DNA from: Capsulimonas corticalis
GTDB taxonomy: Bacteria; Armatimonadota; Armatimonadia; Armatimonadales; Capsulimonadaceae
Assembly: GCF_003574315.2 (NCBI RefSeq)
Contig: NZ_AP025739.1
Location: 3,658,001 to 3,722,000 of the forward strand
Length of the DNA stretch: 64,000 nucleotides
Direction of reading: 5' to 3'
This document shows, piece after piece, positions 1 through 64,000 of the stretch. The notes below the pieces were generated by a model. It made no database searches. It worked only from the letters and a program-made list of their open reading frames with translations, and was not told where the DNA came from. Positions within the stretch are counted from its first letter, which is position 1, and every line of letters begins with the position of its first letter. Made by a program: the position numbers and the translations under genes.

Positions 1-2
1 TG

Positions 3-68
3 GCGCAGAAGGCCGTCGCGGCGGCGAACGAGCGCGTCGACGCGCTCGTGGCGGCGTCGGCCCGCTAG
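3..68 (+). CDS. C-terminal end of an unidentified protein (partial)
   Basis: The window opens inside an open frame that ends with TAG at 66-68, leaving about 21 residues rich in Ala, Val and Arg and ending in AASAR. A rho-independent type hairpin follows within 30 bases, which supports a real gene end here. Too little remains to assign a family. The frame choice is inferred from the stop and the terminator only. Confidence 0.45.
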   Translation, partial: AQKAVAAANERVDALVAASAR

Positions 69-94
69 GCGAGGGCGCCGGCTGCGGAAACGTG

Positions 95-133
95 AAAACG
101 GCCGTCCAGGGATTTTCCCAGGACGGCCGTTTT
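95..133. terminator. Bidirectional intrinsic terminator
   Basis: A 13-bp perfect inverted repeat (AAAACGGCCGTCC at 95-107 against GGACGGCCGTTTT at 121-133) has a T-rich flank on both strands. It lies between the partial plus-strand gene and the 3' end of the converging pseudopilin gene and can serve both. Confidence 0.85.
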
Positions 134-152
134 GAGTTTTGTATGCGATAAG

Positions 153-884
153 TTACTTGTAGAGGTTCTGCGAGTAGTTCAAGACCGTATAGCCGCTGGC
201 GTCGCTCGGTCCGGTGCTGAACGGCGTGTTGTCCAGCGTCCACATATTCACCGTGCCGCCGGCGCCGCCGTCGGTAGCGTCCAGGGTGGACAGGGGCCGC
301 ATGGATTTCGCGTGGCCGTCCAGGAAGAGGAAGTTCGCGAAGCCGGTGTGTCCAGAGAACAGGTTGCCCTGATGATCCGTGGCGACGGTCGGCTGCGCCC
401 ATCCCCAGGTCAGGTCCACATAGAAATCGGTGTACTTGGTGGTGCTCTCCACCACGCCGATCGTCTGGGAGGGAGCCTGCAAGCTCGCCAGCGAGACCGT
501 CGGGCTGGTGGGGTTATTCAGGTCGGTGAACGGGCGGTTGGAGCCCGTGTTCACGGAGTAAGACACGTTGCCGATGCCTTCCGTATCCGCCTGATCCTTC
601 TTTGGATTGGACGGGCACTGGAGCACGGCGTAGCTCTTAACATACGGCTGGCAGAGGAAATGCCAGTTCTTGCCGTTATAAGCCGTGTAGCGCGGCATCA
701 GCAGCTCATCATAGTCCTGCGAATACTGCATGATCGCCAGACCGATCTGCTTTTCGTTCGACAAGCAGGCCGTCTGCCGGGCCTTTTCGCGCGCCTTGGC
801 GAAAACGGGGAAGAGGATCGCCGCCAGGATGGCAATGATCGCGATCACGACGAGAAGCTCGATGAGAGTAAAACCTTTGCGCAT
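153..884 (-). CDS. DUF1559 pseudopilin-like protein
   Basis: A 243-aa protein with a type IV/type II pseudopilin N-terminus: prepilin cleavage after Gly4, Phe5 next, Glu9 at mature position +5, and one hydrophobic helix over about residues 5-26. It continues [13 protein letters not shown] and [11 protein letters not shown], the DUF1559 pattern, and ends with the H-x9-DG motif (His179, Asp189-Gly190). Such proteins are exported by type II or type IV pilus machinery, and many paralogues are typical of Planctomycetes and Armatimonadota. The function of individual members is unknown. The start is fixed by an AGGAAG ribosome site just upstream. It faces the terminator at 95-133 and has a strong promoter at 963-991. 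Confidence 0.93.
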
Positions 885-962
885 AATTGCTTCCTTTACC
901 TAGATCGTAATGGTTGCTAAGTGGATCAAACCACGGTGTCACAACATTGAGGGCACGAGTTC

Positions 963-991
963 ATTGTATCACCTGAGGAACCAAATGTCAA
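963..991 (-). promoter_or_regulatory. Sigma-70-type promoter for the 153-884 gene
   Basis: On the minus strand, TTGACA (complement of 986-991) and TACAAT (complement of 963-968) are separated by exactly 17 bases. The leader to the start codon is about 70 nt. Confidence 0.8.
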
Positions 992-1275
992 CCGTTTTTG
1001 TTCCAGGTTTTGATCAATCAAATAAATATTGATCCGAACTCAAAACTCATCATTTCAGTGAAAAACCGTATGAAATATCCGGTGTTTTCCCGTTTTACCC
1101 ATGCGTATTGGAATATATACAGGAAATTCAGAGCAATTCCCGGGGCGGATCGCCTTTGTATTATCGGCTCCTGATAAGCTTTGGTACACTGTTAATAATG
1201 TTTGGTTTTTCCTCTAATCGACAGGCAAATACCGTAATCTTCACTACCTTCATGAAATCGACCAGGATTAACCGG

Positions 1276-1305
1276 TTGCAAAATGGGGTAAATGTATGGC
1301 ATAAT
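1276..1305 (+). promoter_or_regulatory. Putative promoter for the 1476-2381 gene
   Basis: TTGCAA at 1276-1281 and CATAAT at 1300-1305 have an 18-base spacer. The transcript would carry a leader of about 160 nt. A TATAAT-like box near 1392 lacks a matching -35 hexamer. Confidence 0.5.
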
Positions 1306-1475
1306 AGTTCATCACCCCGTCTACGCAGACATTGAACTAGGCTAAAAAGCGTTTTTGAAAACGCCGCCGACCTGCATTGTTGCAGTATTTCTATAATTCA
1401 AAACGCGCTCAAGTGTTCTCTGTTGAGCAAGCGCACGAATGATTCAATACTACATGATGTAAGGACGGTACGCCC

Positions 1476-2381
1476 ATGTCTCACATTACCACTCGGCCAC
1501 GCTCCCGCACGGCCTTCACCCTGATTGAGCTCCTCGTCGTCATCGCCATTATAGCGATTCTCGCGGCGATACTCTTCCCGGTTTTCGCCCAAGCTCGGGA
1601 AAAGGCGCGCGCCGCCAGCTGTCTTTCAAACCTAAAGCAAAATGCCTTGGGGATCATGCAATACACTCAGGATAATGATGAGAAGGTTCCGGCTGGGCAG
1701 TATTGCGCGAGAGGTGCACAAAGTGTATTTTGTGATGAATCGCCCGGATCAATCCGTACATGGGTTGACGCTGTTCAACCATATACAAAAAATTTGGATA
1801 TCACTCATTGTCCAGATAACCCAAAAAATCCCTACGGTTTAGATTATCCGCCGAACGCGCAATATATTACTCCCTTCGTATTGCCATCATACGGCTACAA
1901 TCAAACTTATCTCAATCCTGCTCCTGCTGATTGTACCGGACTTGCTGAAGATGATGCGCCTTGGGGTTTTCCAATATCCATTGCTGCCATAGAAGCACCG
2001 GCGGCTACTGTTTTATTTGCGGATGTCAAGATTATAGGCGATGATGTTGGCAATTACTATGCCAGCTACCCGGTTGATGCTCCCGCAAGCGGCGGGCCGT
2101 CTACAAACGTATGTGCATACAGCAATGGAGGTTGGGGGGCAGGGACTTACGCCGATGATACTACAATCCCTGGCAATTCAGCCGACGGAACCGGAGATTT
2201 TAGCATACGTCACACTCAAGGTGGAAATGTTGCTTTCTGTGATGGTCACTCCAAATGGTATACACCAGGCCGACTTGCCGTAGGTACGAATTGGGGACCG
2301 AAAGTGCCTAATTCCAGTGTCGTAGTGACAGATCTCAGTCAATATCTTTGGTCGTTAAAAAAATCCGGCAGTGATTATTAA
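1476..2381 (+). CDS. DUF1559 pseudopilin-like protein
   Basis: A 301-aa paralogue of the divergent 153-884 gene. The prepilin motif TAFTLIE puts cleavage before Phe14 (Ala instead of Gly at -1), then comes a hydrophobic helix, [13 protein letters not shown] and [15 protein letters not shown]. The H-x9-DG motif is at His246 and Asp256-Gly257. The middle of the protein (residues 60-240) is variable and Gly/Pro/Asn-rich, with four or more Cys that could form disulfides outside the membrane. A ribosome site (AAGGA) lies about 10 bases before the ATG. Role: exported pseudopilin-like surface or periplasmic protein, exact function unknown. Confidence 0.93.
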
Positions 2382-2427
2382 TGAGCGTCTAAATGCAAGG
2401 ACAAAGCTTGTTAAGTGTAGGAGAATA

Positions 2428-2784
2428 ATGCTAAAACACTTTAAATATAGGAAACGATATATATCGTTAACTTGCTTATTGTTGCTCCCTGGATGTTCAT
2501 CTAAGCCTGCGGAAGATCCTACTGCCGTTCCGCCTCCATCCGCCAATGCGACAGCTTTGCCGCCAATCGCGAACAAGCGTTTTATGGGGGATAGAGGGAC
2601 AATGAATGCAGGTCCTGGAAGTTCCGGTACTGTTAATTCCGTAGCTTCTTCTACCTACCCTGGCGCTCTAAATTCTTCTGGCGTTGCTACTACTCCTGGA
2701 ACCGCTGGTGTTCCTAATGCCGCAGGGGCACCCAACGGTGCAAAGGCTAGATCGAGCACGCCAATGAAGGCAACTAAAGACTAG
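2428..2784 (+). CDS. Small Pro/Ala/Gly-rich lipoprotein
   Basis: A 118-aa protein that starts at the ATG with GTAGGAG seven bases upstream; the open frame extends further 5' without a ribosome site. A basic N-terminus (KHFKYRKR) and a hydrophobic stretch lead to the lipobox LLPGC, so it is probably lipidated and anchored in a membrane. The mature part is low complexity (Pro, Ala, Gly, Ser, Thr) and resembles a flexible spacer. It begins 46 bases after the pseudopilin gene and ends at a terminator, so the two are probably cotranscribed. No family recognised. Confidence 0.75.
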   Translation: MLKHFKYRKRYISLTCLLLLPGCSSKPAEDPTAVPPPSANATALPPIANKRFMGDRGTMNAGPGSSGTVNSVASSTYPGALNSSGVATTPGTAGVPNAAGAPNGAKARSSTPMKATKD

Positions 2785-2810
2785 GCAAATACGGTTATTT
2801 GATAAGAATG

Positions 2811-2839
2811 AGACGCTCGCCACTGGCGAGCGTCTTTTC
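2811..2839 (+). terminator. Intrinsic terminator after the lipoprotein gene
   Basis: The stem AGACGCTCGC (2811-2820) pairs with GCGAGCGTCT (2826-2835) and is followed by a T run. Confidence 0.85.
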
Positions 2840-2862
2840 TTGTGTTAGGTACAGATTTGTTG

Positions 2863-2892
2863 TTGCTAAAATAACGCGGCGTGTGATACAAT
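2863..2892 (+). promoter_or_regulatory. Putative promoter for the HAF-repeat gene pair
   Basis: TTGCTA at 2863-2868 and TACAAT at 2887-2892 have an 18-base spacer. The leader before the gene at 3101 is about 200 nt. Nothing else is recognised in the 316-base gap 2785-3100 beyond this and the preceding terminator. Confidence 0.5.
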
Positions 2893-3100
2893 TGCAAATG
2901 CTATGGCGCAACTCCTTATGTGAATTCGATATGCCCAATGATGTGTTGTGAAATGGAGGCTAGCAAATCTGGCGACCGGGTAAGAAAATCCGGCAGGACA
3001 GACTGGGCTTCAAAACTTGGATCTCAAGTGCAACGTTAATTATGTCAGTCATGCGCCTTTCAAAGATGCATGGGCATTCACACGATAGGGATAAACAGGA

Positions 3101-4369
3101 ATGTACAAGAAATCCGCGCGCCTCTTGTCTATAGCTACGCCATTGGTAAGCCTTTTTGTTGGGAGCAGCCTTCTTGCAATGGAGCGGACAGCCTCGGCGT
3201 ATACCATCACCGACCTTGGTATAACTCAGGGGGCAGATATTCAACCTAGTGGGGCGAGTTTCAAGGCGATTACTATAAATGATCGCGGGAATATCGCGAC
3301 TTGGACGGACAATGCTGGACAATACCAAGGTTATCTGACTGCAACAGGTACATGGCTATATCCGAGAACCGGAAACCTTTTTTCGGTCCCTTTGACGCTG
3401 GATAATTCTGCTTCTTCTAACGTGGTAGGTTTGAGTCGCATCAATAACTCCTCGTCAATTGAGTACCAAGCCGTCGAGTGGATCGCCGGAAGTTCAACGC
3501 CTACGGTGCTGAATATTTCGAATTTTGTTGGCGCTCCAGACACATCAGCTTATCCTTTCGGAATTAACACACTCGGAGAAATCGCTGGAGAGTCTTACGG
3601 TGTCTCGGGTGGCATGGGACTTACACCTGGCCGTGGTTTTATCTATTCAGGAGGAACAACAATCTTTCTTCCTGCCCCGGCAAATGGCAATGGGAGTCGC
3701 GCTTGCGCTATCAATTCTTATGGTCAACTAGTAGGGGCATACTATACAGAAGGTCCGTTCTCTACTAATCCACTTCATCCTGAAGCTCAACAAGGTGTCG
3801 TGTGGACACCCAGCGTTACAGGCGGAACGTCATTAAGTTACATCCTTCTTGGAAGTGGCTTAGCAATGGGCCGCAATCACCCGGCTCCCGGTGATCCTAC
3901 CTGCGCCTATGCAATCAATCGCGATGGATTAACAGTGGGTTACGGCTTTACGATGCATCATGCTTTTTTGTGGTGTCCGACAACGGTAAATGGATCGACT
4001 TCCGGCGCCACACCGGAAACGTTGTATGACCTTGGCGTTTTAACGACCACGACTGGAGAGTGGTCGGATGCGTACTCCATTAGCAGTCCGACGCTAGTTG
4101 GTGGAGTTGGAACGGCTACAATTGTAGGTAAAGATAGTAATTCAACCGCTAAAGCTGTCAAGTGGACTGTGACGTATACTGTAAACCCCACGACGCATGC
4201 GATCACGTTAGGCACGATCACAGGTCCAACTGACCTCAATACGACTGGGACGTATACCGGTTGGGTGCTCCAGTCAGCGACCAGCGTGAATTCGAGCAAC
4301 GCCATCGTTGGTTACGGAACCTATACGTCTGCGGGAACGACCAACACCAAAGCCTTCCGCCTGCAATAA
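3101..4369 (+). CDS. Exported HAF-repeat protein
   Basis: A 422-aa protein with a signal peptide (basic KKSAR, hydrophobic core, cleavage near Ala-Ser-Ala at about residue 33). The mature part holds repeating blades with AINxxGxxVG-like and HAFLW...DLGxL signatures, for example YAINRDGLTVGYGF, HAFLW and LYDLGVL near residues 270-310. This is the pattern of the HAF family of probable extracellular repeats, likely a beta-propeller-like fold. Function of the family is not established. A close paralogue follows 35 bases downstream, so this is a tandem duplication under one promoter. Confidence 0.8.
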   Translation: MYKKSARLLSIATPLVSLFVGSSLLAMERTASAYTITDLGITQGADIQPSGASFKAITINDRGNIATWTDNAGQYQGYLTATGTWLYPRTGNLFSVPLTLDNSASSNVVGLSRINNSSSIEYQAVEWIAGSSTPTVLNISNFVGAPDTSAYPFGINTLGEIAGESYGVSGGMGLTPGRGFIYSGGTTIFLPAPANGNGSRACAINSYGQLVGAYYTEGPFSTNPLHPEAQQGVVWTPSVTGGTSLSYILLGSGLAMGRNHPAPGDPTCAYAINRDGLTVGYGFTMHHAFLWCPTTVNGSTSGATPETLYDLGVLTTTTGEWSDAYSISSPTLVGGVGTATIVGKDSNSTAKAVKWTVTYTVNPTTHAITLGTITGPTDLNTTGTYTGWVLQSATSVNSSNAIVGYGTYTSAGTTNTKAFRLQ

Positions 4370-4404
4370 AAATTGTCGGGATTTCACTCAATGAAGGGGT
4401 CTTG

Positions 4405-5724
4405 ATGAAAACACGTAAACCGTCCGCACATCGCCTGTCGCACGTCGCTTCTTCCCTATCATGTCTCGCAGTCGGAACTGGCGCCTTGCTGGGAATTGGA
4501 AATCCCCTTTTCGCTTATAGCATCACCGATTTAGGGATAACACAGGCCGACGATATTAAAGCTGGAGGTCCAACCACTAATTGGAAGGCGATTACTATCA
4601 ATGATAGCAGTAAAATTGCAACTTGGACGCCCAATGGTACGCAATACCAGGGCTTTCTGACGGCGACGAATACGTGGCTTCAGCCATTTTCTGGGGATCG
4701 CATGTCAATTCCGATGAACATGGACGGAGCTGTGTCGCCAACTGTGGTAGGAGACAGTCTGCTGCCCAGCGGTATTTATAGTGTATGGCAACCGGTGAAG
4801 TGGGTTGCCGGTAGCTCAACTCCAACTCTATTGACTGTTGCGAATACGAGCGGCTCTGGAGCAACGTCTGCTCTTCCCTTTGGGATCAATTCTCTTGGCG
4901 AAGTTGTTGGAGAATCTTATGTCGGCGCGATTACCTCGTTGGTCAAGGCTGGAAGCGCCTTTCTCTATTCGAGCGGAACGACATCGTTTCTCCCCGTTCC
5001 GAAGGCGGGGCAGGGCAGCCGTGCTTGCAGCATCAATGCTTATGGACAAATTGCAGGAGCATATTACACCGAAGGGCAGCACCAGATTGACATTTATCAT
5101 CCGATAACTCAACAAGGCGTAGTTTGGACGCCTAGTGTTGCGGGCGGAACCACGTTCAGCGTTACCTACCTTGGTAGTGGTATTGGCGACAGCCAGCAGG
5201 CGCCAAATCCAAATGTGGACCCGACCGCCGCCTATGCGATCAATCGTGATGGGCTAGTTGTTGGATATAGCTTCAATACGCACCATGCCTTTCTATGGGC
5301 GCCAACAATATTAGACGGTACGACTTCCGGCGTGATTCCCGAAAACCTGCATGACCTGGGCGTTTTGCCGACAAGCAGCGGAGATACTTCGGATGCATAC
5401 GCTATCAGCAATCCCACACTCGTCAGTGGAACCGGAATAGCGACGATTGTGGGAAAGGAGACGACTACGAGTGGCTCAACGGTGACATACAAGGCCGTGA
5501 AATGGACGGTCACATATAACGTGAACCCTACCACTCATTCCATTACGCTCGGCTCAATCTCAGGGCCAATCGACCTCAATACTACCGGCCCTGGTACAGG
5601 AGGCGCTTATACAGGCTGGACGCTTCAGTCGGCGACTAGTGTGGACTTAGGTGACCGGATCGTAGGATATGGAACCTATAATTCAGGCACAACGGTTACG
5701 ACCAAAGCGTTCTTGCTGAACTAA
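4405..5724 (+). CDS. Exported HAF-repeat protein, tandem paralogue
   Basis: A 439-aa protein. The start is the ATG with GAAGGGG about seven bases upstream; an upstream extension of the frame overlaps the previous gene and is rejected. A signal peptide ends near Phe-Ala-Tyr (about residue 37), and the mature protein starts YSITDLGITQADDI, matching YTITDLGITQGADI of the preceding gene. The same blades recur (GINSLGEVVGESY, YAINRDGLVVGYSF, HAFLW, LHDLGVL). The two proteins align along their whole length with small indels. Function unknown. A strong terminator follows. Confidence 0.8.
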   Translation: MKTRKPSAHRLSHVASSLSCLAVGTGALLGIGNPLFAYSITDLGITQADDIKAGGPTTNWKAITINDSSKIATWTPNGTQYQGFLTATNTWLQPFSGDRMSIPMNMDGAVSPTVVGDSLLPSGIYSVWQPVKWVAGSSTPTLLTVANTSGSGATSALPFGINSLGEVVGESYVGAITSLVKAGSAFLYSSGTTSFLPVPKAGQGSRACSINAYGQIAGAYYTEGQHQIDIYHPITQQGVVWTPSVAGGTTFSVTYLGSGIGDSQQAPNPNVDPTAAYAINRDGLVVGYSFNTHHAFLWAPTILDGTTSGVIPENLHDLGVLPTSSGDTSDAYAISNPTLVSGTGIATIVGKETTTSGSTVTYKAVKWTVTYNVNPTTHSITLGSISGPIDLNTTGPGTGGAYTGWTLQSATSVDLGDRIVGYGTYNSGTTVTTKAFLLN

Positions 5725-5747
5725 CTCGTTTTTAAGGATAATCCTTC

Positions 5748-5783
5748 AAAAAAGCCGTCCGGCACACTGCCGGGCGGCTTTTT
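5748..5783 (+). terminator. Intrinsic terminator after the HAF pair
   Basis: An A-run, then AAGCCG-T-CCGGCA, the loop CAC and TGCCGG-G-CGGCTT, ends in a T run at 5779-5783. It may also act on the converging reductase gene. Confidence 0.85.
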
Positions 5784-5796
5784 ATGGGAGATGGTG

Positions 5797-6654
5797 CTAT
5801 CCGCGCAGCGCCTCCTCCATCGTCACACTTCCTACGATATGCTCCGCGCCGTCGCCTTCAAAAGTGATCCATCCCGAATTGAACCCGTCGAGCATTTCGA
5901 TCCTCGGCGCGGTCTTGTCGGGGGCGGTGCCTTGTGCTTCGAAGTTTGCGGCCCATTGTTCACGCGGGACTTCGACGGCTTGGACGGGACGGCCCACGAG
6001 TGCGGCGAGGGCGGCGGCGATGTTGGTGGGCGCGTAGGGGCGGGGGCCTTCGAGTTCGAGGATTCGGCGGCCGGTCCAGGTTTGCGGGAGCGTGGCGGCG
6101 ATGGTTTGGCCGATGTCGGCGGTGGCGACCATGGGAATGGCGCGGTCGAGTGGGTGAAGGTAGCTGGAGAATATCCCAGAGCTGCGGGCAGGTTCGATAT
6201 CCCAGGCGGTGTTTTCCAGGAACCATGCGGCGCGAATGTGGGCCTGTGAGATGGGGAGTTCGCCGAGTATCTCTTCCAGGAGATGGGACTGAGTGATCAG
6301 GCCCAGTCCCGTGGAGCGGTGCGCGCCGACGGAGGAGAGGGTGACGATTTTGGGCGTGCCCGCCGCCGCGAGAGCTTCGCGGAGGGCGGTGAGGATGGCG
6401 CGCGCTTCGGGGAAGCCTGGCGCCGGCGCGAAGTACGGCGGGATCATGAGGAATGCGCCTTCGACGCCGTGGAGAGCGATGGTCATCGCGTCGATATCCC
6501 GTGCGTCCGCTACGGCGATCTCCGCCCCAAGGTCCGCCCATTCCTGCGCCTTCGCGGGATCGCGCACAACCGCCCGGATGGATTGCCCGTCCGACAGCAA
6601 AGCGCGCGCCGCCGCTCCGCCGACTCGTCCCGTAATTCCCGTGATTGCGTACAT
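5797..6654 (-). CDS. NmrA-like NAD(P)-binding reductase
   Basis: A 285-aa atypical short-chain dehydrogenase. The N-terminal nucleotide-binding loop is GITGRVG (Gly6, Gly9, Gly12), followed by AVVRDPAKA after beta-2, which suggests NADP(H) binding through Arg. It lacks a clear Tyr-x3-Lys pair, as NmrA-type and NAD(P)H:quinone-oxidoreductase-2-like proteins do. Substrate unknown; a redox sensor or quinone reductase is possible. It lies 122 bases downstream of the TetR gene on the same strand and is probably under its control. Confidence 0.82.
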   Translation of the reverse strand: MYAITGITGRVGGAAARALLSDGQSIRAVVRDPAKAQEWADLGAEIAVADARDIDAMTIALHGVEGAFLMIPPYFAPAPGFPEARAILTALREALAAAGTPKIVTLSSVGAHRSTGLGLITQSHLLEEILGELPISQAHIRAAWFLENTAWDIEPARSSGIFSSYLHPLDRAIPMVATADIGQTIAATLPQTWTGRRILELEGPRPYAPTNIAAALAALVGRPVQAVEVPREQWAANFEAQGTAPDKTAPRIEMLDGFNSGWITFEGDGAEHIVGSVTMEEALRG

Positions 6655-6726
6655 TGATATTCTCCTTGTTATTATTGCTATCTAGTGAAGACGGAGGAAC
6701 TCTTCCTCCGGCGCTTGAGCGCGGTT

Positions 6727-6766
6727 CCCCATTTTCCCCGACAAGCGGCTTGCTGGGAAAATGGGG
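6727..6766. repeat. Intergenic hairpin between the TetR and reductase genes
   Basis: A perfect 12-bp inverted repeat (CCCCATTTTCCC at 6727-6738, GGGAAAATGGGG at 6755-6766) has a smaller CAAG/CTTG hairpin nested in the loop. There is no T run on either strand, so it looks more like an RNA stability element or a dispersed palindrome than a terminator. Confidence 0.7.
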
Positions 6767-6776
6767 TGGCCGAAGT

Positions 6777-7379
6777 TTACTTCAGCGGGGGTATAGGTCT
6801 CACGCTCAGACCGCTGAGAATCAGCGACCAGACGGCGTCGAACGCTTTGGCGATCTCGGGATCGGACCAGTCGGCGGCGTGCGCGGGGTTGTGGAAGCGT
6901 ATGGTGGCGTCGAACACGGCGCGGGCGGCGGTGGCGGGGTCCGGGGTGGTGAACTCGCCGCGCTGGACGCCGTCGGCGATGATCCGGGCGAGCTGGCCGA
7001 CCATGTCCGAGACGTGCGCCGTCACGACGGTTCGCGCTTCGGCGGCCAGCGCGAGGTAGGTCGCGAACAGCTCCGGATCATCCTGAGCCCGCGAGCGCTT
7101 GGAGTGCATCAGAGTTTCGAGCCAGCGGCGCAGGCGGTCGGCGGCGGGGGCATCCTCGGCGACGATCTCGGTGAGCGCCGGATTGATGCGGCACAGCCAG
7201 CGCTCGGCGACGGTGTCGCGCAAAGCCGCCTTGCTCGGGAAGTGACGGTAGACGCTGCCGTGGCTGACGCCGAGGGCGCGGGCGACGTCGACGACGGTTG
7301 CTTTCGCCGGGCCGTAGCGGCGCAGGACATCTTCGGCGGTTTCCAGGATCAATTCCGGGGTCAAAGGCGTATCGCTCAT
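6777..7379 (-). CDS. TetR family transcriptional regulator
   Basis: A 200-aa protein. An N-terminal TetR helix-turn-helix lies at about residues 8-55 (VVDVARALGVSHGSVYRHFPSKAAL), followed by an all-helical ligand-binding and dimer domain. The start is the ATG with AAGGAG upstream; a longer frame to 7520 would overlap the promoter and operator and is rejected. Typical members repress their own gene and neighbours until a ligand binds. The nearest targets are this gene and the NmrA-like reductase downstream. A palindrome overlapping its promoter (7504-7533) is the likely operator. Confidence 0.9.
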   Translation of the reverse strand: MSDTPLTPELILETAEDVLRRYGPAKATVVDVARALGVSHGSVYRHFPSKAALRDTVAERWLCRINPALTEIVAEDAPAADRLRRWLETLMHSKRSRAQDDPELFATYLALAAEARTVVTAHVSDMVGQLARIIADGVQRGEFTTPDPATAARAVFDATIRFHNPAHAADWSDPEIAKAFDAVWSLILSGLSVRPIPPLK

Positions 7380-7490
7380 GATATTTCTCCTTGACGGCGC
7401 TCGCTGTCGAGATGCGCCATCTTCGTGGCGGGGCACGGTCGCCGGTGTCCAGCAGGCTGTCCTGGTCCCCAGTAAGGCAGTGATGAATCT

Positions 7491-7533
7491 ATAATACTTT
7501 AGAATAATGACAAAAGTCAATATCTGTCATTAT
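7491..7533 (-). promoter_or_regulatory. TetR promoter with overlapping palindromic operator
   Basis: On the minus strand, TTGACT (complement of 7515-7520) and TATTAT (complement of 7491-7496) have an 18-base spacer. A perfect 9-bp inverted repeat, ATAATGACA (7504-7512) and TGTCATTAT (7525-7533), covers the -35 box. That position is typical for self-repression. Confidence 0.65.
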
Positions 7534-7621
7534 AATATTTTCTAACATAAAGACACCGATGGAACTTTTTTGGCCGCCGCTCCGTTAAGAGACGAAGAAA
7601 CTACGGTAGAATATCCTTGTC

Positions 7622-8149
7622 ATGAGACGACGCGCGCACAGCATTCTTTGGCTTCTGGTGGTACTGGCGATTGCCCTGCAATCCGTCGCGCCTCGCCTTG
7701 CGTTCGCCCAGGTCAGCGTGCGATGCGCGGGCGCGACCGCCGCGTCCAAACCATGCATGCAGGCGGTTTTGCCGATTACCTCGGATACGCCCGCGCAAAT
7801 GAAGTGCGCGAACATGGCGTGCTGTCGCAATCGAGCGTCTCTCCTGCGCGCCTGCCGCATGGGTATGTCCATGCCGCCCGCGCACCTCGCGGGCCGGTCT
7901 CTGCATACGGTCGCCGCGCCGTCCACGTGCCTGATTTCGATCAAACGCCTCAGCGCCGCCGCGCCCGCCGCGCGGAACATGCGCCGCTGGCTGCTGGACG
8001 CCTCTCCCGCCGCCGCGCCGCCCACCCCGTCCGCATCGTCCATCACTTGCCCCGTTGTCGCGCGTAACCTTCCCTTACCCAGTTCCGTTTCGCTTTCCAC
8101 ACGCTATTTCCACCTGTCGCACGGCCTTCGTGCGCCTCCCGTCGCCTAA
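7622..8149 (+). CDS. Cys-rich exported protein of the efflux locus
   Basis: A 175-aa protein with a signal peptide (MRRRAHS, hydrophobic core, cleavage near Phe-Ala-Gln at about residue 30). The mature N-terminal half is rich in Cys, Met and His: Cys at about 35, 45, 62, 67, 68 and 77, with the cluster KCANMACC and a MGMSMPP stretch. The C-terminal half is Ala/Pro/Ser-rich and basic. The Cys/Met content and its place at the head of a probable metal-efflux locus suggest thiol/thioether metal binding, but no named family was recognised. A TAGAAT box ends nine bases before the ATG and no ribosome site is evident. Confidence 0.6.
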   Translation: MRRRAHSILWLLVVLAIALQSVAPRLAFAQVSVRCAGATAASKPCMQAVLPITSDTPAQMKCANMACCRNRASLLRACRMGMSMPPAHLAGRSLHTVAAPSTCLISIKRLSAAAPAARNMRRWLLDASPAAAPPTPSASSITCPVVARNLPLPSSVSLSTRYFHLSHGLRAPPVA

Positions 8150-8315
8150 CCCATCTCTCGCCACGCCACGTTTTTAGCCATTCGAGCGCCTGCGCACGTT
8201 TGGCGCATATCCCGATTTCCAGGGCTAACCGATTACCGTTTGGCCCGTCGGAAAGACCGGCCATTGGCCGTCCCATCACTCGACGCTTCGCGCGTCACTC
8301 AAGGAGAACCTCGAC

Positions 8316-8570
8316 ATGAAGAAGACAATCGCTCTCATCGCGCTCGCCATCGGCGTCCTGCCCATGGCCACACACGCCGCCACGCCCAAGCCTAAGGCCA
8401 AATCGACGACGTACGAGTGTCAGAAATGCCACATGCAGTACAGCGCGGCGGCCGCGAAGAAGGATCACTACAAAGACCCGATGGACGGCGGCAAGCTCGT
8501 TCCCGTCTCCCTGACGAAGAAGGCCCCGGCCGCCGCCAGCAAGGCTTCCATGAGCCACATGAAGATGTAA
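8316..8570 (+). CDS. Small secreted CxxCHM-domain protein
   Basis: An 84-aa protein: signal peptide to about Ala-22, then one compact domain at residues 32-64 with Cys35-x2-Cys38-His39-Met40, Tyr-Ser, Lys, His-Tyr, and the signature DPMDGGKLVPV, and a Met/His tail (MSHMKM). The same domain occurs twice in the RND adaptor encoded next. It loosely recalls the YHS and heavy-metal-binding-domain short Cys motifs, and a copper- or other soft-metal-binding periplasmic role is inferred. AAGGAG lies eight bases before the ATG. A weak AAGCC/GGCTT hairpin with a T run directly follows the stop. Confidence 0.8.
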   Translation: MKKTIALIALAIGVLPMATHAATPKPKAKSTTYECQKCHMQYSAAAAKKDHYKDPMDGGKLVPVSLTKKAPAAASKASMSHMKM

Positions 8571-8609
8571 GCCTTTGGGCTTTTCCAATGTCGCCCTCGG
8601 GCGGCAAGG

Positions 8610-8674
8610 CGCTGGGAACGCAAGCTCAGCGCCCTCCTGGCCTCGGCGGTTCTTACGGATGAGAACCGCCGAGG
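8610..8674. repeat. Two consecutive hairpins in the gap before the adaptor gene
   Basis: GCGCTG...CAGCGC (about 8610-8633) is followed by a perfect 13-bp inverted repeat CCTCGGCGGTTCT (8641-8653) and AGAACCGCCGAGG (8662-8674) with an 8-base loop. They could attenuate or stabilise the mRNA between the highly expressed small protein and the pump. Confidence 0.6.
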
Positions 8675-8717
8675 GTGGCTCGATTTGACGCCGTCTCCAT
8701 CGGAAACGGCTTTGGGA

Positions 8718-10535
8718 ATGGATATTGTGATGCGCGGACCCTGGAAAAATCTGCTGAGCGCTCTCGCTCTTGTCCTCATTTTTGTCGTGACTCTTGCCGC
8801 CGTGGGGCGTTACCATAAGCCGGGACAACTCGACGTGATCTCCGCGCAGGCGATGGACATGAGCGCCATGCGCCCGCCCGCCGGCGCGGCGCCCGTGTCG
8901 CTCGTCGCGGTGCGGCGGGGCTCACTGGGAGAGACCGTCACGTACACCGGATCCGTGCTGCCGTTCAACGAACAGGATATCTCGCCGCGCATCACCGGGA
9001 CGCTGGTGGCGCTGCCGGTCTATCCGGGAGACCAGGTGCGGGCGGGACAGTTGGTGGCGGAGCTCGACAGCGCCGAGGTCAGCGCCAAAACGCAGCAGGC
9101 GGTTCAGGCGGCGCGCGGCGCGAGCATCAACGCCCGGGTGGCGCATCTCACGCACCATCTGCACCACCGCGCCGCCGTCGCGCAGGCAGCGGCCCAGTTC
9201 TCGGCGGCGGCCCAGGGAGTGGCGGACGCTCAGGCCGAGGCGCAAGCCAGCGGCGACGCGATCGCCGACGCGGAGGCGGGAGTGCAGAGCGCGCAGGCCG
9301 GCGCGGATTACTGGAAGACCGAGATTGCGCGTGAGAAGCAGCTCGCCGACGCCGGCGCGGCCTCGCGTCAGGAGTATCAGAGCGAGCTCGCGCAGGCGCA
9401 GACGGCGTTTTCCGCCTTAAGCCAGGCGCGCGCCAAGGTGAGCCAGGCGAAGGCGATGGCGCAGGCGGCGCAGGCGAAAGTCTCGGTGGCGAAGCGCCAG
9501 GTGGACGCCGCCCAGGCTTCCCAGGATATGGCGCAGGCCGATCTGGTGGTCGCCGAGGCGCAGGCCCAGCAGGCGCAGGCGGGCGCCGCCGAGACGCAGG
9601 CGGCGGTCCGCGAAGCCGCCGTCATCCAGGGCTATACGCGGATCACCGCGCCACTCAGCGGCGTGGTCACCGAGCGCCCGGCGGCGCCGGGGACTCTGGC
9701 GCAGCCGGGTATGGTGATTCTGAAGATCGCGGAGATCGACCGGGTGCGCGTGCAGGCGAATGTCGCCGCGTCCGATCTTTCCGGAATTCGCCCGGGCGCC
9801 TCCGTCGAGATTGCGGCCCAGGACGGCGGCGACTCCATTGCCGCGAAAATCACCTCGGTCTTCCCGTCCGCGAACATGAACACGCGGACGGCGGTGATCG
9901 AGGCCGTGGTTCCCAATCCCGGCCATCGCTTGCAGCCAGGCGCGTTTGTGACGATGCGCATCGACAAGCAAAGGGGGGGCATTGGGGGCGCGGAACTGAT
10001 GGTTCCGGCGTCCGCCATTGTTTCGCAAGGCGGTCAGTCTTATGTTTGGATCGCGAAAGGCGCGGGCGGGCCGGCGAAAACAGAGTACGAGTGCGCGATC
10101 TGCCATATGCGTTACTCGGCGGAGCAGGCGGCGAAGAACCATTATCGGGACCCGATGGACGGCGGTAAGCTCACGCCGGTGAAATCCGCCGACACGCCGG
10201 CGGCCGGCGGCGCGAGCGCGCACAAGGTCATCGTTCAAATCGGCGCCTCGGACGGAACTTCATCGGAAGTCACCTCGGACGAACTCACGGCGACCGATCA
10301 GGTGATCGCCCAGGGCATGGCGGGACTGACGGAAGGCGCGCGGATTGTCGTGACGGAGTGGGGGACGAACGGCCCGAAGTCGCTGCCCGACGCCGCCTCC
10401 GCCAACGCGGGATTGACGGTGTATCGCTGCGACAAATGCGGCATGACCTACTCCGAGGCGGACGCCAAAAAGAACAACTTCATCGATCCCATGGACGGCG
10501 GACATCTCACGCCCGTGAAAGGCTCCGCCCAATGA
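8718..10535 (+). CDS. RND efflux adaptor (HlyD/MFP type) with two CxxC(H/G)M domains
   Basis: A 605-aa periplasmic adaptor linking the inner-membrane pump to the outer-membrane channel. One N-terminal membrane helix lies at about residues 10-30; then a split biotinyl/lipoyl domain (PGDQVRAGQLVAELD ... YTRITAPLSGVVTERPAAPG) surrounds a very long Ala/Gln-rich coiled-coil hairpin (about 120-310). Beta-barrel and membrane-proximal domains follow. Extra CxxCHM domains are inserted at about 455-490 (Cys459, Cys462, His463) and appended at about 567-600 (Cys571, Cys574, Gly575). The start is ambiguous: an in-frame TTG at 8685 also exists. The stop overlaps the pump start (ATGA). Confidence 0.88.
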   Translation: MDIVMRGPWKNLLSALALVLIFVVTLAAVGRYHKPGQLDVISAQAMDMSAMRPPAGAAPVSLVAVRRGSLGETVTYTGSVLPFNEQDISPRITGTLVALPVYPGDQVRAGQLVAELDSAEVSAKTQQAVQAARGASINARVAHLTHHLHHRAAVAQAAAQFSAAAQGVADAQAEAQASGDAIADAEAGVQSAQAGADYWKTEIAREKQLADAGAASRQEYQSELAQAQTAFSALSQARAKVSQAKAMAQAAQAKVSVAKRQVDAAQASQDMAQADLVVAEAQAQQAQAGAAETQAAVREAAVIQGYTRITAPLSGVVTERPAAPGTLAQPGMVILKIAEIDRVRVQANVAASDLSGIRPGASVEIAAQDGGDSIAAKITSVFPSANMNTRTAVIEAVVPNPGHRLQPGAFVTMRIDKQRGGIGGAELMVPASAIVSQGGQSYVWIAKGAGGPAKTEYECAICHMRYSAEQAAKNHYRDPMDGGKLTPVKSADTPAAGGASAHKVIVQIGASDGTSSEVTSDELTATDQVIAQGMAGLTEGARIVVTEWGTNGPKSLPDAASANAGLTVYRCDKCGMTYSEADAKKNNFIDPMDGGHLTPVKGSAQ

Positions 10536-13500
10536 GACTGCGAACCAATAGACAGGACGCGCCCTCCGAAGCAGGCGCCAATCGCGGCTTTAATATCTCG
10601 GCCTGGAGTATCCAGCATCCCTGGGTGGTGATCAGCTTCTATGTCGCCGTCGTCATCCTGGCGCTGGCGGCGATCTTCGGCGGCGTGATGCCGCGCCGCA
10701 TGATGCCGTATGTCGAAAGCCCGATGGTCGGGATCGTCACGATGATGCCCGGCCTGTCGGCGCAGGAGATGGAGACTTATATCTCCAAGCCGATTGAAGA
10801 GCGGATGACCGATATTCGCGGCGCACGCTATATCCGCTCCACCTCTCAGGACGGTCTTTCGATCGTTTCGCTGGAGTTTCCCTATGGGACGAATATGCAG
10901 AAGGCCGTGACCGATGTGCAGTCGCTGATGAACGCGGTCCAAGCGGACTTGCCGCAGACGGGGGCGAACCTCAAGCCGTCGTGGGTGCTGCCGATCGATC
11001 CTCTGAACATCCCGATCCTCTCCGTGAGCGTTACGGGCGACGCGGACAAGGGGTGGACGCCGATGGCGCTGCGCCAGTTCGCCGAGAACGACGGCGTGCG
11101 GGCGATCAAACAAGTGGGAGACGTGCAGTCGGTGGAAGTGTACGGCGGCCAGAAGCGTCAGCTTCGCGTCGAAATCAATCGGGATAAACTCGCCGCCTAT
11201 GGCTTCTCCATCATGGACGTGCGCGACGCCATTGACAAGAACAGCGTGGCGAAACCGGCGGGCGTGATCACGGCGGGGCCAAACGAGAGCATCATCCGCA
11301 TGGCGGACCTCGCCCAGAGCGCGGCCGCCGTGGCGGGGTATCCGCTGGGTTCGAAGAACGGGCAGGTGGTCTATCTGCGGGATGTCGCGAGCGTGAAGGA
11401 CGATCTTCGGGAGCAGCGCAGCGGATATCACTTTGTGGACGGCAAGCGCCAAACCATCGAGGGCGTGAACAACGATTCCGTCGAAATGGCGGTCATCCAG
11501 AATCCGGCGTCGGGCTCGCCGCCCGTGGTCGACGCGGTGCGGAAACAGCTTGACCAGCTCGTTCAGGATCATCCGGGTCTGCATTTTCGGGTGGCGTACG
11601 ACAACTCGCATTTCGTCAATATTCTCTTCAAGAACACCATCGAGGAGCTGACCGTCGCCATTCTGCTTTGCGGCCTCGCAGTGCTGTTCTTCATCGGCAA
11701 CCCGCGCGGAACGTTGATCTCGGTCATTACGATTCCCGTGAGCATGGCGATGGCGATCCTGCTCATGGTCCCGTTCGGTTTCTCGCTCAACTCGTCCACG
11801 CTGATCGGGCTTCTGATCTCAATCGGCCGCCTGGTGGACGACTCCGTGATCGATATCCACGCCGTGGAGCGGCATTTGCGCCTCGGCAAAGACCCCGCAG
11901 CGGCGACAGTGGACGGCATTACCGAAGTGCGCCTCGCGGTCGCGGCGTCCACGATCATGCTGGTGCTCGCCCTGCTGCCCCTGGTCTTTTGCGGCGGCAT
12001 CACGCAGCTGATGTTCGTCGGTCTGGTGTACCCGATCATCTTTGGACTGATCGCGTCGTTTCTGGTGTCGCTGACCTTGACGGCGCTGCTCGCGTCTCGC
12101 CTGCTGACTGCGGACGGCGCCGGGGAGAAGCGCGGCTGGCTTCATGAGCGTCTGCTTGCTCCGAGCCAGCGATGGCTGGAGCGCGGGGACGCTCGCTATG
12201 AACGGTTCGTGCGCCTGCTGCTGCGCAACAAGTTCGTGGTGATCGCGGCGGCGCTCTGCACGATCGTCGTGGGCTTCGGCTTTTACAACTTCATCGGCTC
12301 GGAGATGATGCCGCTCGCCGATGTCGGTCAAGCCTACGGCGTGCTGGAGATGGAGCCGGGCGCGAGCTACGCGCGGACACAGGCGGCGACGGCGGCCCTG
12401 GAAAAGATCATCCTGAAGCATCCGGAGATCCAAAAGGTCTCCACGGAGATCGGCGAGGAGCCGGGCGGAACGTACTTCACCGGTTACGCGATGAACCAGA
12501 TCAACACCGCCACGATGATGATCACGCTGTCCGACAAAGACGAACGCGCGCGTACGGTCTGGCAGGTGATCGACGACATTCAGAAGGAGGCGCTGCGCGC
12601 CATCCCCAACATCCGCCGTCTCCAGATTAAGGAGATGGGCAGCGATGTCATGGCCTCCTCGGAAGCGCCCGTCACGGTTCTGGTCTCGGGACAGGATCTG
12701 AATGTGCTCTCGAAGCTGGCGGGGCAGGTCGCCGAGATTGCGCGCCGGACGCCCGGCGCGTCCCAGGTCTCAACGTCGTGGGCGGTGGAAAAGCCGTCGT
12801 ATACGCTGAATGTGGACGCGCGGCTGGCGGCTGAGATCGGCCTCACGCCCGCCGATGTCGCGGATCAGGCGTATTACGCCATGGGCGGCGCGCTGGCCGA
12901 TGAGTTTTACCGGCTGCCCAACGTCCGTCAAGACACGATCAATATTCGATACCAGGGGGATCAGAGACGCTCCGTGTACGATCTGCTGCAAATGCCGATC
13001 ACGGGCAAGGACGGCGTGCAGGTTCCCCTGAAGACTCTGGCGACCGCCTCGCCGCAGCTTGCGCCGACGATCATCGAGCACGACGGCCTGCGCCGCACCG
13101 TTTCGGTGCTGGCCTACTACCGCAAGGGCGGGCCACCGTCCATGGATCTGGCGATGGCGATCATCGGCAAGGCGTCGGCGCGGCTCAACTTTCCGCCGGG
13201 CTACTCCATGGAGATGCGCGGAGACATGACGCAGATGATGGACAGCTTCGCGCGCCTCCTGCGCGGCCTGGAGATCGCCGTTCTGCTGATCTTCCTCGTG
13301 CTCGTCGCGCAGTTCGGCGGGCTGCTCTCGCCGCTCCAAATGGTGCTGTCGATTCCCCTGGAGCTGTCCGGCGTTTTTATCGGCCTCTGGCTGGCGCACC
13401 AGGCGTTCTCCAGCGTCTCGATCATGGCGATCATCGTGCTCACGGGCATGGACATCACCACGGCGATTTTGATGATCGATCAGATCATGCGTCGCCGGCG

Positions 13501-13807
13501 GGACCATCCCGACATGCCGCGTGACGCCGCCATCGCCCTGGCGAGCCGCGACCGTCTCCGGCCGATCCTGATGACTTCGCTGATCACGATCGTCACCATG
13601 ATCCCCGTAGCGCTCACGCCGCGCACGGGCATGGACGCCTACCAGCCGCTCGGCACGGTGATTGTGGCGGGCCTGACCGTGGGGACGCTGCTGTCGCTTC
13701 TCGTCATTCCAGTCATGCATGCGCTCGTCGACGATTTGAACGTTTGGGCAGGCCGCCGGGGAAAATCGCCGGCGCTCAGCGCCGTGGACGAACGCCGGGC
13801 GATTTAG
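10532..13807 (+). CDS. Efflux RND transporter permease
   Basis: A 1091-aa inner-membrane proton-driven pump of the AcrB/CusA superfamily. TM1 (about 28-48) precedes a large periplasmic porter domain opening with PGLSAQEMETYISKPIEE; the central helices include the twin acidic pair in RLVDDSVIDIHAVERHL (TM4), and the second half repeats the plan with a large loop and a helix cluster near the end. The ATG overlaps the adaptor stop, so the two are translationally coupled. The Cys/Met-rich partners suggest a heavy-metal substrate, but the pump lacks an obvious diagnostic motif for metal, so multidrug export remains possible. GC-rich like its neighbours. Confidence 0.92.
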   Translation: MRLRTNRQDAPSEAGANRGFNISAWSIQHPWVVISFYVAVVILALAAIFGGVMPRRMMPYVESPMVGIVTMMPGLSAQEMETYISKPIEERMTDIRGARYIRSTSQDGLSIVSLEFPYGTNMQKAVTDVQSLMNAVQADLPQTGANLKPSWVLPIDPLNIPILSVSVTGDADKGWTPMALRQFAENDGVRAIKQVGDVQSVEVYGGQKRQLRVEINRDKLAAYGFSIMDVRDAIDKNSVAKPAGVITAGPNESIIRMADLAQSAAAVAGYPLGSKNGQVVYLRDVASVKDDLREQRSGYHFVDGKRQTIEGVNNDSVEMAVIQNPASGSPPVVDAVRKQLDQLVQDHPGLHFRVAYDNSHFVNILFKNTIEELTVAILLCGLAVLFFIGNPRGTLISVITIPVSMAMAILLMVPFGFSLNSSTLIGLLISIGRLVDDSVIDIHAVERHLRLGKDPAAATVDGITEVRLAVAASTIMLVLALLPLVFCGGITQLMFVGLVYPIIFGLIASFLVSLTLTALLASRLLTADGAGEKRGWLHERLLAPSQRWLERGDARYERFVRLLLRNKFVVIAAALCTIVVGFGFYNFIGSEMMPLADVGQAYGVLEMEPGASYARTQAATAALEKIILKHPEIQKVSTEIGEEPGGTYFTGYAMNQINTATMMITLSDKDERARTVWQVIDDIQKEALRAIPNIRRLQIKEMGSDVMASSEAPVTVLVSGQDLNVLSKLAGQVAEIARRTPGASQVSTSWAVEKPSYTLNVDARLAAEIGLTPADVADQAYYAMGGALADEFYRLPNVRQDTINIRYQGDQRRSVYDLLQMPITGKDGVQVPLKTLATASPQLAPTIIEHDGLRRTVSVLAYYRKGGPPSMDLAMAIIGKASARLNFPPGYSMEMRGDMTQMMDSFARLLRGLEIAVLLIFLVLVAQFGGLLSPLQMVLSIPLELSGVFIGLWLAHQAFSSVSIMAIIVLTGMDITTAILMIDQIMRRRRDHPDMPRDAAIALASRDRLRPILMTSLITIVTMIPVALTPRTGMDAYQPLGTVIVAGLTVGTLLSLLVIPVMHALVDDLNVWAGRRGKSPALSAVDERRAI

Positions 13808-13836
13808 GACACAGGTCCAGTCGGACACAAGTCCAG
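13807..13836. repeat. Short tandem repeat before the TolC-like gene
   Basis: Two near-identical units, GGACACAGGTCCAGTC (13807-13822) and GGACACAAGTCCAG (13823-13836), fill the gap between pump and channel genes, just before the ribosome site. Role unknown. Confidence 0.6.
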
Positions 13837-13847
13837 AAGGAGTTTCC

Positions 13848-15209
13848 GTGAAGATCCCAAAGATGGCGCCGTGGACCGTGCTGGCGTCCATGGCGTTCGC
13901 AGGCGTCCCAGGCGTCCGCGCCGAGAATGAACCGCCGGTCGTCCATGCGGCGAATATGACCCTTGCCGACGCCCTGGCGCTTGCGATGCAGCACAGCGTC
14001 ACGCTCAAACAAGCGCAGGCCGATGTCAGCGCCGCAGCGGCCGCCGCGCGCGGCGCGGCGGCCCCAACAAAGCCGAGCCTCTCCGCGACGACATACGCCA
14101 CGGCCGGCGACTCGTCCAATATTCTGAACACCTCTCCCGGCGTCGCCCCGGTGAATATCTTCAGCGCGCCCGCGCGCGGCTTCGTGGACCAGAACCTGAC
14201 GTTGATGTTCCCGTTGTCCAGCGGAGGGAAGCTGCGCGGCGTCGCCGGCGGCGCGCGCCGACAAAGCGACGCCGCAATTCTGACGGCGCAGGCGGATCAA
14301 ATCACGGTGAAAGAAATCGTTACGGAGCGATACGCCGACGCCCTGCTGCAGCGCGATCTGGTGAGCGTCGCGCAGTCCCGCTTAACCGCCGAAGACGAGC
14401 AAGTCCGCGTCACGTCGGAAAATGTCCAAACCGGCAAATCGGCGCCCGTGGATCTTCTGCGGGAACAGGCGGAGCAAGCCGACGCCGGCCAGCAGCTTCT
14501 GTCGGCCCGGAACCAGGAGGCGCTGGCGCTGGTCAGCCTCAAGACCGCCCTGGGCGTCTCCCAGGAATCGGACCTCACCCTGACGGATACGCTGGACACG
14601 CTTTCGCCGCCGGCGTCTCTTCCCGGAAGTCTCCATGATGCGCTGGCGCAGGCGGAGAAGAGCCGTCCCGAAGTGGCGGCGGCGCAGCGCCAGATAGAGG
14701 CGGCGCAATCGGCGCTGGGCGCGGCCCATGGCGCCTATGCGCCGCAAGTTTACGGTGTGGCGATGGCGGACGCCATGGCGGGGCAGGGGACAGGGCGCAC
14801 GGGATACACCATCGGCCTCACCGCCAGCCTGCCCCTTCTTGACGGCGGTCAGCGCCGCGCCGACACGGATGCCGCGAAAGCCAAATTGGATCGCGCCGCC
14901 GCCGATGCGCTCCAGGTCCGGCAAACCGTGGATCAGGACGCGGCGTCCGCATGGCTGGCTTACCAAACCGCCATGGCCCAGCTCCAGGCCGCGCGAGTGG
15001 GCGAGACGGCGGCCGTCGAAGCCGATAAGCTTGCGGACCTGCGCTACCACGCTGGAAAATCCGTGCTTGCGGAGCGCCTGGACGCCGCCTCGGCGATGAG
15101 CCGCGCCCTCGGCGCGCGCGCCCGCGCCGAAGCCGATGTGGTCGTCTCCCGCGCGCGTTTGCTGGCGGCGGTCGGCGCGCTGGCAATAAGCGAAGATCGT
15201 TCCAGGTAG
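13848..15209 (+). CDS. TolC-family outer-membrane efflux protein
   Basis: A 453-aa protein. The start is GTG with AAGGAG eight bases before it. The signal peptide ends near Val-Arg-Ala-Glu (about residue 26). Two outer-membrane-efflux repeats are visible: MTLADALALAMQHSVTLKQAQADVSAA (about 37-65) and the second half from about 265 (LHDALAQAEKSRPEVAAAQRQIEAAQ), each with long Ala/Gln-rich helices, and LLDGGQRRADTDAAKAKLDRA as the typical post-strand turn. It should form the trimeric channel for the adaptor and pump just upstream, completing a tripartite exporter in one operon. Confidence 0.92.
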   Translation: MKIPKMAPWTVLASMAFAGVPGVRAENEPPVVHAANMTLADALALAMQHSVTLKQAQADVSAAAAAARGAAAPTKPSLSATTYATAGDSSNILNTSPGVAPVNIFSAPARGFVDQNLTLMFPLSSGGKLRGVAGGARRQSDAAILTAQADQITVKEIVTERYADALLQRDLVSVAQSRLTAEDEQVRVTSENVQTGKSAPVDLLREQAEQADAGQQLLSARNQEALALVSLKTALGVSQESDLTLTDTLDTLSPPASLPGSLHDALAQAEKSRPEVAAAQRQIEAAQSALGAAHGAYAPQVYGVAMADAMAGQGTGRTGYTIGLTASLPLLDGGQRRADTDAAKAKLDRAAADALQVRQTVDQDAASAWLAYQTAMAQLQAARVGETAAVEADKLADLRYHAGKSVLAERLDAASAMSRALGARARAEADVVVSRARLLAAVGALAISEDRSR

Positions 15210-15218
15210 AATGACGTC

Positions 15219-15986
15219 ATGCTGGAAGAAAACTATCCGATTCTGGAATTTGACCCGACGCCCATTGCCGTCATTGAGCCGAAGCGAATCTACGCTACAC
15301 GGGACGTTCCCGAGCACGCTGTTGTCTGCTTTTTTCAAGAGGTGATCGCCACGCTGCGCGACGAACACGGCGCCGTGGTCCTGCATACGCTGGGCAGTGA
15401 GATCGGGCCGCATCCCGTTTATGAGATTGAGTTTCAGGGGCGGCGACTGGCCGTGTTCCATCCCGGCGTCGGCGCGCCGCTGGCGGCGGCGCTGCTGGAC
15501 GAAGTGATCGCGATGGGGTGCGTCAAGTTCATCGCCTGCGGCGGCTGCGGCGTTCTGGATAGCGCGATCGCCATGGGGCATGTGCTCGTCCCGCACGCCG
15601 CCGTGCGCGACGAAGGGACGTCGTATCACTACTTGCCGCCCAGCCGCGAAGTGTCGGCAAGCCCGGCGGCAGTGGCGGCCATCGAGCAAACGCTTCGCGC
15701 GCATGGAACGGATTACCTTGCCGCCAAGACATGGACAACCGACGCGATCTACCGCGAGACCCCCGCCAGGGTCAAGCGCCGCCGGGACGAGGGATGCGTC
15801 AGCGTGGAGATGGAGGCGGCGGCCTTCTTCGCCGTCGCCCAGTTTCGGGGCGTGGAGTTTGGGCAGCTTCTCTATGGCGGGGACGATGTCGGCGGCGAGG
15901 TCTGGGACAACCGTGGCTGGCAAAACCACGGAACGGCGCGCGAAAAACTGTTCTGGCTGGCGGCGGAAGCGTGTCTGTCGCTGTAA
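15219..15986 (+). CDS. Nucleoside phosphorylase
   Basis: A 255-aa protein of the PNP/UDP phosphorylase family, which cleaves nucleosides with phosphate to base and ribose-1-phosphate. Visible motifs are a phosphate-binding region with HPGVGAPLAAALLDE, GCVKFIACGGCGVLD (strand and Gly-rich turn), VLVPHAAVRDEGTSYHYLPPS, and VEMEAAAFFAVAQFRG, in which the Glu before Met-Glu-Ala is the usual ribose-binding position. Closest in look to uridine-phosphorylase-like proteins; the base specificity cannot be read from sequence. No ribosome site is evident, and a TAGAAT box lies six bases before the ATG, so translation may be leaderless. Confidence 0.85.
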   Translation: MLEENYPILEFDPTPIAVIEPKRIYATRDVPEHAVVCFFQEVIATLRDEHGAVVLHTLGSEIGPHPVYEIEFQGRRLAVFHPGVGAPLAAALLDEVIAMGCVKFIACGGCGVLDSAIAMGHVLVPHAAVRDEGTSYHYLPPSREVSASPAAVAAIEQTLRAHGTDYLAAKTWTTDAIYRETPARVKRRRDEGCVSVEMEAAAFFAVAQFRGVEFGQLLYGGDDVGGEVWDNRGWQNHGTAREKLFWLAAEACLSL

Positions 15987-15992
15987 GAATTT

Positions 15993-16658
15993 ATGATCAA
16001 AGCGATTATTTTCGATTTCGACGGTCTCGTTCTGGATACGGAAACTCCGGAATATCTTGCCTGGCGGGACACATATCAGAATTTCGGCTTCGATCTCCCG
16101 ATCGAAGCGTGGGCGGCTGTGATCGGCCGGGGCGCTTCGACGATCGCCAAAACGCCTTACGACGATCTTGAGGAACGCCTTGGGCATTCGATCGACCGGG
16201 ACGGCGTGCGCGCCGACCGCCGCAAACGGTTCATGGAATTGATGGAAGGAAAGGTGATCCTGCCGGGAGTACAAGCCCTGCTGGATGCGGCTTCGTCAGA
16301 AGGGATCCTGCTGGGCGTGGCGTCCAGCTCGCCCCGAAGCTGGGTGGCCGGGTATCTGGAGCAGCTCGGAATCCTCGGCTCTTTCACGGCGATCAAATGC
16401 GGGGATGAAGTGGCGCGCGCGAAGCCCGATCCGGAGCTTTATGTGACGGTCCTCTCGGCCTTGCGCGTCCATGCCGATGAAGCCGTGGCGCTCGAAGATT
16501 CTCCCAACGGCGTCGCCGCCGCGCGCGCCGCCGGGATCTATTGCATCGCCGTCCCGAACGACCTGACGCGCCACACGTCCCTGGCGCACGCCGACATGGT
16601 GATTGAGGGATTGGACCGACTATCGCTCGCGGATATCAGGCGAATCCGCGCCGTGTAA
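15993..16658 (+). CDS. HAD-IA hydrolase (beta-phosphoglucomutase-like)
   Basis: A 221-aa protein with all HAD motifs: motif I FDFDGLVLDTE (nucleophile Asp8, acid/base Asp10), motif II SSS at about residue 111, motif III Lys in RAKPDPELY near 146, and motif IV LEDSPNGVAAARAAG near 170. A helical cap follows motif I. Family members are phosphatases or phosphomutases acting on small sugar phosphates. It starts seven bases after the nucleoside phosphorylase, so a joint salvage role (for example handling released sugar phosphates) is plausible but unproven. Confidence 0.9.
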   Translation: MIKAIIFDFDGLVLDTETPEYLAWRDTYQNFGFDLPIEAWAAVIGRGASTIAKTPYDDLEERLGHSIDRDGVRADRRKRFMELMEGKVILPGVQALLDAASSEGILLGVASSSPRSWVAGYLEQLGILGSFTAIKCGDEVARAKPDPELYVTVLSALRVHADEAVALEDSPNGVAAARAAGIYCIAVPNDLTRHTSLAHADMVIEGLDRLSLADIRRIRAV

Positions 16659-16708
16659 AGAACCAGAGGCTTTTGTAGAGTCCGATCCCTGCCGCCATAC
16701 TTAGAGGA

Positions 16709-17299
16709 TTACGGCGTCGTCATATATCCCTTGACATCGGGATACTTCTTATACTCGGGGTACTTTGGGACGACGTACTCCACGACGCCGTCGAGCATGG
16801 CGAAGTAGGGGAGGCTGTCCTCCTCGCCCATTCCGAGTTTCTTATTCGCGTCGTACTGGGCTTTGTAGCCGTCGGTTTCGTCGGAGAAGCCCGTTTTCAC
16901 ATAGGCGCGGTAATGTCCGAGTTCATGGAGCATCAGCGAGGCGCGCGCGGGAGCAGTCGTTTCCTTGAAGAACCGTGGCGCGAGGACGATGGCGCTGGGC
17001 TGCTTACCGGCTGAGAGCGTGTAGGCATAGGGCGTGCCGCCGTCTTTTTCGGCCTGCTTCATATAGATGTCGTCGGCCGTCGCCGACCGCCAGATCCCCT
17101 TGCCGAGCAGGCTGGTCGCGAGCGCCGATTCGTCTTTCAGTCCCTTTTTCGCCATCAGCGCGGCGGCGTCCGTGACCATCGTCCGTTCGTCCGCCGTCAT
17201 GAGGCGGCCCATCTGCGCGGCTGCGTGTTTGGAGGCGCAGCCAGGCGTGCAGAGCGTGAACAGGGCGGCGAGGGCGAGAATATGAGGTCGGGTGCGCAT
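16709..17299 (-). CDS. Lipoprotein with HExxH metallopeptidase motif
   Basis: A 196-aa protein. The start chosen has AAAGG upstream; a longer frame begins seven codons earlier without a ribosome site. The signal peptide ends in a lipobox-like CTPGC (Cys about 21). The single striking motif is MLHELGHYRAY with His125, Glu126 and His129, the zinc-binding HExxH of gluzincin-type proteases, followed by an acidic stretch (GEEDSLPYF) that could give the third ligand. It resembles short lipoproteins with a lone metallopeptidase helix. The substrate is unknown and catalysis is unproven. Confidence 0.7.
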   Translation of the reverse strand: MRTRPHILALAALFTLCTPGCASKHAAAQMGRLMTADERTMVTDAAALMAKKGLKDESALATSLLGKGIWRSATADDIYMKQAEKDGGTPYAYTLSAGKQPSAIVLAPRFFKETTAPARASLMLHELGHYRAYVKTGFSDETDGYKAQYDANKKLGMGEEDSLPYFAMLDGVVEYVVPKYPEYKKYPDVKGYMTTP

Positions 17300-17493
17300 G
17301 GAGGCGGCCTTTCGGGACATTGGTTTCTTATGGTAGCACAGGGACGGGGCGGTGTCAAAGGGGAAGGGGCGAGCGCCCCAAGAACCATGGACTTTCGCGC
17401 GGGATTCTCGCTCCCCATCGGAGCAAGAACCCTCGCATTTTGGTCGGCGCGGGGCCCCGCCTATCGAGATAACCTGGGAATCTTCGCCGCCAC

Positions 17494-17523
17494 TTGAATC
17501 GCCGCGCCAAAGTCGGCTATAAT
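17494..17523 (+). promoter_or_regulatory. Promoter of the pyruvate dehydrogenase operon
   Basis: TTGAAT at 17494-17499 and a perfect TATAAT at 17518-17523 have an 18-base spacer. The leader to the E1 alpha start is about 42 nt and holds AAGAGG. Confidence 0.7.
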
Positions 17524-17571
17524 AGGCGGGTTGTCCCAGAGCAACACCCTATTTAAGAGGTTTACCCCCCT

Positions 17572-18669
17572 ATGGCAGCCAGCCCCGCCGCTCTTAAAAC
17601 CCGCGGCAGCACAAAATATGACGCGCATGGCGCGGAGATTAAGGACGCGCAAGTCGCGGACGCCGACGCCGTGATTGCGGCCCTCAAACTGACCGACGAG
17701 CAGCTCCTCCTGACGTACCAGCGCGCGCTGGAAGTGCGTCACTTTGAAGAGCAGTGTAATCGCGCGTTCCGCGCGAACAAGGTGGGCGGCTACCTGCATC
17801 TTTACATCGGCCAGGAAGCGGTTTCCCTGGGCGTTCTGGAAGCCTGCAAACAAGGCGACCAGGTTTTGTCTTCATACCGAGACCACGCGCACTGCCTGAT
17901 TCTTGGCAGCGATCCCAACGCCGTAATGGCCGAGATCTACGGAAAAAGCACCGGCATCTCGCGCGGCAAGGGCGGCTCGATGCACTTGTTCGATAAGGCC
18001 AACGGCTTCGCCGGAGGCTACGGCATCGTTGGCGGGAACGTCCCGCTCGCGGTCGGCATTGGATGGGCTCTCAAATATAAGAATGAGCTCAAGGATAACA
18101 AGAACATCTGTGTTTGTTATCTTGGCGACGGATCGATGAACGCCGGCGCCTTCCACGAAGCCCTCAACATGGCCGCCCTCTACGAACTTCCTATTCTCTA
18201 CGTCCTCGAAAACAACAAATACGCGATGGGAACCTCGGTCGAGCGCCATTCGGCCAACACCGACCTCTCCTCCCGCGCCGATTCCTACAACATGCGAAAC
18301 TCCAAGGTCGATGGCCAGGACTACTTCGCGGTGCGTAAGGTCGCGCAGGAGATCATCGACGAGATGCGCGTCAACCCGGCTCCTTACTTCCTGGAGGCGG
18401 TCACGTATCGCTACGTGGGACATGGCGCTGCGGACGGCGCCGGTACGCAGATTACGTACCGCGACCCATCGGAGCTGGAAGAGTGGAAGAAGCGCGACCC
18501 GATCAATATTCTGGGCGACGCCCTGCGCAAGCGCGGCACGCTGACCGAAGCCAAGCATGATGAGCTGGATAAGTCCGCCCTGGAGATCGCGCGCGTCGCC
18601 GCCGAGTTCGCCGACAACAGCCCTGTTTGCGCTCCCGAGGAATTGACCCAGGACGTTTACGTCGATTAA
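17572..18669 (+). CDS. pdhA: Pyruvate dehydrogenase E1 component, alpha subunit
   Basis: A 365-aa thiamine-diphosphate enzyme subunit. It oxidatively decarboxylates pyruvate and passes the acetyl group to a lipoyl domain. Evidence is the substrate-channel region SYRDHAHCLILG, the conserved GKGGSMHLFD, the pyrimidine/Mg region GGNVPLAVGIGWALK, and the ThDP motif GDGSMNAGAFHEALNMAALYELPILYVLENN-type stretch beginning near residue 184. Length matches the usual 320-370 aa. It is first in an operon with E1 beta (18 bases downstream) and E2. No E3 gene follows, so dihydrolipoamide dehydrogenase must be elsewhere. Confidence 0.95.
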   Translation: MAASPAALKTRGSTKYDAHGAEIKDAQVADADAVIAALKLTDEQLLLTYQRALEVRHFEEQCNRAFRANKVGGYLHLYIGQEAVSLGVLEACKQGDQVLSSYRDHAHCLILGSDPNAVMAEIYGKSTGISRGKGGSMHLFDKANGFAGGYGIVGGNVPLAVGIGWALKYKNELKDNKNICVCYLGDGSMNAGAFHEALNMAALYELPILYVLENNKYAMGTSVERHSANTDLSSRADSYNMRNSKVDGQDYFAVRKVAQEIIDEMRVNPAPYFLEAVTYRYVGHGAADGAGTQITYRDPSELEEWKKRDPINILGDALRKRGTLTEAKHDELDKSALEIARVAAEFADNSPVCAPEELTQDVYVD

Positions 18670-18687
18670 GAAGAGAAAAGACATCCT

Positions 18688-20082
18688 ATGGCAGAAGTGA
18701 TTATGCCCAAGATGGGCGACGCGATGGAGGAGGGCACCCTTCTCCAGTGGCTCAAGCCCGATGGCGCAACCGTCTCGGTCGGCGATGTGATCGCCGAGAT
18801 CGAGACCGATAAAAGCAACGTGGAAGTCGAGGCCGAAGAGGCCGGCGTTCTGCACACCAAAGTACAGCCCGGCGCCACCGTGCCGGTCGGCCAGCCCATC
18901 GCCATGATCGGCGACGGCGCGGCGTCCAGCAACGGCGCGTCCGCGAAGTCCAACGGCGCAAACGGTCACGCTCCCGCCGCGCCTCTGGCGTCGAGCGGCG
19001 AAGGCGCTATCGCCCCCGCGACGACCAAGGAAGAGAAAGATATCCTGGCGGTGTCGGCGGCGGTCCGGTCCACGGAGACCAAGGACGCCGGCGAGACGGT
19101 CAATATCTCCTACCGCGAAGCCATCCGCATGGCGCTCGGCGAAGAATTGGACCGTGACGAGAACGTCTTCCTGTTGGGCGAGGAAATCGGCCAGTATCAG
19201 GGAACGTTCAAGATCACCGAAAACTTCCTGGACAAGTACGGCCCGCAGCGTATCGTGGACACCCCGATCTCCGAAGCCGGCATGGTTGGCCTGACGACCG
19301 GCGCCGCGATGATGGGCATGCGTCCCGTCATCGAGTTCATGACCCTGAACTTCGCGCTGGTGGCGTGGGATCAGATCATCAACCACACGGCGAAAATTCT
19401 CTACATGAGCGGCGGACAGTACAACGTCCCGTGCGTCCTTCGCGGACCCGGCGGCGTCGGCGTCCAGCTTTCGGCGCAGCACTCGCAGGACCTCGCGCAC
19501 TGGTATGCGAACACCCCCGGCCTCAAGGTCGTCGCCCCCGCGACGCCCGCCGACGCCAAGGGCCTGCTCAAGGCCGCGATCCGCGACAACAACCCCGTGG
19601 TCTTCACCGAGCACGCCGGCCTGTACGGCAGCAAGGGCGATGTCCCGACGGATCCTGAGTTCATCGTTCCGATCGGCGTCGCCGATGTGAAGCGCACGGG
19701 CAAGGATGTTACGATCATCTCCTACTCGCGCGGCACGATCATCTCGCTCGCGGCGGCGGAGCAGCTCGCGGCCGAAGGCATTGATGCGGAAGTCATCGAC
19801 CTGCGCTCGCTGATGCCCTTCGATATCGACACGATCATCGAGAGCGTCAAGAAGACTCACCACGCGGTCGTCGTGCAGGAGCAGTGGCTCTACTACGGCA
19901 TCGCCGGAGAGTACGCCGCCCAGATCGGCGAAAAAGCGTTCGATTATCTGGACGCTCCCGTCGAGCGCGTCGCCGGCGCATTCGTGCCGATGCCGTACTC
20001 CCGCGCTCTGGAGCAGCTCGCCGTCACGCACGAGGCCGACGTCATCGCCGCCGTCAAGCGAACCCTGGCGCGCAATTCTTAA
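18688..20082 (+). CDS. pdhB: Pyruvate dehydrogenase E1 component, beta subunit with N-terminal lipoyl domain
   Basis: A 464-aa protein, about 130 residues longer than a bare E1 beta. Residues 1-77 are a biotinyl/lipoyl domain with the modification site Lys42 in ETDKSNV. An Ala/Ser/Gly-rich linker (about 78-125) leads to the E1 beta core (about 130-464), with EEIGQYQGTFKIT, DTPISEAGMVGLTTGAAMMGMRPV and the C-terminal transketolase domain (EVIDLRSLMPFDIDTI). Lipoyl-bearing E1 beta subunits are known in alpha-proteobacterial complexes. The lipoyl domain is almost identical to that of the next gene. Confidence 0.95.
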   Translation: MAEVIMPKMGDAMEEGTLLQWLKPDGATVSVGDVIAEIETDKSNVEVEAEEAGVLHTKVQPGATVPVGQPIAMIGDGAASSNGASAKSNGANGHAPAAPLASSGEGAIAPATTKEEKDILAVSAAVRSTETKDAGETVNISYREAIRMALGEELDRDENVFLLGEEIGQYQGTFKITENFLDKYGPQRIVDTPISEAGMVGLTTGAAMMGMRPVIEFMTLNFALVAWDQIINHTAKILYMSGGQYNVPCVLRGPGGVGVQLSAQHSQDLAHWYANTPGLKVVAPATPADAKGLLKAAIRDNNPVVFTEHAGLYGSKGDVPTDPEFIVPIGVADVKRTGKDVTIISYSRGTIISLAAAEQLAAEGIDAEVIDLRSLMPFDIDTIIESVKKTHHAVVVQEQWLYYGIAGEYAAQIGEKAFDYLDAPVERVAGAFVPMPYSRALEQLAVTHEADVIAAVKRTLARNS

Positions 20083-20103
20083 GGCAGACACAGAGAATAA
20101 CTT

Positions 20104-21363
20104 ATGTCAGAAGTGATTATGCCCAAGATGGGCGACGCCATGGAGGAGGGCACACTCCTCCAGTGGCTCAAACCCGACGGCTCCACGGTTGCGGTTGGCG
20201 ATGTCATCGCCGAAATCGAAACCGATAAGAGCAATGTCGAAGTGGAGGCCGAGGAGGCCGGCGTCCTGCACACGCAGGTCCAGCCCGGCGCCGTGGTCCC
20301 GGTCGGACAGCCCATCGCCACCATTGGCGATAAGGCCGCCGCCCCGGCGAAGCCCGCCGAAGCTCCCAAGGCCGTCGCAGCCGCTCCCGCCGCTCCAAAG
20401 GGCGTCGAGACGAGCACATGGAAGCCCGCGCGCCCGGCCGCGCCCGTCTCGGCTCCGACGGCCGGCAACAACAACGGACGCGAGCGCCTGAAGGCCTCCC
20501 CGCTGGCTCGCCGCGTGGCGCGTGAACAAGGCGTGGATATCGCCCGCATCACCGGCTCCGGCCCCAACGGCCGGATCATCGAAGTGGACGTCACGGACTT
20601 CCTGAAGACCGCCGCGACGGCTCCGGCCGCCGCGCCCGTCGCGACTTCGTCGCCGGCTCCCGCAGCGCCCGCCGCCGCGCCGATCAAGCTGTCCGCGATG
20701 CGCCGCACGATCGCGAAGCGCATGGTCGAAAGCAAGACGACGATCCCGCACTTCTACATCACGGCTGAAGTCGACATGACGGAAGCCCTGGCGCTGCGCG
20801 AGAAGCTGAACGCCTACGATGAGACGCTGGTCAAGATCTCGCTCAACGACTTTGTCGTGAAGGCGTCGGCGAAGGCGCTCGTCAAGGTTCCCGCCGCGAA
20901 CGCGTCCTTCAAGGATGATTCGATTATCCCCGGCAACGGGATCAATGTCGGCATCGCCGTCGCGCTCGATGACGGCCTGATCGTCCCCGTGGTTCGCGGC
21001 GCCGATCAGCTCCCGCTGCGCAAGCTCGCGCAGAACGCCAAAGACCTGATCAAGAAGGCGCGCGACGGCAAGCTCCTTCTGAACGACTACACGGGCGGCA
21101 CCTTCACGGTGTCCAACCTGGGCGGTTTCGACGTCGAGAACTTCATCGCGATCATCGATCCGTCGCAGGGCGCGATCCTGGCCGTGTCCAGCATCGTCAA
21201 GAAGCCCGTCGTCCTCGCGGACGGCGTGACGATCGCCGTGCGTGACCGCATGAACATCACCTTCAGCGGCGACCACCGCGTGATGGACGGCGCCGTCGGC
21301 GCCAAGCTCCTTCAGGAGATCAAGCGCGTTCTCCAGAACCCGCTGTCCCTGCTCGAAGGCTAA
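20104..21363 (+). CDS. pdhC: Dihydrolipoamide acetyltransferase (E2 of pyruvate dehydrogenase)
   Basis: A 419-aa protein. Lipoyl domain at 1-77 (Lys42), Ala/Pro linker, peripheral-subunit-binding domain at about 123-160 (ASPLARRVAREQGVDIARITGSG), second linker, then the catalytic core from about 195 with IAKRMVESKTTIPHFY and the active-site motif GDHRVMDGAVGAKLL near the end (catalytic His in HRxxDG). It forms the complex core and makes acetyl-CoA. It is the last gene of the operon, 21 bases after E1 beta, and is followed by a terminator. Confidence 0.95.
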   Translation: MSEVIMPKMGDAMEEGTLLQWLKPDGSTVAVGDVIAEIETDKSNVEVEAEEAGVLHTQVQPGAVVPVGQPIATIGDKAAAPAKPAEAPKAVAAAPAAPKGVETSTWKPARPAAPVSAPTAGNNNGRERLKASPLARRVAREQGVDIARITGSGPNGRIIEVDVTDFLKTAATAPAAAPVATSSPAPAAPAAAPIKLSAMRRTIAKRMVESKTTIPHFYITAEVDMTEALALREKLNAYDETLVKISLNDFVVKASAKALVKVPAANASFKDDSIIPGNGINVGIAVALDDGLIVPVVRGADQLPLRKLAQNAKDLIKKARDGKLLLNDYTGGTFTVSNLGGFDVENFIAIIDPSQGAILAVSSIVKKPVVLADGVTIAVRDRMNITFSGDHRVMDGAVGAKLLQEIKRVLQNPLSLLEG

Positions 21364-21392
21364 GCCATTTGCATTCGGCAAGTGAAATCGAC

Positions 21393-21423
21393 AAAGCCCG
21401 GTGCATTTGCATCGGGCTTTTGT
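21393..21423 (+). terminator. Terminator of the pyruvate dehydrogenase operon
   Basis: AAAGCCCG (21393-21400) pairs with CGGGCTTT (21413-21420). The loop contains a further TGCA/TGCA pairing, and a T run follows. Confidence 0.85.
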
Positions 21424-21494
21424 TCCAACTGCCCTGAGAGACCGACCCCTCCGGGTGACTTACCCTGGCCTTCGCGCGCTCCCGGATGACCGAC

Positions 21495-21764
21495 CCCCGG
21501 CGCTTCTCGTCCTGCCGGGGCAAACCCACCCGGCGCTTCGGGCCACCCTTTCGTGGCAAACCCACCCCCGCGCTACGCGCGACCCCTCCCGCCGACGGGA
21601 AGGGTTGGTAAGATTGCCTCTTACGAGAGACGCCTGCGACATCGATCCGAATCACCCTTCCCGTCGCGGGAGGGGTCGGCCGAAGGCCGGGGGTGGGTTT
21701 GCAAGAGAGGGGGCGCACGAAGCGCCGCAGTGGGTTTGCCCCGGCAGGACGAGAAGCGCCGGGG
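21495..21764. repeat. Large palindromic repeat element, copy 1
   Basis: The 33-base outer arms (21495-21527 and 21732-21764) are perfect reverse complements. Inner arms ACCCCTCCCGCCGACGGGAA and TTCCCGTCGCGGGAGGGGT are near-perfect. The unpaired centre (about 21610-21655) carries GTAAGATTGCCTCTTACGA and CGCCTGCGA, also present in copy 2. It fills most of the 449-base gap 21364-21812 and no gene is called inside. Confidence 0.85.
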
Positions 21765-21812
21765 TGGGTTTGCCAAGTTCCCCGAAGACCGGGCTTAGAT
21801 CACTGAATCATT

Positions 21813-22814
21813 ATGAACATCAAAGACATCGGCGGCGAAGAGGGCTTTATCGAGCGCATGCGGCAAACGCATGCGGGCGCGGTTGGCGACGGGCTGATCC
21901 TGGGGATTGGGGACGACGCCGCGATCTTTGAGACGCCCGCCGGACGTCAGAGCGTTGTCACGACCGATATGCTGGTGGAGCAGGTGCATTTTCGCCGCGA
22001 TTGGAGCGATCCCTATTCGATTGGCTGGAAATCGGCGGCCGTCAACCTCTCCGATATCGCCGCGATGGGCGCCGAGCCGACCTTGGCCTTTCTTTCCATC
22101 GCCTTTAGCCAGGGAGAATCGGTCGAAACGCTGGATCGGATTTACGACGGCTTTTCGGATTGCCTCAATCGCTATGGCGCGCGTCTTGCCGGCGGCGACA
22201 CCAACAGCACGCCCGATGGGATGGTGATCTCCGTGACCCTGATGGGAAGCGTCAAATCCGGGCAGGCGTTCACGCGCTCCGGCGCGCGACCCGGCGATGT
22301 GCTTCTGGTCACGGGCGCGCTGGGGGATTCGGCGGCGGGACTGGGTCTACTTCAAAAGTACGGTCTGGCGCGCTCGGAGAAGGTGGACAAAGACCTGATC
22401 AACCTGCATCGCCGTCCGCAGCCGCGCGTGATGATCTCACGCGTGCTGGCGGAGACCGGACAGGTCCGCGCCGCCATGGATCTGAGCGACGGTCTGCTGC
22501 GGGATGTCAGCAAGCTTTGCGCGGCCTCGCAGGTCGGCGTGCGGATCGATACGGCTCAGCTTCCGATCTCCAACGCCACCCAAAACGCGGCGAAGATGCT
22601 GGCGCAGGACCCGACGCTTCTCGCGTTGCAGGGCGGCGAGGACTACGAGCTTCTGGTGGCCGTTGCGCCCGAAAGCGTGGACGCCGTGCGGGAAGCGGTC
22701 CCGTCGCTGACCGTAATCGGCGAGATTTTGAAGAGCGGACGCCGTATCGTCGCCGCAAACGGCGTGGATGACCTGGACCCCGGGGCCGGCGGCTGGGACC
22801 ACTTCGCCCAATGA
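21813..22814 (+). CDS. thiL: Thiamine-monophosphate kinase
   Basis: A 333-aa ATP-dependent kinase making thiamine diphosphate, the cofactor used by the upstream pyruvate dehydrogenase. Diagnostic features: GIGDDAAIF near residue 31, TTDMLVEQVHFRRDW, a metal-binding NLSDIAAMGAEP, AGGDTNSTPD, VTGALGDSAAGL, AMDLSDGLLRDVSKLC and GGEDYELLV in order. Length matches ThiL. The ATG lacks a clear ribosome site. It overlaps the next gene by four bases (ATGA). Confidence 0.95.
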   Translation: MNIKDIGGEEGFIERMRQTHAGAVGDGLILGIGDDAAIFETPAGRQSVVTTDMLVEQVHFRRDWSDPYSIGWKSAAVNLSDIAAMGAEPTLAFLSIAFSQGESVETLDRIYDGFSDCLNRYGARLAGGDTNSTPDGMVISVTLMGSVKSGQAFTRSGARPGDVLLVTGALGDSAAGLGLLQKYGLARSEKVDKDLINLHRRPQPRVMISRVLAETGQVRAAMDLSDGLLRDVSKLCAASQVGVRIDTAQLPISNATQNAAKMLAQDPTLLALQGGEDYELLVAVAPESVDAVREAVPSLTVIGEILKSGRRIVAANGVDDLDPGAGGWDHFAQ

Positions 22815-23284
22815 TAAGCTTCGAACGAATCCTCTCCACGGAAACCGAAACCCGCGCCGCCGCCGCCGCGCTCGGGCCGCTGCTGTCGCCTGGCGATGTC
22901 CTCTGCCTCATCGGCGGTCTCGGCGCCGGCAAGACGACCTTCACCCAGGGGCTCGCCCATGGCCTCGGCCTCCCGGATGCGGCTGTCCACTCTCCCACCT
23001 TTAACATCGTCTTCGAGCATCGGGACGGCCGTTTACCGCTGTTCCACTTCGACGTTTATCGTCTTTCCGGCCCCGAAGCCCTGCACGACATCGCTTTCGA
23101 CGAATATTTAGACGCCGATGGAGTGACCGTGATCGAATGGGCGGACAAGATCGCCGACGCTTTGCCGGACGACCGTCTGGACCTGCATTTGACAGTGGCG
23201 GGGGACGCGCGCAGCCTCGCCGTCGCCGCGCATGGCGCACGGTCGGAAACATTGGCGGCGCAGTGGCGGGAGGCGCTCGGATGA
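22811..23284 (+). CDS. tsaE: tRNA t6A biosynthesis ATPase TsaE
   Basis: A 157-aa P-loop protein needed for threonylcarbamoyl-adenosine at tRNA position 37. Walker A is GGLGAGKTTFTQGLA at about 35-49, then SPTFNIVFEH, a conserved FHFDVYRLSGPEAL, and EWADKI near 117. Its ATG overlaps the thiL stop and its TGA overlaps the tsaB ATG, so three genes are translationally linked. TsaE acts with TsaB and TsaD; TsaB is next and TsaD is not in the window. Confidence 0.95.
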   Translation: MISFERILSTETETRAAAAALGPLLSPGDVLCLIGGLGAGKTTFTQGLAHGLGLPDAAVHSPTFNIVFEHRDGRLPLFHFDVYRLSGPEALHDIAFDEYLDADGVTVIEWADKIADALPDDRLDLHLTVAGDARSLAVAAHGARSETLAAQWREALG

Positions 23285-24030
23285 TCTTTCTCGCGATCGA
23301 TACGGGAGGGGATTACGCCGTACTGGCGCTGGGGGATACCACGCGGCCGAACGCCGTCATCGGTTCGCTGGCGTTCGAGGGCCGCCGGACCCTGTCCGTT
23401 CAACTGTTCCGCCAGATCGACGCCCTGCTGGCCGCGAACGGCCTCACTCAGGACGCTGTCGAAGCCTACGCCGTCGGCATCGGCCCTGGATCGTTCACTG
23501 GCCTGCGCGTTGGGATGACGACCATGAAGACACTCGCCCAGGTCACCGGCCGCCCGCTCGTCGGCGTCGGCACGCTGGACGCCTACGCCGCGTCCCTGGC
23601 CTTCGAAACGCCGGGACAATGCCTGGTCCCCGTCATCCATTCCCGCCGCAACGAAGTCTATACCGCAATTTATGTGAGTGGGAAGCTTGTCGAGGGACCG
23701 CTCGCCATCGCGCCTTCTGAGCTTGAGCAGCGATTGGAGGCGTATCGCAAAGATAACACCATCGTCTTTGCAGGGGAGCGCGGCGTAATTGCCCAATGCA
23801 ACGGCGTTCCGATCGGCGTTCCCTACGTTCCCGCCGATGGATTGGTAAAACTTGCCGCCGCGCGTCTTGCGCAGGGGGATTTCGACGACCCGTTGGGGCT
23901 GCTGCCGGCCTACGTCGCGCTGCCGACGATTACGACGCCGAAGCAAACCCACCCAAGTGCTTCGGGACTCCCCAGCAAACCCACCCCCGGCCTTCGGCCG
24001 CCTCCTCCCGCCGACGGGAAGGGGTTGTAG
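23281..24030 (+). CDS. tsaB: tRNA t6A biosynthesis protein TsaB
   Basis: A 249-aa ASKHA-fold protein that scaffolds TsaD. The start MIFLAIDTGG overlaps the tsaE stop. Visible: DTGGDYAVLAL (residues 6-16), YAVGIGPGSFTGLRVGMTTMKTLA (about 62-85) and the Ala-rich strand GVGTLDAYAASLA, all typical of TsaB. The last about 30 residues (from KQTHPSASG) are Pro/Ser/Gly-rich and are translated from the left arm of a palindromic repeat (23975-24125), not from a conserved part. The normal C-terminus probably ended near TITTPK, so the repeat has replaced or extended it. Confidence 0.93.
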   Translation: MIFLAIDTGGDYAVLALGDTTRPNAVIGSLAFEGRRTLSVQLFRQIDALLAANGLTQDAVEAYAVGIGPGSFTGLRVGMTTMKTLAQVTGRPLVGVGTLDAYAASLAFETPGQCLVPVIHSRRNEVYTAIYVSGKLVEGPLAIAPSELEQRLEAYRKDNTIVFAGERGVIAQCNGVPIGVPYVPADGLVKLAAARLAQGDFDDPLGLLPAYVALPTITTPKQTHPSASGLPSKPTPGLRPPPPADGKGL

Positions 24031-24125
24031 GATTGACTCTTACGAAAAGCGCTTGCGATTACACACTCTGGAATAACCCTTCCCGTCGGCGGGAGGGGGC
24101 GGCCGAAGGCCGGGGGTGGGTTTGC
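23975..24125. repeat. Large palindromic repeat element, copy 2
   Basis: Arms of about 50 bases (23975-24025 and 24075-24125) start GCAAACCCACCCCCGGCC and are nearly perfect complements. The centre (about 24026-24074) contains GTAGGATTGACTCTTACGA and CGCTTGCGA, matching copy 1. Weaker outer pairing reaches about 23942-24152. The left arm is read as the tail of tsaB and the element lies between tsaB and the converging hldD. Confidence 0.85.
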
Positions 24126-24157
24126 CCCGGGAGGGCGAGAAGCGCCGGGGTAGCTCC

Positions 24158-25123
24158 CTAAACGTAAGGATCGTCCTTTACCAAATATCCCTGAATATAC
24201 CGATCCACGCCCTCTTCCAGACTCAAGAACTCCTCGTCATACCCCGCCGCGCGCAGCTTCGTCAGGTCGGCTTCCGTGAAATACTGATACGCATTGCGAA
24301 TATTCTCCGGGGTGGGGATGTATTCGATCTGCGGCTCTTTGCCCAGCGATTGGAAGATCGCGGCGGCGAGGTCGTTGAACGAGCGCGCTTTGCCGGTTCC
24401 CAGGTTAAAGATGCCGTTTGCTTCCGGATGCTCCAGGAAGAATAAGATCACCTTGCTGAGATCGTCCACATGGATGAAGTCCCGCTCCTGCGCGCCGTCG
24501 GCGTATTCGGCCTTGTGGGACTGGAACAGCTTGATCTTGCCCGTCTCCTGCACCTGGCGATAGGCGTGCCAGATGACCGACGCCATACGCGCCTTGTGGT
24601 ATTCGTTGGGGCCGAAGACGTTGAAGAAGCGCAGGCCGACGATCTTGTCTGTCCAGCCGTGGCGGATCGCCATCGCGTCGAACAGCCACTTGGAGAAGGC
24701 GTAGGGGTTGAGAGGTTTGAAGCTCGGGGTCAGCGCGTCATCATCGCTGAAGCCCAGCGCGCCGTCGCCGTAGACGCTGGCGCTGGAGGCGTAGATGAAG
24801 CGGATATCGTTCTCCAGCGCGATCTGCGCGAGCAGTTGCGTGTAGTGCGTGTTGCTGTCAAGCATCGCGTCCGCGTCGGGCGCCGATGTGTCCGTGATCG
24901 CGCCCAGATGCACGATGGCGTCGATCTCTTCGGCGATCTCCGGCAGCGCTTCCAAAAACGCGATCGGGTCGATGATGTCCCGGTACGCTTTGGCGCGCAG
25001 GTTTTTGAACTTGCCTTCCGATCCGAGCGTATCGACCAGCAATAGGTCTTCATGTCCCGCCGCGTTCAACGCGCTGACGACGACGCTGCCGATAAACCCG
25101 GCGGCTCCTGTGACGACGATCAT
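24158..25123 (-). CDS. hldD: ADP-L-glycero-D-manno-heptose 6-epimerase
   Basis: A 321-aa NADP-dependent epimerase giving ADP-L-glycero-D-manno-heptose for lipopolysaccharide core. N-terminal GAAGFIG (residues 6-12), SSASVYGDG, the catalytic NPYAFSKWLFD (Tyr-x3-Lys) and FFNVFGPNEYHK are characteristic of HldD. The true start follows a GGAAAG site; the frame stays open 52 codons further upstream through a repeat element, and that extension is rejected. The heptose kinase gene lies upstream on the same strand. Their presence suggests an LPS-bearing diderm envelope. Confidence 0.93.
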   Translation of the reverse strand: MIVVTGAAGFIGSVVVSALNAAGHEDLLLVDTLGSEGKFKNLRAKAYRDIIDPIAFLEALPEIAEEIDAIVHLGAITDTSAPDADAMLDSNTHYTQLLAQIALENDIRFIYASSASVYGDGALGFSDDDALTPSFKPLNPYAFSKWLFDAMAIRHGWTDKIVGLRFFNVFGPNEYHKARMASVIWHAYRQVQETGKIKLFQSHKAEYADGAQERDFIHVDDLSKVILFFLEHPEANGIFNLGTGKARSFNDLAAAIFQSLGKEPQIEYIPTPENIRNAYQYFTEADLTKLRAAGYDEEFLSLEEGVDRYIQGYLVKDDPYV

Positions 25124-25137
25124 GGGTGATGCTTTCC

Positions 25138-25276
25138 ACCTACCCCGGCCCCTCGGGCCACCCCTCCCGCAGCGGGAAGGGTAGTAGGATTTTGTTTCAC
25201 GAAGACGGCTTCCGTCAGAAAATCTTTGAAAACCCTTCCCGCTGCGGGAGGGGTGGCCCGAAGGGCCGGGGTAGGT
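25138..25276. repeat. Large palindromic repeat element, copy 3
   Basis: The arms ACCTACCCCGGCCC... (from 25138) and ...GGGCCGGGGTAGGT (to 25276) pair over about 48 bases each with few mismatches. The centre (about 25183-25228) begins AGTAGGATTTTGTTTCACGA and is a divergent relative of the copy 1 and 2 centres. It separates hldD from the heptose kinase. Confidence 0.85.
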
Positions 25277-25295
25277 CACACGGAATACGGGGCAA

Positions 25296-26273
25296 TCAGA
25301 ACCCCGCCAAAATCTCTTCGCGCGTCACCGTGGACACGCCCAGTTTCTTGACGGCTTCGGCGGCGGCGTAGTTCGCCAGCGTTACAGCGTCGGCGGGGGA
25401 GGCGCCCGCGACCAGCGCCATGGTCATGGCGCTGATGACGGTGTCGCCGGCCCCGGCGGAGTCGTAAACTTCGACTTCGCGTGGCGGAACGTGGTGGGGT
25501 ACGCCGGGGGCAGACGCGGAGTACAGGGTCAGGCCGTGCTGGCCCTGAGTGATGACGATGTGCGCGGCTCCCGTTCGCTCCAGCAGGGCCTGGCCGGCGT
25601 GATGAACCATATGCGGCGTGTCCAGCGGCTCGCCGTTCATGGCGGCGCTCGCTTCGGCGAGGTTCAGAGTGATGACGGTGATGGAGCTGTCGGCGCTGAG
25701 CGCGCGCGGCTTGAGGTTGCCGGTGACGGGCTTGCCGGCGGCGGCGACGCGGGCGGCGGCGTGGATGAGCGACGGGGCCAGGACGCCTTTTTGATAGTCG
25801 GAAAGCACCACGGCGTCGGCGTTGGCGCAGAGCGATTCAAATCGCCGGATCAATTCTTCCACGGCGTGCAGCTCTAAGGGGATGCGCTTTTCGTGGTCCA
25901 CCCGGACAACCTGCTGCGAATGCGCGATGATGCGCGTCTTGCGGGTTGTCGGCCGGTCGGTCACGGTGACGAGGCCGCTCACGTCCGCGCCTTCGGCTTC
26001 GAGCGCCGCGACCAGATTGCGCCCCGCCTCGTCCTCGCCGATGACGCCGACGATGCTCGCCTTCGCGCCCAGCACGCACAGGTTATTGACGACGTTCGCC
26101 GCGCCGCCGGGGACATGAGAGTAACGCCCCGCGTCCACGACCATGACGGGCGCTTCCGGCGAAATGCGGTTCACCTGTCCCCAAATATACTCATCCAGCA
26201 TGACGTCGCCGACGACGACCACACGCTTTCCCTCGAAATTCCCCAGTAGCCGTCTGGCGGTTGCTGTATCCAA
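25296..26273 (-). CDS. hldA: D-glycero-beta-D-manno-heptose-7-phosphate kinase
   Basis: A 325-aa PfkB/ribokinase-type sugar kinase. Motifs: VVVVGDVMLDEYIWGQVNRISPEAPV (typical of RfaE domain I), VPGGAANVVNNLCVLGA, and the ATP/anion-hole motif DSAGAGDTVISA near residue 260. It lacks the C-terminal adenylyltransferase domain of bifunctional HldE, so it matches HldA and the adenylyltransferase must be elsewhere. The start is TTG, with GAGGA about nine bases before. HldD is downstream on the same strand. Confidence 0.92.
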   Translation of the reverse strand: MDTATARRLLGNFEGKRVVVVGDVMLDEYIWGQVNRISPEAPVMVVDAGRYSHVPGGAANVVNNLCVLGAKASIVGVIGEDEAGRNLVAALEAEGADVSGLVTVTDRPTTRKTRIIAHSQQVVRVDHEKRIPLELHAVEELIRRFESLCANADAVVLSDYQKGVLAPSLIHAAARVAAAGKPVTGNLKPRALSADSSITVITLNLAEASAAMNGEPLDTPHMVHHAGQALLERTGAAHIVITQGQHGLTLYSASAPGVPHHVPPREVEVYDSAGAGDTVISAMTMALVAGASPADAVTLANYAAAEAVKKLGVSTVTREEILAGF

Positions 26274-26434
26274 AAGCCGTCCTCACAAAATTTCGGCGCC
26301 GACGATGCGCCCGTACCCCATATGATACCTCGGGGAGGGGGAAATTGGGTAGGGCTGATCAACCGCCCTTCCAATAATCGGCTGCTCCCACAAGTGAAGC
26401 TTGGGGGGAAATGGGGTGGGGGCCATGGTCATCC

Positions 26435-26463
26435 TTGCAATTCCGCCCGCCCCACGATATAAT
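26435..26463 (+). promoter_or_regulatory. Promoter placing transcription start at the permease ATG
   Basis: TTGCAA at 26435-26440 and a perfect TATAAT at 26458-26463 have a 17-base spacer. The ATG at 26470 lies six bases after the -10 box and no ribosome site is present, so the transcript is probably leaderless. Confidence 0.7.
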
Positions 26464-26469
26464 AGCTGC

Positions 26470-28314
26470 ATGGCCCTTATCCCCGTCGTCGGACGCACCT
26501 CCGGCAAGATTCGGCTGCTTTACGCCGCCCTCTATCTTGGCCTCACTCTGGGCGCCGTGACGATGGTCTATCCCCTTCTGATCATGCTCGGCGCGTCCGT
26601 CACGTCTCAGTATGACAATCAGGCGTATCAAATCCTGCCGGCCTATCTCTCATCGGATAACGCGCTGCTGGGCAAGTATGTCGAGGACAAATTTAGCGCC
26701 AACATCGCGCTGATCAACACGACGTACGGACTGAATATCGCCAAACTCCAGGATGTCGAGCCGCCGAAGGCGGTCGATGCGCGCGCGGCGTCGGATTGGA
26801 ATGCGTTCTTCGCCGGAGTTCCCGATCAATACAAGCTCGCGGGGTTCGCCGCCGCGACGGCGTCGTACAGTCCGAGCCCCTTGCTGGATCGGTACCGGGC
26901 GTTTTTGAGCCGGAAATTCCATGGCGACATCACGACCCTGGATAACGCATATACTCAGGAAGACGATACGTTTCTGGCGATCTTCCCGCCGTTCGAACAG
27001 CCCGGCAAACATGCGTGGCTTCCAGATAATTCGGCGAAGTCGCGCGACTGGCGAGAGTTCGAAAAGACCCTGCCGTCGAACTACTTTATTGGGATCGGCG
27101 GGGACGCGCTTTACCACCAGTGGCTGAAGGAAGAAGAGTATCCGGGCAAGATCGACGATTTGAACAAAGCCTGGGGAACCTCGTACAAAGGCTTTGGCGA
27201 GATTGCGCTGGCGGCGCTTCCCGAAGGCAACGCGGCGCGGCGCGCGGACTGGGAAAAGTTCGTGCGCACCAAGCTCCCGATCCGCTTTTTGATTGTCGAC
27301 CAGACGTTGGCGCTGCCGGCGTATCGCCAGTTTCTTCAAACGCGCTACAAAGGCGATCTGAGCGATTACAATAAACAGCATGCCTCGGCGTTGGCGTCGT
27401 TCGATCAAATTGTCCTGCCAAACCCAAGCGAATTGCCGCCGCAGGGCGCGCCGCTGCTGGACTGGACCGATTTCCTCAAGCAGGCGGCCCCGCTGGCCTC
27501 GCTGCGCGCCGATACGCTGGAAACGCGCTATCAGGCGTATCTCGCGGCGCACGGCGCTCCGGGGGCGTCGGCGAATATCGGCGCGGCCATGTTCGCCTCC
27601 GATTGGCGGTACGCGCAAACGCATGGATCGGCGCTGCGCTGGGACTATCTGACGCGCAATTACAAGCTGGTGATCGATTATATTGTGCTGCACGGCAACG
27701 CCGTCTGGAACACGATCCTGTTCTGCGCCCTGTCGGTGGTGACGGCGCTGATCGTCAACCCGCTTTGCGCCTACGCGCTGTCCAGATTCAACCTGTCCTA
27801 CGGCAATGGGATCCTGCTGTTCCTGCTGACGACGATGGCGTTTCCGGCGGAGGTGACGCTGATCCCGAACTTCCTGCTGCTCAAGGATTTGAATCTGCTC
27901 AACACGTTTTGGGCGCTGGTTTTGCCGGCGGCGGCGAGCGGTTACGCGATCTTTCTGATGAAGGGCTTTTTTGACAGCCTGCCCAAGGAGCTATATGAGG
28001 CCGGGACGCTCGACGGCGCGTCGGAGATGCGGATGTTTGGCAGCATTACGCTGCCGCTGTCGCGGCCGATCTTCGCCGTCATCGCGCTCGACGCCTTTCG
28101 GGCCGCCTACAGCGCCTTTATGTTCGCGCTGCTGGTCTGCCAGAGCCCGAAGATGTGGACCATGATGGTCTGGATCTACGAACTCGGCTCCAGCGGCGCT
28201 CCGCAGTTTGTCACGATGGCGGCCCTGACCCTGGCGGCTATTCCGACGTTGCTGATCTTTGTTTTCGCCCAGAATACGATCATGAAGGGCATTATCGTCC
28301 CGAGCTATAAATAA
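26470..28314 (+). CDS. Carbohydrate ABC transporter permease with a large repeat-bearing periplasmic insertion
   Basis: A 614-aa protein. Normal MalG-type permeases are about 280 aa. One N-terminal helix (about 14-42) is followed by about 355 extra residues before the remaining five helices. The C-terminal part has the standard fold and the EAA loop EAGTLDGASEMRMFGSITLPLSRP that docks the ATPase. The insertion holds about four units of roughly 70 residues, each with Y-x2-(F/W)L...G(D/K)(I/L)...LN-x-A(Y/W) and a later DWxxF element. No binding protein, second permease or ATPase gene is adjacent. Start: the ATG six bases after TATAAT; an upstream in-frame start lies in repeat DNA. Confidence 0.85.
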   Translation: MALIPVVGRTSGKIRLLYAALYLGLTLGAVTMVYPLLIMLGASVTSQYDNQAYQILPAYLSSDNALLGKYVEDKFSANIALINTTYGLNIAKLQDVEPPKAVDARAASDWNAFFAGVPDQYKLAGFAAATASYSPSPLLDRYRAFLSRKFHGDITTLDNAYTQEDDTFLAIFPPFEQPGKHAWLPDNSAKSRDWREFEKTLPSNYFIGIGGDALYHQWLKEEEYPGKIDDLNKAWGTSYKGFGEIALAALPEGNAARRADWEKFVRTKLPIRFLIVDQTLALPAYRQFLQTRYKGDLSDYNKQHASALASFDQIVLPNPSELPPQGAPLLDWTDFLKQAAPLASLRADTLETRYQAYLAAHGAPGASANIGAAMFASDWRYAQTHGSALRWDYLTRNYKLVIDYIVLHGNAVWNTILFCALSVVTALIVNPLCAYALSRFNLSYGNGILLFLLTTMAFPAEVTLIPNFLLLKDLNLLNTFWALVLPAAASGYAIFLMKGFFDSLPKELYEAGTLDGASEMRMFGSITLPLSRPIFAVIALDAFRAAYSAFMFALLVCQSPKMWTMMVWIYELGSSGAPQFVTMAALTLAAIPTLLIFVFAQNTIMKGIIVPSYK

Positions 28315-28317
28315 ACC

Positions 28318-28947
28318 ATGCTGATCCCCGACAACACAACCTCATCGCCGCTGGACTCCGTCCGCCGCGAGACACGCGAGCGGCACGGAGTCGGCATCAG
28401 CTTCCTCAAAGAGCAAGTCGGCGACGGGGTCATCTATGAAAACGAAACGGCGCGGGCCGTGTTCTCCGAGGCCGGCGGTTACTTCGAACTGTGCGATCTG
28501 CCCGAAGAGTTCTCCGGCGCGCTCGGCGCGGAGGTGACGCACTCGCTGATCGACACCGCCGCCACGCGCCGCCATCTTGCCGCGCTGGAGCAAGTGATCG
28601 CCGCGCTGCTGTCCGGCACGCTGTCGTTTCCTCTCTTCTCCCTGTATTTGATCTACGAAGGCGGTGATCTGCGCACGCGCGAGAACCTCTTCGTCTTTGA
28701 AGCGCGGGCAGGCGCACCGCCGATGCTGTTCGGCTCGTGGAGCCAGGAAGAGCTGCCGCGATTCGCCAAGATCCGCCTTCTGGCCCCTCCGGCCGCCTCA
28801 CTCGCCGGCCTGCCCATGGTCAACGGCGTCCAGTTTTTGCTGGCCCCGCGCCACACCGATGACGGTCGATTTCTCCTGGGGCAGCTTCCCCGCACCAGCG
28901 ACGCCGCGGACCTCGGATTGCACGCCGCTCCGGGAATGGCGAATTAG
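28318..28947 (+). CDS. Conserved-looking hypothetical protein
   Basis: A 209-aa protein starting three bases after the permease stop, so probably cotranscribed. No signal peptide or membrane helix. Acidic in the first half, with a possible helical stretch around residues 75-105 (RRHLAALEQVIAALLSGTLSF) and a beta-rich remainder (FSLYLIYEGGDL, LFVFEA, PMLFGSW). No family recognised. The joint position suggests a link to sugar uptake, but that is inference from spacing alone. Confidence 0.65.
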   Translation: MLIPDNTTSSPLDSVRRETRERHGVGISFLKEQVGDGVIYENETARAVFSEAGGYFELCDLPEEFSGALGAEVTHSLIDTAATRRHLAALEQVIAALLSGTLSFPLFSLYLIYEGGDLRTRENLFVFEARAGAPPMLFGSWSQEELPRFAKIRLLAPPAASLAGLPMVNGVQFLLAPRHTDDGRFLLGQLPRTSDAADLGLHAAPGMAN

Positions 28948-28959
28948 GCGTCCGTGTCC

Positions 28960-28989
28960 TTGACAACGCTCACGGCGCTGCGATATACT
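28960..28989 (+). promoter_or_regulatory. Promoter of the LCP/glycosyltransferase operon
   Basis: TTGACA at 28960-28965 and TATACT at 28984-28989 have an 18-base spacer. AGGAG precedes the start codon at 29034 by about 15 bases. Confidence 0.75.
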
Positions 28990-29033
28990 GACGCCATTAT
29001 TCCGTGTTTTTTACAGGAGCTATAGCCGCAATC

Positions 29034-30104
29034 ATGGGTACGTCCACCCCACGCAAGACCGCCCCGCAGCCCCGCAAGCCGCTGCCCCCCCGCCAGCCGC
29101 AATCCGCAAAACCCAGCGCCAAGACGCGTCCGCCCTCCATGGCGGGCCGCATCGCCGGCCTCCTGCTGCTTGGTCTCCTGAGCGGATCTGCTGTCTATAT
29201 CGGAACCTCACTGCGACATAATCCCGGCCTGATCAAATATCTTAAGCCCGCCTTCGTTCCCCCGAAGGTCGAGGACGCGTTTCCGGGCCAGAAGACGCTC
29301 AACTTGATGGTGATTGGGCGAGATTACGATTACAGCAACAGCGATCAGATTATCAAAACGCAGGCGCGTTCGGATATGCTGATGATGGCGCGGATCGATT
29401 TCGATCAAAAGAAGATCTCGTTCCTGTCGATCCCGCGCGACACTCGCGCCGATATTCCTGGCTGGGGCGTCGGAAAGATCAATGCGGCGCACGCGCACGG
29501 CGGGCCGGCGCTGACCGAGCAGACGGTGCAGAACAACTTCGGCATCCCGACCGAGAAGTATGCGGCGATCGATTTTCAGGGGTTTGAAGAGGCGATCGAT
29601 CAATTGGGCGGCGTCGATCTGAACGTCGACAAAAAGATGGATTACGACGATAACTGGGGACATCTGCACATCCACCTCAAACCGGGGATGCAGCATTTGA
29701 ACGGTCAGCAGGCGATGGGGTTCGTGCGCTTCCGCCATTCGGACAGCGATCTCATTCGCGTGCAGCGCCAGCAGGCGCTGCTGGCCGCCCTGAAGGCGAA
29801 GCTGCTTGACCCGCGCACGCTCGCGGCGCTGCCGAACTTGCTGGGCACGCTGGACCGGCATCTCTCCAGCGATATGACAGCCGATCAGAAGATCGCCATC
29901 GCCCGCTTTGTCCACGATACGCCCCATGACGACATCCAGATGGAGACGCTTCCCAGTACCGAGGGCCGAGTCTTTGTGGAGACCGATTGGGAAAAAGCGC
30001 GCCCGATGATCCAGAAGACGTTCGGCGTCGCTCCGCCGGAACAGGTCGCGGAAGCCTTGCCGCGCCATCGCCGCCGGCGGCATCGCACTGCGGACGCTCA
30101 GTGA
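29034..30104 (+). CDS. LytR-CpsA-Psr (LCP) family protein
   Basis: A 356-aa membrane-anchored protein. A long Pro/Lys-rich cytoplasmic tail (1-35), one helix at about 38-60, then the LCP domain: LNLMVIGRDYDY (about 90), RSDMLMMARIDFDQKKISFLSIPRDTRADIPGWGVGKINAAHAHGG with the conserved Asp and the two Arg that bind polyprenyl phosphate, and FRHSDSDLIRVQRQQ. LCP enzymes transfer glycopolymers from lipid carriers to cell-wall or surface acceptors. The C-terminus is basic (RHRRRRHR). Its stop overlaps the GTG of the glycosyltransferase, which fits surface polysaccharide assembly. Confidence 0.92.
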   Translation: MGTSTPRKTAPQPRKPLPPRQPQSAKPSAKTRPPSMAGRIAGLLLLGLLSGSAVYIGTSLRHNPGLIKYLKPAFVPPKVEDAFPGQKTLNLMVIGRDYDYSNSDQIIKTQARSDMLMMARIDFDQKKISFLSIPRDTRADIPGWGVGKINAAHAHGGPALTEQTVQNNFGIPTEKYAAIDFQGFEEAIDQLGGVDLNVDKKMDYDDNWGHLHIHLKPGMQHLNGQQAMGFVRFRHSDSDLIRVQRQQALLAALKAKLLDPRTLAALPNLLGTLDRHLSSDMTADQKIAIARFVHDTPHDDIQMETLPSTEGRVFVETDWEKARPMIQKTFGVAPPEQVAEALPRHRRRRHRTADAQ

Positions 30105-31237
30105 GCCAGAGCGCGCCGATCGACGTGCTGCTGGCTGTGCGTCCCGCCGCCGGCGGCATCCGTCAGCATGTCTTGCAGCTTTTGGAATACGGCGACGCGC
30201 GGCGGTTCTCGCTGTCCATCGCCGCCCCCTCCGAGTTTCTCCAGTCGCTTCCCCGCGATCTTCCGCTCGCCGATGGTATTCCGCTGGAGATCCGCGCGCG
30301 CCTTGCGCCGCTCGCCGATCTGCGCGCGGCCGCCCGTCTTGCCGGTCTCCTGCGCCGCCGCTCGCCTGCTATTGTCCACGCCCACGGCTTGCGCGCCGCG
30401 CTGATCGCCGCGCTCGCGCGCCGTCTCCATGCCTTCCCGCTGATCGTGACCGCGCACAATCTGATTGACTCCGGCGCGGCGACACGTATCGGCCTCGCCG
30501 TGATCGGATCCGCCGCCGATCGTATTCTGGCCGTGTCAGACCCTATTGCCGAGGGGCTTCGCGCGCACGGCGTTTCCGGTCAAAAGATTTCGGTCGTTCC
30601 CAACGGTGTCGATCTTGCGCGATACGCCGCGCCTTTCCCTCAAGCGCGCGCGGCGTTCGGCATCCCGCCAGATGTCTTCGTCGTCGCGGCCGTCGCTCGC
30701 TTGTCGCCGGAAAAGGGGATCGATGTTTTGCTGGAGGCGGCGCTCCAGGCTCCCGAACTGCAATTTGTGATCGCGGGCGACGGCCCGCAGCGCGCCGAAT
30801 TGGAAGCAAAGGCGCCCGCGAACGTCCGCCTTCTCGGCCGTGTGGAGGATGTGCGCGCCGTGCTCTTTGCAGCGAACGCCGTCGCGGTTCCGTCGCGACT
30901 CGAAGGGCAGGGGATCGTCGCCTTAGAAGCGCTGGCCGCGCGCCGTCCCGTCGTCGCCTCCCGCATCGGCGGCCTCGCCGCGATGCTAAGCGACAGCGAA
31001 ACGGCCCTGCTCGTCCCTTCCGAGGACCCCGCCGCACTGGCGGCCGCCTTGCGCCGGCTGGCCGCTGAACCCGAGTTACGCACAAGCCTTGCGAGCATGG
31101 GATACAATCTGGTCAGGGAGCGCTACGATGTGCGTGCGCAGACGGCCGCCGTCGAGCAAATCTATACGAAATTTGCTCCGAGTAGTCCTGGAAAGAGGGA
31201 AGACGCCCCCCGGCCCCCACAGGGGAGCAGACCATAA
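30101..31237 (+). CDS. Glycosyltransferase family 4 protein
   Basis: A 378-aa GT-B enzyme. The start is GTG overlapping the LCP stop. N-terminal acceptor domain with HAHGLRAALIAALARR; C-terminal donor domain with VPNGVDLARY, ARLSPEKGIDVLLEAA, IAGDGPQRAELE and the E-x7-E-type motif EGQGIVALEALAARRPVVASRIGG, all typical of GT4. It probably adds a sugar to a surface polymer moved by the adjacent LCP protein. The final about 17 residues (SPGKREDAPRPPQGSRP) come from a palindromic repeat, so the native C-terminus was likely near YTKFAP. Confidence 0.9.
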   Translation: MSQSAPIDVLLAVRPAAGGIRQHVLQLLEYGDARRFSLSIAAPSEFLQSLPRDLPLADGIPLEIRARLAPLADLRAAARLAGLLRRRSPAIVHAHGLRAALIAALARRLHAFPLIVTAHNLIDSGAATRIGLAVIGSAADRILAVSDPIAEGLRAHGVSGQKISVVPNGVDLARYAAPFPQARAAFGIPPDVFVVAAVARLSPEKGIDVLLEAALQAPELQFVIAGDGPQRAELEAKAPANVRLLGRVEDVRAVLFAANAVAVPSRLEGQGIVALEALAARRPVVASRIGGLAAMLSDSETALLVPSEDPAALAAALRRLAAEPELRTSLASMGYNLVRERYDVRAQTAAVEQIYTKFAPSSPGKREDAPRPPQGSRP

Positions 31238-31314
31238 AGTCGTCTGCGCGCCCAATTTCAATCCTGGTCACGCGATCGAGAATATTGTCTTACCCCCTTT
31301 GGGGGCCAGGGGGA
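31205..31314. repeat. Palindromic repeat at the 3' end of the glycosyltransferase gene
   Basis: Left arm CCCCCCGGCCCCCACAGGGG (about 31206-31225) and right arm CCCCCTTTGGGGGCCAGGGGG (about 31293-31313) are imperfect reverse complements with an AT-richer centre. It resembles the palindromes at 21-25 kb in plan but not in centre sequence. The left arm is read as protein. Confidence 0.6.
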
Positions 31315-31320
31315 TTCCCC

Positions 31321-31950
31321 TCACTCTTGACCCGCAAGCCAATCGTGATAGGCAATGCGCGGCATGTCGAACAGGTCCGACGTGCGCGCGTACCAGCCGC
31401 CGCCATGCATACGCCCGATCAAGTGTAGATTTTCCGTCCGCACATGCATCCGCTCCCGATCGACGAACTCGTCACGGATATGCAGATGGATCACTTCGGC
31501 CAGTACAATGCGATTGTCTCCGACGGGAACGACCGTATGCAGCCGGCACTCCAGACTCACCGGCGCCTCGGCGATGCGCGGCGTTCGGATCTTGGCGGAC
31601 GCCGCCGCCGTGATCCCCGCGCTTGGCAATTCGCTCACACCGTCCGGAAAGTCGATCGCGGAGATATTCATGGCTTCCGCCAGCGACTCGTCCACCAAAT
31701 TCACGACAAACTCGCCCTCGCGCTCGATATTCGCGCGGCTCTCTTTAGCGACGCCCGGCTCACGGTTCGCAACCCCCAGCGCAATGGTCGGCGGCGTACT
31801 TCCCACCAGATTGAAGAAGCTGAACGGCGCGGCGTTGACGTTCCCCTCCGTTCCCAGCGACGTCACCCACGCGATTGGGCGCGGTACAACGGTGCTGGCG
31901 AGGAGGCGATAGGCGTGAGCGGCGTCCGCTCCAGTGATATCGAATTGCAT
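31321..31950 (-). CDS. Flavin reductase family protein
   Basis: A 209-aa FMN-binding split-barrel protein. Start at MQFDITG with AGGAA eight bases before; a longer frame is rejected. Motifs: RLLASTVVPRPIAWVTSLGTEGNVNAAPFSFFNLVGSTPPTIALGV is the flavin-binding N-terminal half of the flavin reductase-like domain, and GEFVVNLVDESLAEAMN follows. Members reduce flavin with NAD(P)H or bind flavin for another oxidoreductase. No partner gene is adjacent. It converges on the glycosyltransferase gene. Confidence 0.9.
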   Translation of the reverse strand: MQFDITGADAAHAYRLLASTVVPRPIAWVTSLGTEGNVNAAPFSFFNLVGSTPPTIALGVANREPGVAKESRANIEREGEFVVNLVDESLAEAMNISAIDFPDGVSELPSAGITAAASAKIRTPRIAEAPVSLECRLHTVVPVGDNRIVLAEVIHLHIRDEFVDRERMHVRTENLHLIGRMHGGGWYARTSDLFDMPRIAYHDWLAGQE

Positions 31951-31989
31951 GGTGTTTCCTGAAATAGTGATGAGGCTTCTGACAAACCT

Positions 31990-32040
31990 CACTGCGGGCT
32001 GCCGGGTGGGTTTGCCACGCCAAGCGCCGGGTAGGTCACT
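31990..32040. repeat. Half-copy of the palindromic element
   Basis: GCTGCCGGGTGGGTTTGCCACGCCAAGCGCCGGGTAGGTCACT contains the GGGTGGGTTTGCC and AAGCGCCGGGGT-like modules that form the right outer arm of copies 1 and 2, without a matching left arm. Confidence 0.5.
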
Positions 32041-32050
32041 CAGATTTGCT

Positions 32051-32689
32051 TCAATACGCCGCAGTAAACCGCTGCTTAATATGCTTGGGCGCGTCCAGTT
32101 CGTCGACGATCGCCACGGCGAAGTCTTCGGCGGAGATGCGGCTGTTGCCTTCGGCGTCGACGACCAGCTGATCGCCGCCCAATCGGAAGGTGTTCGTGCG
32201 TTTGCCGGGCGCGATCATGGCGGCGGGGCTGATGTACGTCCAGTCGAGCGCCTTTGCTTCTGCTTTGTAAACGCCCAGCGCGTCGCGGGCCGCGCTGGCG
32301 GCGGCTTTGTAGCTTTCCGGGAAGTCCGGGGTATCGATGAGCTGAACGCCGGGCGCCACTTCCAGACTACCCGCGCCGCCCACCACGATCAAACGCTTTA
32401 CGTGCGCTTTGGTCAGGCCGGCGATGAGGGCGTGCGCGGCGTCCACAACCGTGCTGTCGGCGGCGCCGCTGGGGCCGTAGGCGCTGACGACGGCGTTCGC
32501 GCCCTTCACGGTCTCCGCGATGCTGTCCGCGTTCAGGATATCTCCCGTCACGACCGTCAGGTGATTGTGCGTCTCCGTCAGCTTCGCCGGGTTGCGGACA
32601 ATGGCGGTGACATAATGGCCTCGGTTGAGCGCCTCACGCAAGATCCGCTGGCCGATCATTCCCGTGGCTCCATAAAGTGCGATTTTCAT
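32051..32689 (-). CDS. NmrA-like NAD(P)H-binding protein
   Basis: A 212-aa single-domain Rossmann protein. The dinucleotide loop is YGATGMIGQ (Gly7, Gly10, Gly13), followed by IVRNPAKL after beta-2, which favours NADPH. It has SPAAMIAPGKRTNTFRLGGD, typical of the SDR atypical subfamily that includes Bacillus YwnB. The upstream Rrf2-type regulator on the same strand makes the pair look like ywnA-ywnB. The operator palindrome sits right upstream of this gene. Substrate unknown. Confidence 0.88.
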   Translation of the reverse strand: MKIALYGATGMIGQRILREALNRGHYVTAIVRNPAKLTETHNHLTVVTGDILNADSIAETVKGANAVVSAYGPSGAADSTVVDAAHALIAGLTKAHVKRLIVVGGAGSLEVAPGVQLIDTPDFPESYKAAASAARDALGVYKAEAKALDWTYISPAAMIAPGKRTNTFRLGGDQLVVDAEGNSRISAEDFAVAIVDELDAPKHIKQRFTAAY

Positions 32690-32733
32690 CTCTGATCATC
32701 CTTTCGTGACTCCGTGATATTTTCGTTTCTATT

Positions 32734-32758
32734 ACTTGTAACTATTAATATTACAAGT
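32734..32758 (-). promoter_or_regulatory. Palindromic operator upstream of the NmrA-like gene
   Basis: ACTTGTAA (32734-32741) and TTACAAGT (32751-32758) are perfect inverted repeats nine bases apart. On the minus strand they overlap a TTGTAA / TAATAG promoter pair with a 16-base spacer. Probable binding site of the adjacent Rrf2 regulator. Confidence 0.6.
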
Positions 32759-32765
32759 TGGTTCC

Positions 32766-32794
32766 GAAAAAACGCGCTGATTTTTCAGCGCGTT
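32766..32794 (-). terminator. Terminator of the Rrf2 gene
   Basis: AAACGCGCTGA and TCAGCGCGTTT form an 11-bp stem; on the minus strand a run of six T follows. It separates the regulator from its probable target. Confidence 0.85.
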
Positions 32795-32806
32795 TGTGTG
32801 GGGGTG

Positions 32807-33268
32807 TCAGCATTGGGCCGAGGCGCGCAGATCCTGCACGATCTGCGCCATGGTTGTTTGGGAAAGCCGGTTTTCCATTGCCTGCTGCGCTTCACCGAAG
32901 ACTCCCTCCAGGGATGTTTGGATGTTCGCTCCGACCGAGCAGTCGGGGTTGGGGCGCGGGTGGATGGAGAACAGGTCCACGCTTTCCTCCACCGCGCGAT
33001 AAACGTCCAGCAGGGTGATTTCACCCAGCGCCTTGTCCAGATGCGCTCCGGCCACGCCTTGCTGCGTGCGGACCAATCCGGCGCGGCGCAGCTGTCCCGT
33101 GACGTTGCGTACGACGACGGCGTTGACGCCGATGCTACCGGCCATCCACTCCGAAGTATTCTCATCCTGTTCATTCATACCCAAGAGTGACAGAATGTGC
33201 ACGGCGACGGCGAAGCGGCTTGCGATGCGTATGGCGATGGCTCCTTGCTGAGAATGACTGTGAATCAT
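32807..33268 (-). CDS. Rrf2 family transcriptional regulator
   Basis: A 153-aa winged-helix protein. SRFAVAVHILSLL (about 17-29) begins the HTH, GVNAVVVRNVTGQLRRAGLVRTQQGVAGAHLDKALGEITLLDVYRAVE (about 47-93) holds the recognition helix, wing and dimer helix as in Rrf2. It has a single Cys in the centre (PDCSV) instead of the three spaced Cys of Fe-S sensors such as IscR or NsrR, so it is more like YwnA, or may sense thiols. The target is probably the NmrA-like gene. Confidence 0.9.
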   Translation of the reverse strand: MIHSHSQQGAIAIRIASRFAVAVHILSLLGMNEQDENTSEWMAGSIGVNAVVVRNVTGQLRRAGLVRTQQGVAGAHLDKALGEITLLDVYRAVEESVDLFSIHPRPNPDCSVGANIQTSLEGVFGEAQQAMENRLSQTTMAQIVQDLRASAQC

Positions 33269-33304
33269 AACAAGGAATATGGGGGCGGGGTTCCGGCGAG
33301 GATG

Positions 33305-33333
33305 GCCCCCGACCCAAGAAATGGGTCGGGGGC
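33305..33333. terminator. GC-rich hairpin downstream of the chemoreceptor
   Basis: GCCCCCGACCCA (33305-33316) and TGGGTCGGGGGC (33322-33333) form a perfect 12-bp stem with a five-base loop between two minus-strand genes. No T run follows, so termination is possible but uncertain. Confidence 0.45.
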
Positions 33334-33343
33334 GTCTGTTCTC

Positions 33344-35326
33344 TTACGCGGCGCGGCGCATGGCTGCGGTCGCGTGGCTGGCGCGTGGGGCGGGATCGTC
33401 CAGGCGGAACTGGCGGACCATTTCCTGGAGCGTGTCGGCCATGGCGTTGAGCTCCGTCGCGGCCGTGCTGACGTCGTGGATGCTCGCCGACTGCTGTTCG
33501 ATCATGGACGAGACGCTCTGCGCGCTGGCGGTGAATTCGCCGGTCGCACTGGTGATGTCGTCGATGGCGCTTCGGCTTTCCTCGGTCACTTGGCGGACCG
33601 TGGCGACGGTTGTCAGCACTTCCTGCACGGACGCGGACATCTCCTCGACGGTCGCGGTCAGGCTATCGACTTCGAAGGCGACGGACTGGGCGGCCTGAAC
33701 GATCTCCGAGAGCGCGACGCCGGCTTCGGCGCTTTGCGCAGATCCGGTCGTGACTTCCAGCGTGCTTTCCTGCATTGCCTGGACGGCGCCGGCGACTTCC
33801 GCCTGAATGCCGCCGATCAGGGCGCCGATATCCTGGGTGGCCGCCGCCGCGCGCTCCGAGAGCTTGCGGACCTCGTCGGCGACAACCGCGAAGCCGCGGC
33901 CGTGCTCGCCGGCGCGGGCGGCTTCGATCGCCGCGTTCAGCGCCAGCAGGTTGGTCTGCTCTGAGATCTGTCCGATGGTCTTGACGATCGCGCCGATCTC
34001 ATCGCTCTTGCGGCCGAGCTCTTCGACCTTCGAGGCGGAGGCGCCGACCTGCTGGCGGATTCGCTCCATGCTGGAGATCGTCTGCTGGACGGCCGCGCCG
34101 CCGCTGCGGGCCATTGCCGCGGCCTGCTGGGCGGCGGTCGCCATCTGCTGCGCGCTGCCGGCGGCTTGATCGACGGCCAGACCGGCCTGCGCCATCAGCT
34201 CGCTGGCGACGCACGCCGCGTCATACTGCCGCTTGCCGCCTTCGGAGACGAGGAAGCTGCAATGCGAGGACTGCTCGGCCGTTCGCGCCATGCTTTGCGC
34301 CGAATGCGCGATGTCCGTTGCCGATTGGCTGGTTTCTTCGGAAGTGGCGGAGAGCCGAATGCTCGTCTCGGCGACCGTGCCGGCGCTGCCGGCGATCCCG
34401 CCGATTAGCTCGCGAAGGCGCCCCGTCATCCGGGCAAAGGCAATTCCCAGGGAATCCTGCTCGGACTTCGGCTGAACGATGTTCGTCAAATCGCCATCCG
34501 CAATCGCGGCGGCGGCGGCGGCCATGTTTTTCTGATGGGACATCAGCGTATGGAACGCCGCGACTACCTGACCGATCTCCGTCTGGCTCGCAGGCGGCAG
34601 CGTCTGCTGGACATCGCCCTGCGCCAGTCCCTGCGCGGCCTTCAAAAGCGCGCTGAGCTGGGAGGTGATGCCGCGAGCCAGGAACAGCGCAACACTCGAT
34701 GAGATGAGCACGATGAGGCCCTGCAAGATCCAGCCCCAGACAATGGCGGCTTGCGTGCGCTTCGCGCCGGTCTCAATGCTGGCGTCCGCTTGATCGGCGC
34801 GCGTTTGCAGCGCGGCGACCAGGGCGTTGATCATCGTTTCCAGTTTGGCTCGGCCCGGCACATACTCGTTTTCATAGAGCTTTTTGGCCTCCGCCGCATG
34901 GCCCTCTTTGGCCATCTTCATTGTTTTGTCTTCGAGAGGATTGCAAACGTTGCCGTCCTGCTGGGTCAGCTGCGTCAATTGATCCTGCAGGTCGGAGTTG
35001 TTGGGAATGGCGGCGAGCGCCGTCTTGAGCGAATCGAACGCCTTGCTGGCCGCGTCGTCGGCGGCGTACTTGGCGTCCCAATGCGTTTGGTCCTGGGTGA
35101 ATACAAAGGCCATCGTCTCTCTCGCCATGGTGTTGCTGGCGAGAGATGCGTCCTTGGCGATAGAGATTGCCCGATGCGCCACTGCTCCCGTCGTGCTGAC
35201 ACTGTCCACGTAAGAGCGTGTGGCGCAGACTGCTTGCAGATAGCTGAGGGTGCCCAGCACAATGACGACGGTAAACGAAGCGATAAGCTTCGTGCGAATG
35301 GAGATATTGCGGAATGTTTGTGACAT
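33344..35326 (-). CDS. Methyl-accepting chemotaxis protein
   Basis: A 660-aa receptor. TM1 at about 12-32, an about 160-aa periplasmic helical sensor (4HB-type, with [21 protein letters not shown]), TM2 at about 193-213, a HAMP region ([22 protein letters not shown]) and a second HAMP-like helix pair, then the signalling domain with the hairpin tip [38 protein letters not shown] around residues 460-500, where CheA/CheW bind. It ends with [13 protein letters not shown] and no CheR-binding pentapeptide. The GGGGG-rich ribosome site lies before the ATG. No other chemotaxis gene is nearby, so it is an orphan receptor. Confidence 0.93.
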
Positions 35327-35392
35327 AGAATGTCCCCCTGCTGAAACTGCGATACATGCGTATTATGGCAATTTTGCAAGGGGACTGGAGGG

Positions 35393-36619
35393 TTAGCGCG
35401 CCATGGCGAGTTCTTGCGTGAATGGGGCGGGGGGGATGTCGCCTTCCGGCTCCATCCAGCGTCCATCGGATTTGATCAATTCGACCAGCGCCTCTACGCC
35501 TTCTTCCTGGGGCACGTTCTTCACCGGATTTCGGCCACGGTAGAGCGTGATCACGCCGCCGCCCTTGCCGACATACCCATAATCGGCGTCCGCCATCTCC
35601 CCGGGACCATTGACGATGCAGCCCATCACGGCGATGTCCAGGCCGACCAGATGCTGGGTCGCCGCTTTGACTTTGCGCAGTACGGACGTCAATTCAAACT
35701 TCGTTCGTCCGCACGAGGGGCAGGCGATAAACTCGACCTTCGTCTTGCGCAGCCCGAGCGCCTGGAGAATGTCGTAGCAGACGGGAATCTCGTTGATTGG
35801 GTCTTCGCTCAGGCTGACGCGGATCGTGTCGCCGATCCCTTCGGCCAGCATGGTCCCAATCCCCGCCGTGCTCTTGATGCGCGCATATTCGCCGTCGCCC
35901 GCTTCAGTGACGCCCAGATGCAGGGGATAGTCCATGCCCAGCTCCTCCATGCGGCGCGCCATCAGTCGATTGGCGGCCATCATGACGGGAACTCGCGAGG
36001 CTTTCAGGGAGATGATCAGATTACGATAGTCGTGCGCCTCACAGATGCGAATATACTCCAAAGCGCTCTCGACCATGCCCTCGGGGGTATCGCCATGCAT
36101 GATCGTGAGGCGCTCGGCGAGGCTGCCATGGTTGACGCCGATGCGCATGGCGATATCGCGCGCCTTGCAGGCTTCGATGACGGGCAGCAGCGACTCTTCG
36201 ATCGCGGCCAATTCTTCCTGAACCTCGGACTCAGTATAATCGTCCGTACGCTGGCGCGGCTTGCGAAAGACAAACAGGCCGGGATTGATCCGCACCTTGT
36301 CCACAAAACCCGCGACCGCGACCGCGATATCGCCGCCCTGGTGGTGGACATCGGCGACCAGCGGCACTTCGTACCCGCGCCGGCGCACTTCCGCCTGGAT
36401 CTCGCCCAGGCAGTGCGCTTCGGCGAGGGTGGGGGTGGTGACGCGGACGATCTCGCAGCCGGCGTTGTGCATCGCGATGATCTGTTCGACGCAGTCCTGC
36501 ACGTTGCGCGTCTCCTCGGTGATCATGCTCTGCACAACCACGGGATGATCCCCACCGACATAAACATTGCCGACGCGCACCGCGCGCGTCTTGCGGCGCG
36601 GATAGACTAACTCACCCAT
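35393..36619 (-). CDS. ispG: 4-hydroxy-3-methylbut-2-en-1-yl diphosphate synthase
   Basis: A 408-aa [4Fe-4S] enzyme of the non-mevalonate isoprenoid pathway. Features: [18 protein letters not shown] near the start, [29 protein letters not shown], and the cluster ligands Cys in [11 protein letters not shown] and [16 protein letters not shown]. The start has GGAGG about ten bases before; the frame is open further upstream but without support. A TATAAT box lies about 40 bases upstream on the minus strand (complement of 36657-36662). Shorter than plant-type GcpE with its extra domain. Confidence 0.95.
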
Positions 36620-36838
36620 GGCGCTGGGCCTCCACTCTTTCCTAATACTTAACGTCATTATACCTCTTTGGAGCGTGGTCGATAATTGTGACATCTGCCG
36701 CGCTGTTCCCACAGCCTTCCAGATAGTAGCCGCCTGCGTTCAGCGTGTTGTACCGCATACGGTATTGATATCTCGGATACTTCACGGACTTTAGCATTTG
36801 TGGATTTAATTTCGATTATAGAGAGTGAGGAAACCAGC

Positions 36839-37912
36839 ATGACAAAGATTACAATCTGTGAGCTCGATCACAAAGATGCAACGGAAGCTGAGTATGAAGC
36901 GTTCACGATACTATCAAATCAGATCAAGGTCGAAGAATTGCCCGACGAACCGCCCCTTCTCGTGGAAGACATAAAAACAGAACTACAGAATTTCCCGGAG
37001 TCCTTGTTCATCAAATCTTGGGTCGGGTGGATAGACGACACCGCGCAGTTCGCATCTAATGGAGTTGTCTGGTTTACCAATGACAAGGAGAATACCCATG
37101 CGATTCATTTCCTTATAAGGACAATTCCGGCGTACCGACGGCATGGCCTCGGCCGGCAAATGTTGCAGATGGTGGTCAATAGCGCCCGTGAAAAAGGTCG
37201 GACGCTGATGATCACATCAACAAACGGACGTGTGCCGGCCGGAGAAGCATTTATGAAGCGTCTAGGAGCCGAGCGAGCTCTGGAGAATCGAAGCAGTCAG
37301 TTAAATCTTGCTGATGTCGATATGTCACTTATCGAACGATGGCAGTCCGGCGTTAACGACAGCAAGTTCGCATTGGGGTTCTGGGACGGCCCCTATCCCG
37401 ACGAACATATTGAGGCCATTGCCGAACTCACAAATATGACAAATAACTCCGCTCCTCGCGACAATCTGTCCCTAAACGATTTCCACAAAACGCCGGCTCA
37501 GCTTCGGGAAGAGGAGTATGAGATTCTTCGATCAGGCGCCCAACGTTGGACCGCCTATATCGTCGATAGGGAAACCGGCGCATTCGCGGGTTTTACCCAG
37601 GTACTCTGGCATCCCAACAGACCGGAGATAGTCGGTCAAGACGGCACGGGTGTCTTTCCTTCGTTTCGCGGCAAAGGCTTGGGACGGTGGCTCAAAGCCG
37701 CCACGGTGGACCGTATCCTGCGTGAGCGCCCCGAGGCGAAATCTGTTCGTACCGGCAACGCCTACTCAAATGCAGCGATGCTGCGGATCAACGACGAACT
37801 CGGATTCAAGCCGTGCAACTCTATATGCACATGGCAGGTGGAAACGGAAAAGGCGGCGGCATACCTCGCCGAATCGGAGCAACAAGACACGCCAGGATTG
37901 CTCACAGAGTGA
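36839..37912 (+). CDS. Tandem GNAT-domain acetyltransferase
   Basis: A 357-aa protein with two GNAT folds. The first has the acetyl-CoA loop IPAYRRHGLGRQMLQMVV (about 103-120); the second has VFPSFRGKGLGRWLKAATVDRIL (about 285-307), both R-x2-G-x-G/A. The second also has the NAYSNAAMLRINDELGFKP motif. Codon use is less GC-biased than that of neighbours, which could mean horizontal origin. Substrate unknown; tandem GNATs include mycothiol synthase and antibiotic-modifying enzymes. The start is supported by GAGG eight bases before. Confidence 0.88.
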   Translation: MTKITICELDHKDATEAEYEAFTILSNQIKVEELPDEPPLLVEDIKTELQNFPESLFIKSWVGWIDDTAQFASNGVVWFTNDKENTHAIHFLIRTIPAYRRHGLGRQMLQMVVNSAREKGRTLMITSTNGRVPAGEAFMKRLGAERALENRSSQLNLADVDMSLIERWQSGVNDSKFALGFWDGPYPDEHIEAIAELTNMTNNSAPRDNLSLNDFHKTPAQLREEEYEILRSGAQRWTAYIVDRETGAFAGFTQVLWHPNRPEIVGQDGTGVFPSFRGKGLGRWLKAATVDRILRERPEAKSVRTGNAYSNAAMLRINDELGFKPCNSICTWQVETEKAAAYLAESEQQDTPGLLTE

Positions 37913-38030
37913 CCCCCTCACTGTCCTGAATTATCGGGTAGGCCGGGGCGTTACCTTTCCGGCCTCCCACAGCACCCTTCGGCGATACCAGCGAAGGAAA
38001 CCACGCCATGCAAGTCGAATCTAATTGTCT

Positions 38031-38813
38031 ATGCCAGCCACCCCTTCGTCCAATCCCACGACGCCCACCGCGTTTGGCGCCGTCGCGCCCTACTACGACC
38101 ACCTGATGTCCGGCGTGCCGTACCGGTTTTGGATCGCGTATGTCGAGCGACTGTGGAAAAAGCACGACCTCGCGCCCAAATCCGTGCTGGACCTCGCCTG
38201 CGGCACCGGGACCGCCACCCGGATGCTCCAGCAGCGCGGCTACCAGACCGCCGGCGTCGATCTCTCCGGCCCCATGCTCGCCATCGCCCGCGAGCGCGCC
38301 AAGGACGAAGATCTGGCGATTCCCTTTGACGAACAAGACGCCGCCGACATGGACCTGGGCGACGCCCGCTTCGACGCCGTGATCTCCCTTTTCGACAGCC
38401 TGAACAATATCCTCGAAGATAACCGCCTTCAGTCCGCCTTTCGCCGTATCTGCGCTCATATCAACCCCGGCGGCAGCTTTATCTTCGATTTGAATACCGA
38501 GTTCGCTCTAGAGCAAGGGATGTTCAACCAGAGCTGTTCACGCCGCGACGAACCTCTCCACTACCGCTGGCGCTCCCGCTACAACCACGAAACGCGTATC
38601 TGCACCGTCAACATGACCTTCAGCTACGACCCCGGATCCGGTGAACGCGAGACCTTCAAAGAAACCCACACCCAAAAGGGCTACGCCAAAGACGAAATCA
38701 CCCAATGGCTCCGCAACGCCGGCTTCGCCGCCGTGACCGTGTACGACGGCTACTCAACCGACCCGCCCCGCAAACGCTCCGACCGATTGTTTTATGTGGC
38801 GGTGAAAGCATAG
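38031..38813 (+). CDS. Class I SAM-dependent methyltransferase
   Basis: A 260-aa protein. Motif I is VLDLACGTGTATRMLQQRG (about 52-70), then an acidic end to beta-2 (VDLSGPMLAIARERA), motif II FDAVISLFDSLNNILED and motif IV FIFDLNTEFAL. This matches the Methyltransf_25/11 families, with the SLFDSLNY variety found in D-alanine-related and CgeB-linked proteins. Substrate unknown. An ATG at 38031 is preferred to an in-frame TTG two codons earlier; GC hairpins fill the 118-base gap before it. Confidence 0.88.
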   Translation: MPATPSSNPTTPTAFGAVAPYYDHLMSGVPYRFWIAYVERLWKKHDLAPKSVLDLACGTGTATRMLQQRGYQTAGVDLSGPMLAIARERAKDEDLAIPFDEQDAADMDLGDARFDAVISLFDSLNNILEDNRLQSAFRRICAHINPGGSFIFDLNTEFALEQGMFNQSCSRRDEPLHYRWRSRYNHETRICTVNMTFSYDPGSGERETFKETHTQKGYAKDEITQWLRNAGFAAVTVYDGYSTDPPRKRSDRLFYVAVKA

Positions 38814-38828
38814 CGAGAGCAAATCGAC

Positions 38829-39212
38829 ATGGATCCGCAAGAACTACAGAGGGCTAGCATCAAGGCCGCTGAAAAGGACCTGCGCGCCATTCTTGATCGC
38901 GATTTCTCCGCAAGCCGCATGAGCACGACCAAGTGGGCGGAAGTCGCCGAATGGCTCGGTGCGTCATCGTTGAAGTGCAATGTCAAATTCGTGGATGTCC
39001 CGGACAAAGTATTCGAGATCAAACGTTTCCGGCATGTGACTGGCGATTGGTTCGACTGTGGCTCGTTAGGGCCGTTCACCTCGATTTCGATTGAATGGGC
39101 TGAAATCGACCATTTGGAGGACATTGAAAAGCAGTTGACGGAAATGTCCGTCCCATACGATCGTGAGAGCGATAGGATTCGCATCATCGGTCACGTTCGA
39201 AACGCCGAGTGA
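38829..39212 (+). CDS. Small protein, possibly DUF6678-like
   Basis: A 127-aa soluble protein beginning 15 bases after the methyltransferase. A helical N-terminus is followed by STTKWAEVAEWLGASSLKCNVKFVDVP and DWFDCGSLGPFTSISIEWAEID, a mixed alpha/beta pattern that resembles small DUF6678-type proteins with a central TKW motif. That match comes from memory and is uncertain. No catalytic residues are evident. Such orphan small proteins are often toxin-immunity-like, but no toxin gene is adjacent. Confidence 0.65.
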   Translation: MDPQELQRASIKAAEKDLRAILDRDFSASRMSTTKWAEVAEWLGASSLKCNVKFVDVPDKVFEIKRFRHVTGDWFDCGSLGPFTSISIEWAEIDHLEDIEKQLTEMSVPYDRESDRIRIIGHVRNAE

Positions 39213-39268
39213 GTTTTGAGAAGTATGTTCTGTTCACGGTTAAGAAGTGGCGCGCTCTGAAAATATTT

Positions 39269-39311
39269 TTACCCGGGTAATATTGACTTGTGTGTTTTAC
39301 CCGGGTAATAT
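39269..39311 (+). promoter_or_regulatory. Promoter with twin TTACCCGGGTAA operators
   Basis: Perfect 12-bp palindromes TTACCCGGGTAA lie at 39269-39280 and 39297-39308, 28 bases apart. The -35 TTGACT (39283-39288) and -10 TAATAT (39306-39311) have a 17-base spacer: the first palindrome abuts the -35, the second overlaps the -10. A repressor dimer on each would block the promoter. Confidence 0.75.
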
Positions 39312-39329
39312 TAGCGAGGTCAGACGAGA

Positions 39330-39950
39330 TTGGCGACGGTAAACTCAACATATATCGCTTTTGAAGGCGCGCGTCGTGTGGCGCTTGGCTCTCTGGCGGA
39401 GGCGGCGACTGCGGCGAAGCGGGCGCTGGATCAGCCGTCAGATCATATGGTGCTGATTTTTGACGCGGTATCTGGCGAGCAGATCGATCTGAACCTGCAT
39501 GGAACGCTGGAGGATGTGCTCGCTCGTTTGCAGACTCCCGCTTGTGACGATGCGCCCGCCGAGAATGCGCCGGAGGAGGCGCCTCGGGCGCCGGGGCGCC
39601 CGAAGCTGGGGGTTGTGCCGCGTGAGGTGACGCTGCTTCCCAGGCATTGGGACTGGCTGGCGAGCCAGTCGGGCGGGGCGTCGGTGGCGCTGCGAAAGCT
39701 TGTTGAGAAGGAAATGCGGGCGGCGCGTCAGGAGGACCATAAGCGGCAATTGCGGGATGCGGCTTATCGGTTTATGTCCGCCATCGCCGGAAACGAAACC
39801 GGGTTTGAGGAAGCGCTGCGCGCGCTCTTTGCCGTGAAGCGAGATGCGTTTCATCATGTAATTCAGAATTGGCCGCGAGATATCCGCGAGCATACTGAGC
39901 ATCTGGCGGATCAATTTTTCGATGCGGACTCATCTTCGCCGGCATCGTGA
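39330..39950 (+). CDS. DUF2239 family protein
   Basis: A 206-aa protein with a TTG start just after GCGAGG. Signature GRPKLGVVPREVTLLPRHWDWL (about 89-110) and the surrounding Lys/Arg-rich helices match DUF2239, whose function is unknown. The N-terminal 60 residues are an alpha/beta part with DHMVLIFDAVSGEQIDL, then an acidic Pro-rich linker. The protein reads like a small DNA- or RNA-binding regulator, and the twin palindromes in its promoter suggest tight control, possibly autoregulation. It is followed by a phosphotransferase gene 20 bases downstream. Confidence 0.85.
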   Translation: MATVNSTYIAFEGARRVALGSLAEAATAAKRALDQPSDHMVLIFDAVSGEQIDLNLHGTLEDVLARLQTPACDDAPAENAPEEAPRAPGRPKLGVVPREVTLLPRHWDWLASQSGGASVALRKLVEKEMRAARQEDHKRQLRDAAYRFMSAIAGNETGFEEALRALFAVKRDAFHHVIQNWPRDIREHTEHLADQFFDADSSSPAS

Positions 39951-39970
39951 TCGTGAGGATTCAGAGGATT

Positions 39971-40951
39971 ATGGATAATCAACAATTTGAGAATAATAGC
40001 GATGTCGTATTCGCTATTAATGCTATATTTAATAATGCGCCGATTGAGAGTATTTTGCCCATGCCTGGAGGGCGTTCGGGGGCTATGCTTTATTTGGCGC
40101 GGGTCAATGGGGCAGGGTATGTGGTGAAAAAGGTCGATCCAAGCCGTCCCATGCACAAGGAGCGCGCTGAGCAGGAATTTGCCTGTATGACGATTGCCTC
40201 CGAGCTTGGAGTGGCTCCGAAGCTGTATTACAGCAATATCGAGCTTGGCCTATCCATCGCGGAGCAGATTGACGGGGCGCCGCTGGCGAGATCCGCCAAA
40301 TATCTGGAGCGTGTCGCAGAGGCGCTGCGCCGGCTTCATCAGGGACCGGAATTTCCTCAAGGGGTCGATCCCGCTGCGCTGGCCCATTTGATGGATGAAT
40401 ACTTGCTCGCGCAAAGCGGCTGCGGCCTTCCGGAATCGATCATGCAGACCATTGATGAGGTCCATTCGATGATGGCGTCTTTTGTTCGATCTACGCCGTG
40501 TCACAACGACTTGAACCCAACCAATATTATTGAAACCGATCGAGGGGTGTATTTTGTCGATTGGGAATGGGCCGGGATGTCGAATCCATTCGTCGATCTC
40601 GCTCAGCTTGGCGTCTTTGGGTTTCCCAGGGCCGAACAGCGTGTGGAATTGCTGGAAAGGTATCTGGAGCGTCTTCCTACCGATCAGGAGCGTGCGCTGA
40701 TGACGATGGCGAGGGGCATGGCGCTTGCTGTTTTTGCCGCTGGCTTTTATCAGACGGCCCAAGCCAGCGGTGATCACACTTCCCCAGATGCGTTTCCGAT
40801 GCCGGATCTGCTCGCTTACCTGGGAGCCCTTCGCGAGCGCGCGTCCGCATCTGTTGTGGCCGTGTCCTTGCTGGAGGAGATGCGGCGCGAGATCGACACA
40901 GACGCCTACGGCGACGCCAAGCGACTGCTCCTGTTAATGGCGAGTGATTGA
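39971..40951 (+). CDS. Aminoglycoside/choline-kinase-like phosphotransferase
   Basis: A 326-aa protein with the APH fold. ATP site region PGGRSGAMLYLARVNGAGYVVKKV (Gly-rich turn, Lys), then catalytic loop PCHNDLNPTNII (H-N-D-x3-N) at about 180-190 and DWEWAGMSNPFVDLAQL (DFG-equivalent). This matches choline/ethanolamine kinases of the LicA type and aminoglycoside phosphotransferases. It may phosphorylate choline or an amino sugar, or confer drug resistance; the substrate cannot be decided from sequence. The start was chosen after GAGGAT; the preceding in-frame ATG overlaps the DUF2239 gene. Confidence 0.88.
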   Translation: MDNQQFENNSDVVFAINAIFNNAPIESILPMPGGRSGAMLYLARVNGAGYVVKKVDPSRPMHKERAEQEFACMTIASELGVAPKLYYSNIELGLSIAEQIDGAPLARSAKYLERVAEALRRLHQGPEFPQGVDPAALAHLMDEYLLAQSGCGLPESIMQTIDEVHSMMASFVRSTPCHNDLNPTNIIETDRGVYFVDWEWAGMSNPFVDLAQLGVFGFPRAEQRVELLERYLERLPTDQERALMTMARGMALAVFAAGFYQTAQASGDHTSPDAFPMPDLLAYLGALRERASASVVAVSLLEEMRREIDTDAYGDAKRLLLLMASD

Positions 40952-40975
40952 CTTTTCCCCTATCGCCTCAAACAG

Positions 40976-41007
40976 AAAAAGCCCGCCCGGCGAATGCCGG
41001 GCGGGCT
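40976..41007 (-). terminator. Terminator between converging genes
   Basis: A perfect 12-bp stem, AGCCCGCCCGGC and GCCGGGCGGGCT, has a GAAT loop. The minus strand has a T run after it, so it mainly ends the small 61-aa gene. Confidence 0.85.
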
Positions 41008-41038
41008 CTCACAATTTTGGCCGAAGCCTATGGGGGCA

Positions 41039-41224
41039 TTAGACCGCGGTTGGCCGCGCTCCGGTGCTGGTTTGTCCGTTTGTTTCGCGCTCGTGGCGCT
41101 CCAAGGCGAGTTCCGCGCGGCGAAGGCGCTCGCGGATCTCTTCCGGGGAATCCGATGTCGTTGCATGACGAAGGTGCTCGTGCACCTCATGCAGATGCTG
41201 ATGCTGCTGTTCCGTAGTTGCCAT
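41039..41224 (-). CDS. Small His/Glu-rich protein
   Basis: A 61-aa protein starting MATTEQQHQHLHEVHEHLRH with AAAGGAG seven bases before the ATG, and followed by a strong terminator. The composition is His-, Glu- and Arg-rich with a predicted long helix (SPEEIRERLRRAELALERHERE). No signal peptide. Possible metal or nucleic acid binding through the His run, but no family is recognised. The clear ribosome site and terminator support a real gene. Confidence 0.7.
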   Translation of the reverse strand: MATTEQQHQHLHEVHEHLRHATTSDSPEEIRERLRRAELALERHERETNGQTSTGARPTAV

Positions 41225-41549
41225 AACGCTCTCCTTTGAGTTTCTGATGCTCAATGGATATATACCACCCATTGCATATTCTTTAAACGGATTTTTGACT
41301 TTTTTCGTTCCGACCGTGCATGGCGTGGCTGATGCTGGATCGCCGAATGCTCTTTCTCCAACCCCATCTTCACCACGCCAAAGAAAAAGATTTCCCGCAT
41401 TTATTATTGACTATGCTTGCTTCCAGTGTTATAATTCCTCGGAGCGTAAACGTTTGCGTTTTTGCGTTGCGTCTCCCTTGCTCACTCCCATGTGCGCCTA
41501 TCGACTGAGAGTGAAGACCGTGATCGCGCTGGAAAATAAGGAAACGCCC
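41225..41549. other. Intergenic region before the Spherulin-4-like gene
   Basis: 325 bases without a supported gene. It contains the promoter at 41407-41435. A TATATA-like box with TTTAAA 17 bases away on the minus strand (about 41262-41290) may serve the small His-rich gene. An open frame crossing the region in phase with the downstream gene is not used. Confidence 0.55.
41407..41435 (+). promoter_or_regulatory. Promoter of the Spherulin-4-like gene
   Basis: TTGACT at 41407-41412 and a perfect TATAAT at 41430-41435 have a 17-base spacer. The leader is about 108 nt. Confidence 0.7.
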
Positions 41550-42488
41550 GTGAAAATTAAGAGTGTGCTTTTGGTATGCGCCGCTGCTGCTTGCCTGGGA
41601 ACCGCCCCATCAACCGCCCATGCCGACGGTATGGTCATTCCCGCTTATCTGACTCTGTCGGATACAAACACTTGGAATATTCTGGCGGACGACGCCACGA
41701 TCATGAAGAATGGAGTTAACCCCAGGTACAAAGACTACTGGGTCGTCGTCAACGGTCCCGCGAATGGCCCTTTCACGCTTGCCTCGGACTGGAAGACGGC
41801 GGAGCACCGGTTCGATCCGATCCGCGCCAACGGCGGCCGCATCTTCGGCTATGTCCATGCGCTGACAGCGCCGGCTAGCTCTACGTATCGACCTCTCCGT
41901 GAGGTGGAGAACGATATTCGCGCTTGGGTGACGGGCTATCGGCGCCTGGATGGAATCTGGATCGACGAATACTATCCCCGGTATGAGATCGCAGGGCCAT
42001 CCGGCGCCACGGCCACCTTTCCCAACGGCACGAACGTCGCGCCTAACGATCGCTTGTTCATAAACAGCGATGGCGCTTTTAACGCCAATCAAGTCGATCC
42101 CACGGGCGGCTACTTTTGCCAGCTGACCAGTTGGATCCGCTGCACGTATCCGCGCCTGAAAGTTATCGGCAATGCGGGTGGACAGTTCTATTCCAATCAG
42201 ATCAACTATACGGATATCGTCGACGTGACATGCAGCTTCGAGCAGAGTTACAGCTACGCCGCCGCAAACTCATGGAGCAATCTGAATCGCCAGAATGTTA
42301 CGACGACGAAGCAGCAGATGGCGCTGATCCACAGCAATACCACGGATCTTGCCGGCGCCATCGATCAGGCGATCCTCCATGGTTACAGCTACTTCTATAC
42401 CAACGATGGCTTCCCGTCAGGCAACGTCTGGGGCGCCATCCCGCCGTACTTCACTTCCGAAGTCCAGTACATTGCGAACCACGGCTAA
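41550..42488 (+). CDS. Spherulation-specific family 4 (Spherulin-4-like) secreted protein
   Basis: A 312-aa protein. GTG start with AAGGA before. Signal peptide to about Ala-His-Ala at residue 25. The body matches Spherulin-4: MVIPAYLTLSDTNTWN, VNGPANGPF, GRIFGYVHALTAPASSTYRPLREVENDIRAW, LDGIWIDEYYPR (acidic pair at the strand end), LTSWIRCTYPRLKVIGNAG and ENSYSYA-like FEQSYSYAA. The fold is a TIM barrel related to glycoside hydrolases, and the Asp-Glu pair near residue 135 could be catalytic. A polysaccharide-degrading role is likely but unproven. Confidence 0.88.
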   Translation: MKIKSVLLVCAAAACLGTAPSTAHADGMVIPAYLTLSDTNTWNILADDATIMKNGVNPRYKDYWVVVNGPANGPFTLASDWKTAEHRFDPIRANGGRIFGYVHALTAPASSTYRPLREVENDIRAWVTGYRRLDGIWIDEYYPRYEIAGPSGATATFPNGTNVAPNDRLFINSDGAFNANQVDPTGGYFCQLTSWIRCTYPRLKVIGNAGGQFYSNQINYTDIVDVTCSFEQSYSYAAANSWSNLNRQNVTTTKQQMALIHSNTTDLAGAIDQAILHGYSYFYTNDGFPSGNVWGAIPPYFTSEVQYIANHG

Positions 42489-42520
42489 ACCTCGAGTCGT
42501 TTGAGGCGGCTGTCCGTCAG

Positions 42521-42548
42521 CCTCGCGCCCATAATATGGGGCGCGAGG
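42521..42548 (+). terminator. Hairpin after the Spherulin-4-like gene
   Basis: CCTCGCGCCC (42521-42530) and GGGCGCGAGG (42539-42548) form a 10-bp stem, followed by a weak CTTCT tract. A second short palindrome, AGATCT-x7-AGATCT, lies near 42570. Confidence 0.6.
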
Positions 42549-42620
42549 CTTCTGGCGATTCTCGTCAGATCTTGTGATCAGATCTTCTGAGGGGCGCCGT
42601 TGGCGCCGCGCGGGTCGGCG

Positions 42621-43364
42621 CTAATGCTGTAAGGCGTCCGCCTCAACACCCGCCAGCAGCGCTTCGGCGATCTTTTCCTGGCCGGCCTCGGTTCGCGCAA
42701 AGTTATAGTCCCGGTCGTTGCTGAGCACGACCATCTCGACGGTCAGCGCGGGGACTTTGGAGAAGATCGATCCGGTCAGCGCACCCTGCTTGCCGCCGAT
42801 CCGCGTTCCCGCTTCGGTGCGCAGGCCATGGTCCGGCAGCGCGCCGCCGAGCTGGTCGATCGCCGCCTTGTGAAACACGGACGCGGCGGCGGCGCTGGCT
42901 TTGAGCACGGACAGCGATGGGCCGGTGACGCCATGCGCGGTTCCCTGACGGGCGGGATAGTAGGTGGCGAAGCCCCGTCCGCCGCCGGAGTCGCAGTGCA
43001 GGCGAAGAAAGAGGGCGGCGTGGGCGTTGTTCGCGATCTCGGCCCTGCGCATATTCGTCACGAACTCGTTTTCGCTGGTCTTGGTCATCACGACCGTCGC
43101 GCCCTCGGCCTCCAAAAGCTTTTGCAAACGAACGGCGACGACCCAGTTGAGATGACGCTCGGTTAGCTTCCCATCGCGGCTCTGCGTCCCCGCGCTGGTC
43201 TCGGACGTATGTCCAGGATCCACGCACACGACATATCCTTGCAGCGAATCCCCTCCCTTCTGACTCCCTTTCTCCCATTGATGGGAGAGGGGGACGGGGG
43301 GAGCGGGCCAAGCCGCCTGAGAGACAAATACCAGGGCGAGCGCGAGAAAAACTTGCTTGGTCAT
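42621..43364 (-). CDS. N-acetylmuramoyl-L-alanine amidase
   Basis: A 247-aa secreted zinc hydrolase of the amidase_3 type that cuts the bond between MurNAc and the stem peptide. Signal peptide to about residue 20, then the catalytic domain: CVDPGHTSETSAG (zinc His52), ERHLNWVVAVRLQKLLEAEGATVVMTKT (Glu ligand), LFLRLHCDSG (second His) and VEMVVLSNDRDY (catalytic Glu). Residues about 22-38 (PPVPLSHQWEKGSQKGG) are not part of the fold; they are translated from a palindromic repeat between signal peptide and mature domain. The start overlaps the stop of the upstream small membrane-protein gene. Confidence 0.92.
   Translation of the reverse strand: MTKQVFLALALVFVSQAAWPAPPVPLSHQWEKGSQKGGDSLQGYVVCVDPGHTSETSAGTQSRDGKLTERHLNWVVAVRLQKLLEAEGATVVMTKTSENEFVTNMRRAEIANNAHAALFLRLHCDSGGGRGFATYYPARQGTAHGVTGPSLSVLKASAAAASVFHKAAIDQLGGALPDHGLRTEAGTRIGGKQGALTGSIFSKVPALTVEMVVLSNDRDYNFARTEAGQEKIAEALLAGVEADALQH
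43250..43309. repeat. Palindromic repeat inserted in frame inside the amidase gene
   Basis: It contains TCTCCCAT (43271-43278) and ATGGGAGA (43281-43288) with flanking CCCTT/AGAGGGG tracts, the same module as the CCCTCTCCCA-AATTGGGAGAGGG units at 43.66 and 43.73 kb. It codes for the segment between signal peptide and catalytic domain. Confidence 0.65.
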
Positions 43365-43609
43365 GATGGTTTGACGGCGAGGTAGAACAAGATGGTCGCG
43401 ATGAGGCCGGTGATCTGGCCGGCAATCAGCGATTTCTGGCGCGTCTTGATCGCGCCGGCGAGCGGGAACAGTGCGAAGAATGCGACGCAAAGCATCGCCT
43501 TGGCGTGCGTCCAGTGGAACAGGACGGCTTCCATCACGCCGAAGAGGGCGCAGACGGGAAAAGCAAAAAAGCCGAGCAGAAACTCGGCGACGGCTTGGCG
43601 TTTTGGCAT
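43361..43609 (-). CDS. Small membrane protein
   Basis: An 82-aa protein with about three hydrophobic helices (FLLGFFAFPVCALFGVMEAVLF, AMLCVAFFALFPLAGAI, LIAGQITGLIATILFYLAV) and short basic loops. Its TGA overlaps the ATG of the amidase, which suggests a coupled role in envelope biology. No ribosome site is evident before the chosen ATG and upstream sequence is repeat DNA, so the start is uncertain. No family recognised. Confidence 0.65.
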   Translation of the reverse strand: MPKRQAVAEFLLGFFAFPVCALFGVMEAVLFHWTHAKAMLCVAFFALFPLAGAIKTRQKSLIAGQITGLIATILFYLAVKPS

Positions 43610-43642
43610 TGTGTGGTGCGAGGCCTTCGTCTTATGGCGATT

Positions 43643-43781
43643 GGCCCTCACCCCCCGACACCCTCTCCCAAAATTGGGAGAGGGGGAGCCAGAGGGAATT
43701 TTGTTTTGAGGATCAAAGATCCGAAATCTGAACCCTCTCCCAGAATTGGGAGAGGGTGGCTCGGAGGGCCGGGTGAGGGCC
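43643..43781. repeat. Composite palindromic repeat after the enolase gene
   Basis: Outer arms GGCCCTCACCC (43643-43653) and GGGTGAGGGCC (43771-43781) are perfect complements. Each side holds an inner palindrome CCCTCTCCCA-(A/G)AATTGGGAGAGGG (43661-43684 and 43733-43756). The centre is AT-rich. A second repeat family, different from the 21-25 kb elements, and one module recurs inside the amidase gene. Confidence 0.8.
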
Positions 43782-43797
43782 TCTCCGGGGCCTACTC

Positions 43798-46111
<2,314 letters not shown>

Positions 46112-46113
46112 TG

Positions 46114-47496
46114 TCAGTTCTCCTCAAGGTCTCTTGAGATGGTCCGAGGACCAAAGGCGGCGGCTCCCGGCGACGCGCCGGCGAGGAACACCTGCGCCGT
46201 CAGCCCCGTTTGCGCCAGATACCGCGCGGCGATCTCTTCGACGGCCTCGACGCCGTCGTCGCCGTAAGTCAGCAGCGCCACTGTGCCGCCGCAGCCGCCG
46301 CCGGTAATCTTGGCGCCGTAAACACCCTTGGACGCGCCCGCGTCGCGCGCCAGATTGACCAGCAGGTCCGTCTCCGGGCACCCAAGGCCGATCTGGCCGA
46401 ACGACCAGTGCGAGCCGTACATCAGCGATCCGGCCTGGTTCATCGCCGAAGCCATCTGCTCGGTGCGTGAGAGCAGTTCCACAAAGCACTCCACGCGCTC
46501 ATTCTCGAAAACCGCGTGCGAAGTCGCCGCGCGGACGGGATAGATCGTCTCGGGATCGATGCGCGTGACGGAGTCGTCCGTCTCGCCGTACTGCGCCAGA
46601 AAACTCGCTCCGGTCACGGTTTCGGGAATTCGATCCATATGATCGCTTCGGTAAACTTTGGGCGCGATGGCCGCGAGATACTCCACGCCGAGGAGCTTGC
46701 GCCCCATGAACGCCGCGACGCGGGCGCGGGTGTAGGCGTCTCCGCCCACCGAGTGCCGGATCCGTGAATTCACGCCGTAGATACGAACATCGGGCGGCAG
46801 CGGTTTCGTCCCATGAACTTCATAGGGACGGCAGAGCAATAATAACAATTCGCCCGCCGTACCCAGCGTGCTGGTCATCTGGTCCATCACGCCGCAGGGA
46901 GCGCCCACCACGCGATTTTCGACGATCTGGCAGAGGCTGGCGAGCGTGACGCCGTCGAAGTTCAGTTCATACGCGGCGCCGATCGCCTGCATTGTCGCGA
47001 CTTCGATCGCGGCGGAGGAGGAGACGCCGGCTCCGGCCGGCACATCGCTGCGCAGCAGGATGTTCGCCCCGGAGTCAAACCGAGGGGCGATCCGTTCGGC
47101 GAGGAGGACGAAAAAGCAGCCGGCGACATAGGAGGCCCAGTGGGCGTCGCGGTCGGCCTGAAAATCCGCGCGGATCGCGCTGTAGTCGCGCAGAGATCCT
47201 TCGTGAGAGAACGAATCCAGAGAGATTTCCGCGATCGGCCGCGCATCGCCTTCGTCCGCAACGCTCCAGATCCGCACGATCTGGTCGGTCCGCCGCGTCA
47301 GAGCCACAATGGCCGCTTCCCCAATGGTCGCCTGCGCGACCAGCGCGCCCGAATAATCGGCGACCCCGCCCATGACGTCGATCCGCCCCGGCGCCCGCGT
47401 CACGGTCACCGCCGAATCCGGCGCTTGATCCGAGAGAAACGACCGCCAAGCCGTGTCTTGCCGCATCCGCTCTGTGAAATCGCTGACGTCCTGCAC
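46114..47496 (-). CDS. GHMP kinase, arabinokinase/galactokinase-like
   Basis: A 460-aa sugar-1-kinase. The substrate motif reads APGRIDVMGGVADYSGALV at about 34-52, which has GGVADYSG where bacterial galactokinase has GEHTDY, the form found in plant L-arabinokinase. The ATP loop is PAGAGVSSSAAIEVATMQA (about 155), and the third motif GAKITGGGCGGTVALL is near the end. It may phosphorylate arabinose, galactose or a related aldose, with the GalU-type enzyme next in the operon making the UDP-sugar. A strong promoter precedes it at 47538-47567. Confidence 0.87.
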   Translation of the reverse strand: MQDVSDFTERMRQDTAWRSFLSDQAPDSAVTVTRAPGRIDVMGGVADYSGALVAQATIGEAAIVALTRRTDQIVRIWSVADEGDARPIAEISLDSFSHEGSLRDYSAIRADFQADRDAHWASYVAGCFFVLLAERIAPRFDSGANILLRSDVPAGAGVSSSAAIEVATMQAIGAAYELNFDGVTLASLCQIVENRVVGAPCGVMDQMTSTLGTAGELLLLLCRPYEVHGTKPLPPDVRIYGVNSRIRHSVGGDAYTRARVAAFMGRKLLGVEYLAAIAPKVYRSDHMDRIPETVTGASFLAQYGETDDSVTRIDPETIYPVRAATSHAVFENERVECFVELLSRTEQMASAMNQAGSLMYGSHWSFGQIGLGCPETDLLVNLARDAGASKGVYGAKITGGGCGGTVALLTYGDDGVEAVEEIAARYLAQTGLTAQVFLAGASPGAAAFGPRTISRDLEEN

Positions 47497-47537
47497 GGCG
47501 GCTCCTGAATGGAAAACTTGCCCGAAAAACCGCGGGT

Positions 47538-47567
47538 ATTATAGCCGAAATCTGTAAAGAGTGTCAA
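47538..47567 (-). promoter_or_regulatory. Promoter of the sugar kinase-uridylyltransferase operon
   Basis: On the minus strand, TTGACA (complement of 47562-47567) and TATAAT (complement of 47538-47543) have an 18-base spacer. The leader is about 35 nt. Confidence 0.8.
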
Positions 47568-47668
47568 ATTGCGATGGATTGCTTAAGCCTTTCCGGAATG
47601 AGTTTATTCTCGCGAGTGTCTATGGTGAGGAAGCCCGGTATTTGATGTTGGCGTGTGGGGGAGGGGAT

Positions 47669-48175
47669 TTAATTTTGCCCCAGCGCATCCACGATCTCCT
47701 GAACCGTGTGCGCGAGGGCGGGGTGTGTGGAAATGTCCACGACGATATCCGCATATTGTTCGTAGAGGCAATTGCGCTCCAGGAAGAGTTCTTCGAAGGT
47801 GCGCGCGCCGATCCCAACGACGTGCGGCTGGCCGCGCGCGATGAAGCGCTGTTTGATATCTTCGATGCTGTCTTTGAGATAGACCGTGGTGGCGATGGTT
47901 TTGAGGAGCCGCATGGCGTCGGCGGAGTAGACGGCGCTGCCGCCGGTGTCGATCACCGTGCGCTCGGCGTTCGCGAGGCTGCAAATGACGTCGCCCTCCA
48001 GGGCGATGAAATCCGCATCGGACAGTAAGAATTTATTGACGCCGCGCTTCTGCGCCTCAATCGTCATCAGCGAATCGCATTCGATGCAGTCGTAGCCCAG
48101 TTGCTCGGCCAGACTCTTGCCCGTCGTGCTTTTGCCGACCCCCGCCATTCCAATCAGCGCCAAATTCTTTCGCAT
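47669..48175 (-). CDS. Shikimate kinase-like protein
   Basis: A 168-aa P-loop kinase. Walker A GMAGVGKSTTGKSLAEQLGYD at about 8-16 onwards fits AroK. The DxD-like position reads ECDSLM, the glycine-rich LGGG reads DTGGSAVY, and the FRxxE substrate segment is replaced by KRGVNKFLLSDADFIALE. The C-terminus RTFEELFLERNCLYEQYADIVVD matches the RxxLYxExAD pattern of the family. It may not act on shikimate. The ATG has a weak AGGGAG before it. It is monocistronic, between the kinase promoter and a terminator. Confidence 0.78.
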   Translation of the reverse strand: MRKNLALIGMAGVGKSTTGKSLAEQLGYDCIECDSLMTIEAQKRGVNKFLLSDADFIALEGDVICSLANAERTVIDTGGSAVYSADAMRLLKTIATTVYLKDSIEDIKQRFIARGQPHVVGIGARTFEELFLERNCLYEQYADIVVDISTHPALAHTVQEIVDALGQN

Positions 48176-48267
48176 TTCTCTGCTCACTCCCTTGCGCCCG
48201 CCTATCGGCGGCGCTTCCTTGAGTATGACGTCTCTCGGAAAAAGAATTATCAACGATCCGTGAAACG

Positions 48268-48313
48268 AAAAGCAAAAATCCAAGGTCGGCGTTGACCTTG
48301 GATTTTTGCTTTT
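48268..48313. terminator. Strong hairpin with 20-bp stem
   Basis: AAAAGCAAAAATCCAAGGTC (48268-48287) and its perfect complement (48294-48313) enclose a six-base loop, with T-rich flanks on both strands. It ends the HxlR transcript on the minus strand. Confidence 0.9.
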
Positions 48314-48376
48314 GGCGTAAGTTTACGGAAGCGCGATGGACGGGAAGGCTCAAAGAGAGCCGTCGTGCTGCGCTCG

Positions 48377-48778
48377 TTAACAGCCCGAACTTTCGCACGG
48401 CGAGGACGCTTCGGCGCCGGGGCAGACGCCCGGGTCGGCCAGAGGCGCCAGGTGAACGCTGCTCCACTTTGTGATAGCCTCCAGAATGGGGCGCAGCGCC
48501 TGGCCGGATTCGGTCAGCTCGTAACTGGTTCGCGGAGGCATGGTGGAGTGGATCGTTTTGGTCAGCAATCCGGCGTGCTCCAAGAGATTGAGCCGCTGAG
48601 TCAGAGTCGTGGTGTTGACGTTGCCCTTGCGCATCAGCTCGCTAAATCCCATGGGACGGTCGAGCAGACCGTGGACGATCATCATCACCCACTTTTCCTG
48701 GAGCAGCAGCGCGCCGCGCAGAAATGCATCCGTCAGGTCGCACTCCTCGGATTCAGTAGTCAAGATTTCTTCCTGCAT
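48377..48778 (-). CDS. HxlR family transcriptional regulator
   Basis: A 133-aa winged-helix protein. DLTDAFLRGALLLQEKWVMMIVHGLLDRPMGFSELMRKGNVNTTTLTQRLNLLEHAGLL (about 14-72) is the HxlR/DUF24 core, followed by the wing and a C-terminal tail with two Cys pairs (Cys118, 127, 133) that may be redox-active. The N-terminal Cys (ECDL) is at the position used by thiol-sensing HxlR members. It is divergent from doxX, so it probably controls that operon. TACAAT lies six bases before the ATG, so its mRNA may be leaderless. Confidence 0.9.
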   Translation of the reverse strand: MQEEILTTESEECDLTDAFLRGALLLQEKWVMMIVHGLLDRPMGFSELMRKGNVNTTTLTQRLNLLEHAGLLTKTIHSTMPPRTSYELTESGQALRPILEAITKWSSVHLAPLADPGVCPGAEASSPCESSGC

Positions 48779-48810
48779 GCCTTTATTGTACCAGATAAAC
48801 CACGTTTATG

Positions 48811-48870
48811 ATTTTTCTATGCGAAGTATTTTTCTATGCGCTTGACAAATTAAAGTTGCGTTGCCATAAT
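48811..48870 (+). promoter_or_regulatory. doxX promoter with tandem 13-bp direct repeats
   Basis: TTGACA at 48842-48847 and CATAAT at 48865-48870 have a 17-base spacer. Immediately upstream is ATTTTTCTATGCG twice (48811-48823 and 48828-48840), start to start 17 bases. This is a probable HxlR binding region. Confidence 0.7.
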
Positions 48871-48926
48871 GACTCCATGGGACGCTGAGATTTGGCGTTC
48901 TTATATGGATTTTCGGGAGGAAAACC

Positions 48927-49313
48927 ATGAAACTCGTAACGACGATCTCTCGTATTCTGCTGGGGCTGATGTTCTTGATCTTTGGGCTGAACGGCTTTCT
49001 GCACTTCATCCACCAGCCGCCGCCAACCGGTCTCGCGCTCCAATATCTGATGGTGTTATCTGAGTCGCACTATATGACGGCTGTGTTTTTGCTTCAAGTC
49101 ATCGGCGGCGCGCTGCTGCTGGCAAATCGATACGTCCCCCTCGCGCTGGTGCTGCTGGGGCCGGTCATTGTGAATATTCTGCTTTATCACACGCTGATGG
49201 CGCCGGCGGGGCTGCCGCCGGGCGCTGTGGCGACTGTGCTCTGGTGCATCGTTTTCTCCAGCGTGCGGCGCGCGTTTGCCGGCGTTTTCGCGGCCAAGAC
49301 AGAGGTTGTTTAA
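48927..49313 (+). CDS. DoxX family membrane protein
   Basis: A 128-aa protein with four hydrophobic helices (about 8-25, 45-65, 68-85, 100-118). ARLILGLMFLIFGLNGFLHF-like start, and a pattern of Gly and small residues, fit DoxX. DoxX-like proteins often sit with redox or detoxifying enzymes. Ribosome site GGGAGG lies before the ATG. The LLM-class oxidoreductase gene begins one base after its TAA, so the two form an operon under HxlR control. Confidence 0.88.
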   Translation: MKLVTTISRILLGLMFLIFGLNGFLHFIHQPPPTGLALQYLMVLSESHYMTAVFLLQVIGGALLLANRYVPLALVLLGPVIVNILLYHTLMAPAGLPPGAVATVLWCIVFSSVRRAFAGVFAAKTEVV

Positions 49314-49314
49314 G

Positions 49315-50340
<1,026 letters not shown>

Positions 50341-50386
50341 TGCATTTCGACAAATTGATGACGCCAAATTCGGCAAGCGAATTAGG

Positions 50387-50416
50387 AGCCGGCGGTTGAA
50401 AACCGCCGGCTTCTTC
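50387..50416 (+). terminator. Terminator of the doxX operon
   Basis: AGCCGGCGGTT (50387-50397) and AACCGCCGGCT (50401-50411) form an 11-bp stem with a three-base loop, followed by TTCTT. Confidence 0.75.
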
Positions 50417-50471
50417 CGTCACGAATTTGGCAAATACATTCACCCTAGCGCTTTTTGCTATAACTGTAGGT

Positions 50472-50500
50472 TTGACAGGTAAAAAGCAGCGTGCTATACT
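50472..50500 (+). promoter_or_regulatory. Promoter of the 958-aa exported protein gene
   Basis: TTGACA at 50472-50477 and TATACT at 50495-50500 have a 17-base spacer. AAGGAG precedes the ATG at 50533. Confidence 0.8.
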
Positions 50501-50532
50501 TCCGAAACGGCTGTCCGCCAAGGAGTTTGCCC

Positions 50533-53409
50533 ATGCGCCTGTCGCCTCATCGTTCGAGATCTTGGCTCGCGCTGAGTCTTTGCTGCACGCTTTCCTCCGC
50601 CTGCGCTCTCGCGCAGGCGCCCGCGCCCCGGCCCACGCTTGCGGAGTCGCTGCGGAAGGCGCCGCCGGCGCAGGGGGTGGTTCTTTCGGTGGACGCCGAT
50701 CGGGTTACGCTTCCGGCCGAGGCGGCGCCGGCGGGGACGGATGCGGCGGCGGGGGAAATCGCGGGGCTTTATGGGAGATCGGCGCAGCGCTTTGGCGATA
50801 TCCTCGCCGTTGCGCCGCCGACAATGATCGTCGTGAACACGGCGCCGGGTGAGCCGAATATCTATGCGGGCATGCGGTCCCTTGACGCGTTTACCCTGCT
50901 GCTGGCGAGTTTGACGGAGCCTCAGTGGAAGGCGCTGACCAGCGAGGCGGGACTGGGCGCCGGGACGCTGAACGCTCAGCAGCAGCAGATGTTCGCGGCG
51001 ATTCTTTCCGCGAAAGGAAAGCTGATCGTTCGGCCGCAATACACCGCCGGCGAGAAGTGGGACGACCGCGATAAGCGGGATGTGACCGATGAGCTGCCGC
51101 GAGTCCATCTGCGCATCGGGCAAACCATCGCCATGGTCCTGCCGTCGAAGGATCACCCGGATTGGATCTTTGGGGACGCCGCGATACCGCCGCCCGCCGG
51201 CGCGCCGCGTCAGTACCAAATCGATGACCGCCAGGACTATAGCGGCTCCTCGGACACGGACTTCGGCGCCCTCGTGCGCGCGGAGGTTCCCAATGTTCCC
51301 AAGCGCGGCCAGCTCGATTTTAGCCTCAAGTCGCTTCGAACGCCGATTTCTCTGGACGGACTGAAGACAGTCGGCGATCTGGTGTACCGCGTCGGCAACG
51401 CCGCCGGGATCGAATTATATGTGGACCCACGCCTGGAGAAGAGGGCGCTCACTCTGTCCGGCGTTTCGTCCGCGCCCGCCGGCGATCTGCTGCGCTCGCT
51501 CGCTTTTTGCCTGACGGGAACGTTTCGGCAGGTGGGACCGGCGTATGTGCTGACCGACGATATTGTCGGTGTCGGCACGCGTCGTCAAATCTGGACCGAC
51601 TTCGAGAAAGAAGCCGATGTCCTCAGTCGCGGCCCCGTCCGCGCCGCCAACTATTCGCTTTTCACCGCGCATCATCCGAGCGACTTACCCTGGTTTGGGG
51701 ATCCCAGCGCCTACACTCCCGAGCAGATCAAGGGCGCGGGCGAGCAATCGATCAATATGCGGGAAGGGTTCCTGCCGGAACTGAAACTGCCGATGGCTCA
51801 GCTGACCCCGGCGCAGCAGGACATGGCCCGGCGCGCCGTGGAGAAATGGAATCGCGAGTACACGCTTCAGCCGGTCACCGCCGACGGCCAGATCACGCTT
51901 CGCCCCGGCCTCAGCACGCAGCTTCTGATCCCCAGCATCGATACCCCGGTGGACCTCAGCTTGAACGGCTCCGGCGGAACCGAGCAGTTCTTTGTCTTTC
52001 AGATGCCGCCGGATCAGGTAAAGGCCATGGAAAAGGCGGATCAGGAAAAGAGGCTGAAGGAGCATCCCGAGTACGCATCGCTGATGAATCAAACTCCCCC
52101 GAAAGCGCCGCTCGCGGACGCCTGGGCGAAGTACAAGGACGCTTCCCGGCGCGCGGCGATCGTCCACCCGCGCAGCGTCAAGGAGGTGGACGCGGCCGTC
52201 GCCGCCGCCAAAGCGCTGGGTTTGAACGAACTCTGGGTTGACGTTTTCTCGGAGGGCGCCGCCCATATCCCGGCGACGGACGCCGCGTCCTCCAAAACGC
52301 AAAGCGATATTCTGACGGAAGCGCTGGCGCGGACCAAGTCCTCCCCGATCCGCATCCTTCCGATGGTCGATCTTCTGTTCTGGGGAGACGATCCGCCTGC
52401 GGAGAATGTCGATCTCAACCTGCTGGGTGAAACGTCCGAGCAGGCCGCCACGCACTGGCGGCAGCTGAAGGCGCTTCTTCCGGAGGACGAAGATGTGGGG
52501 GACGAGCATTACTCACACGCCATCATTCCCAATTGGAGCGGCGTGATCGTCGCGCCCACCGCGCCCGGCGTGCAAACAACGCTGACTGCGCTCGTCAAGA
52601 GCCTGTCGAGCAGACCGGGGATCGCGGGGATGGTGTGGCGCGGCGGCGACACTCCCGGCTATGACGCGCTGCCTGGCGACTCCGACACGAGCAGCCTGCT
52701 GCTGGGTTACCATGAGGCCGCGCGCTTGCTCTTCCTGCGTCAATTCCATGCCGATCCGCTGGACATTTACGATGGCGGCCATTCAGGCTCCAAGGCCAAT
52801 ACCGACACTCCCAACTTCTCCGAGAACGGCTCGGGCCGCGAGGAATACGATCTGCACAGCCACTGGGTGAAGTTTCGTCAGGACGCTTCGCTCGCGTTTC
52901 TGCGCACGCTCTACGCTTCGGCCAATCCTTCAGGAACGCCGCCCGCCAGGCGCGTGCGCGTCCTAGTCAAACAGCGGCGCGCAGGTCAGCCGTACAACGA
53001 CGCCAGCGGCGTTCACTATCCTTCCGGCTGGTATGGATCGTGGGACAACCCGCTTCAGCCGCCGCCGACTCTGCGTGAAGCGGGTGATGACGATGTGCCC
53101 GGCCAGCCGGCGAAGCCGGTTCTGGGAGAAGCCGCCCAGGCCCAAGCGCAATCCCAGATTGTCATGAATGTGATTACGGAACAGAGGCTGGACCAGATGC
53201 GCGCGCAGCTTGGCTTCTCAGCCATCATGGCGGCCCGGCCAAAGCCGCCAGTCGCGAGGCCAACGCCGCCGCCCGCCGCGAAACCGCCGGCGTCCCAAGA
53301 CTTCGTGCTGGATCTTGGCGACACGTCCGGCGTCGGCGCACTGACGGACTTTGCCGCGCGCGTGACGGCGCCGCCGCCGGCGGATGGGGGCAATCCTCCG
53401 GCAAAATAG
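50533..53409 (+). CDS. Large exported protein with an STN-like region and a possible TIM-barrel hydrolase part
   Basis: A 958-aa protein. Signal peptide to about residue 27 (LALSLCCTLSSACALAQA). A Pro/Ala-rich region follows. Residues about 275-345 (VGDLVYRVGNAAGIELYVDPRLEKRALTLSG... LLRSLAFCLTGTFRQVGPAYVLTDD) look like a secretin/TonB short N-terminal domain. Residues about 540-800 (PRSVKEVDAAVAAAKALGLNELWVDVFSEGAAHIP, ILTEALART, RILPMVDLLFWG, GIAGMVWRGGDTPGYDAL) look like the strands of a barrel related to glycoside hydrolases. The C-terminus (about 890-958) is Pro/Ala-rich. The exact family is not recognised and no catalytic pair can be assigned with confidence. Confidence 0.75.
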   Translation: MRLSPHRSRSWLALSLCCTLSSACALAQAPAPRPTLAESLRKAPPAQGVVLSVDADRVTLPAEAAPAGTDAAAGEIAGLYGRSAQRFGDILAVAPPTMIVVNTAPGEPNIYAGMRSLDAFTLLLASLTEPQWKALTSEAGLGAGTLNAQQQQMFAAILSAKGKLIVRPQYTAGEKWDDRDKRDVTDELPRVHLRIGQTIAMVLPSKDHPDWIFGDAAIPPPAGAPRQYQIDDRQDYSGSSDTDFGALVRAEVPNVPKRGQLDFSLKSLRTPISLDGLKTVGDLVYRVGNAAGIELYVDPRLEKRALTLSGVSSAPAGDLLRSLAFCLTGTFRQVGPAYVLTDDIVGVGTRRQIWTDFEKEADVLSRGPVRAANYSLFTAHHPSDLPWFGDPSAYTPEQIKGAGEQSINMREGFLPELKLPMAQLTPAQQDMARRAVEKWNREYTLQPVTADGQITLRPGLSTQLLIPSIDTPVDLSLNGSGGTEQFFVFQMPPDQVKAMEKADQEKRLKEHPEYASLMNQTPPKAPLADAWAKYKDASRRAAIVHPRSVKEVDAAVAAAKALGLNELWVDVFSEGAAHIPATDAASSKTQSDILTEALARTKSSPIRILPMVDLLFWGDDPPAENVDLNLLGETSEQAATHWRQLKALLPEDEDVGDEHYSHAIIPNWSGVIVAPTAPGVQTTLTALVKSLSSRPGIAGMVWRGGDTPGYDALPGDSDTSSLLLGYHEAARLLFLRQFHADPLDIYDGGHSGSKANTDTPNFSENGSGREEYDLHSHWVKFRQDASLAFLRTLYASANPSGTPPARRVRVLVKQRRAGQPYNDASGVHYPSGWYGSWDNPLQPPPTLREAGDDDVPGQPAKPVLGEAAQAQAQSQIVMNVITEQRLDQMRAQLGFSAIMAARPKPPVARPTPPPAAKPPASQDFVLDLGDTSGVGALTDFAARVTAPPPADGGNPPAK

Positions 53410-53473
53410 CTTTATTCGTGAGAAGGATTTCTTAATCGCCGTATCGAATGTCGCGAACCATAAGGAGACGATT

Positions 53474-53935
53474 ATGCCTGAAACCGCCGCCCCTGCTGTT
53501 CCTGTCGCGCCAGTGCTTGTACAGAGCCCGCTGACGGTCATTATGACCATCAAGTCCCCGGAAGATTATGAGGCGCTCAACGCCACTCTGCAAGGTTTCA
53601 ACGCCATGCCGCCCGATCAGAATCCGGTCATCCAGGCGCTGAATTCGGTCGGCACCGTTCACTTCGCCCGTTTTGTCTTTCTGGACAACAACACGAAGCT
53701 CGGAATCATCACGACATTCGACGGGAGTTTCGAGAAGTATATTCGGGACTTCGCCGAGAAACTGGGACCGATTTTCGATATGATCCATGTCCATATGATC
53801 GATAGCCCGCCGCTGCCCGTAAAGGAGCATCCCGATGAGTTCTTGCAGTACGTTCGGGACCATGATGTGACGCCGGTCGCGTTCTACAGCGCCTACCCGT
53901 CGCTCACCGTTCTGGATATCAAGAACCTCCAGTAG
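53474..53935 (+). CDS. Small protein paired with DyP peroxidase
   Basis: A 153-aa soluble protein. Start ATG with AAGGAG eight bases before. A ferredoxin-like alpha/beta fold is suggested by SPLTVIMTIKSPEDYEALNATLQ, VHFARFVFLDNNTKLGIITTFDGSFEKYIRDFAEKLGPIF, and VAFYSAYPSLTVLDI. The VHFARxxxLDN ... FDGxFExYIxDF segment resembles the N-terminal part of some DyP-fold proteins. It starts the operon with the DyP gene (31 bases downstream). Possible partner or cargo component of the peroxidase; function not known. Confidence 0.7.
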   Translation: MPETAAPAVPVAPVLVQSPLTVIMTIKSPEDYEALNATLQGFNAMPPDQNPVIQALNSVGTVHFARFVFLDNNTKLGIITTFDGSFEKYIRDFAEKLGPIFDMIHVHMIDSPPLPVKEHPDEFLQYVRDHDVTPVAFYSAYPSLTVLDIKNLQ

Positions 53936-53966
53936 ACCCACCAAGGACAAGCCCTGAGGAGCTTCC

Positions 53967-55364
53967 ATGCCTGCTTTCGATCTTTCCGATATCCAGGGCA
54001 ATATTCTGCGCGGATACGGGATGGACTTCGTGCGGATCTTCGCGCTGCGTATCGATGACGCGCCAGCCGCGCGCCGCCTGATCGGAGATCTGGCAAGTGG
54101 AGAAGCGAGGTCGCTTCTGAAAGTCACGACGGCGGCGACATGGAGTCTGAAGCCGATGCACGCCATCAACGCAGGCGTCACGGCGGAAGGCTTGAAACTC
54201 CTCGGGGCGTCCGATGCGTCCATCGCGTCATTCCCGCAGGAGTTTACCGCCCCCATGGCGGAGCGGGCGCCGCTGCTCGGGGATATTGGGGAAAGCGCGC
54301 CCGAAAATTGGATTCCAGGACTGGCGTGTTCCGTGGACACGCCGTCGCAAGTCCACCTGGTTCTCATCGCGCACGCGCGGACGGGAGAGATGCAGGAGCG
54401 CCTCACGCCGCTCCTGCGCGAGCGCTTCCTGCTGGACGGCGCCTGCACGGAGCTGGCGGTCATTGACGGCGCCGATCTCCCGGACAGCCGCGTTCATTTT
54501 GGATATCTGGACGGCATCGCGGAGCCGCGCATTGAGGGCGGAGGCGGACGCGATCCGGAAGACGATCAGCCTTTAATCCCCGCCGGCGAATTCGTGCTTG
54601 GGCATCCCGGTCTCAGCAACGCTCGGTACCCCACGCCGCAGCCCGATGCGCTTGGCGTCAACGGCTCATTTCTCGCCCTGCGTATTCTCAAGCAGGATGT
54701 GGACGGATTCGAGAAGTTTCTGGAGGAGAATGCGGCGCGGGTTCCGGCGAAACCCGGCGTCGACGCCAAGGAACTGCTGGCGGCCAAGATGTGCGGCCGC
54801 TGGCGCAATGGCCTGCCGCTCGCCCTTTCTCCCGACACCGATTGCCCCGATCCGCCAATCCCGCAAGATCAATGGAATAAGTTCGACTACGTCAAGTCCG
54901 AGGCGCTTCCCGAGGTCATCGATGATTCGTACGGGATACGCTGTCCGATCGGATCGCATATCCGCCGCAACAACCCGCGCAGCGGCGTTGTCGCCGGGGG
55001 CGGAGGGCATAACCATCGCCTCGTCCGGCGCGGAATCCCGTATGGCGCTCCCTACGATCCCGCGCGCCCGAACGACGGAGTCGAACGCGGTCTGGTGGGC
55101 CTTTTCTTCTGCGGCAGCCTCGGCAACCAGTTCGAGTTCTTAATGACCGAGTGGATCAACTCCGATTCGTTCGGTCTGCGCGGCGACTTAGATCCGCTGA
55201 TGGCCGGCAACGATCCCGCAACCAGCCGGTTTGTGATCCCGGTCTCAAATCTGCATAAAGAATCGATTGTCATCACGGGGCTGAGCCGTTTTATCTCAAC
55301 GCGCGCCAGCGTTTACTGCTTCATGCCGAGTGTGACGGCGCTGAAATATCTTGCGAATTTGTGA
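53967..55364 (+). CDS. DyP-type heme peroxidase
   Basis: A 465-aa dye-decolorising peroxidase using heme and H2O2. Starts FDLSDIQGNILRGYG, then the two ferredoxin-like domains. The catalytic GxxDG motif is GYLDGIAEP (about 173-181), and the proximal heme His is in CPIGSHIRRNNPR (about 325-337), with the following Arg. NSDSFGLRGDLDPLMAG and SRFIPVSNLHKES-like FVIPVS near the C-terminus fit subtype C/D-like proteins. Follows a small DyP-like protein and a good ribosome site; ends at a bidirectional terminator. Confidence 0.94.
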   Translation: MPAFDLSDIQGNILRGYGMDFVRIFALRIDDAPAARRLIGDLASGEARSLLKVTTAATWSLKPMHAINAGVTAEGLKLLGASDASIASFPQEFTAPMAERAPLLGDIGESAPENWIPGLACSVDTPSQVHLVLIAHARTGEMQERLTPLLRERFLLDGACTELAVIDGADLPDSRVHFGYLDGIAEPRIEGGGGRDPEDDQPLIPAGEFVLGHPGLSNARYPTPQPDALGVNGSFLALRILKQDVDGFEKFLEENAARVPAKPGVDAKELLAAKMCGRWRNGLPLALSPDTDCPDPPIPQDQWNKFDYVKSEALPEVIDDSYGIRCPIGSHIRRNNPRSGVVAGGGGHNHRLVRRGIPYGAPYDPARPNDGVERGLVGLFFCGSLGNQFEFLMTEWINSDSFGLRGDLDPLMAGNDPATSRFVIPVSNLHKESIVITGLSRFISTRASVYCFMPSVTALKYLANL

Positions 55365-55396
55365 TGAGCTTTTCGCGGTGAAATATGGGACGCAAT

Positions 55397-55434
55397 AAAA
55401 AACCGCCCCGGCGCATTGCGCCGGGGCGGTTTTC
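55397..55434. terminator. Bidirectional terminator between converging genes
   Basis: AAAACCGCCCCGGCG and CGCCGGGGCGGTTTT form a strong stem around a short loop, with A/T tracts on both sides. It ends the DyP gene and the tandem-repeat gene. Confidence 0.9.
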
Positions 55435-55440
55435 GTGCAT

Positions 55441-55674
55441 TTACTTCTGGTCGGCGGGGTCCCCGTAAGGGTCCTGCGAGGCGGGAAGTACGGTCTGCTG
55501 GTCGGCGGGATCGCCGTAGGGGTCTTGTGAGGCCGGCAGGACGGTGTTCTGGTTTGCCGGATCGCCGTAGGGATCCTGAGACGCGGGCAGGACGCCGCCG
55601 TTGTTGTTCTCGTTTTCGTTGTTTTCGCCGGTGAAGATCTCTTTGATCCCCTCGAATATCTTATCCAATCCCAT
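55441..55674 (-). CDS. Small protein with three 17-residue repeats
   Basis: A 77-aa protein. GGAGA precedes the ATG. The N-terminal 17 residues (MGLDKIFEGIKEIFTGE) could form an amphipathic helix, then an Asn/Glu linker and three near-identical repeats, VLPASQDPYGDPA plus four variable residues, at 28-44, 45-61 and 62-77. The DNA repeats are also near identical. No family recognised. The repeats suggest a calcium- or partner-binding linear motif, or a surface-exposed filament. Ends at the same hairpin as DyP. Confidence 0.75.
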   Translation of the reverse strand: MGLDKIFEGIKEIFTGENNENENNNGGVLPASQDPYGDPANQNTVLPASQDPYGDPADQQTVLPASQDPYGDPADQK

Positions 55675-55704
55675 GGTTTGATTCTCCTTGGCGCTATGGC
55701 CGAA

Positions 55705-56268
55705 TTACATTCCGCCGGGACCGCGCGGGCCGGGCGCGGCGAGGCTCGAGTCGAAGTCCAGCGCGGACGTGGTCGGCGCGCCGGCGGGCGGAGCCGGGAC
55801 CGGCTGGTTCTGGAAGCGGCTGTAGTCAGGCGCGTAGCGCTGCACCTGCTCGGCCGGAACCTGGACGCCGCCGCTGGGAGCGGTGACCCAGACGGGCTGA
55901 TGCTGGGCGTTGCGGTAGTAGATGCCGCCGTTCTTCGATTGATAGAGCTGACCCTGCGGCGATGCGGCGCCGTTCTGGGTCTGGGCTGCTTGGTGCTTCT
56001 TATAGAGGTAGTAGAGCAGGGCGGCGCCGGCCAGCAGGACGACTTTCTGTTTGGTGGACATTCCCTGTCGCTGCGGTTGTCCCATGGTGGGCGGCGCGGA
56101 CATCATCGGTCCGCCGGGACCGCTGCTCGCGGCGGGCGGCGGCGCGGTGTCGGTCGTCTTGCTGCCGCAGCCGGCGGTCATGGCGAGCGTCGGCATCGCC
56201 AGAGTCGCGACCAGCGCGAACGCGATAAATCGGGGCGATCTCATTCTGGGCATATTCATGGGCGTCAT
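55705..56268 (-). CDS. Putative lipoprotein with Pro-rich C-terminal region
   Basis: A 187-aa protein. GGAGG lies 11 bases before the chosen ATG; a longer frame reaches further upstream. Signal peptide with lipobox LAMTAGC, then a Pro/Gly/Met-rich stretch, a second hydrophobic segment (KVVLLAGAALLYYLYKKH, about 74-91), and a mostly beta domain with GQLYQSKNGGIYYRNAQHQPVWVTAPSGGVQVPAEQVQRYAPDY. The last region is proline-rich. It looks like an envelope protein that could sit between two membranes. No family recognised. Confidence 0.7.
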   Translation of the reverse strand: MTPMNMPRMRSPRFIAFALVATLAMPTLAMTAGCGSKTTDTAPPPAASSGPGGPMMSAPPTMGQPQRQGMSTKQKVVLLAGAALLYYLYKKHQAAQTQNGAASPQGQLYQSKNGGIYYRNAQHQPVWVTAPSGGVQVPAEQVQRYAPDYSRFQNQPVPAPPAGAPTTSALDFDSSLAAPGPRGPGGM

Positions 56269-56498
56269 TGTCGCGTTGTCCTCCGTGAAAGGTGAGCCTC
56301 CCGTCCGCGACGTGCGGCGGTACGGTTGTCGCCATATACCCATTTCAGGGCGTCGTCAATCGATGCGCTTCCGACAAGCGTCTCTGCGCGGATGTTTCAT
56401 TGGCGGACGTTCGGTGGTAATTCTCACGTAGGACTTTATTTCCAAGGCGGCCAGGGACGACCCGCAGCCGCCACTAGAAAGAACAAGGGTGTATTAGG

Positions 56499-57128
56499 AT
56501 GAATACCAAAGGAAATTGTATGCTGACCGTCGCCGCCGCGCTTCTCGTCGCGGTTTCAGGCTCCGGCGCAATGGCCGCAGGGATGGGCCGCGCGTCGATG
56601 ATGGACAAGACGTTTGTCCAGAAGGCCGCGCAAAGCGACATGGCGGAGATTAAGACCAGTCAACTGGCTCTGCAGCGCGGCGTGGATGGAAACGTCCGCG
56701 AGTTTGCCCAGCGCATGATTCGTGATCACAACATGACGAGCATGAAGCTGAAGCGGATCGCCGCGAACAACAGCGTGATGGTCCCGATGCACACCACGGC
56801 GATGCAGCAGACCGAGTACATGCGCCTGTCCAAGCTGTCCGGCGTGTCGTTCGATCGGGCTTACATCCAGGGCCAGGTCCAGGCGCACAAAGCCGCCGTC
56901 GCGCTCTTTACATCCGAGAAGAATCGCGGACGCAATATGCAGCTGCGCCAGTTTGCCTCCACGACCTTGCCGGCCCTGCGCGACCACCGTATGATGAGCA
57001 TGCAGACCGCCAGTATCGTCATGGGAACGAGCAACGGCCGCTACGCGCACCGCAACGGCATGCAGCACATGAATAACATGGGCCACATGAACAATATGGG
57101 CGGCATGAAGCACATGGATAAGATGTAA
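56499..57128 (+). CDS. DUF4142 family exported protein
   Basis: A 209-aa protein. Signal peptide to about Ala-Met-Ala at residue 26. The four-helix DUF4142 core begins KTFVQKAAQSDMAEIKTSQLALQRGVDGNVREFAQRMIRDH, like ferritin-fold and stress-linked proteins of unknown function. The last about 25 residues are Met/His/Asn/Gly-rich (MQHMNNMGHMNNMGGMKHMDKM) and look like a soft-metal-binding tail; the small CxxCHM protein at 8316 ends in a similar short MSHMKM tail. An AAGGG site is upstream of the ATG. Confidence 0.88.
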   Translation: MNTKGNCMLTVAAALLVAVSGSGAMAAGMGRASMMDKTFVQKAAQSDMAEIKTSQLALQRGVDGNVREFAQRMIRDHNMTSMKLKRIAANNSVMVPMHTTAMQQTEYMRLSKLSGVSFDRAYIQGQVQAHKAAVALFTSEKNRGRNMQLRQFASTTLPALRDHRMMSMQTASIVMGTSNGRYAHRNGMQHMNNMGHMNNMGGMKHMDKM

Positions 57129-57155
57129 TCCGCCGCTTCCGATAGATTTTTGACG

Positions 57156-57200
57156 CGCCGCCGGCTCTCGCGATTATTCGCGAGAGCCGGCGGCGTTTTT
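57156..57200 (+). terminator. Terminator of the DUF4142 gene
   Basis: An 18-bp perfect stem (57156-57173 and 57178-57195) with a TTAT loop is followed by a T run. Confidence 0.92.
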
Positions 57201-57215
57201 GTTTTCCGCCGGGAA

Positions 57216-57671
57216 TCAGCAGTCTCCGCCTAAATACCAGCGCACGCCTTCCTGTTGCGCGCGCTCCAGAATCCGTTCAAGATCCTGCAAGTCTGCTTCA
57301 ACGGATTCCTGAAAATTCCACGAAATGTCCTCAGGCGTCGGGATAAAGTCAGGGTGAGCCTGCAAGTAATGGAGCAATGCTCGCGCGGCCGCAAGGCCGT
57401 CTTCGGCGGCGAACCATTCGGTGGGAGGAATTCTGTTTCGCAGTTCCAGCGGAGCTTCGGCGGGATCCCCATCAAAGATCATGCCGATAATTTGATCCGG
57501 GTCTGCGCTGCTGTATTCCATCAATGATTTGACGCCAATCGTCTTCGCGATCGATGTGAGAATATCGACATCATTCTCATCATATGGCAAATGCCCAAGC
57601 GGTTTCCCGTTCATGGAACTGTCAAAATCCTCAATCTCCCGTTCCAGTACAACATAAAATGCAGCGCCCAT
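57216..57671 (-). CDS. Hypothetical acidic protein
   Basis: A 151-aa acidic protein, start MGAAFYVVLERE with GGGAGG eight bases before. No signal peptide or helix pair across a membrane. Contains EWFAAEDGLAAARALLHYLQAHPDFI and a C-terminal helix (EADLQDLERILERAQQEG). The shape recalls small immunity or Imm-like proteins, but that is weak. A GAAC-x4-GTTC palindrome lies 28 bases upstream and may be an SOS-type operator. No family recognised. Confidence 0.65.
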   Translation of the reverse strand: MGAAFYVVLEREIEDFDSSMNGKPLGHLPYDENDVDILTSIAKTIGVKSLMEYSSADPDQIIGMIFDGDPAEAPLELRNRIPPTEWFAAEDGLAAARALLHYLQAHPDFIPTPEDISWNFQESVEADLQDLERILERAQQEGVRWYLGGDC

Positions 57672-57699
57672 TCGTGTCCTCCCAAATACCAACTTTTGT

Positions 57700-57711
57700 G
57701 AACGTATGTTC
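57700..57711 (-). promoter_or_regulatory. LexA-box-like palindrome
   Basis: GAACGTATGTTC at 57700-57711 is a perfect dyad; the extended form (T)GAACGTATGTTCG differs by one base from the Gram-positive-type SOS box CGAAC-x4-GTTCG. It lies just upstream of the 57216-57671 gene. The match is by eye. Confidence 0.45.
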
Positions 57712-57776
57712 GTTATTCTGGCGTGGCTCTCCTGCTTGCCGCGTCCAAATCGCCGCGTAAAAATTGGGGAGAATAT

Positions 57777-58658
57777 TTAAGGATTGGCTTTGAAGAACGC
57801 CTCCACGGGTTCGATGGCGTCGCCGCCGATTTCTTCGGGGGCGAAATGGCCGACGTTTGGGAATGTCCGGGTAGTATGGTGAGGGAACGCGCTTTCCCAG
57901 CGGGCCATCAGATCCTTGGTAAAGGCGACATCTTTGAGACCCCAGAGGAGCAGCAGGGGCGTGTCCTTGAGCGCCTCCCGCTTTGTCCAGAGCGTTTCCA
58001 GCCATTCGCTCTGGCCGATGATCGCGCGAGGGAACGTCCACGCGCCCTTGCGCGACTGCGGGGTGGGGAAGGCGCGGATGAAATGCCGGTGTATGTCCGG
58101 CGTCAGTTTGTTTTTGTCGCCGACGGAGGCGGGTAGCAGAACGCGCGGGAAGAAATTGAAGTTTCGGCAGAGGAAGCGGCCGATGGGGCCGCCGACAAAG
58201 CCGCTGAACTTTTCAAATGTCGCGTCGCCGCGCAGGGACCAGAACCAGCTGTTGTAAGCGATGATCCGCTTGATATTGGCCGGATGATCCAGCGCATACG
58301 ACATGCCGATGGGGCCGCCCCAGTCATGTACGATCAAGGTGATATTCTTGAGGCCGAGCGCGTCGATGAAACATGCTAAGTTCTCGGCGTGGAATTGCGG
58401 CAGGTACGAGACATCGGCCGGCTTATCGGACAGGCCAAAGCCGAGGTGATCGACGGCGACGCAGCGATATTTTGTTCGGAGATGCGCGATGAGCCGCCGA
58501 TGCTCGTAGGACCAGGTGGGATTTCCGTGGACAAAGAGCACGACGTCTCCCGCGCCCTCATCCACGTAATGCATCTCGCCGTAGCGCGTGGTAAAAAAAC
58601 GGGACTCAAAGGGATAACTGGTTCGGTCGAGCCAGGTGGGTGTCGATTGCGGGGACAT
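57777..58658 (-). CDS. Haloalkane dehalogenase-like alpha/beta hydrolase
   Basis: A 293-aa protein. HGNPTWSYEHRR (oxyanion/halide region, Asn in GNPTW), IVHDWGGPIGM with the nucleophile Asp instead of Ser, and VGHFAPEE (catalytic His) are the marks of haloalkane dehalogenases and related epoxide hydrolases; Asp in LLWGLKDVAF is the acid. It may cleave carbon-halogen bonds. The chosen ATG follows GAAAGAGAG; an in-frame TTG lies seven codons before. Gene order suggests independent transcription. Confidence 0.88.
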   Translation of the reverse strand: MSPQSTPTWLDRTSYPFESRFFTTRYGEMHYVDEGAGDVVLFVHGNPTWSYEHRRLIAHLRTKYRCVAVDHLGFGLSDKPADVSYLPQFHAENLACFIDALGLKNITLIVHDWGGPIGMSYALDHPANIKRIIAYNSWFWSLRGDATFEKFSGFVGGPIGRFLCRNFNFFPRVLLPASVGDKNKLTPDIHRHFIRAFPTPQSRKGAWTFPRAIIGQSEWLETLWTKREALKDTPLLLLWGLKDVAFTKDLMARWESAFPHHTTRTFPNVGHFAPEEIGGDAIEPVEAFFKANP

Positions 58659-58700
58659 GGATTCGCTGCTCTCTTTCAATGTTAGCGGCGCGTGGCGCCG

Positions 58701-59450
58701 TTAGTGAAGCCCGCCGGACGCGCTGATGCGCTCGCCGGTCAGCCAGGCGGAGTCGTCGGAAGCGAGGAACACCACGACCGGCGCAATGTCGCCTGGCCGG
58801 CCGAACCGGCCGAGCGGCGTGGCGTCCGCCACCATCTTCTCAAATTCGCCGCCGATAAAGCCGAGCCGGTGAGCCCCCTCGGTCTCCGTGCCGCCGGGAG
58901 CGACGGTGTTGACGCGGATCTTCTTCGGCCCCAGTTCCTTGGCCAGCGCCAGGGTAAGCGTATCCAGCGCGCCTTTTGTCGAAGAAGATAAACTCGAGTT
59001 GGCGGGCGGATTTTTGCTGGAGATCGAGCTGATATTGATGATGCTTCCTCCGGCTGCGGGAAAATGCTTCACGGCTTCCTGAGTGGCGAAGAGAGGGCCG
59101 AGGACGTTGACGCCATACTGCCGGTGAAATTCGGCCTCGGTGATCGCCCCGACCGGCTCGAACTGGACGACGCCGGCGTTGTTGACGAGCACGCTCGGCG
59201 CTCCGAACGCGCGGACCGTCTCCTCAAAGAGACGCTGGACATCGGCCGCTTTCGAAACATCCCCCGGGACGGCGATGGCGACGCCGCCCTTGGCCGTGAT
59301 CGCGGCGACGGTTTTCTCGGCTCCTTCCCGACTGGACGCATAGTTGACGACGACCGAAGCGCCGGCCTCCGCCAGGGCTTTGGCGATAGCCGCGCCGATT
59401 CCCGAGGACGCGCCGGTTACGATCGCCACTTTGTTTGTCAAACGGTTCAT
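58701..59450 (-). CDS. Short-chain dehydrogenase (SDR) lacking the catalytic Tyr
   Basis: A 249-aa classical SDR. Nucleotide loop GASSGIG (about 12-18), NYASS after beta-2, NNAG in VLVNNAGVVQ (about 86-92), and the active-site Ser in SIINISS. The expected Y-x3-K reads SSTK within NSSLSSSTKGALD, so Tyr is replaced by Ser while Lys is kept. The C-terminus has the typical GRPGDIAPVVVFLASDDSAWLTGE. It may be a catalytically altered or non-enzymatic SDR. It is divergent from a MarR gene; a perfect palindrome overlaps both promoters. Confidence 0.9.
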   Translation of the reverse strand: MNRLTNKVAIVTGASSGIGAAIAKALAEAGASVVVNYASSREGAEKTVAAITAKGGVAIAVPGDVSKAADVQRLFEETVRAFGAPSVLVNNAGVVQFEPVGAITEAEFHRQYGVNVLGPLFATQEAVKHFPAAGGSIINISSISSKNPPANSSLSSSTKGALDTLTLALAKELGPKKIRVNTVAPGGTETEGAHRLGFIGGEFEKMVADATPLGRFGRPGDIAPVVVFLASDDSAWLTGERISASGGLH

Positions 59451-59470
59451 ATTGGCTCCTTGTTTGGTGT

Positions 59471-59509
59471 ATACTATGAATAGTTCATAATGTGAACTAT
59501 TCATAGTAT
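59471..59509. promoter_or_regulatory. Perfect 17-bp palindromic operator between SDR and MarR genes
   Basis: ATACTATGAATAGTTCA (59471-59487) is the exact complement of TGAACTATTCATAGTAT (59493-59509), with a five-base centre. Plus-strand TTCATA/TATGAT and minus-strand TTCACA/TATACA boxes, each with 17-base spacing, fall in or beside it, so one dimer can repress both divergent genes. Confidence 0.85.
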
Positions 59510-59556
59510 GATGGTGTTTTGATGTTTTGTCAAGAGGATTTGGAAAAACGCACAGA

Positions 59557-60078
59557 ATGAAAAAAGATCGCGAACAGCAGCTCTCCGATGCGGATGGCGC
59601 CGCCTTTCAGGAGCAATCAACGGCGTTTTTGCTGACCCAGGTGGGGACACAGGTAGGAATTCGGTTCGGAGAGCGCCTTTTTCCGCATGGTCTCACTCCG
59701 CCGCAAGTGGGGATTCTCTTGATACTGGCGCGGGAAGACGGCGTCAACCAGCGCTCGCTGGCGGACCGGCTGGGAGTCGTTCCCAGCCGCCTTGTGGTGC
59801 TGGTCGATGAACTGGAGCGCGCCGGTCTGATTGCGCGAGGGGCGAATGCGCCGGACCGCAGATCGCACTCCATCACCCTGACTGCCGCCGGGCGCGCGAT
59901 GACCGAGACGCTGGATACGCTGGTGATCGAGCACGACGCCGCGCTGCTGGCCGCGCTTTCCCCAGAAGAGAAATCTCAGCTCCGAACGCTGCTTGGAAAA
60001 ATTGCCGCGCAGGAGGGACTTTCGCCAGGCGTTCATCCGGGCTACAGGTTTATGGGACGCCGGGCCAAAGAGCTCTGA
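59557..60078 (+). CDS. MarR family transcriptional regulator
   Basis: A 173-aa winged-helix protein. The HTH with LTPPQVGILLILAREDGVNQRSLADRLGVVPSRLVVLVDELERAGLIARGANAPDRRSHSITLT (about 45-108) is the MarR core, with the wing containing the Asp-Arg-Arg. ATG at 59557 is chosen, 18 bases after AGAGGA; a TTG at 59527 is an alternative. It sits divergent from the SDR and most likely binds the palindrome at 59471-59509, releasing it on ligand or oxidant binding. Confidence 0.9.
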   Translation: MKKDREQQLSDADGAAFQEQSTAFLLTQVGTQVGIRFGERLFPHGLTPPQVGILLILAREDGVNQRSLADRLGVVPSRLVVLVDELERAGLIARGANAPDRRSHSITLTAAGRAMTETLDTLVIEHDAALLAALSPEEKSQLRTLLGKIAAQEGLSPGVHPGYRFMGRRAKEL

Positions 60079-60223
60079 TTTCGGGGGCGATTTGAGCTAC
60101 AATAGAGAGAAGGCGCGGGAAACTTTGGGGCGGTCTCGTCCCGTAAAGGCAGTGGGAACTGAATGCGCGCCAGTAATGGCGCGTGGTTTCCGCACAACGC
60201 CATCTTAAGGAAGATCTTTCACT
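60079..60223 (+). other. Structured leader before the VKOR gene
   Basis: 145 bases with a TACAAT box at 60098-60103 (no good -35) and then CGGGA...TCCCG and GCGCGCCA-x4-TGGCGCG pairings up to about 60185. A weak AGGAAG ribosome site precedes the ATG. No known riboswitch was recognised. Confidence 0.4.
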
Positions 60224-60736
60224 ATGTTATCGGCGCGCGTCGCGGCGGCCCTGACACGCTGTTATATCGCACAGATCGTCCTCGGTTTTATTGGCGCGGC
60301 TATTGCCGGCGCGCTCTGGGTAGCGCACCGCGTTCACTACGATCTGCCCTGCTCCGCCAACGGCGGGTGCGAGGTCGTGGCCGAAAGCGCGTGGGCGCAT
60401 ATGACCATCGGCCCGTTCCACGACATTCCCATCGCCCTGCTCGGCCTGCTGGCCTATATCGCGATCTTGACGTTCGCGATGATGAAGATCGGCTCGGACA
60501 CGGCGCCCACAAAGATACTGCTGGGCAGGCTCGGGCTGCTGATCATTCTCGGAGGAGCGGGATACTCGTGGTATCTGCAATATGTCTCCCATGTGAAGAT
60601 CGGCGCCTTCTGTCCGTATTGTTTCTCATCGGCATGCGTCATGCTGCTGCTGCTGATCTCCGCCATTATTGAAAATTCGCTGCTGCGCCGGCAAGGCGGC
60701 GCTCACTCTCCGTCTCCGGAGGGGGAAGCAGGTTAA
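60224..60736 (+). CDS. Vitamin K epoxide reductase (VKOR) family protein
   Basis: A 170-aa membrane protein with about four helices. Conserved loop Cys pair Cys43 and Cys49 (LPCSANGGCEVV), the Ser/Trp-rich segment, and the active-site CxxC (FCPYCF near residue 130) facing the periplasm. VKOR re-oxidises DsbA-type thiol oxidases using quinone, replacing DsbB. Two DsbA-like genes follow immediately (ATG one base after the stop), which strongly supports that job. Confidence 0.92.
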   Translation: MLSARVAAALTRCYIAQIVLGFIGAAIAGALWVAHRVHYDLPCSANGGCEVVAESAWAHMTIGPFHDIPIALLGLLAYIAILTFAMMKIGSDTAPTKILLGRLGLLIILGGAGYSWYLQYVSHVKIGAFCPYCFSSACVMLLLLISAIIENSLLRRQGGAHSPSPEGEAG

Positions 60737-61486
60737 ATGCCCAACGTGAACAAAAAAACTATTCTTTTCGGCTCGTGGATCGTGCTGCTCGCCGGTCTCT
60801 CCTTCGCTGTCAGCCGCATGAGTTCGACGGTGGCTCCGCCGGACCAGAAGCCCCCGCCGCCGCCGAAGCTCGACGTAGCCGCACTCGCCAAGCGCTGGCC
60901 GGAGATCATGCAGCACACCGCGGGCCCTGCGCGCGGTCCCGCGAGTCCCGCGTACACCATGGTGGAGTTTGGCGACTTCCAGTGCCCGCAATGCGGCAAG
61001 ATGCGTCCGACGATCGAAAAGACGCTGGCGGACAGCAAGGGACAGGCGAACCTGTACTTTGTCCATCGGCCCTTCCCGCAGATGCATCAATACGCCCTGC
61101 CCGCCGCGCAGGCGTCGGAAGCGGCCGCCAAGGATGGGAAGTTCTGGCCGATGTACGATGTGCTGTACTCGCACCAGGATGACCTGGAGCCGGGCTACTA
61201 CGACGACTACGCCAAGGAAGCGGGGCTGGACGGCAAGAAGGTTCTGAACGCCGTGCAGCAGCACGTCTACTCCGCGCAGGTCGCCGCCGACTCCAAGTTC
61301 TGCGACGATATCGGGATCCAGATGACGCCGACGGTTTTCATTCGCGATAACAAGACAGGCAAGATCAGCATCGCGTCTGGAGCCGTCGATATCAACAAAA
61401 TGTTCGCGGGCGCCCCGTGGAAATCGGTCGCCGGTCCCACCTCGGTTACCGCGAGCGCTCCCGCCGCGCCGCCGGCGAAGTCATAA
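60737..61486 (+). CDS. DsbA family thiol-disulfide oxidoreductase (CPQC)
   Basis: A 249-aa protein. One N-terminal membrane anchor (about 9-27), a Pro-rich linker, and a thioredoxin-fold domain with the active site Cys83-Pro-Gln-Cys86 in EFGDFQCPQCGKM. A cis-Pro in GIQMTPTVFIRDN follows. It probably introduces disulfides into exported proteins, driven by the VKOR encoded just upstream. It is a close tandem copy of the next gene (most residues 71-185 match). Confidence 0.92.
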   Translation: MPNVNKKTILFGSWIVLLAGLSFAVSRMSSTVAPPDQKPPPPPKLDVAALAKRWPEIMQHTAGPARGPASPAYTMVEFGDFQCPQCGKMRPTIEKTLADSKGQANLYFVHRPFPQMHQYALPAAQASEAAAKDGKFWPMYDVLYSHQDDLEPGYYDDYAKEAGLDGKKVLNAVQQHVYSAQVAADSKFCDDIGIQMTPTVFIRDNKTGKISIASGAVDINKMFAGAPWKSVAGPTSVTASAPAAPPAKS

Positions 61487-61523
61487 ACCCTTGGGTCCTC
61501 CGCATAGGATGGGAGGCGAATTC

Positions 61524-62267
61524 ATGCCGAAGTTCAATAAAAAGGCCGCCCTCTTTGGCGGCTGGGTCGTGCTGCTCGCCGCTCTCGCTTATGCCGTCAG
61601 CCATATGAGCGATACGGAGATTGTTAAGCAGCAGCATCCGCCGGCGTTGCCGGCGGTGGATAGCGCGACGGTCGCCAGAAGGTGGCCCGAGATTATGCGG
61701 CATGTGGCCGCTCCCGCGCGGGGACCCGCCAACCCGGCTTACACGATGGTGGAGTTTGGCGATTTTCAGTGCCCATGGTGCGGCAAGATGAGGCCGTCGA
61801 TTGAGAAGACGCTGGCGGACAGCAAGGGACAGATGAATCTGTACTTCGTCCACCGGCCCTTCCCGCAATCGCACAAGTACGCGCTGCCCGCCGCGCAGGC
61901 GTCGGAAGCCGCCGCCAAGGATGGGAAGTTCTGGCCGATGTACGATGTGCTCTTTTCGCATCAGGACGATCTGGAGCCGGGGTATTACGAGAACTATGCC
62001 CGGGAAGCGGGACTGGACGGAAAAAAAGTTTTAGACGCCGTGAATCGCGGCGTGTATCAAGCGCAGGTGGACGCGGACTCGAAGTTTTGCGACGATCTTG
62101 GCATTGAATCGACGCCCACGGTTGTCATTCGCGATAACAAGACGGGCGCGATCAATGTGGCGCCTGGACCGGCCGATATTCAGGCGCTATTCGCCAATTT
62201 ACCCTGGAAGACGGCCCGCGCCGCGCTTGCCGTGAGCCGCCCGGGGGCGGCGTCGGCAAAGTCATGA
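61524..62267 (+). CDS. DsbA family thiol-disulfide oxidoreductase (CPWC), tandem paralogue
   Basis: A 247-aa membrane-anchored thioredoxin-fold protein with active site Cys83-Pro-Trp-Cys86. Same layout as its neighbour: anchor at about 9-27, linker, then PAYTMVEFGDFQCPWCGKM and cis-Pro in GIESTPTVVIRDN. The active-site dipeptide differs (Pro-Trp rather than Pro-Gln), which changes redox potential, so the two may split oxidase and isomerase-like roles. Start ATG after GGGAGG; the frame is open a little upstream. Confidence 0.92.
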   Translation: MPKFNKKAALFGGWVVLLAALAYAVSHMSDTEIVKQQHPPALPAVDSATVARRWPEIMRHVAAPARGPANPAYTMVEFGDFQCPWCGKMRPSIEKTLADSKGQMNLYFVHRPFPQSHKYALPAAQASEAAAKDGKFWPMYDVLFSHQDDLEPGYYENYAREAGLDGKKVLDAVNRGVYQAQVDADSKFCDDLGIESTPTVVIRDNKTGAINVAPGPADIQALFANLPWKTARAALAVSRPGAASAKS

Positions 62268-62290
62268 CCATTCCCGAAAGGAACGCGCCT

Positions 62291-63883
62291 ATGTCGGCTG
62301 TGGATACGGAATTGGAGACGCTGATCCGCGCTCGTTACCCGATCATCTATGTGGTGTCGTGGGAGGAAAAGCGCGTCGAGGACGCGCTGCGCGCGATCTG
62401 TCAGTCCCGCAATAAGAAAATGCTTCAATGGACGGTGACGCAGGGGATCGTGCAGAACTCCTCGAACCGTGACGACGCCACGCGCGATCCGCTGGCCGCG
62501 CTGGACCATGTCATGGAGTCGCGCGATCAGGCTGTTTATGTCTTCAAGGATCTGCACCCGTTTTTGAACGACACGGCGTTGGTGCGGCGTCTGCGCGATC
62601 TGACCTATGCCCTCAAGACGTCGTACAAGACGATCGTGATGGTTTCTCCCGTGCTGCGCCTGCCGCCGGAGCTGGAAAAAGAGATCACCGTCGTCGATTA
62701 CGCGCTGCCGACTCTCAAGGACCTGGACGAGCTTCTGGAAGGGATCATCCAGTCGGTCAAGTCGAACCCGCAGATCACCACGGAGATGGCGGAGGACGAG
62801 CGCGAGCAAGTGCTTCAGGCGGCCCTGGGCCTGACAGGGAACGAGGCGGAGAATGTCTTCGCGAAGTCTCTGGTGGAGAAGCACAAGTTCGATGTCCATG
62901 TGATCCTTTCCGAAAAGGAGCAGATCATCCGTAAGTCCGCCATTCTGGAGTACTATCCGGCGACGGACGCCTTCGCGGATGTCGGCGGCCTGGATCTGCT
63001 CAAGGATTGGATGGGCAAGCGAACCGTCGCGTTCAGTGAAAAGGCCCGCGATTTCGGTCTGCCCGCTCCCAAGGGCATTTTGATGCTGGGCGTGCAGGGC
63101 GGCGGAAAATCGCTCTCCGCCCGCGCGATCGCCTCCCTCTGGAATCTGCCGCTGCTGCGCCTGGATGTGGGCAAGATCTTCGGCGGCATCGTGGGGCAAA
63201 GCGAAGAGAATATCCGCAAGGCCATTCGTATCGCCGAAAGCACCGCGCCGAACGTCGTGTGGATCGATGAGATGGAAAAAGGCTTCTCCGGGACACAGTC
63301 CTCGGGCATCAGCGACGGCGGCACGACCGCCCGCGTCTTCAGCACCTTCCTGACCTGGCTCGCCGACAAGACCGCCCCGTGTTTCGTCGTCGCCACCGCC
63401 AACGATGTCTCGGCGCTGCCTCCCGAACTGCTGCGCAAGGGGCGATTCGATGAGATCTTCTTTATCGATCTTCCGGGCGAAAGCGAGCGCGTGGAGATCT
63501 TCGCGATCCACATCAAGAAGCGCAAGCGCGATCCGGCGAACTTCGATCTGAACCGTCTCGCCGAGGCGTCGCATGGCTACTCCGGCGCCGAGATCGAGCA
63601 ATCGGTCGTCGCGGCCCTCTTCGACGCCTTTGACCTGGGCCGGGATCTGACCACCGACGATATCCTCAAAGTCGTGCGCGAGTCGATCCCGCTGTCGCAG
63701 ACCATGAAGGAAAAGATCGACATCTTGCGCGAATGGTCGGAAAGCCGCGCGCGCCCCGCCTCGTCCGTCAATAACGCAAAGATCCTCCGGACCATGGAGA
63801 TCATGGACGACGACTCGTTCGAGTTCGGCGATATCCTGGTGGACAACAGCGATGGACCATTGGCTCACGACCTTTCTGAATAA
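62291..63883 (+). CDS. AAA+ ATPase (Ycf46-like)
   Basis: A 530-aa protein. N-terminal domain about 1-215 (LETLIRARYPIIYVVSWEEKRVEDALRAI...), typical of Ycf46-like proteins, then an AAA core: Walker A GVQGGGKSLSARAIA (about 267-281), Walker B VVWIDEMEKGFSG (about 318-330), sensor 1 VVATANDVSALPPELLRKGRFDE with the Arg finger, and an AAA lid with YSGAEIEQSVVAAL. Ycf46 in cyanobacteria is linked to CO2 and photosynthesis control, but the role here is unknown. Start at 62291 has AAAGGA; an ATG at 62264 overlapping the previous stop is the alternative. Confidence 0.88.
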   Translation: MSAVDTELETLIRARYPIIYVVSWEEKRVEDALRAICQSRNKKMLQWTVTQGIVQNSSNRDDATRDPLAALDHVMESRDQAVYVFKDLHPFLNDTALVRRLRDLTYALKTSYKTIVMVSPVLRLPPELEKEITVVDYALPTLKDLDELLEGIIQSVKSNPQITTEMAEDEREQVLQAALGLTGNEAENVFAKSLVEKHKFDVHVILSEKEQIIRKSAILEYYPATDAFADVGGLDLLKDWMGKRTVAFSEKARDFGLPAPKGILMLGVQGGGKSLSARAIASLWNLPLLRLDVGKIFGGIVGQSEENIRKAIRIAESTAPNVVWIDEMEKGFSGTQSSGISDGGTTARVFSTFLTWLADKTAPCFVVATANDVSALPPELLRKGRFDEIFFIDLPGESERVEIFAIHIKKRKRDPANFDLNRLAEASHGYSGAEIEQSVVAALFDAFDLGRDLTTDDILKVVRESIPLSQTMKEKIDILREWSESRARPASSVNNAKILRTMEIMDDDSFEFGDILVDNSDGPLAHDLSE

Positions 63884-64000
63884 CCTGAACGGCGAGCGCG
63901 GCCTCTCTCCGCACACGCTGACCGCGTACGACAATGACCTGCGCCAGTTTATCGACTTCCTGGCCGCGCGTCGTATCGCCGATCCACGCCTTATCCAAAC
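63852..64000 (+). CDS. Tyrosine recombinase XerC/XerD family, N-terminal part (truncated by the window)
   Basis: At least 49 residues, MDHWLTTFLNNLNGERG then LSPHTLTAYDNDLRQFIDFLAAR, the classic N-terminal SAM-like core-binding domain of Xer recombinases that resolve chromosome dimers. It starts inside the AAA gene (32-base overlap) in another frame, so it may be translationally coupled. The catalytic R-H-R-Y domain lies beyond the window, so XerC versus XerD cannot be told. Confidence 0.8.
   Translation, partial: MDHWLTTFLNNLNGERGLSPHTLTAYDNDLRQFIDFLAARRIADPRLIQ

Follow-up and report, generated by a model that had tools for sequence, protein, structure and literature searches.

The soil bacterium Capsulimonas corticalis encodes a short, Cys- and Met-containing module both in a small secreted protein and in the periplasmic adaptor of a neighbouring RND pump, which raises the question of what this module is and what it does in the two settings. 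The locus lies in the window, that is, the whole 64,000-nucleotide stretch of DNA analysed here, to which the coordinates of the Capsulimonas corticalis genes refer. The pattern Y-x-C-x2-C-[HG]-M-x-Y-S ... [HN][YF]-x-D-P-M-D-G-G-x-L-x-P-V, which an initial annotation had reported once in an 84-aa protein and twice in the adaptor, was read directly from the sequence at all three places and defines a module of 32 amino acids. In the small protein it occupies 8412..8507 (plus strand), corresponding to residues 33-64 (Y33-V64) with the candidate ligands C35, C38, D54 and D57. The first adaptor copy (10086..10181, plus strand; residues 468-499 counted from TTG; candidate ligands C470, C473, D489 and D492) is inserted in the membrane-proximal domain, between the strands 437-443 (..YVWIAK) and 497-502 (HKVIVQ) of the adaptor model, while the second (10422..10517, plus strand; residues 580-611 from TTG; C582, C585, D601 and D604) lies at the extreme C-terminus, both as originally described. 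Since the adaptor may start at TTG 8685, ATG 8718 or ATG 8730, the residue numbers given earlier (455-490 and 567-600) differ slightly from those used here, being close to the numbering from ATG 8730 (453-484 and 565-596).

Each copy consists of two knuckles, C-x2-C-[HG]-M and D-P-M-D-G-G, which together form a candidate Cys2Asp2 site with Met, and often also His, beside the putative ligands. The three copies share 55-57% identity over 40 amino acids, with 17 of the 40 columns invariant. The repetition exceeds what chance would produce, because the small protein of another Capsulimonas sp. (L055) matches both adaptor copies of the window (E 3e-11 and 5e-10). A profile search of the bacterium's own 7.65-Mb genome returned these three copies and no others.

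The genes carrying the module are part of a putative pump operon on the plus strand. A TetR-family regulator (6777..7520, minus strand; Pfam TetR_N and TetR_C_27) is encoded divergently from it, and promoter-like sites on both strands cluster at 7486-7540 between the two (5 in 7450-8800 against 0.4 expected). The first operon gene (7622..8149, plus strand) codes for a 175-aa secreted or anchored Cys-rich protein that ends in HGLRAPP and has no Pfam match. It is followed, on the same strand, by the genes for the 84-aa candidate carrier (8316..8570), which has a signal peptide and a Met-rich tail (SHMKM, with MGGMKM or MPGMKM tails in its homologs), the adaptor (8685..10535; 616 aa from TTG, 601 aa from ATG 8730), the RND permease (10532..13807; ACR_tran 1.5e-201; 23% identical to CusA), the start of which overlaps the adaptor stop codon (ATGA), and a TolC-family outer membrane factor (13848..15209; OEP 3.3e-44). 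The adaptor matches TIGR01730 (2.3e-46; 158 bits against a cut-off of 94.9) and Pfam HlyD_D23 (1.1e-26), and its model shows an N-terminal helix and a hairpin; the family profile and the lipoyl/barrel/hairpin layout thus both identify it as an RND_mfp adaptor. An Rfam search of 7500-15300 revealed no RNA.

Two related loci (L055 and L059) have the genes in the same order, from Cys-rich protein through small protein and adaptor to permease, with TolC next in L055, and a third (L056) lacks only the small gene. Homologs of the Cys-rich protein are encoded upstream of the small gene or the adaptor in L055, L056, L058 and L059, and similar Cys-rich genes with a C-terminal RAPP precede the HMBD-type pumps discussed below in L112 and L122. 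These proteins make up a secreted Cys-rich family with a conserved CC and a C-terminal HGLRAPP (RAPP in L112 and L122), found upstream of pumps, of which L120 also has a member and which has no Pfam match. A further observation concerns the permease and a TolC-like factor, which are encoded by a single ORF in two MAGs of one genus (L065 1484-6013 and L079 333-4874; 1510 and 1514 aa) and also in L056 (1510 aa), the joint being a signal-peptide-like stretch, KKAIVVVLGLGLLGTGLSAARAD. Such a single chain would be unusual and may be cleaved at the internal signal. Elsewhere in the window, 3101-4369 and 4261-5724 encode adjacent, similar secreted proteins, a tandem duplication that is apparently unrelated to the pump.

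As for the family to which the module belongs, scans of Pfam and NCBIfam, as proposed in the initial annotation, gave no match to a described domain above threshold; the sub-threshold matches (ESCO-type zinc finger, DUF7128/7129 and ExtJ, 0.079) were taken as generic CxxC matches, and a phmmer search of the small protein against the PDB gave nothing convincing. The structure prediction suggested at the same time was more informative: in the AF2 model of the small protein the module is folded as strand-strand-helix-strand (E-E-H-E) with a pLDDT of about 89, and both adaptor copies have the same layout in a full adaptor model that is itself poor (pLDDT 53). The best Foldseek matches are the zinc ribbons of PolD, EndoQ and Sir2 (sirtuins), with a probability of about 1.0 and, for the closest of them, an rmsd of about 1 A over 32-34 columns; given the very small size of the domain, the E values do not fall below 0.07. 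With VIA-align, TFIIE and the zinc-binding lid of Bacillus adenylate kinase were matched as well, the Z scores staying below 4.

A typical zinc ribbon has four Cys/His ligands, whereas the window copies present Cys2Asp2. Four-Cys relatives do exist, however, and a comparison of the window module with its Armatimonadota relatives at the profile level gave a probability of 97.8% (E 6.7e-12). In view of this link, the module is best read as a zinc ribbon, and the models and alignments suggest that D-x2-D has taken the place of the second C-x2-C in knuckle 2. The lid of B. subtilis adenylate kinase, which reads C150-D-K-D153-G-G-E-L, offers a parallel: its Asp153 is a zinc ligand, so that an Asp ligand in a D-G-G-x-L knuckle has a precedent. 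The two share C-x2-C in the first half (C-x2-C ... C-D-K-D-G-G in the lid), an Asp as the last ligand and the same turn, but the lid belongs to a cytoplasmic enzyme and is Cys3Asp, and it is cited as a parallel, not as a homolog.

The distant Armatimonadota relatives of the module are secreted proteins, several of them rich in Met or His; their second knuckle is C-P-H-C (L072, in tandem), C-D-C-C (L023), C-P-M-G-H (L071) or D-P-M-G-H (L067-L070). By profile the four-Cys and DPMGH proteins (L072, L023, L068, L070 and L071) contain the same module and are likewise secreted; they differ in knuckle 2, which is C-P-x-C or D-P-M-G-H, and in being stand-alone, none having been seen in an adaptor. The position of D54 is taken by His in copy 1 of the L085 adaptor and by Cys in L023, L035 and L072, and that of D57 by Cys in L023 and L072. 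That the candidate ligand positions thus swap among types of metal-binding residues supports a metal-binding module. The L072 protein (6922-7422, genome G074), a secreted protein with two four-Cys zinc ribbons and a His/Met-rich linker between them, is perhaps the unmodified form.

Clear copies of the module were found in six of the seven Capsulimonadaceae genomes searched (G000-G003, G005 and G006), each having a module-bearing adaptor together with a free secreted protein. The adaptor of G003 has a single copy, and that of G005 has both in tandem in the membrane-proximal site. In three of these six genomes (G002, G005 and G006) the free gene and the adaptor gene are on different contigs. The seventh genome, G004, lacks a module-bearing adaptor and a close free protein; it encodes a remote free relative of the DPMGH type, and an LptB-like ABC ATPase to which a copy is fused. 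This ATPase (L009 729-1614) carries the module at its C-terminus in the form CEECGEMYSPEQAAEAGFRHDQDGGRLIPV, a cytoplasmic variant whose knuckle 2 contains His and Asp. Among the relatives searched in the phylum outside Capsulimonadaceae, the module in its window form occurs almost nowhere, and a scan of genome contigs returned family members and two Clostridia loci only, the latter with matches of 13 residues that were judged to be due to chance; an alignment of the more diverse copies contained no stretch of sufficient conservation for such a scan. In tblastn searches against plasmids, neither the small protein nor a four-Cys relative gave a match.

A clue to what the module may do in the adaptor is what stands in its place elsewhere. 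In other Armatimonadota families, the adaptors (core identity to the window adaptor about 37-43%) have classical heavy-metal-binding domains (HMBDs, PF19335) at these two sites: one lies in the membrane-proximal domain, between '..VWV' and 'AHRVxVxLG', the other at the extreme C-terminus (L087, L090, L091 and L093-L098). PF19335 was found in all five orthologous adaptors scanned, in two copies in four of them (48-88 bits). The permeases that go with the HMBD adaptors share 55-60% identity with that of the window, and these systems are accordingly treated as orthologous pumps. In L101 two HMBDs stand in tandem at the membrane-proximal site, as do the two window-type modules of G005. A tree of adaptor cores, weakly supported in its backbone, unites the window-type adaptors in a single clade (100/100) that is flanked on both sides by HMBD adaptors. 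On the simplest reading, HMBD would be ancestral and would have given way to another module, or diverged past recognition, in a single family. The membrane-proximal insertion lies next to the contact region between adaptor and permease. The C-terminal slot looks, from the sequences, like a hot spot for metal modules. By eye, the related adaptors of L103, L108 and L109 end in a cupredoxin-type domain, and not in HMBD or the window module.

HMBD resembles the module in its length of about 30 residues, its richness in Cys, Met and Pro, its start (Y-x-C) and its end (L-x-P), and it also occurs in the copper P-type ATPase of 3rfu/8ovl. The spacing differs, being C-x2-H-x10-C-x2-C in HMBD versus C-x2-C-x15-D-x2-D in the module, and the order of the half-motifs looks swapped. 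At the sequence level the module does not qualify as an HMBD: PF19335 had no match in the bacterium's own genome at E 0.001 and none in P0001 and P0002 at E 10. The collinear profile comparison was unconvincing, with a probability of 11% globally and 75% locally, the latter over 14 columns that cover the CxKCGM knuckle only. The L072 protein does match HMBD (3e-6), but over the Met-rich linker plus a single knuckle, and homology was not concluded from this. No HMBD is among the structural matches, although their lists, filled by zinc ribbons, are uninformative about HMBD likeness.

The swapped order invites a more specific explanation, namely that a membrane-proximal tandem such as that of L101 lost its outer halves, leaving [C-x-K-C-G-M] + [Y-x-D-P-M-D], and that this circularly permuted HMBD, with Cys changed to Asp, then spread to the C-terminus and to the free carrier. 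An alignment in swapped order, in which the second half of one HMBD is followed by the first half of the next, scored 32 against at most 17 in 100 column shuffles, and a doubled profile in this order reached probabilities of up to 92-94%, mainly at a spacer of 13 and with sensitivity to the spacer length. Such an origin is considered rather improbable; if true, pump and carrier would share one new module with a changed metal preference. A loss of Cys has a parallel in E. coli CusB, residues 48-71 of which match the HMBD profile (E 0.004) and show that replacement of Cys by Asp, Ser or Met is possible.

The arrangement itself, which had been thought new, is therefore not: orthologous adaptors hold HMBD at the same two sites, and CusF, which exists both as a free protein and as the CusF-like C-terminal domain of SilB, is a published precedent for a single metal-carrier module used free as well as in fusion with an RND adaptor (PMC4446572). 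CusF, however, is a beta-barrel, whereas the window module is zinc-ribbon-like and stands twice in the adaptor, once inside the membrane-proximal domain. Other parts of the initial annotation, namely a metal-ligand-like module hosted by an RND adaptor and a single module both free and fused, are supported, and the module itself is new: it is absent from Pfam, occupies the slots of HMBD and probably belongs to a secreted zinc-ribbon family, with Asp in place of Cys in knuckle 2. Cases of this kind suggest that pairing of the adaptor's accessory module with a free counterpart in the periplasm may be a general pattern. On a Stanieria plasmid (L124), the adaptor (4086-5924), which belongs to the same pump lineage as the window adaptor, carries a FixH-like segment at its C-terminus, and the gene that follows (5960-6394) encodes a free FixH of similar sequence, as judged by eye.

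Taken together, the locus is read, with a probability of about 60%, as a tripartite heavy-metal RND efflux operon, most likely for Cu(I)/Ag(I), in which an Asp-substituted zinc ribbon occupies the HMBD slots and is also made as a free periplasmic carrier. The metal-efflux context is backed by the orthologous pumps and by neighbouring genes. The closest permease relatives found outside the phylum are cyanobacterial plasmid pumps (Stanieria, Brasilonema, Nostoc, Leptolyngbya), 45-47% identical over the full length, and four of the five cyanobacterial loci opened have metal-responsive MerR-type regulators, a heavy-metal P-type ATPase or DUF411 alongside; at the fifth, that of Tolypothrix, no such metal gene was found beside the pump. 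The two adaptors read from this group (Stanieria and Brasilonema) have a FixH/YtkA-like C-terminal part and lack the membrane-proximal insertion. A copper RND system, Synechocystis CopBAC, has been studied experimentally (PMC4335983), but its plasmid is absent among the close permease matches and orthology is not claimed. In L057/L078 the free protein is encoded amid a multicopper oxidase, a YtkA/FixH protein, a YHS protein and a HAD-type ATPase fragment, and in several operons of the HMBD type a gene for a secreted YHS protein lies upstream. The window locus itself adjoins no copper gene, and its neighbouring regulator is of the TetR type, not CusR or MerR. The window adaptor (MDMSAM) and its close relatives have a QAMDMSxM motif near the N-terminus, in the region that holds the Met ligands of CusB. 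The pump probably exports copper or silver.

The permease resembles HAE pumps, which fits a different view, in which the pump is a multidrug (HAE-type) exporter, the modules serve a side function or as a stress sensor and the metal theme is an inherited decoration. The multidrug models of NCBIfam do outscore the CusA/CzcA model (576 against 348 bits), the closest solved structure is MdtB and the neighbouring regulator is a TetR; but none of the permease models reaches its cut-off (701 bits in the case of the heavy-metal model TIGR00914), the orthologs carry HMBD, and heavy-metal regulators or ATPases stand beside the relatives. Moreover, among 16 aligned permeases 17 of 47 Met are invariant, and three of these lie 3, 1 and 1 columns from M573, M623 and M672 of CusA (P 0.0004 for random triplets, 0.005 within PC1-PC2). 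This evidence is suggestive only, since those exact columns are not Met and the conservation of Met (0.36) is hardly above that of residues overall (0.31). An exporter of drugs is nevertheless regarded as improbable.

The main rival to metal efflux through the modules is a purely structural zinc site: the module would be a zinc ribbon for docking, with Zn(II) holding the fold, and the free protein an assembly or regulatory factor that hands over no metal. The closest Foldseek folds are structural zinc ribbons, Cys2Asp2 suits Zn(II), and the knuckle resembles the structural Zn site of Bacillus adenylate kinase. This role, which does not account well for HMBD in the same slots of orthologs, for free proteins with Met-rich tails or for the copper-type genes that neighbour the free protein in relatives, is held to be unlikely. 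Much the same weight is given to the export of Zn(II), Co(II), Cd(II) or another divalent metal in place of Cu(I)/Ag(I), for which Asp ligands, favouring harder ions, would be suited. The adaptor ZneB binds Zn(II) (PMC4446572), and in G002 and G006 a DtxR-type regulator and an Nramp-like transporter were noticed by eye near the adaptor, beyond a citrate synthase gene; the Met-rich tails, the MDMSAM motif, the invariant Mets of the permease and the copper-type neighbours in L057/L078 point the other way. The metal is the weakest step of the preferred reading, because Cys2Asp2 would suit Zn(II) too: such a site is less suited to Cu(I) than one of Cys, Met and His, and the metal may instead be Zn(II), Cu(II) or another borderline one.

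If the locus is indeed an efflux operon for Cu(I)/Ag(I), its parts would be the Cys-rich protein, the free carrier, the adaptor, the permease and TolC, and we infer that the metal is bound by the C2D2 site together with Met. The free protein would bind excess metal in the periplasm and pass it by ligand exchange to the like module on the adaptor, the C-terminal tail receiving it before the membrane-proximal copy; a hand-off from the small protein to the pump had already been proposed in the initial annotation. The latter would load the metal into the periplasmic cleft of the permease, and proton-driven cycling would expel it through TolC.

The layout of the system is known, and its new part is the module taken up at both HMBD slots, a probable Asp-substituted zinc ribbon. 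RND adaptors seem able to exchange their accessory metal modules, among which are HMBD, cupredoxin-like, FixH-like, CusF-like and Asp-substituted zinc-ribbon forms, and several of these systems also produce their module as a free protein in the periplasm. This raises a testable question, namely whether carrier and adaptor need matching modules for metal transfer. The 32-residue modules of Capsulimonas can be synthesised and swapped, and the change from Cys to Asp should shift their metal preference.

Follow-up and report, generated by a model that had tools for sequence, protein, structure and literature searches.

Three long palindromes in the stretch of DNA analyzed here (the window: 64,000 nucleotides, positions 3658001 to 3722000 of a genome that consists of a single contig of 7,645,051 bp) belong to a dispersed repeat family whose arms also bracket a gene for a DUF559 protein. 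We propose, with a probability of roughly 0.6, that the three window elements are MITE-like copies, without a gene of their own, in a mobile palindrome family that also has a member carrying the gene for this putative nuclease and that would spread by cutting of palindromes and copying-in at the break. The proposal draws on the family and its architecture, on the arms that it has in common with the DUF559 element, on a wide association between DUF559 genes and palindromes, and on the presence and absence of elements at orthologous sites. For this genome, 1.2 Mb of the 7.6 Mb was read as stretches, and genome-wide searches were added.

Three palindromic elements with a conserved center

A preliminary description had placed three long palindromes, with arms and a center, at 21.5, 24.0, and 25.1 kb of the window, and all three are present at those places. 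The plan of the element (~150 bp) is an arm, a conserved center of ~50 nt, and the complementary arm, the arm itself being composed of a tail (GCAAACCCACCCC), a small hairpin (e.g., GGCGCTTCGCGCC), and a second hairpin (CCCCTCCCGCCGACGGGAAGGG). The inner element of copy 1 spans 21556 to 21702 on the plus strand, as do all features below unless stated otherwise. Its left arm (21556 to 21604; tail GCAAACCCACCCC, hairpin 1, and hairpin 2 CCCCTCCCGCCGACGGGAAGGG) and right arm (21654 to 21702) enclose a conserved center, or core, in plus orientation (21605 to 21653; core model match, E = 1.3e-8), the 3' half of which is a variant (ACATCGATCCGAATC). Outer, concentric arms at 21495 to 21529 and 21730 to 21764 surround this element; they are perfectly complementary (100%), as had been claimed, but are 35 nt rather than 33 nt long.

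Copy 2 (inner element, 23975 to 24125) has arms of 49 nt that are 98% complementary (23975 to 24023 and 24077 to 24125), a center in plus orientation (24024 to 24076; E = 2.6e-15), and a partial outer arm unit on its left side (23938 to 23965). A tsaB-like open reading frame (ORF; 23137 to 24030) runs into this copy, such that the left arm doubles as its C terminus; its final ~30 residues (PKQTHPSASGLPSKPTPGLRPPPPADGKGL) are encoded by the copy 2 element and outer arm (23940 to 24030), and its stop codon lies in the center. In copy 3 (25138 to 25276), arms of 45 nt that are 98% complementary (25138 to 25182, with the ACCTACCCC tail variant, and 25232 to 25276) flank a center (25183 to 25231) that the core consensus matched in both orientations, at a score reached by 0/2,000 shuffles; this center is a diverged relative of the family core. 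We also considered whether the core is an inverted repeat of itself; the consensus gave no support for this (P = 0.44), and the signal in copy 3 was weak (P = 0.01). The supposed half-copy at 31990 to 32040 turned out to be merely two arm-tail fragments on the minus strand (GGGTGGGTTTGCC..GCGCCGGGTAGGTCAC), a relic without a center.

A repeat family of about 100 copies, often nested

The consensus of the center (~50 nt) is TTTGTAGGATTGCCTCTTACGAAAGCCGCCTGCGATAACACACTCTGAAATAA. An 18-nt center pattern, with at most 3 mismatches allowed, had 85 matches in the genome compared to 4 for the reversed-pattern control, and the arm unit had 276 matches compared to 6 for its control. Among 51 complete copies, mean pairwise identity was 0.81 for the center (53 nt) and 0.91 for the arms. 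Given this identity, the centers are more alike than base composition alone would make them, and the conservation that had been noticed in the window holds across the genome. The preliminary description had also called for a count of copies, which comes to ~100 elements in 7.65 Mb; this number is an estimate, since a profile found 16 copies in the first 800 kb and the center pattern found 14. Copies are present in both orientations. The two arms of a copy tend to match, hairpin 1 being of an identical type in both arms in 28/51 copies (13.1 expected). The motif GTAG, which in REP elements lies on the 5' side of the hairpin, is found here at the inner edge of many centers (TTTGTAGG) and at some outer ends and has no fixed place 5' of a hairpin. 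The sister species (G001) holds the same family, with related centers and other tails.

Many copies are enclosed by further concentric palindromes. The outer 60-nt flanks were complementary (score of at least 30) in 25/51 complete copies, compared to 0.1% of random genomic pairs; when left and right flanks were swapped between copies, the value was 23%. Part of the nesting may derive from local duplication rather than from insertion. In an 800-kb sample, arm units within a cluster face its center, and the sample also holds core-less palindromes. Between one arm pair at 230.3 kb (230334 to 230483, G000:C1), a terminator-like hairpin takes the place of the conserved center.

A gene-carrying member encodes a DUF559 protein

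Among the arm-unit places listed (the first 100 of 276), two widely spaced convergent arm pairs were found. One holds an IS4-type element within a core-less palindrome (discussed below), and the other is a gene-carrying member of the family (~700 bp, at 1487.6 to 1488.4 kb), in which family arms (ACCCACCCC-hairpin-CCCCTCCCGCCGACGGGAAGGG) bracket a 137-amino-acid DUF559 ORF (PF04480; 119.2 bits versus a cutoff of 20.6). The ORF sits where the center would be expected. When the inner ends of this member were compared with the core, one side gave a match reached by 0/2,000 shuffles, and the left side gave a weak one (P = 0.03). Clear DUF559 genes number three in this genome, and 3/3 lie between long inverted repeats, which belong to three different families, each also represented by short gene-less copies. 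The repeat type of the 797-kb gene has two short gene-less copies plus a fragment in the window at 31200 to 31225, and that of the 2526-kb gene has five gene-less copies of about 200 bp; the family described here is the one that belongs to the third gene. The fragment in the window is a half palindrome (GAAGACGCCCCCCGGCCCCCACAGGGG) of the family bracketing the DUF559 gene at 797.6 kb.

Annotations still describe DUF559 as a presumed repair nuclease or a domain of unknown function. The predicted structure of a relative (mean pLDDT, 87) matched 3hrl, a gonococcal DUF559 structure (Z = 14.3), the homing endonuclease I-Bth0305I (Z = 10.7), and Vsr (Z = 9.0), and residues D49, E60, D62, and H66 were invariant. 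By modeled fold and conserved acidic and histidine residues, DUF559 would thus be a nuclease of the EDxHD/Vsr type. One DUF559 gene has been assigned to the EDxHD homing family (PMC9403480), and a Caulobacter DUF559 protein has been reported to act like the mismatch repair protein Vsr (PMC12907096). In open-access papers mentioning DUF559, represented mostly by titles and the openings of abstracts, we found no link to palindromic repeats; an earlier account elsewhere is possible.

DUF559 genes are associated with palindromes in several phyla

To score the association more widely, we compared the 350 nt on either side of each DUF559 domain for inverted repeats (threshold, at least 36). In Armatimonadota, flanking inverted repeats were present at 37/52 DUF559 loci but at 0/30 loci of Uma2 (DUF820), another small nuclease family, from the same phylum (Fisher P = 2e-11). 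In a broad set comprising Cyanobacteria, Chloroflexota, Planctomycetota, Spirochaetota, and others, which includes related and hence nonindependent Nostoc loci, 40/75 DUF559 loci reached 36, compared to 1/654 windows shifted along the same loci. Family- and order-level relatives have the same tail-hairpin 1-hairpin 2 arm in different letters (e.g., GAACCTAACCCC-GACGCTCCGCGTC-CCCCTTCCCTGTTAGGGAAGGG). These arms are multicopy in their own genomes (24 to 79 matches each, with at most 40 candidates scored) and often form convergent pairs around a center; they had 0 matches in three order-level genomes in which DUF559 was not detected. On a Sphingomonas plasmid (L269:1393-1878), inverted repeats flank a DUF559 gene located between sufB and sufC. 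The association of DUF559 with palindromes is strong and wide, and its occurrence in several bacterial phyla points to the DUF559 nuclease as the spreader of such repeats; the partner enzyme that the preliminary description had sought appears to be this one, which it did not consider.

Several observations weigh against DUF559 as the driver. Some DUF559 loci lack such repeats (none flank the genes of E. coli, Sinorhizobium, Azospirillum, and a P. aeruginosa plasmid), a complete arm-center-arm element lies beside the DUF559 gene in G001 and G002 and not around it, the gene-carrying member resembles the core only weakly at its left inner end, and the Caulobacter protein mentioned above reportedly behaves as a Vsr-like repair enzyme. 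The second of these, together with the presence in one genome of DUF559 genes within several unrelated palindrome families, would suit a different relationship, in which the palindromes spread by other means and are the target, offering harmless sites where free-standing DUF559 homing genes lodge as guests. However, every DUF559 gene comes with a distinct arm family of its own, which also has gene-less copies, and no other candidate enzyme with these arms was found among the places listed. We regard the guest relationship as rather unlikely.

Evidence for mobility

Several observations suggest that elements of this kind move. In four Anabaena/Dolichospermum-type genomes, DUF559 elements (~600 bp) are 93 to 97% identical, and their flanks are largely unrelated. 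A Cylindrospermum DUF559 element separates two genes whose counterparts in 12 other Nostocales lie only 63 to 326 bp apart, without DUF559. (The site next to this element carries tandem heptamer-like runs, GGAGTTA and CCCAATG, in several other Nostocales [L280-L293].) A copy in the sister species is absent from the orthologous site here (L043), the junction being blurred, and another orthologous site (L046) has a complete copy in that species and a half copy here. Target-site duplications were not evident in flanks read by eye, and the orthologous empty sites, including the cyanobacterial ones, were too diverged for exact insertion junctions.

The suggestion that the palindromes spread like REP or MITE elements was partly right: ~100 copies in both orientations and a site that is filled in the sister species and empty here support such spread, but neither a REP/Y1 system nor a classical MITE is supported. 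Long terminal inverted repeats (the 45- to 49-bp arms) and high copy number would also be expected of a classical MITE mobilized by a DDE transposase that acts on those repeats, but no clear target-site duplication was seen, and among the arm places listed (the first 100 of 276) there was no DDE element with these ends, the partner there encoding DUF559 instead. We consider the DDE explanation improbable. One candidate for an autonomous insertion sequence with family ends, 3.2 kb long at 2160 kb, was rejected; it proved to consist of an IS4-type element and an integrase-type transposase, with a core-less palindrome as the insertion site. The IS4-type element (L111:3517-5077) lies in the middle of that palindrome and has its own 9-bp duplication (CGCCGACGG), and its ORF contains a short in-frame repeat (MDGEV).

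The preliminary description had also raised a small RNA; conservation of the elements could instead reflect a role for the host, in which they are kept as structured RNAs or bidirectional terminators. All three window elements fold much better than shuffled sequences (z = -10 to -16), such extremely stable folds being in keeping with this idea, as are their positions in the window (intergenic or at gene ends) and the terminator-like hairpin inside the arm pair at 230.3 kb. In contrast, occurrence in both orientations, nested and truncated copies, and the absence of a copy from an orthologous site argue against it, and no Rfam family scored above threshold (nothing reached the gathering score, and sub-threshold matches were mostly to eukaryotic microRNA hairpins). 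We give this explanation little credence, marginally less than the DDE one. Mobilization as REP/REPIN elements by a RAYT (Y1) transposase, which palindromic, multicopy repeats (276 arm units; about 100 elements) and the existence of Y1_Tnp matches in the genome might have suggested, is very improbable, as 0/5 Y1_Tnp matches have an arm unit within 1.5 kb and a different repeat flanks at least one of them. The strongest Y1_Tnp gene (L031:1090-2050) lies between inverted repeats of another family (CCGTCCG..GGTGGC..GCCACC..), and the two may form a separate RAYT system.

A model for spread by cutting and copying-in

Returning to DUF559 as the driver, we hypothesize that, at sites that lack a center, the nuclease recognizes the palindromic arm-arm junction, which may be cruciform, and cuts it. 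Repair of the break would copy in a filled element, either arm-center-arm or arm-gene-arm, and filled sites would be immune to further cutting, such that a few nuclease genes could serve many gene-less copies in trans. Such a cut-and-copy process would account for the conserved center, the matched arms of each copy, the nesting of palindromes, the lack of a clear target duplication, and the many gene-less copies. More broadly, the chances seem to us about even that a large class of palindromic repeats with tail-hairpin-hairpin arms, spanning phyla, has DUF559 nucleases as its dedicated drivers, which spread it (a part proposed for RAYTs in the case of REPs) through palindrome cutting and copying-in, and that many GC-rich palindromes so far unexplained in Cyanobacteria, Chloroflexota, Armatimonadota, and Planctomycetota are their gene-less derivatives. 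The strong, wide association makes two questions testable, in that a single assay could reveal both the DNA that DUF559 cuts and the way in which such repeats spread.

Comparison with known systems

MITEs and the ERIC, Correia, and YPAL elements are about 100 to 200 bp long and have inverted terminal arms and a conserved interior. The present family has this size, these arms, and such an interior in common with them but differs in that neither a DDE transposase partner nor a clear target duplication was found. EDxHD homing endonucleases (I-Bth0305I) and Vsr share their fold with the DUF559 model; the known cases are found in inteins or introns or repair mismatches. Unlike those intein, intron, and mismatch repair cases (PMC9403480), the genes described here are free-standing and lie between palindromes. 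Mitochondrial GC clusters and double-hairpin elements are likewise mobile, GC-rich, and palindromic and can merge with further copies, and intron endonucleases have been proposed to aid their spread (PMC4478555), but these elements are mitochondrial, far shorter, and without a nuclease gene of their own and have putative target duplications. CGTC-tagged REPs resemble the gene-less repeats in being palindromic families reported without a dedicated transposase or known mobilizing enzyme (PMC3733652). REP/REPIN elements with their RAYTs (REPtrons) are alike in that short, high-copy-number palindromes form inverted pairs and also enclose the gene of a small enzyme that possibly acts in trans (PMC3116915, PMC3733652). 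In contrast with those systems, the enzyme here is a PD-(D/E)XK/Vsr-type DUF559 protein rather than a Y1 HUH transposase, and the repeats are distinguished by tail-hairpin-hairpin arms and concentric nesting.

Follow-up and report, generated by a model that had tools for sequence, protein, structure and literature searches.

The textbook ABC sugar importer has a plain MalG subunit, and the periplasmic domain that MalF bears in its TM3-TM4 loop, MalF-P2, is compact, beta-rich and Ig-like. Both the importer class and tethered binding proteins are already known, the latter from OpuA and GlnPQ, which belong to other importer families and whose substrate-binding domains are covalently joined to a permease subunit. 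In the E. coli CUT1 system (i.e., MalFGK2 with MalE), contacts of MalE with MalF P2 and MalG P1 have been reported, according to the titles of papers cited in PMC3150292 (refs 89, 98). The system that we describe here from Capsulimonas corticalis has in common with MalFGK2 a MalG-like core (Z 16.7), an EAA motif, an equivalent transmembrane loop that bears a periplasmic domain, a presumed MalF/MalG-type heterodimer and a MalK-type ATPase. However, its large domain sits on the MalG-type instead of the MalF-type subunit, is mostly built of helical repeats (unlike MalF-P2-type domains) and is about twice as long, and its sugar-binding protein (SBP) is fused to MalF where the E. coli one is free. 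The likeness to OpuA and GlnPQ extends to the partner gene only, where a sugar SBP lies N-terminal to a MalF-type subunit; unlike in those systems, the second permease subunit bears a repeat arm. We found neither such a permease nor such a fusion described for these phyla in the open literature that we searched, and a MalG-type repeat arm drawn from a hydrolase-like segment, together with an SBP-MalF fusion, is apparently an undescribed architectural variant.

The permease gene lies in a window of 64,000 nucleotides (positions 3658001-3722000 of a 7.65-Mb, single-contig genome) and was found as a 614-aa open reading frame running from an ATG at 26470-28314 on the plus strand, as do all features located below by window position. 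Its product is a MalG-type permease subunit of the CUT1 class of sugar importers: the Pfam domain BPD_transp_1 covers the transmembrane core at residues 438-603 (27781..28278; E 2.4e-12; 47.4 bits against a cut-off of 26.4), an EAA-type coupling motif, YEAGTLDGASEMRMFGSITLP, occupies residues 509-529 (27994..28056), where contact with the ATPase is expected from the sequence, and the modelled core has a MalG-like fold (2r6g_G, Z 16.7, rmsd 3.5, 232 aligned residues, model 33..614; Foldseek, VIA). Within the EAA-type motif, E510, G516 and A517 are invariant columns of a 20-sequence alignment. The best NCBIfam relatives are UgpE and MalG, both below their equivalog cut-offs. A cytoplasmic, basic N-terminus precedes TM1 (residues 23-41; 26536..26592; assigned by hydropathy, with a predicted helix at 12-43), and the next transmembrane segment lies at about 410-438. 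What separates them, in the TM1-TM2 (P1) loop, is the arm (residues 44-400; 26599..27669). Nine other MalG-type permeases of the same genome align to this one only from residue ~389, and segment 44-400 is therefore extra. The modelled permease (33..608) also aligns with the MalF chain 9nxc_H (range 80..511), which is consistent with an insert located where MalF-P2 sits.

No SBP, partner permease or ATPase adjoins the gene within the window, as the initial annotation had stated. Upstream, on the opposite strand, there is a sugar-kinase-type gene, rfaE/HldE-like by sequence, and downstream there are a 209-aa protein, a LytR-CpsA-Psr protein and a glycosyltransferase-like ORF. The 209-aa protein (28318-28947) starts 4 nt past the permease, has no Pfam match and is kept directly 3' of the permease in related loci of the same bacterial family (L010/L029, L012, L013). 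A promoter-like site, TTGCAA-17-TATAAT (26435..26463), supported by its match to the consensus and by conservation, ends 6 nt before the ATG, and a TATAAT is found 4-9 nt before the permease ATG in four related loci (the window, L029, L012 and L013). In this lineage, where the operon is split (see below), the permease is thus likely to be transcribed from a promoter of its own, as a leaderless mRNA.

The ~357 extra residues consist of four clear repeats of about 70 residues and a degenerate fifth. Specifically, an iterated repeat HMM placed repeat 1 at residues 60-123 (26647..26838; E 4e-15), repeat 2 at 135-207 (26872..27090; E 3e-18), repeat 3 at 209-275 (27094..27294; E 7e-20) and repeat 4 at 280-346 (27307..27507; E 7e-18). 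The degenerate repeat 5 covers residues 347-400 (27508..27669; HMM unit 347-407) and is intact in the related loci L030-L039. The best explanation has an arm of four modules here and, ancestrally, five. The initial annotation had read the gene as an ABC sugar permease with four tandem repeats in about 355 extra residues between TM1 and the other helices; this was borne out (each of the four HMM units has E<1e-14), and its unit starts (67, 141, 215, 283 and a partial one at 354) fall close to ours. Its repeat motif and DW-x2-F element likewise correspond to the conserved columns of the arm, Y..FL..ry..dI..LN.ay and DW..F. Two of the checks that it had proposed, self-alignment and fold prediction, both came out in favour of a repeated unit. 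When the insert profile (20 sequences) was aligned with itself using hhalign, off-diagonal matches appeared at offsets of ~75, 150 and 220 residues (E 4.5e-30, 6.6e-17 and 4.5e-10), and the real profile scored 220.5 against a top score of 19.6 among 20 column-shuffled controls. AlphaFold2 modelled the arm alone with a pLDDT of 88.3 and a pTM of 0.83, and predicted a regular unit made of a ~12-residue helix, an 8-residue helix, a short turn, a 12-residue helix and a 3-residue strand, the second helix being lost in unit 5. For the full permease (20 sequences) the pLDDT was 77.7, mostly 75-95 in the arm and about 50-75 in the transmembrane core.

Insert-bearing permeases were detected in 154 of 291 Armatimonadota genomes and are present in other phyla too. 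The closest public relative is locus L029 from a Capsulimonas sp. MAG (87% identity over the best segment), against which we obtained a dN/dS of 0.109 for the insert and 0.063 for the permease part; judged by these substitutions, the insert is under purifying selection. An assembly artefact, a doubt raised in the initial annotation, is ruled out by this selection (dN/dS about 0.11) and by conservation across genomes and phyla. Repeat number among relatives ranges from about 2 to 5 (5 in most), with fewer repeats (about 2-3) in L012, L013, L046 and several members of family f15. Within the relatives' loci examined, the repeats are absent from the partner and from other non-hydrolase proteins, and in the window's own genome single hits came only from GH42-like proteins and from one additional large ORF.

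The resemblance of the repeats to beta-galactosidase-type proteins, suggested in the initial annotation, held up in both sequence and predicted fold. The repeat profile matches the GH42 enzyme 1kwg (E 4.8e-8; 1kwg residues 154-216) as well as GH14, GH50, GH167 and GH35-like structures; a reversed-repeat control returned no such enzyme and a single match (E 0.74). Thirteen of 18 single repeat units match Pfam GH42, most strongly repeat 3 (residues 214-267 of the permease; 29.6 bits against a cut-off of 21), and only positions 153-211 of the 376 in the GH42 profile match the arm. In the predicted structure, unit 2 superposes on residues 190-263 of B. cereus beta-amylase (GH14; Z 8.0, rmsd 2.8, 71 residues) and on residues 165-242 of BiBga42A (GH42; 8ibr; Z 7.8, rmsd 4.0, 73 residues). 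In this structure search the top 33 rows were without exception carbohydrate-active enzymes, and the sole other row had a Z of 2.1. Each repeat corresponds to one ~65-residue segment which in these enzymes follows the acid/base glutamate of strand 4 as a non-catalytic excursion.

We consider a common origin of the arm repeats and this hydrolase segment likely, given the profile and model matches. For helical units, Z values of about 8 are no more than modest and therefore do not prove it. The rival account of origin, in which a short helical hairpin came to look alike by convergence and the arm is an alpha-repeat scaffold of a generic kind, would be compatible with any function of the arm. It draws on the shortness of the segment (about 60 residues), its low identity (15-28%) and a Foldseek search of the whole arm that gave nothing at E<=0.001 (which is no proof of a new fold). 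Convergence nevertheless seems improbable to us in view of the sequence E-value, a motif that stays co-linear through DY/DW..F, the blank reversed control and structure matches that fall almost exclusively on hydrolase-like enzymes.

Unlike the GH42 and GH14 enzymes, the arm carries the segment in 4-5 tandem copies anchored to a membrane protein, without the barrel, the catalytic glutamate pair or the tryptophan of the hairpin tip. The model contains no (beta/alpha)8 barrel and the alignment no conserved glutamate at the equivalent place. Glu160 precedes the shared segment, meaning that the catalytic glutamate lies outside the arm-like region, and the repeats have a gap at the tip of the hairpin (W182 of 1kwg and four more residues). 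Glycoside hydrolase activity of the arm is thus ruled out, and a 'beta-galactosidase' Pfam match in such permeases is a misleading annotation. The missing tip also removes the best-known sugar contact: Trp200 of BiBga42A, which was equated with W182 by counting positions, touches the sugar of a neighbouring subunit (PMC10688820). This bears on the sugar binding that the initial annotation had suggested, and on the possibility that the arm itself binds oligosaccharides, capturing long glycans and feeding them to the fused binding protein or the pore. Its similarity is confined to carbohydrate-active barrels, the partner SBP is of the sugar type and arrays of modules could be multivalent; however, with the catalytic glutamate outside the segment, the tip tryptophan gone and conserved columns (N of LN, DW, P, G) that look structural, we judge glycan binding unlikely.

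A partner for the permease was recognised by comparing its relatives. Directly upstream of the insert-bearing permease, most Armatimonadota families other than those of the window's clade carry a gene for an SBP fused to a MalF-type permease, and so do Lentisphaerae, Kiritimatiellota and Phycisphaerae. The upstream product is 800-1000 aa long in L030-L037, L040, L043, L045 and L047, and all four of those tested (L030, L034, L040, L047) had SBP_bac_1 and BPD_transp_1 in one chain. The fusion was adjacent in 12 families (f5, f6, f7, f19, f24, f28, f31, f32, f35, f41, f42, f43) and apart from the permease in f1 (the window's family), f2, f14, f15 and f17. Among the 291 Armatimonadota genomes, 134 had both genes, 20 only the insert-bearing permease, 7 only the fusion and 130 neither (fusion threshold E 1e-60; Fisher p 6e-51, ignoring shared ancestry). 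No third neighbour besides the fusion was consistent across phyla, and the neighbours gave no lead to the substrate.

The window's own genome encodes a homologue of the fusion at genome positions 4532274-4534637, 0.85 Mb from the permease (52% identical over 38-810). The whole fusion gene spans 4532208-4534646, for a product of 813 aa. It consists of a signal peptide, an SBP, one transmembrane helix and a MalF-type core, and among PDB entries it is related by sequence to sugar SBPs, SugA, AlgM1 and MalF. Among the matches in this genome, all other MalG-type permeases have a MalF-type subunit alongside; the window gene and the distant fusion are the only ones left unpaired. A MalK/UgpC-type ATPase, above its curated cut-off, is encoded alone at genome position 1419253. 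A MalF-type subunit, an SBP and a MalK-type ATPase are therefore all available in the genome, none of them adjacent to the permease, and by elimination, from the arrangement in relatives and from co-occurrence we infer that the permease pairs with the 0.85-Mb fusion and uses a shared ATPase. The true partner gene of such a permease may, in other words, sit hundreds of kilobases off. This leaves little room for the suggestion of the initial annotation that the insert may take the place of a separate binding protein. It had the lack of an adjoining binding protein in its favour; with an SBP fused to MalF as a near-constant partner in relatives, and encoded in this genome as well, the suggestion is scarcely credible and the insert was rejected as a stand-in.

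By analogy with MalF-P2 and MalG-P1, we propose that the arm is an extracytoplasmic scaffold placing the tethered binding protein over the pore, a function to which we give about an even chance. The permease, the distant SBP-MalF fusion and the stand-alone MalK-type ATPase would form one importer, in which the arm would rise from the loop equivalent to that of P2 in MalF and to the MalE-contacting P1 in MalG, and could serve as a rigid support, holding or gating the tethered SBP above the translocation path. It would itself neither substitute for the binding protein nor hydrolyse sugar. At least two other SBP-MalF fusions of the same genome pair with a repeat-free MalG (829 aa with 303 aa in L119; 822 aa with 425 aa in L063), meaning that tethering alone does not require an arm and that the arm must contribute something beyond it. 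Two further observations count against the scaffold: a strict docking interface would not obviously tolerate a repeat number of about 2 to 5, and identity between the window arm and arms from other phyla is only about 21-29%, with few invariant surface candidates.

Variability in arm length and repeat number, which recalls spacer or adhesion repeats, speaks for an envelope or oligomerisation device that links the importer to a surface hydrolase, to the outer membrane or cell wall, or to another importer copy. In GH42 the homologous helix extends into the adjoining subunit and the segment helps to build the trimer interface (PMC10688820), and a Cys-rich segment in L042, L043 and L048 would also suit such a linker. 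Yet the only constant neighbour across phyla is the SBP-MalF fusion, and we rate a linking role as rather improbable. If the scaffold reading is right and the arm positions the tethered SBP, these importers would provide a natural, testable model of docking control over transport.

At a broader level, we suggest, with somewhat less than even confidence, that a segment of a glycoside hydrolase barrel was amplified into tandem repeats and placed in the loop of an ABC permease, giving a new class of extracytoplasmic arm that is obligate with an SBP fused to the other subunit and whose spread took in Armatimonadota, Lentisphaerae and relatives, and Phycisphaerae, with up to ten paralogous systems per genome. 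Such a case would show how part of a catalytic barrel can be put to new use as a scaffold of repeats, in a lineage-spanning family with a rebuilt extracytoplasmic side (i.e., SBP fused to one subunit, arm on the other). The ten systems were found in one Phycisphaeraceae genome (L047), where ten paralogous fusion and repeat-permease pairs, each adjacent, were matched by coordinates.

Several further features of these loci were recorded. The ten pairs of L047 represent a large expansion of the fusion and repeat-permease architecture. The other SBP-MalF fusion loci of the window's genome lie at genome positions 4338500-4344500 (L119) and 4780000-4793000 (L063). Lineages in which permease and fusion are apart (f1, f2, f14, f15) tend towards a lower repeat number (about 2-4, against about 5 where the operon is intact), and gene separation and repeat loss may go back to one ancestral event. 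In some Oligosphaeraceae/Lentisphaerae members (L042, L043, L048), the extra Cys-rich segment is zinc-ribbon-like (CPECG...CP..C), extracytoplasmic and placed between repeats 1 and 2. Finally, the core of the L040 and L047 permeases is interrupted after FLLLKRF by ~55 extra hydrophobic residues (alignment columns 670-726), possibly two additional transmembrane helices.
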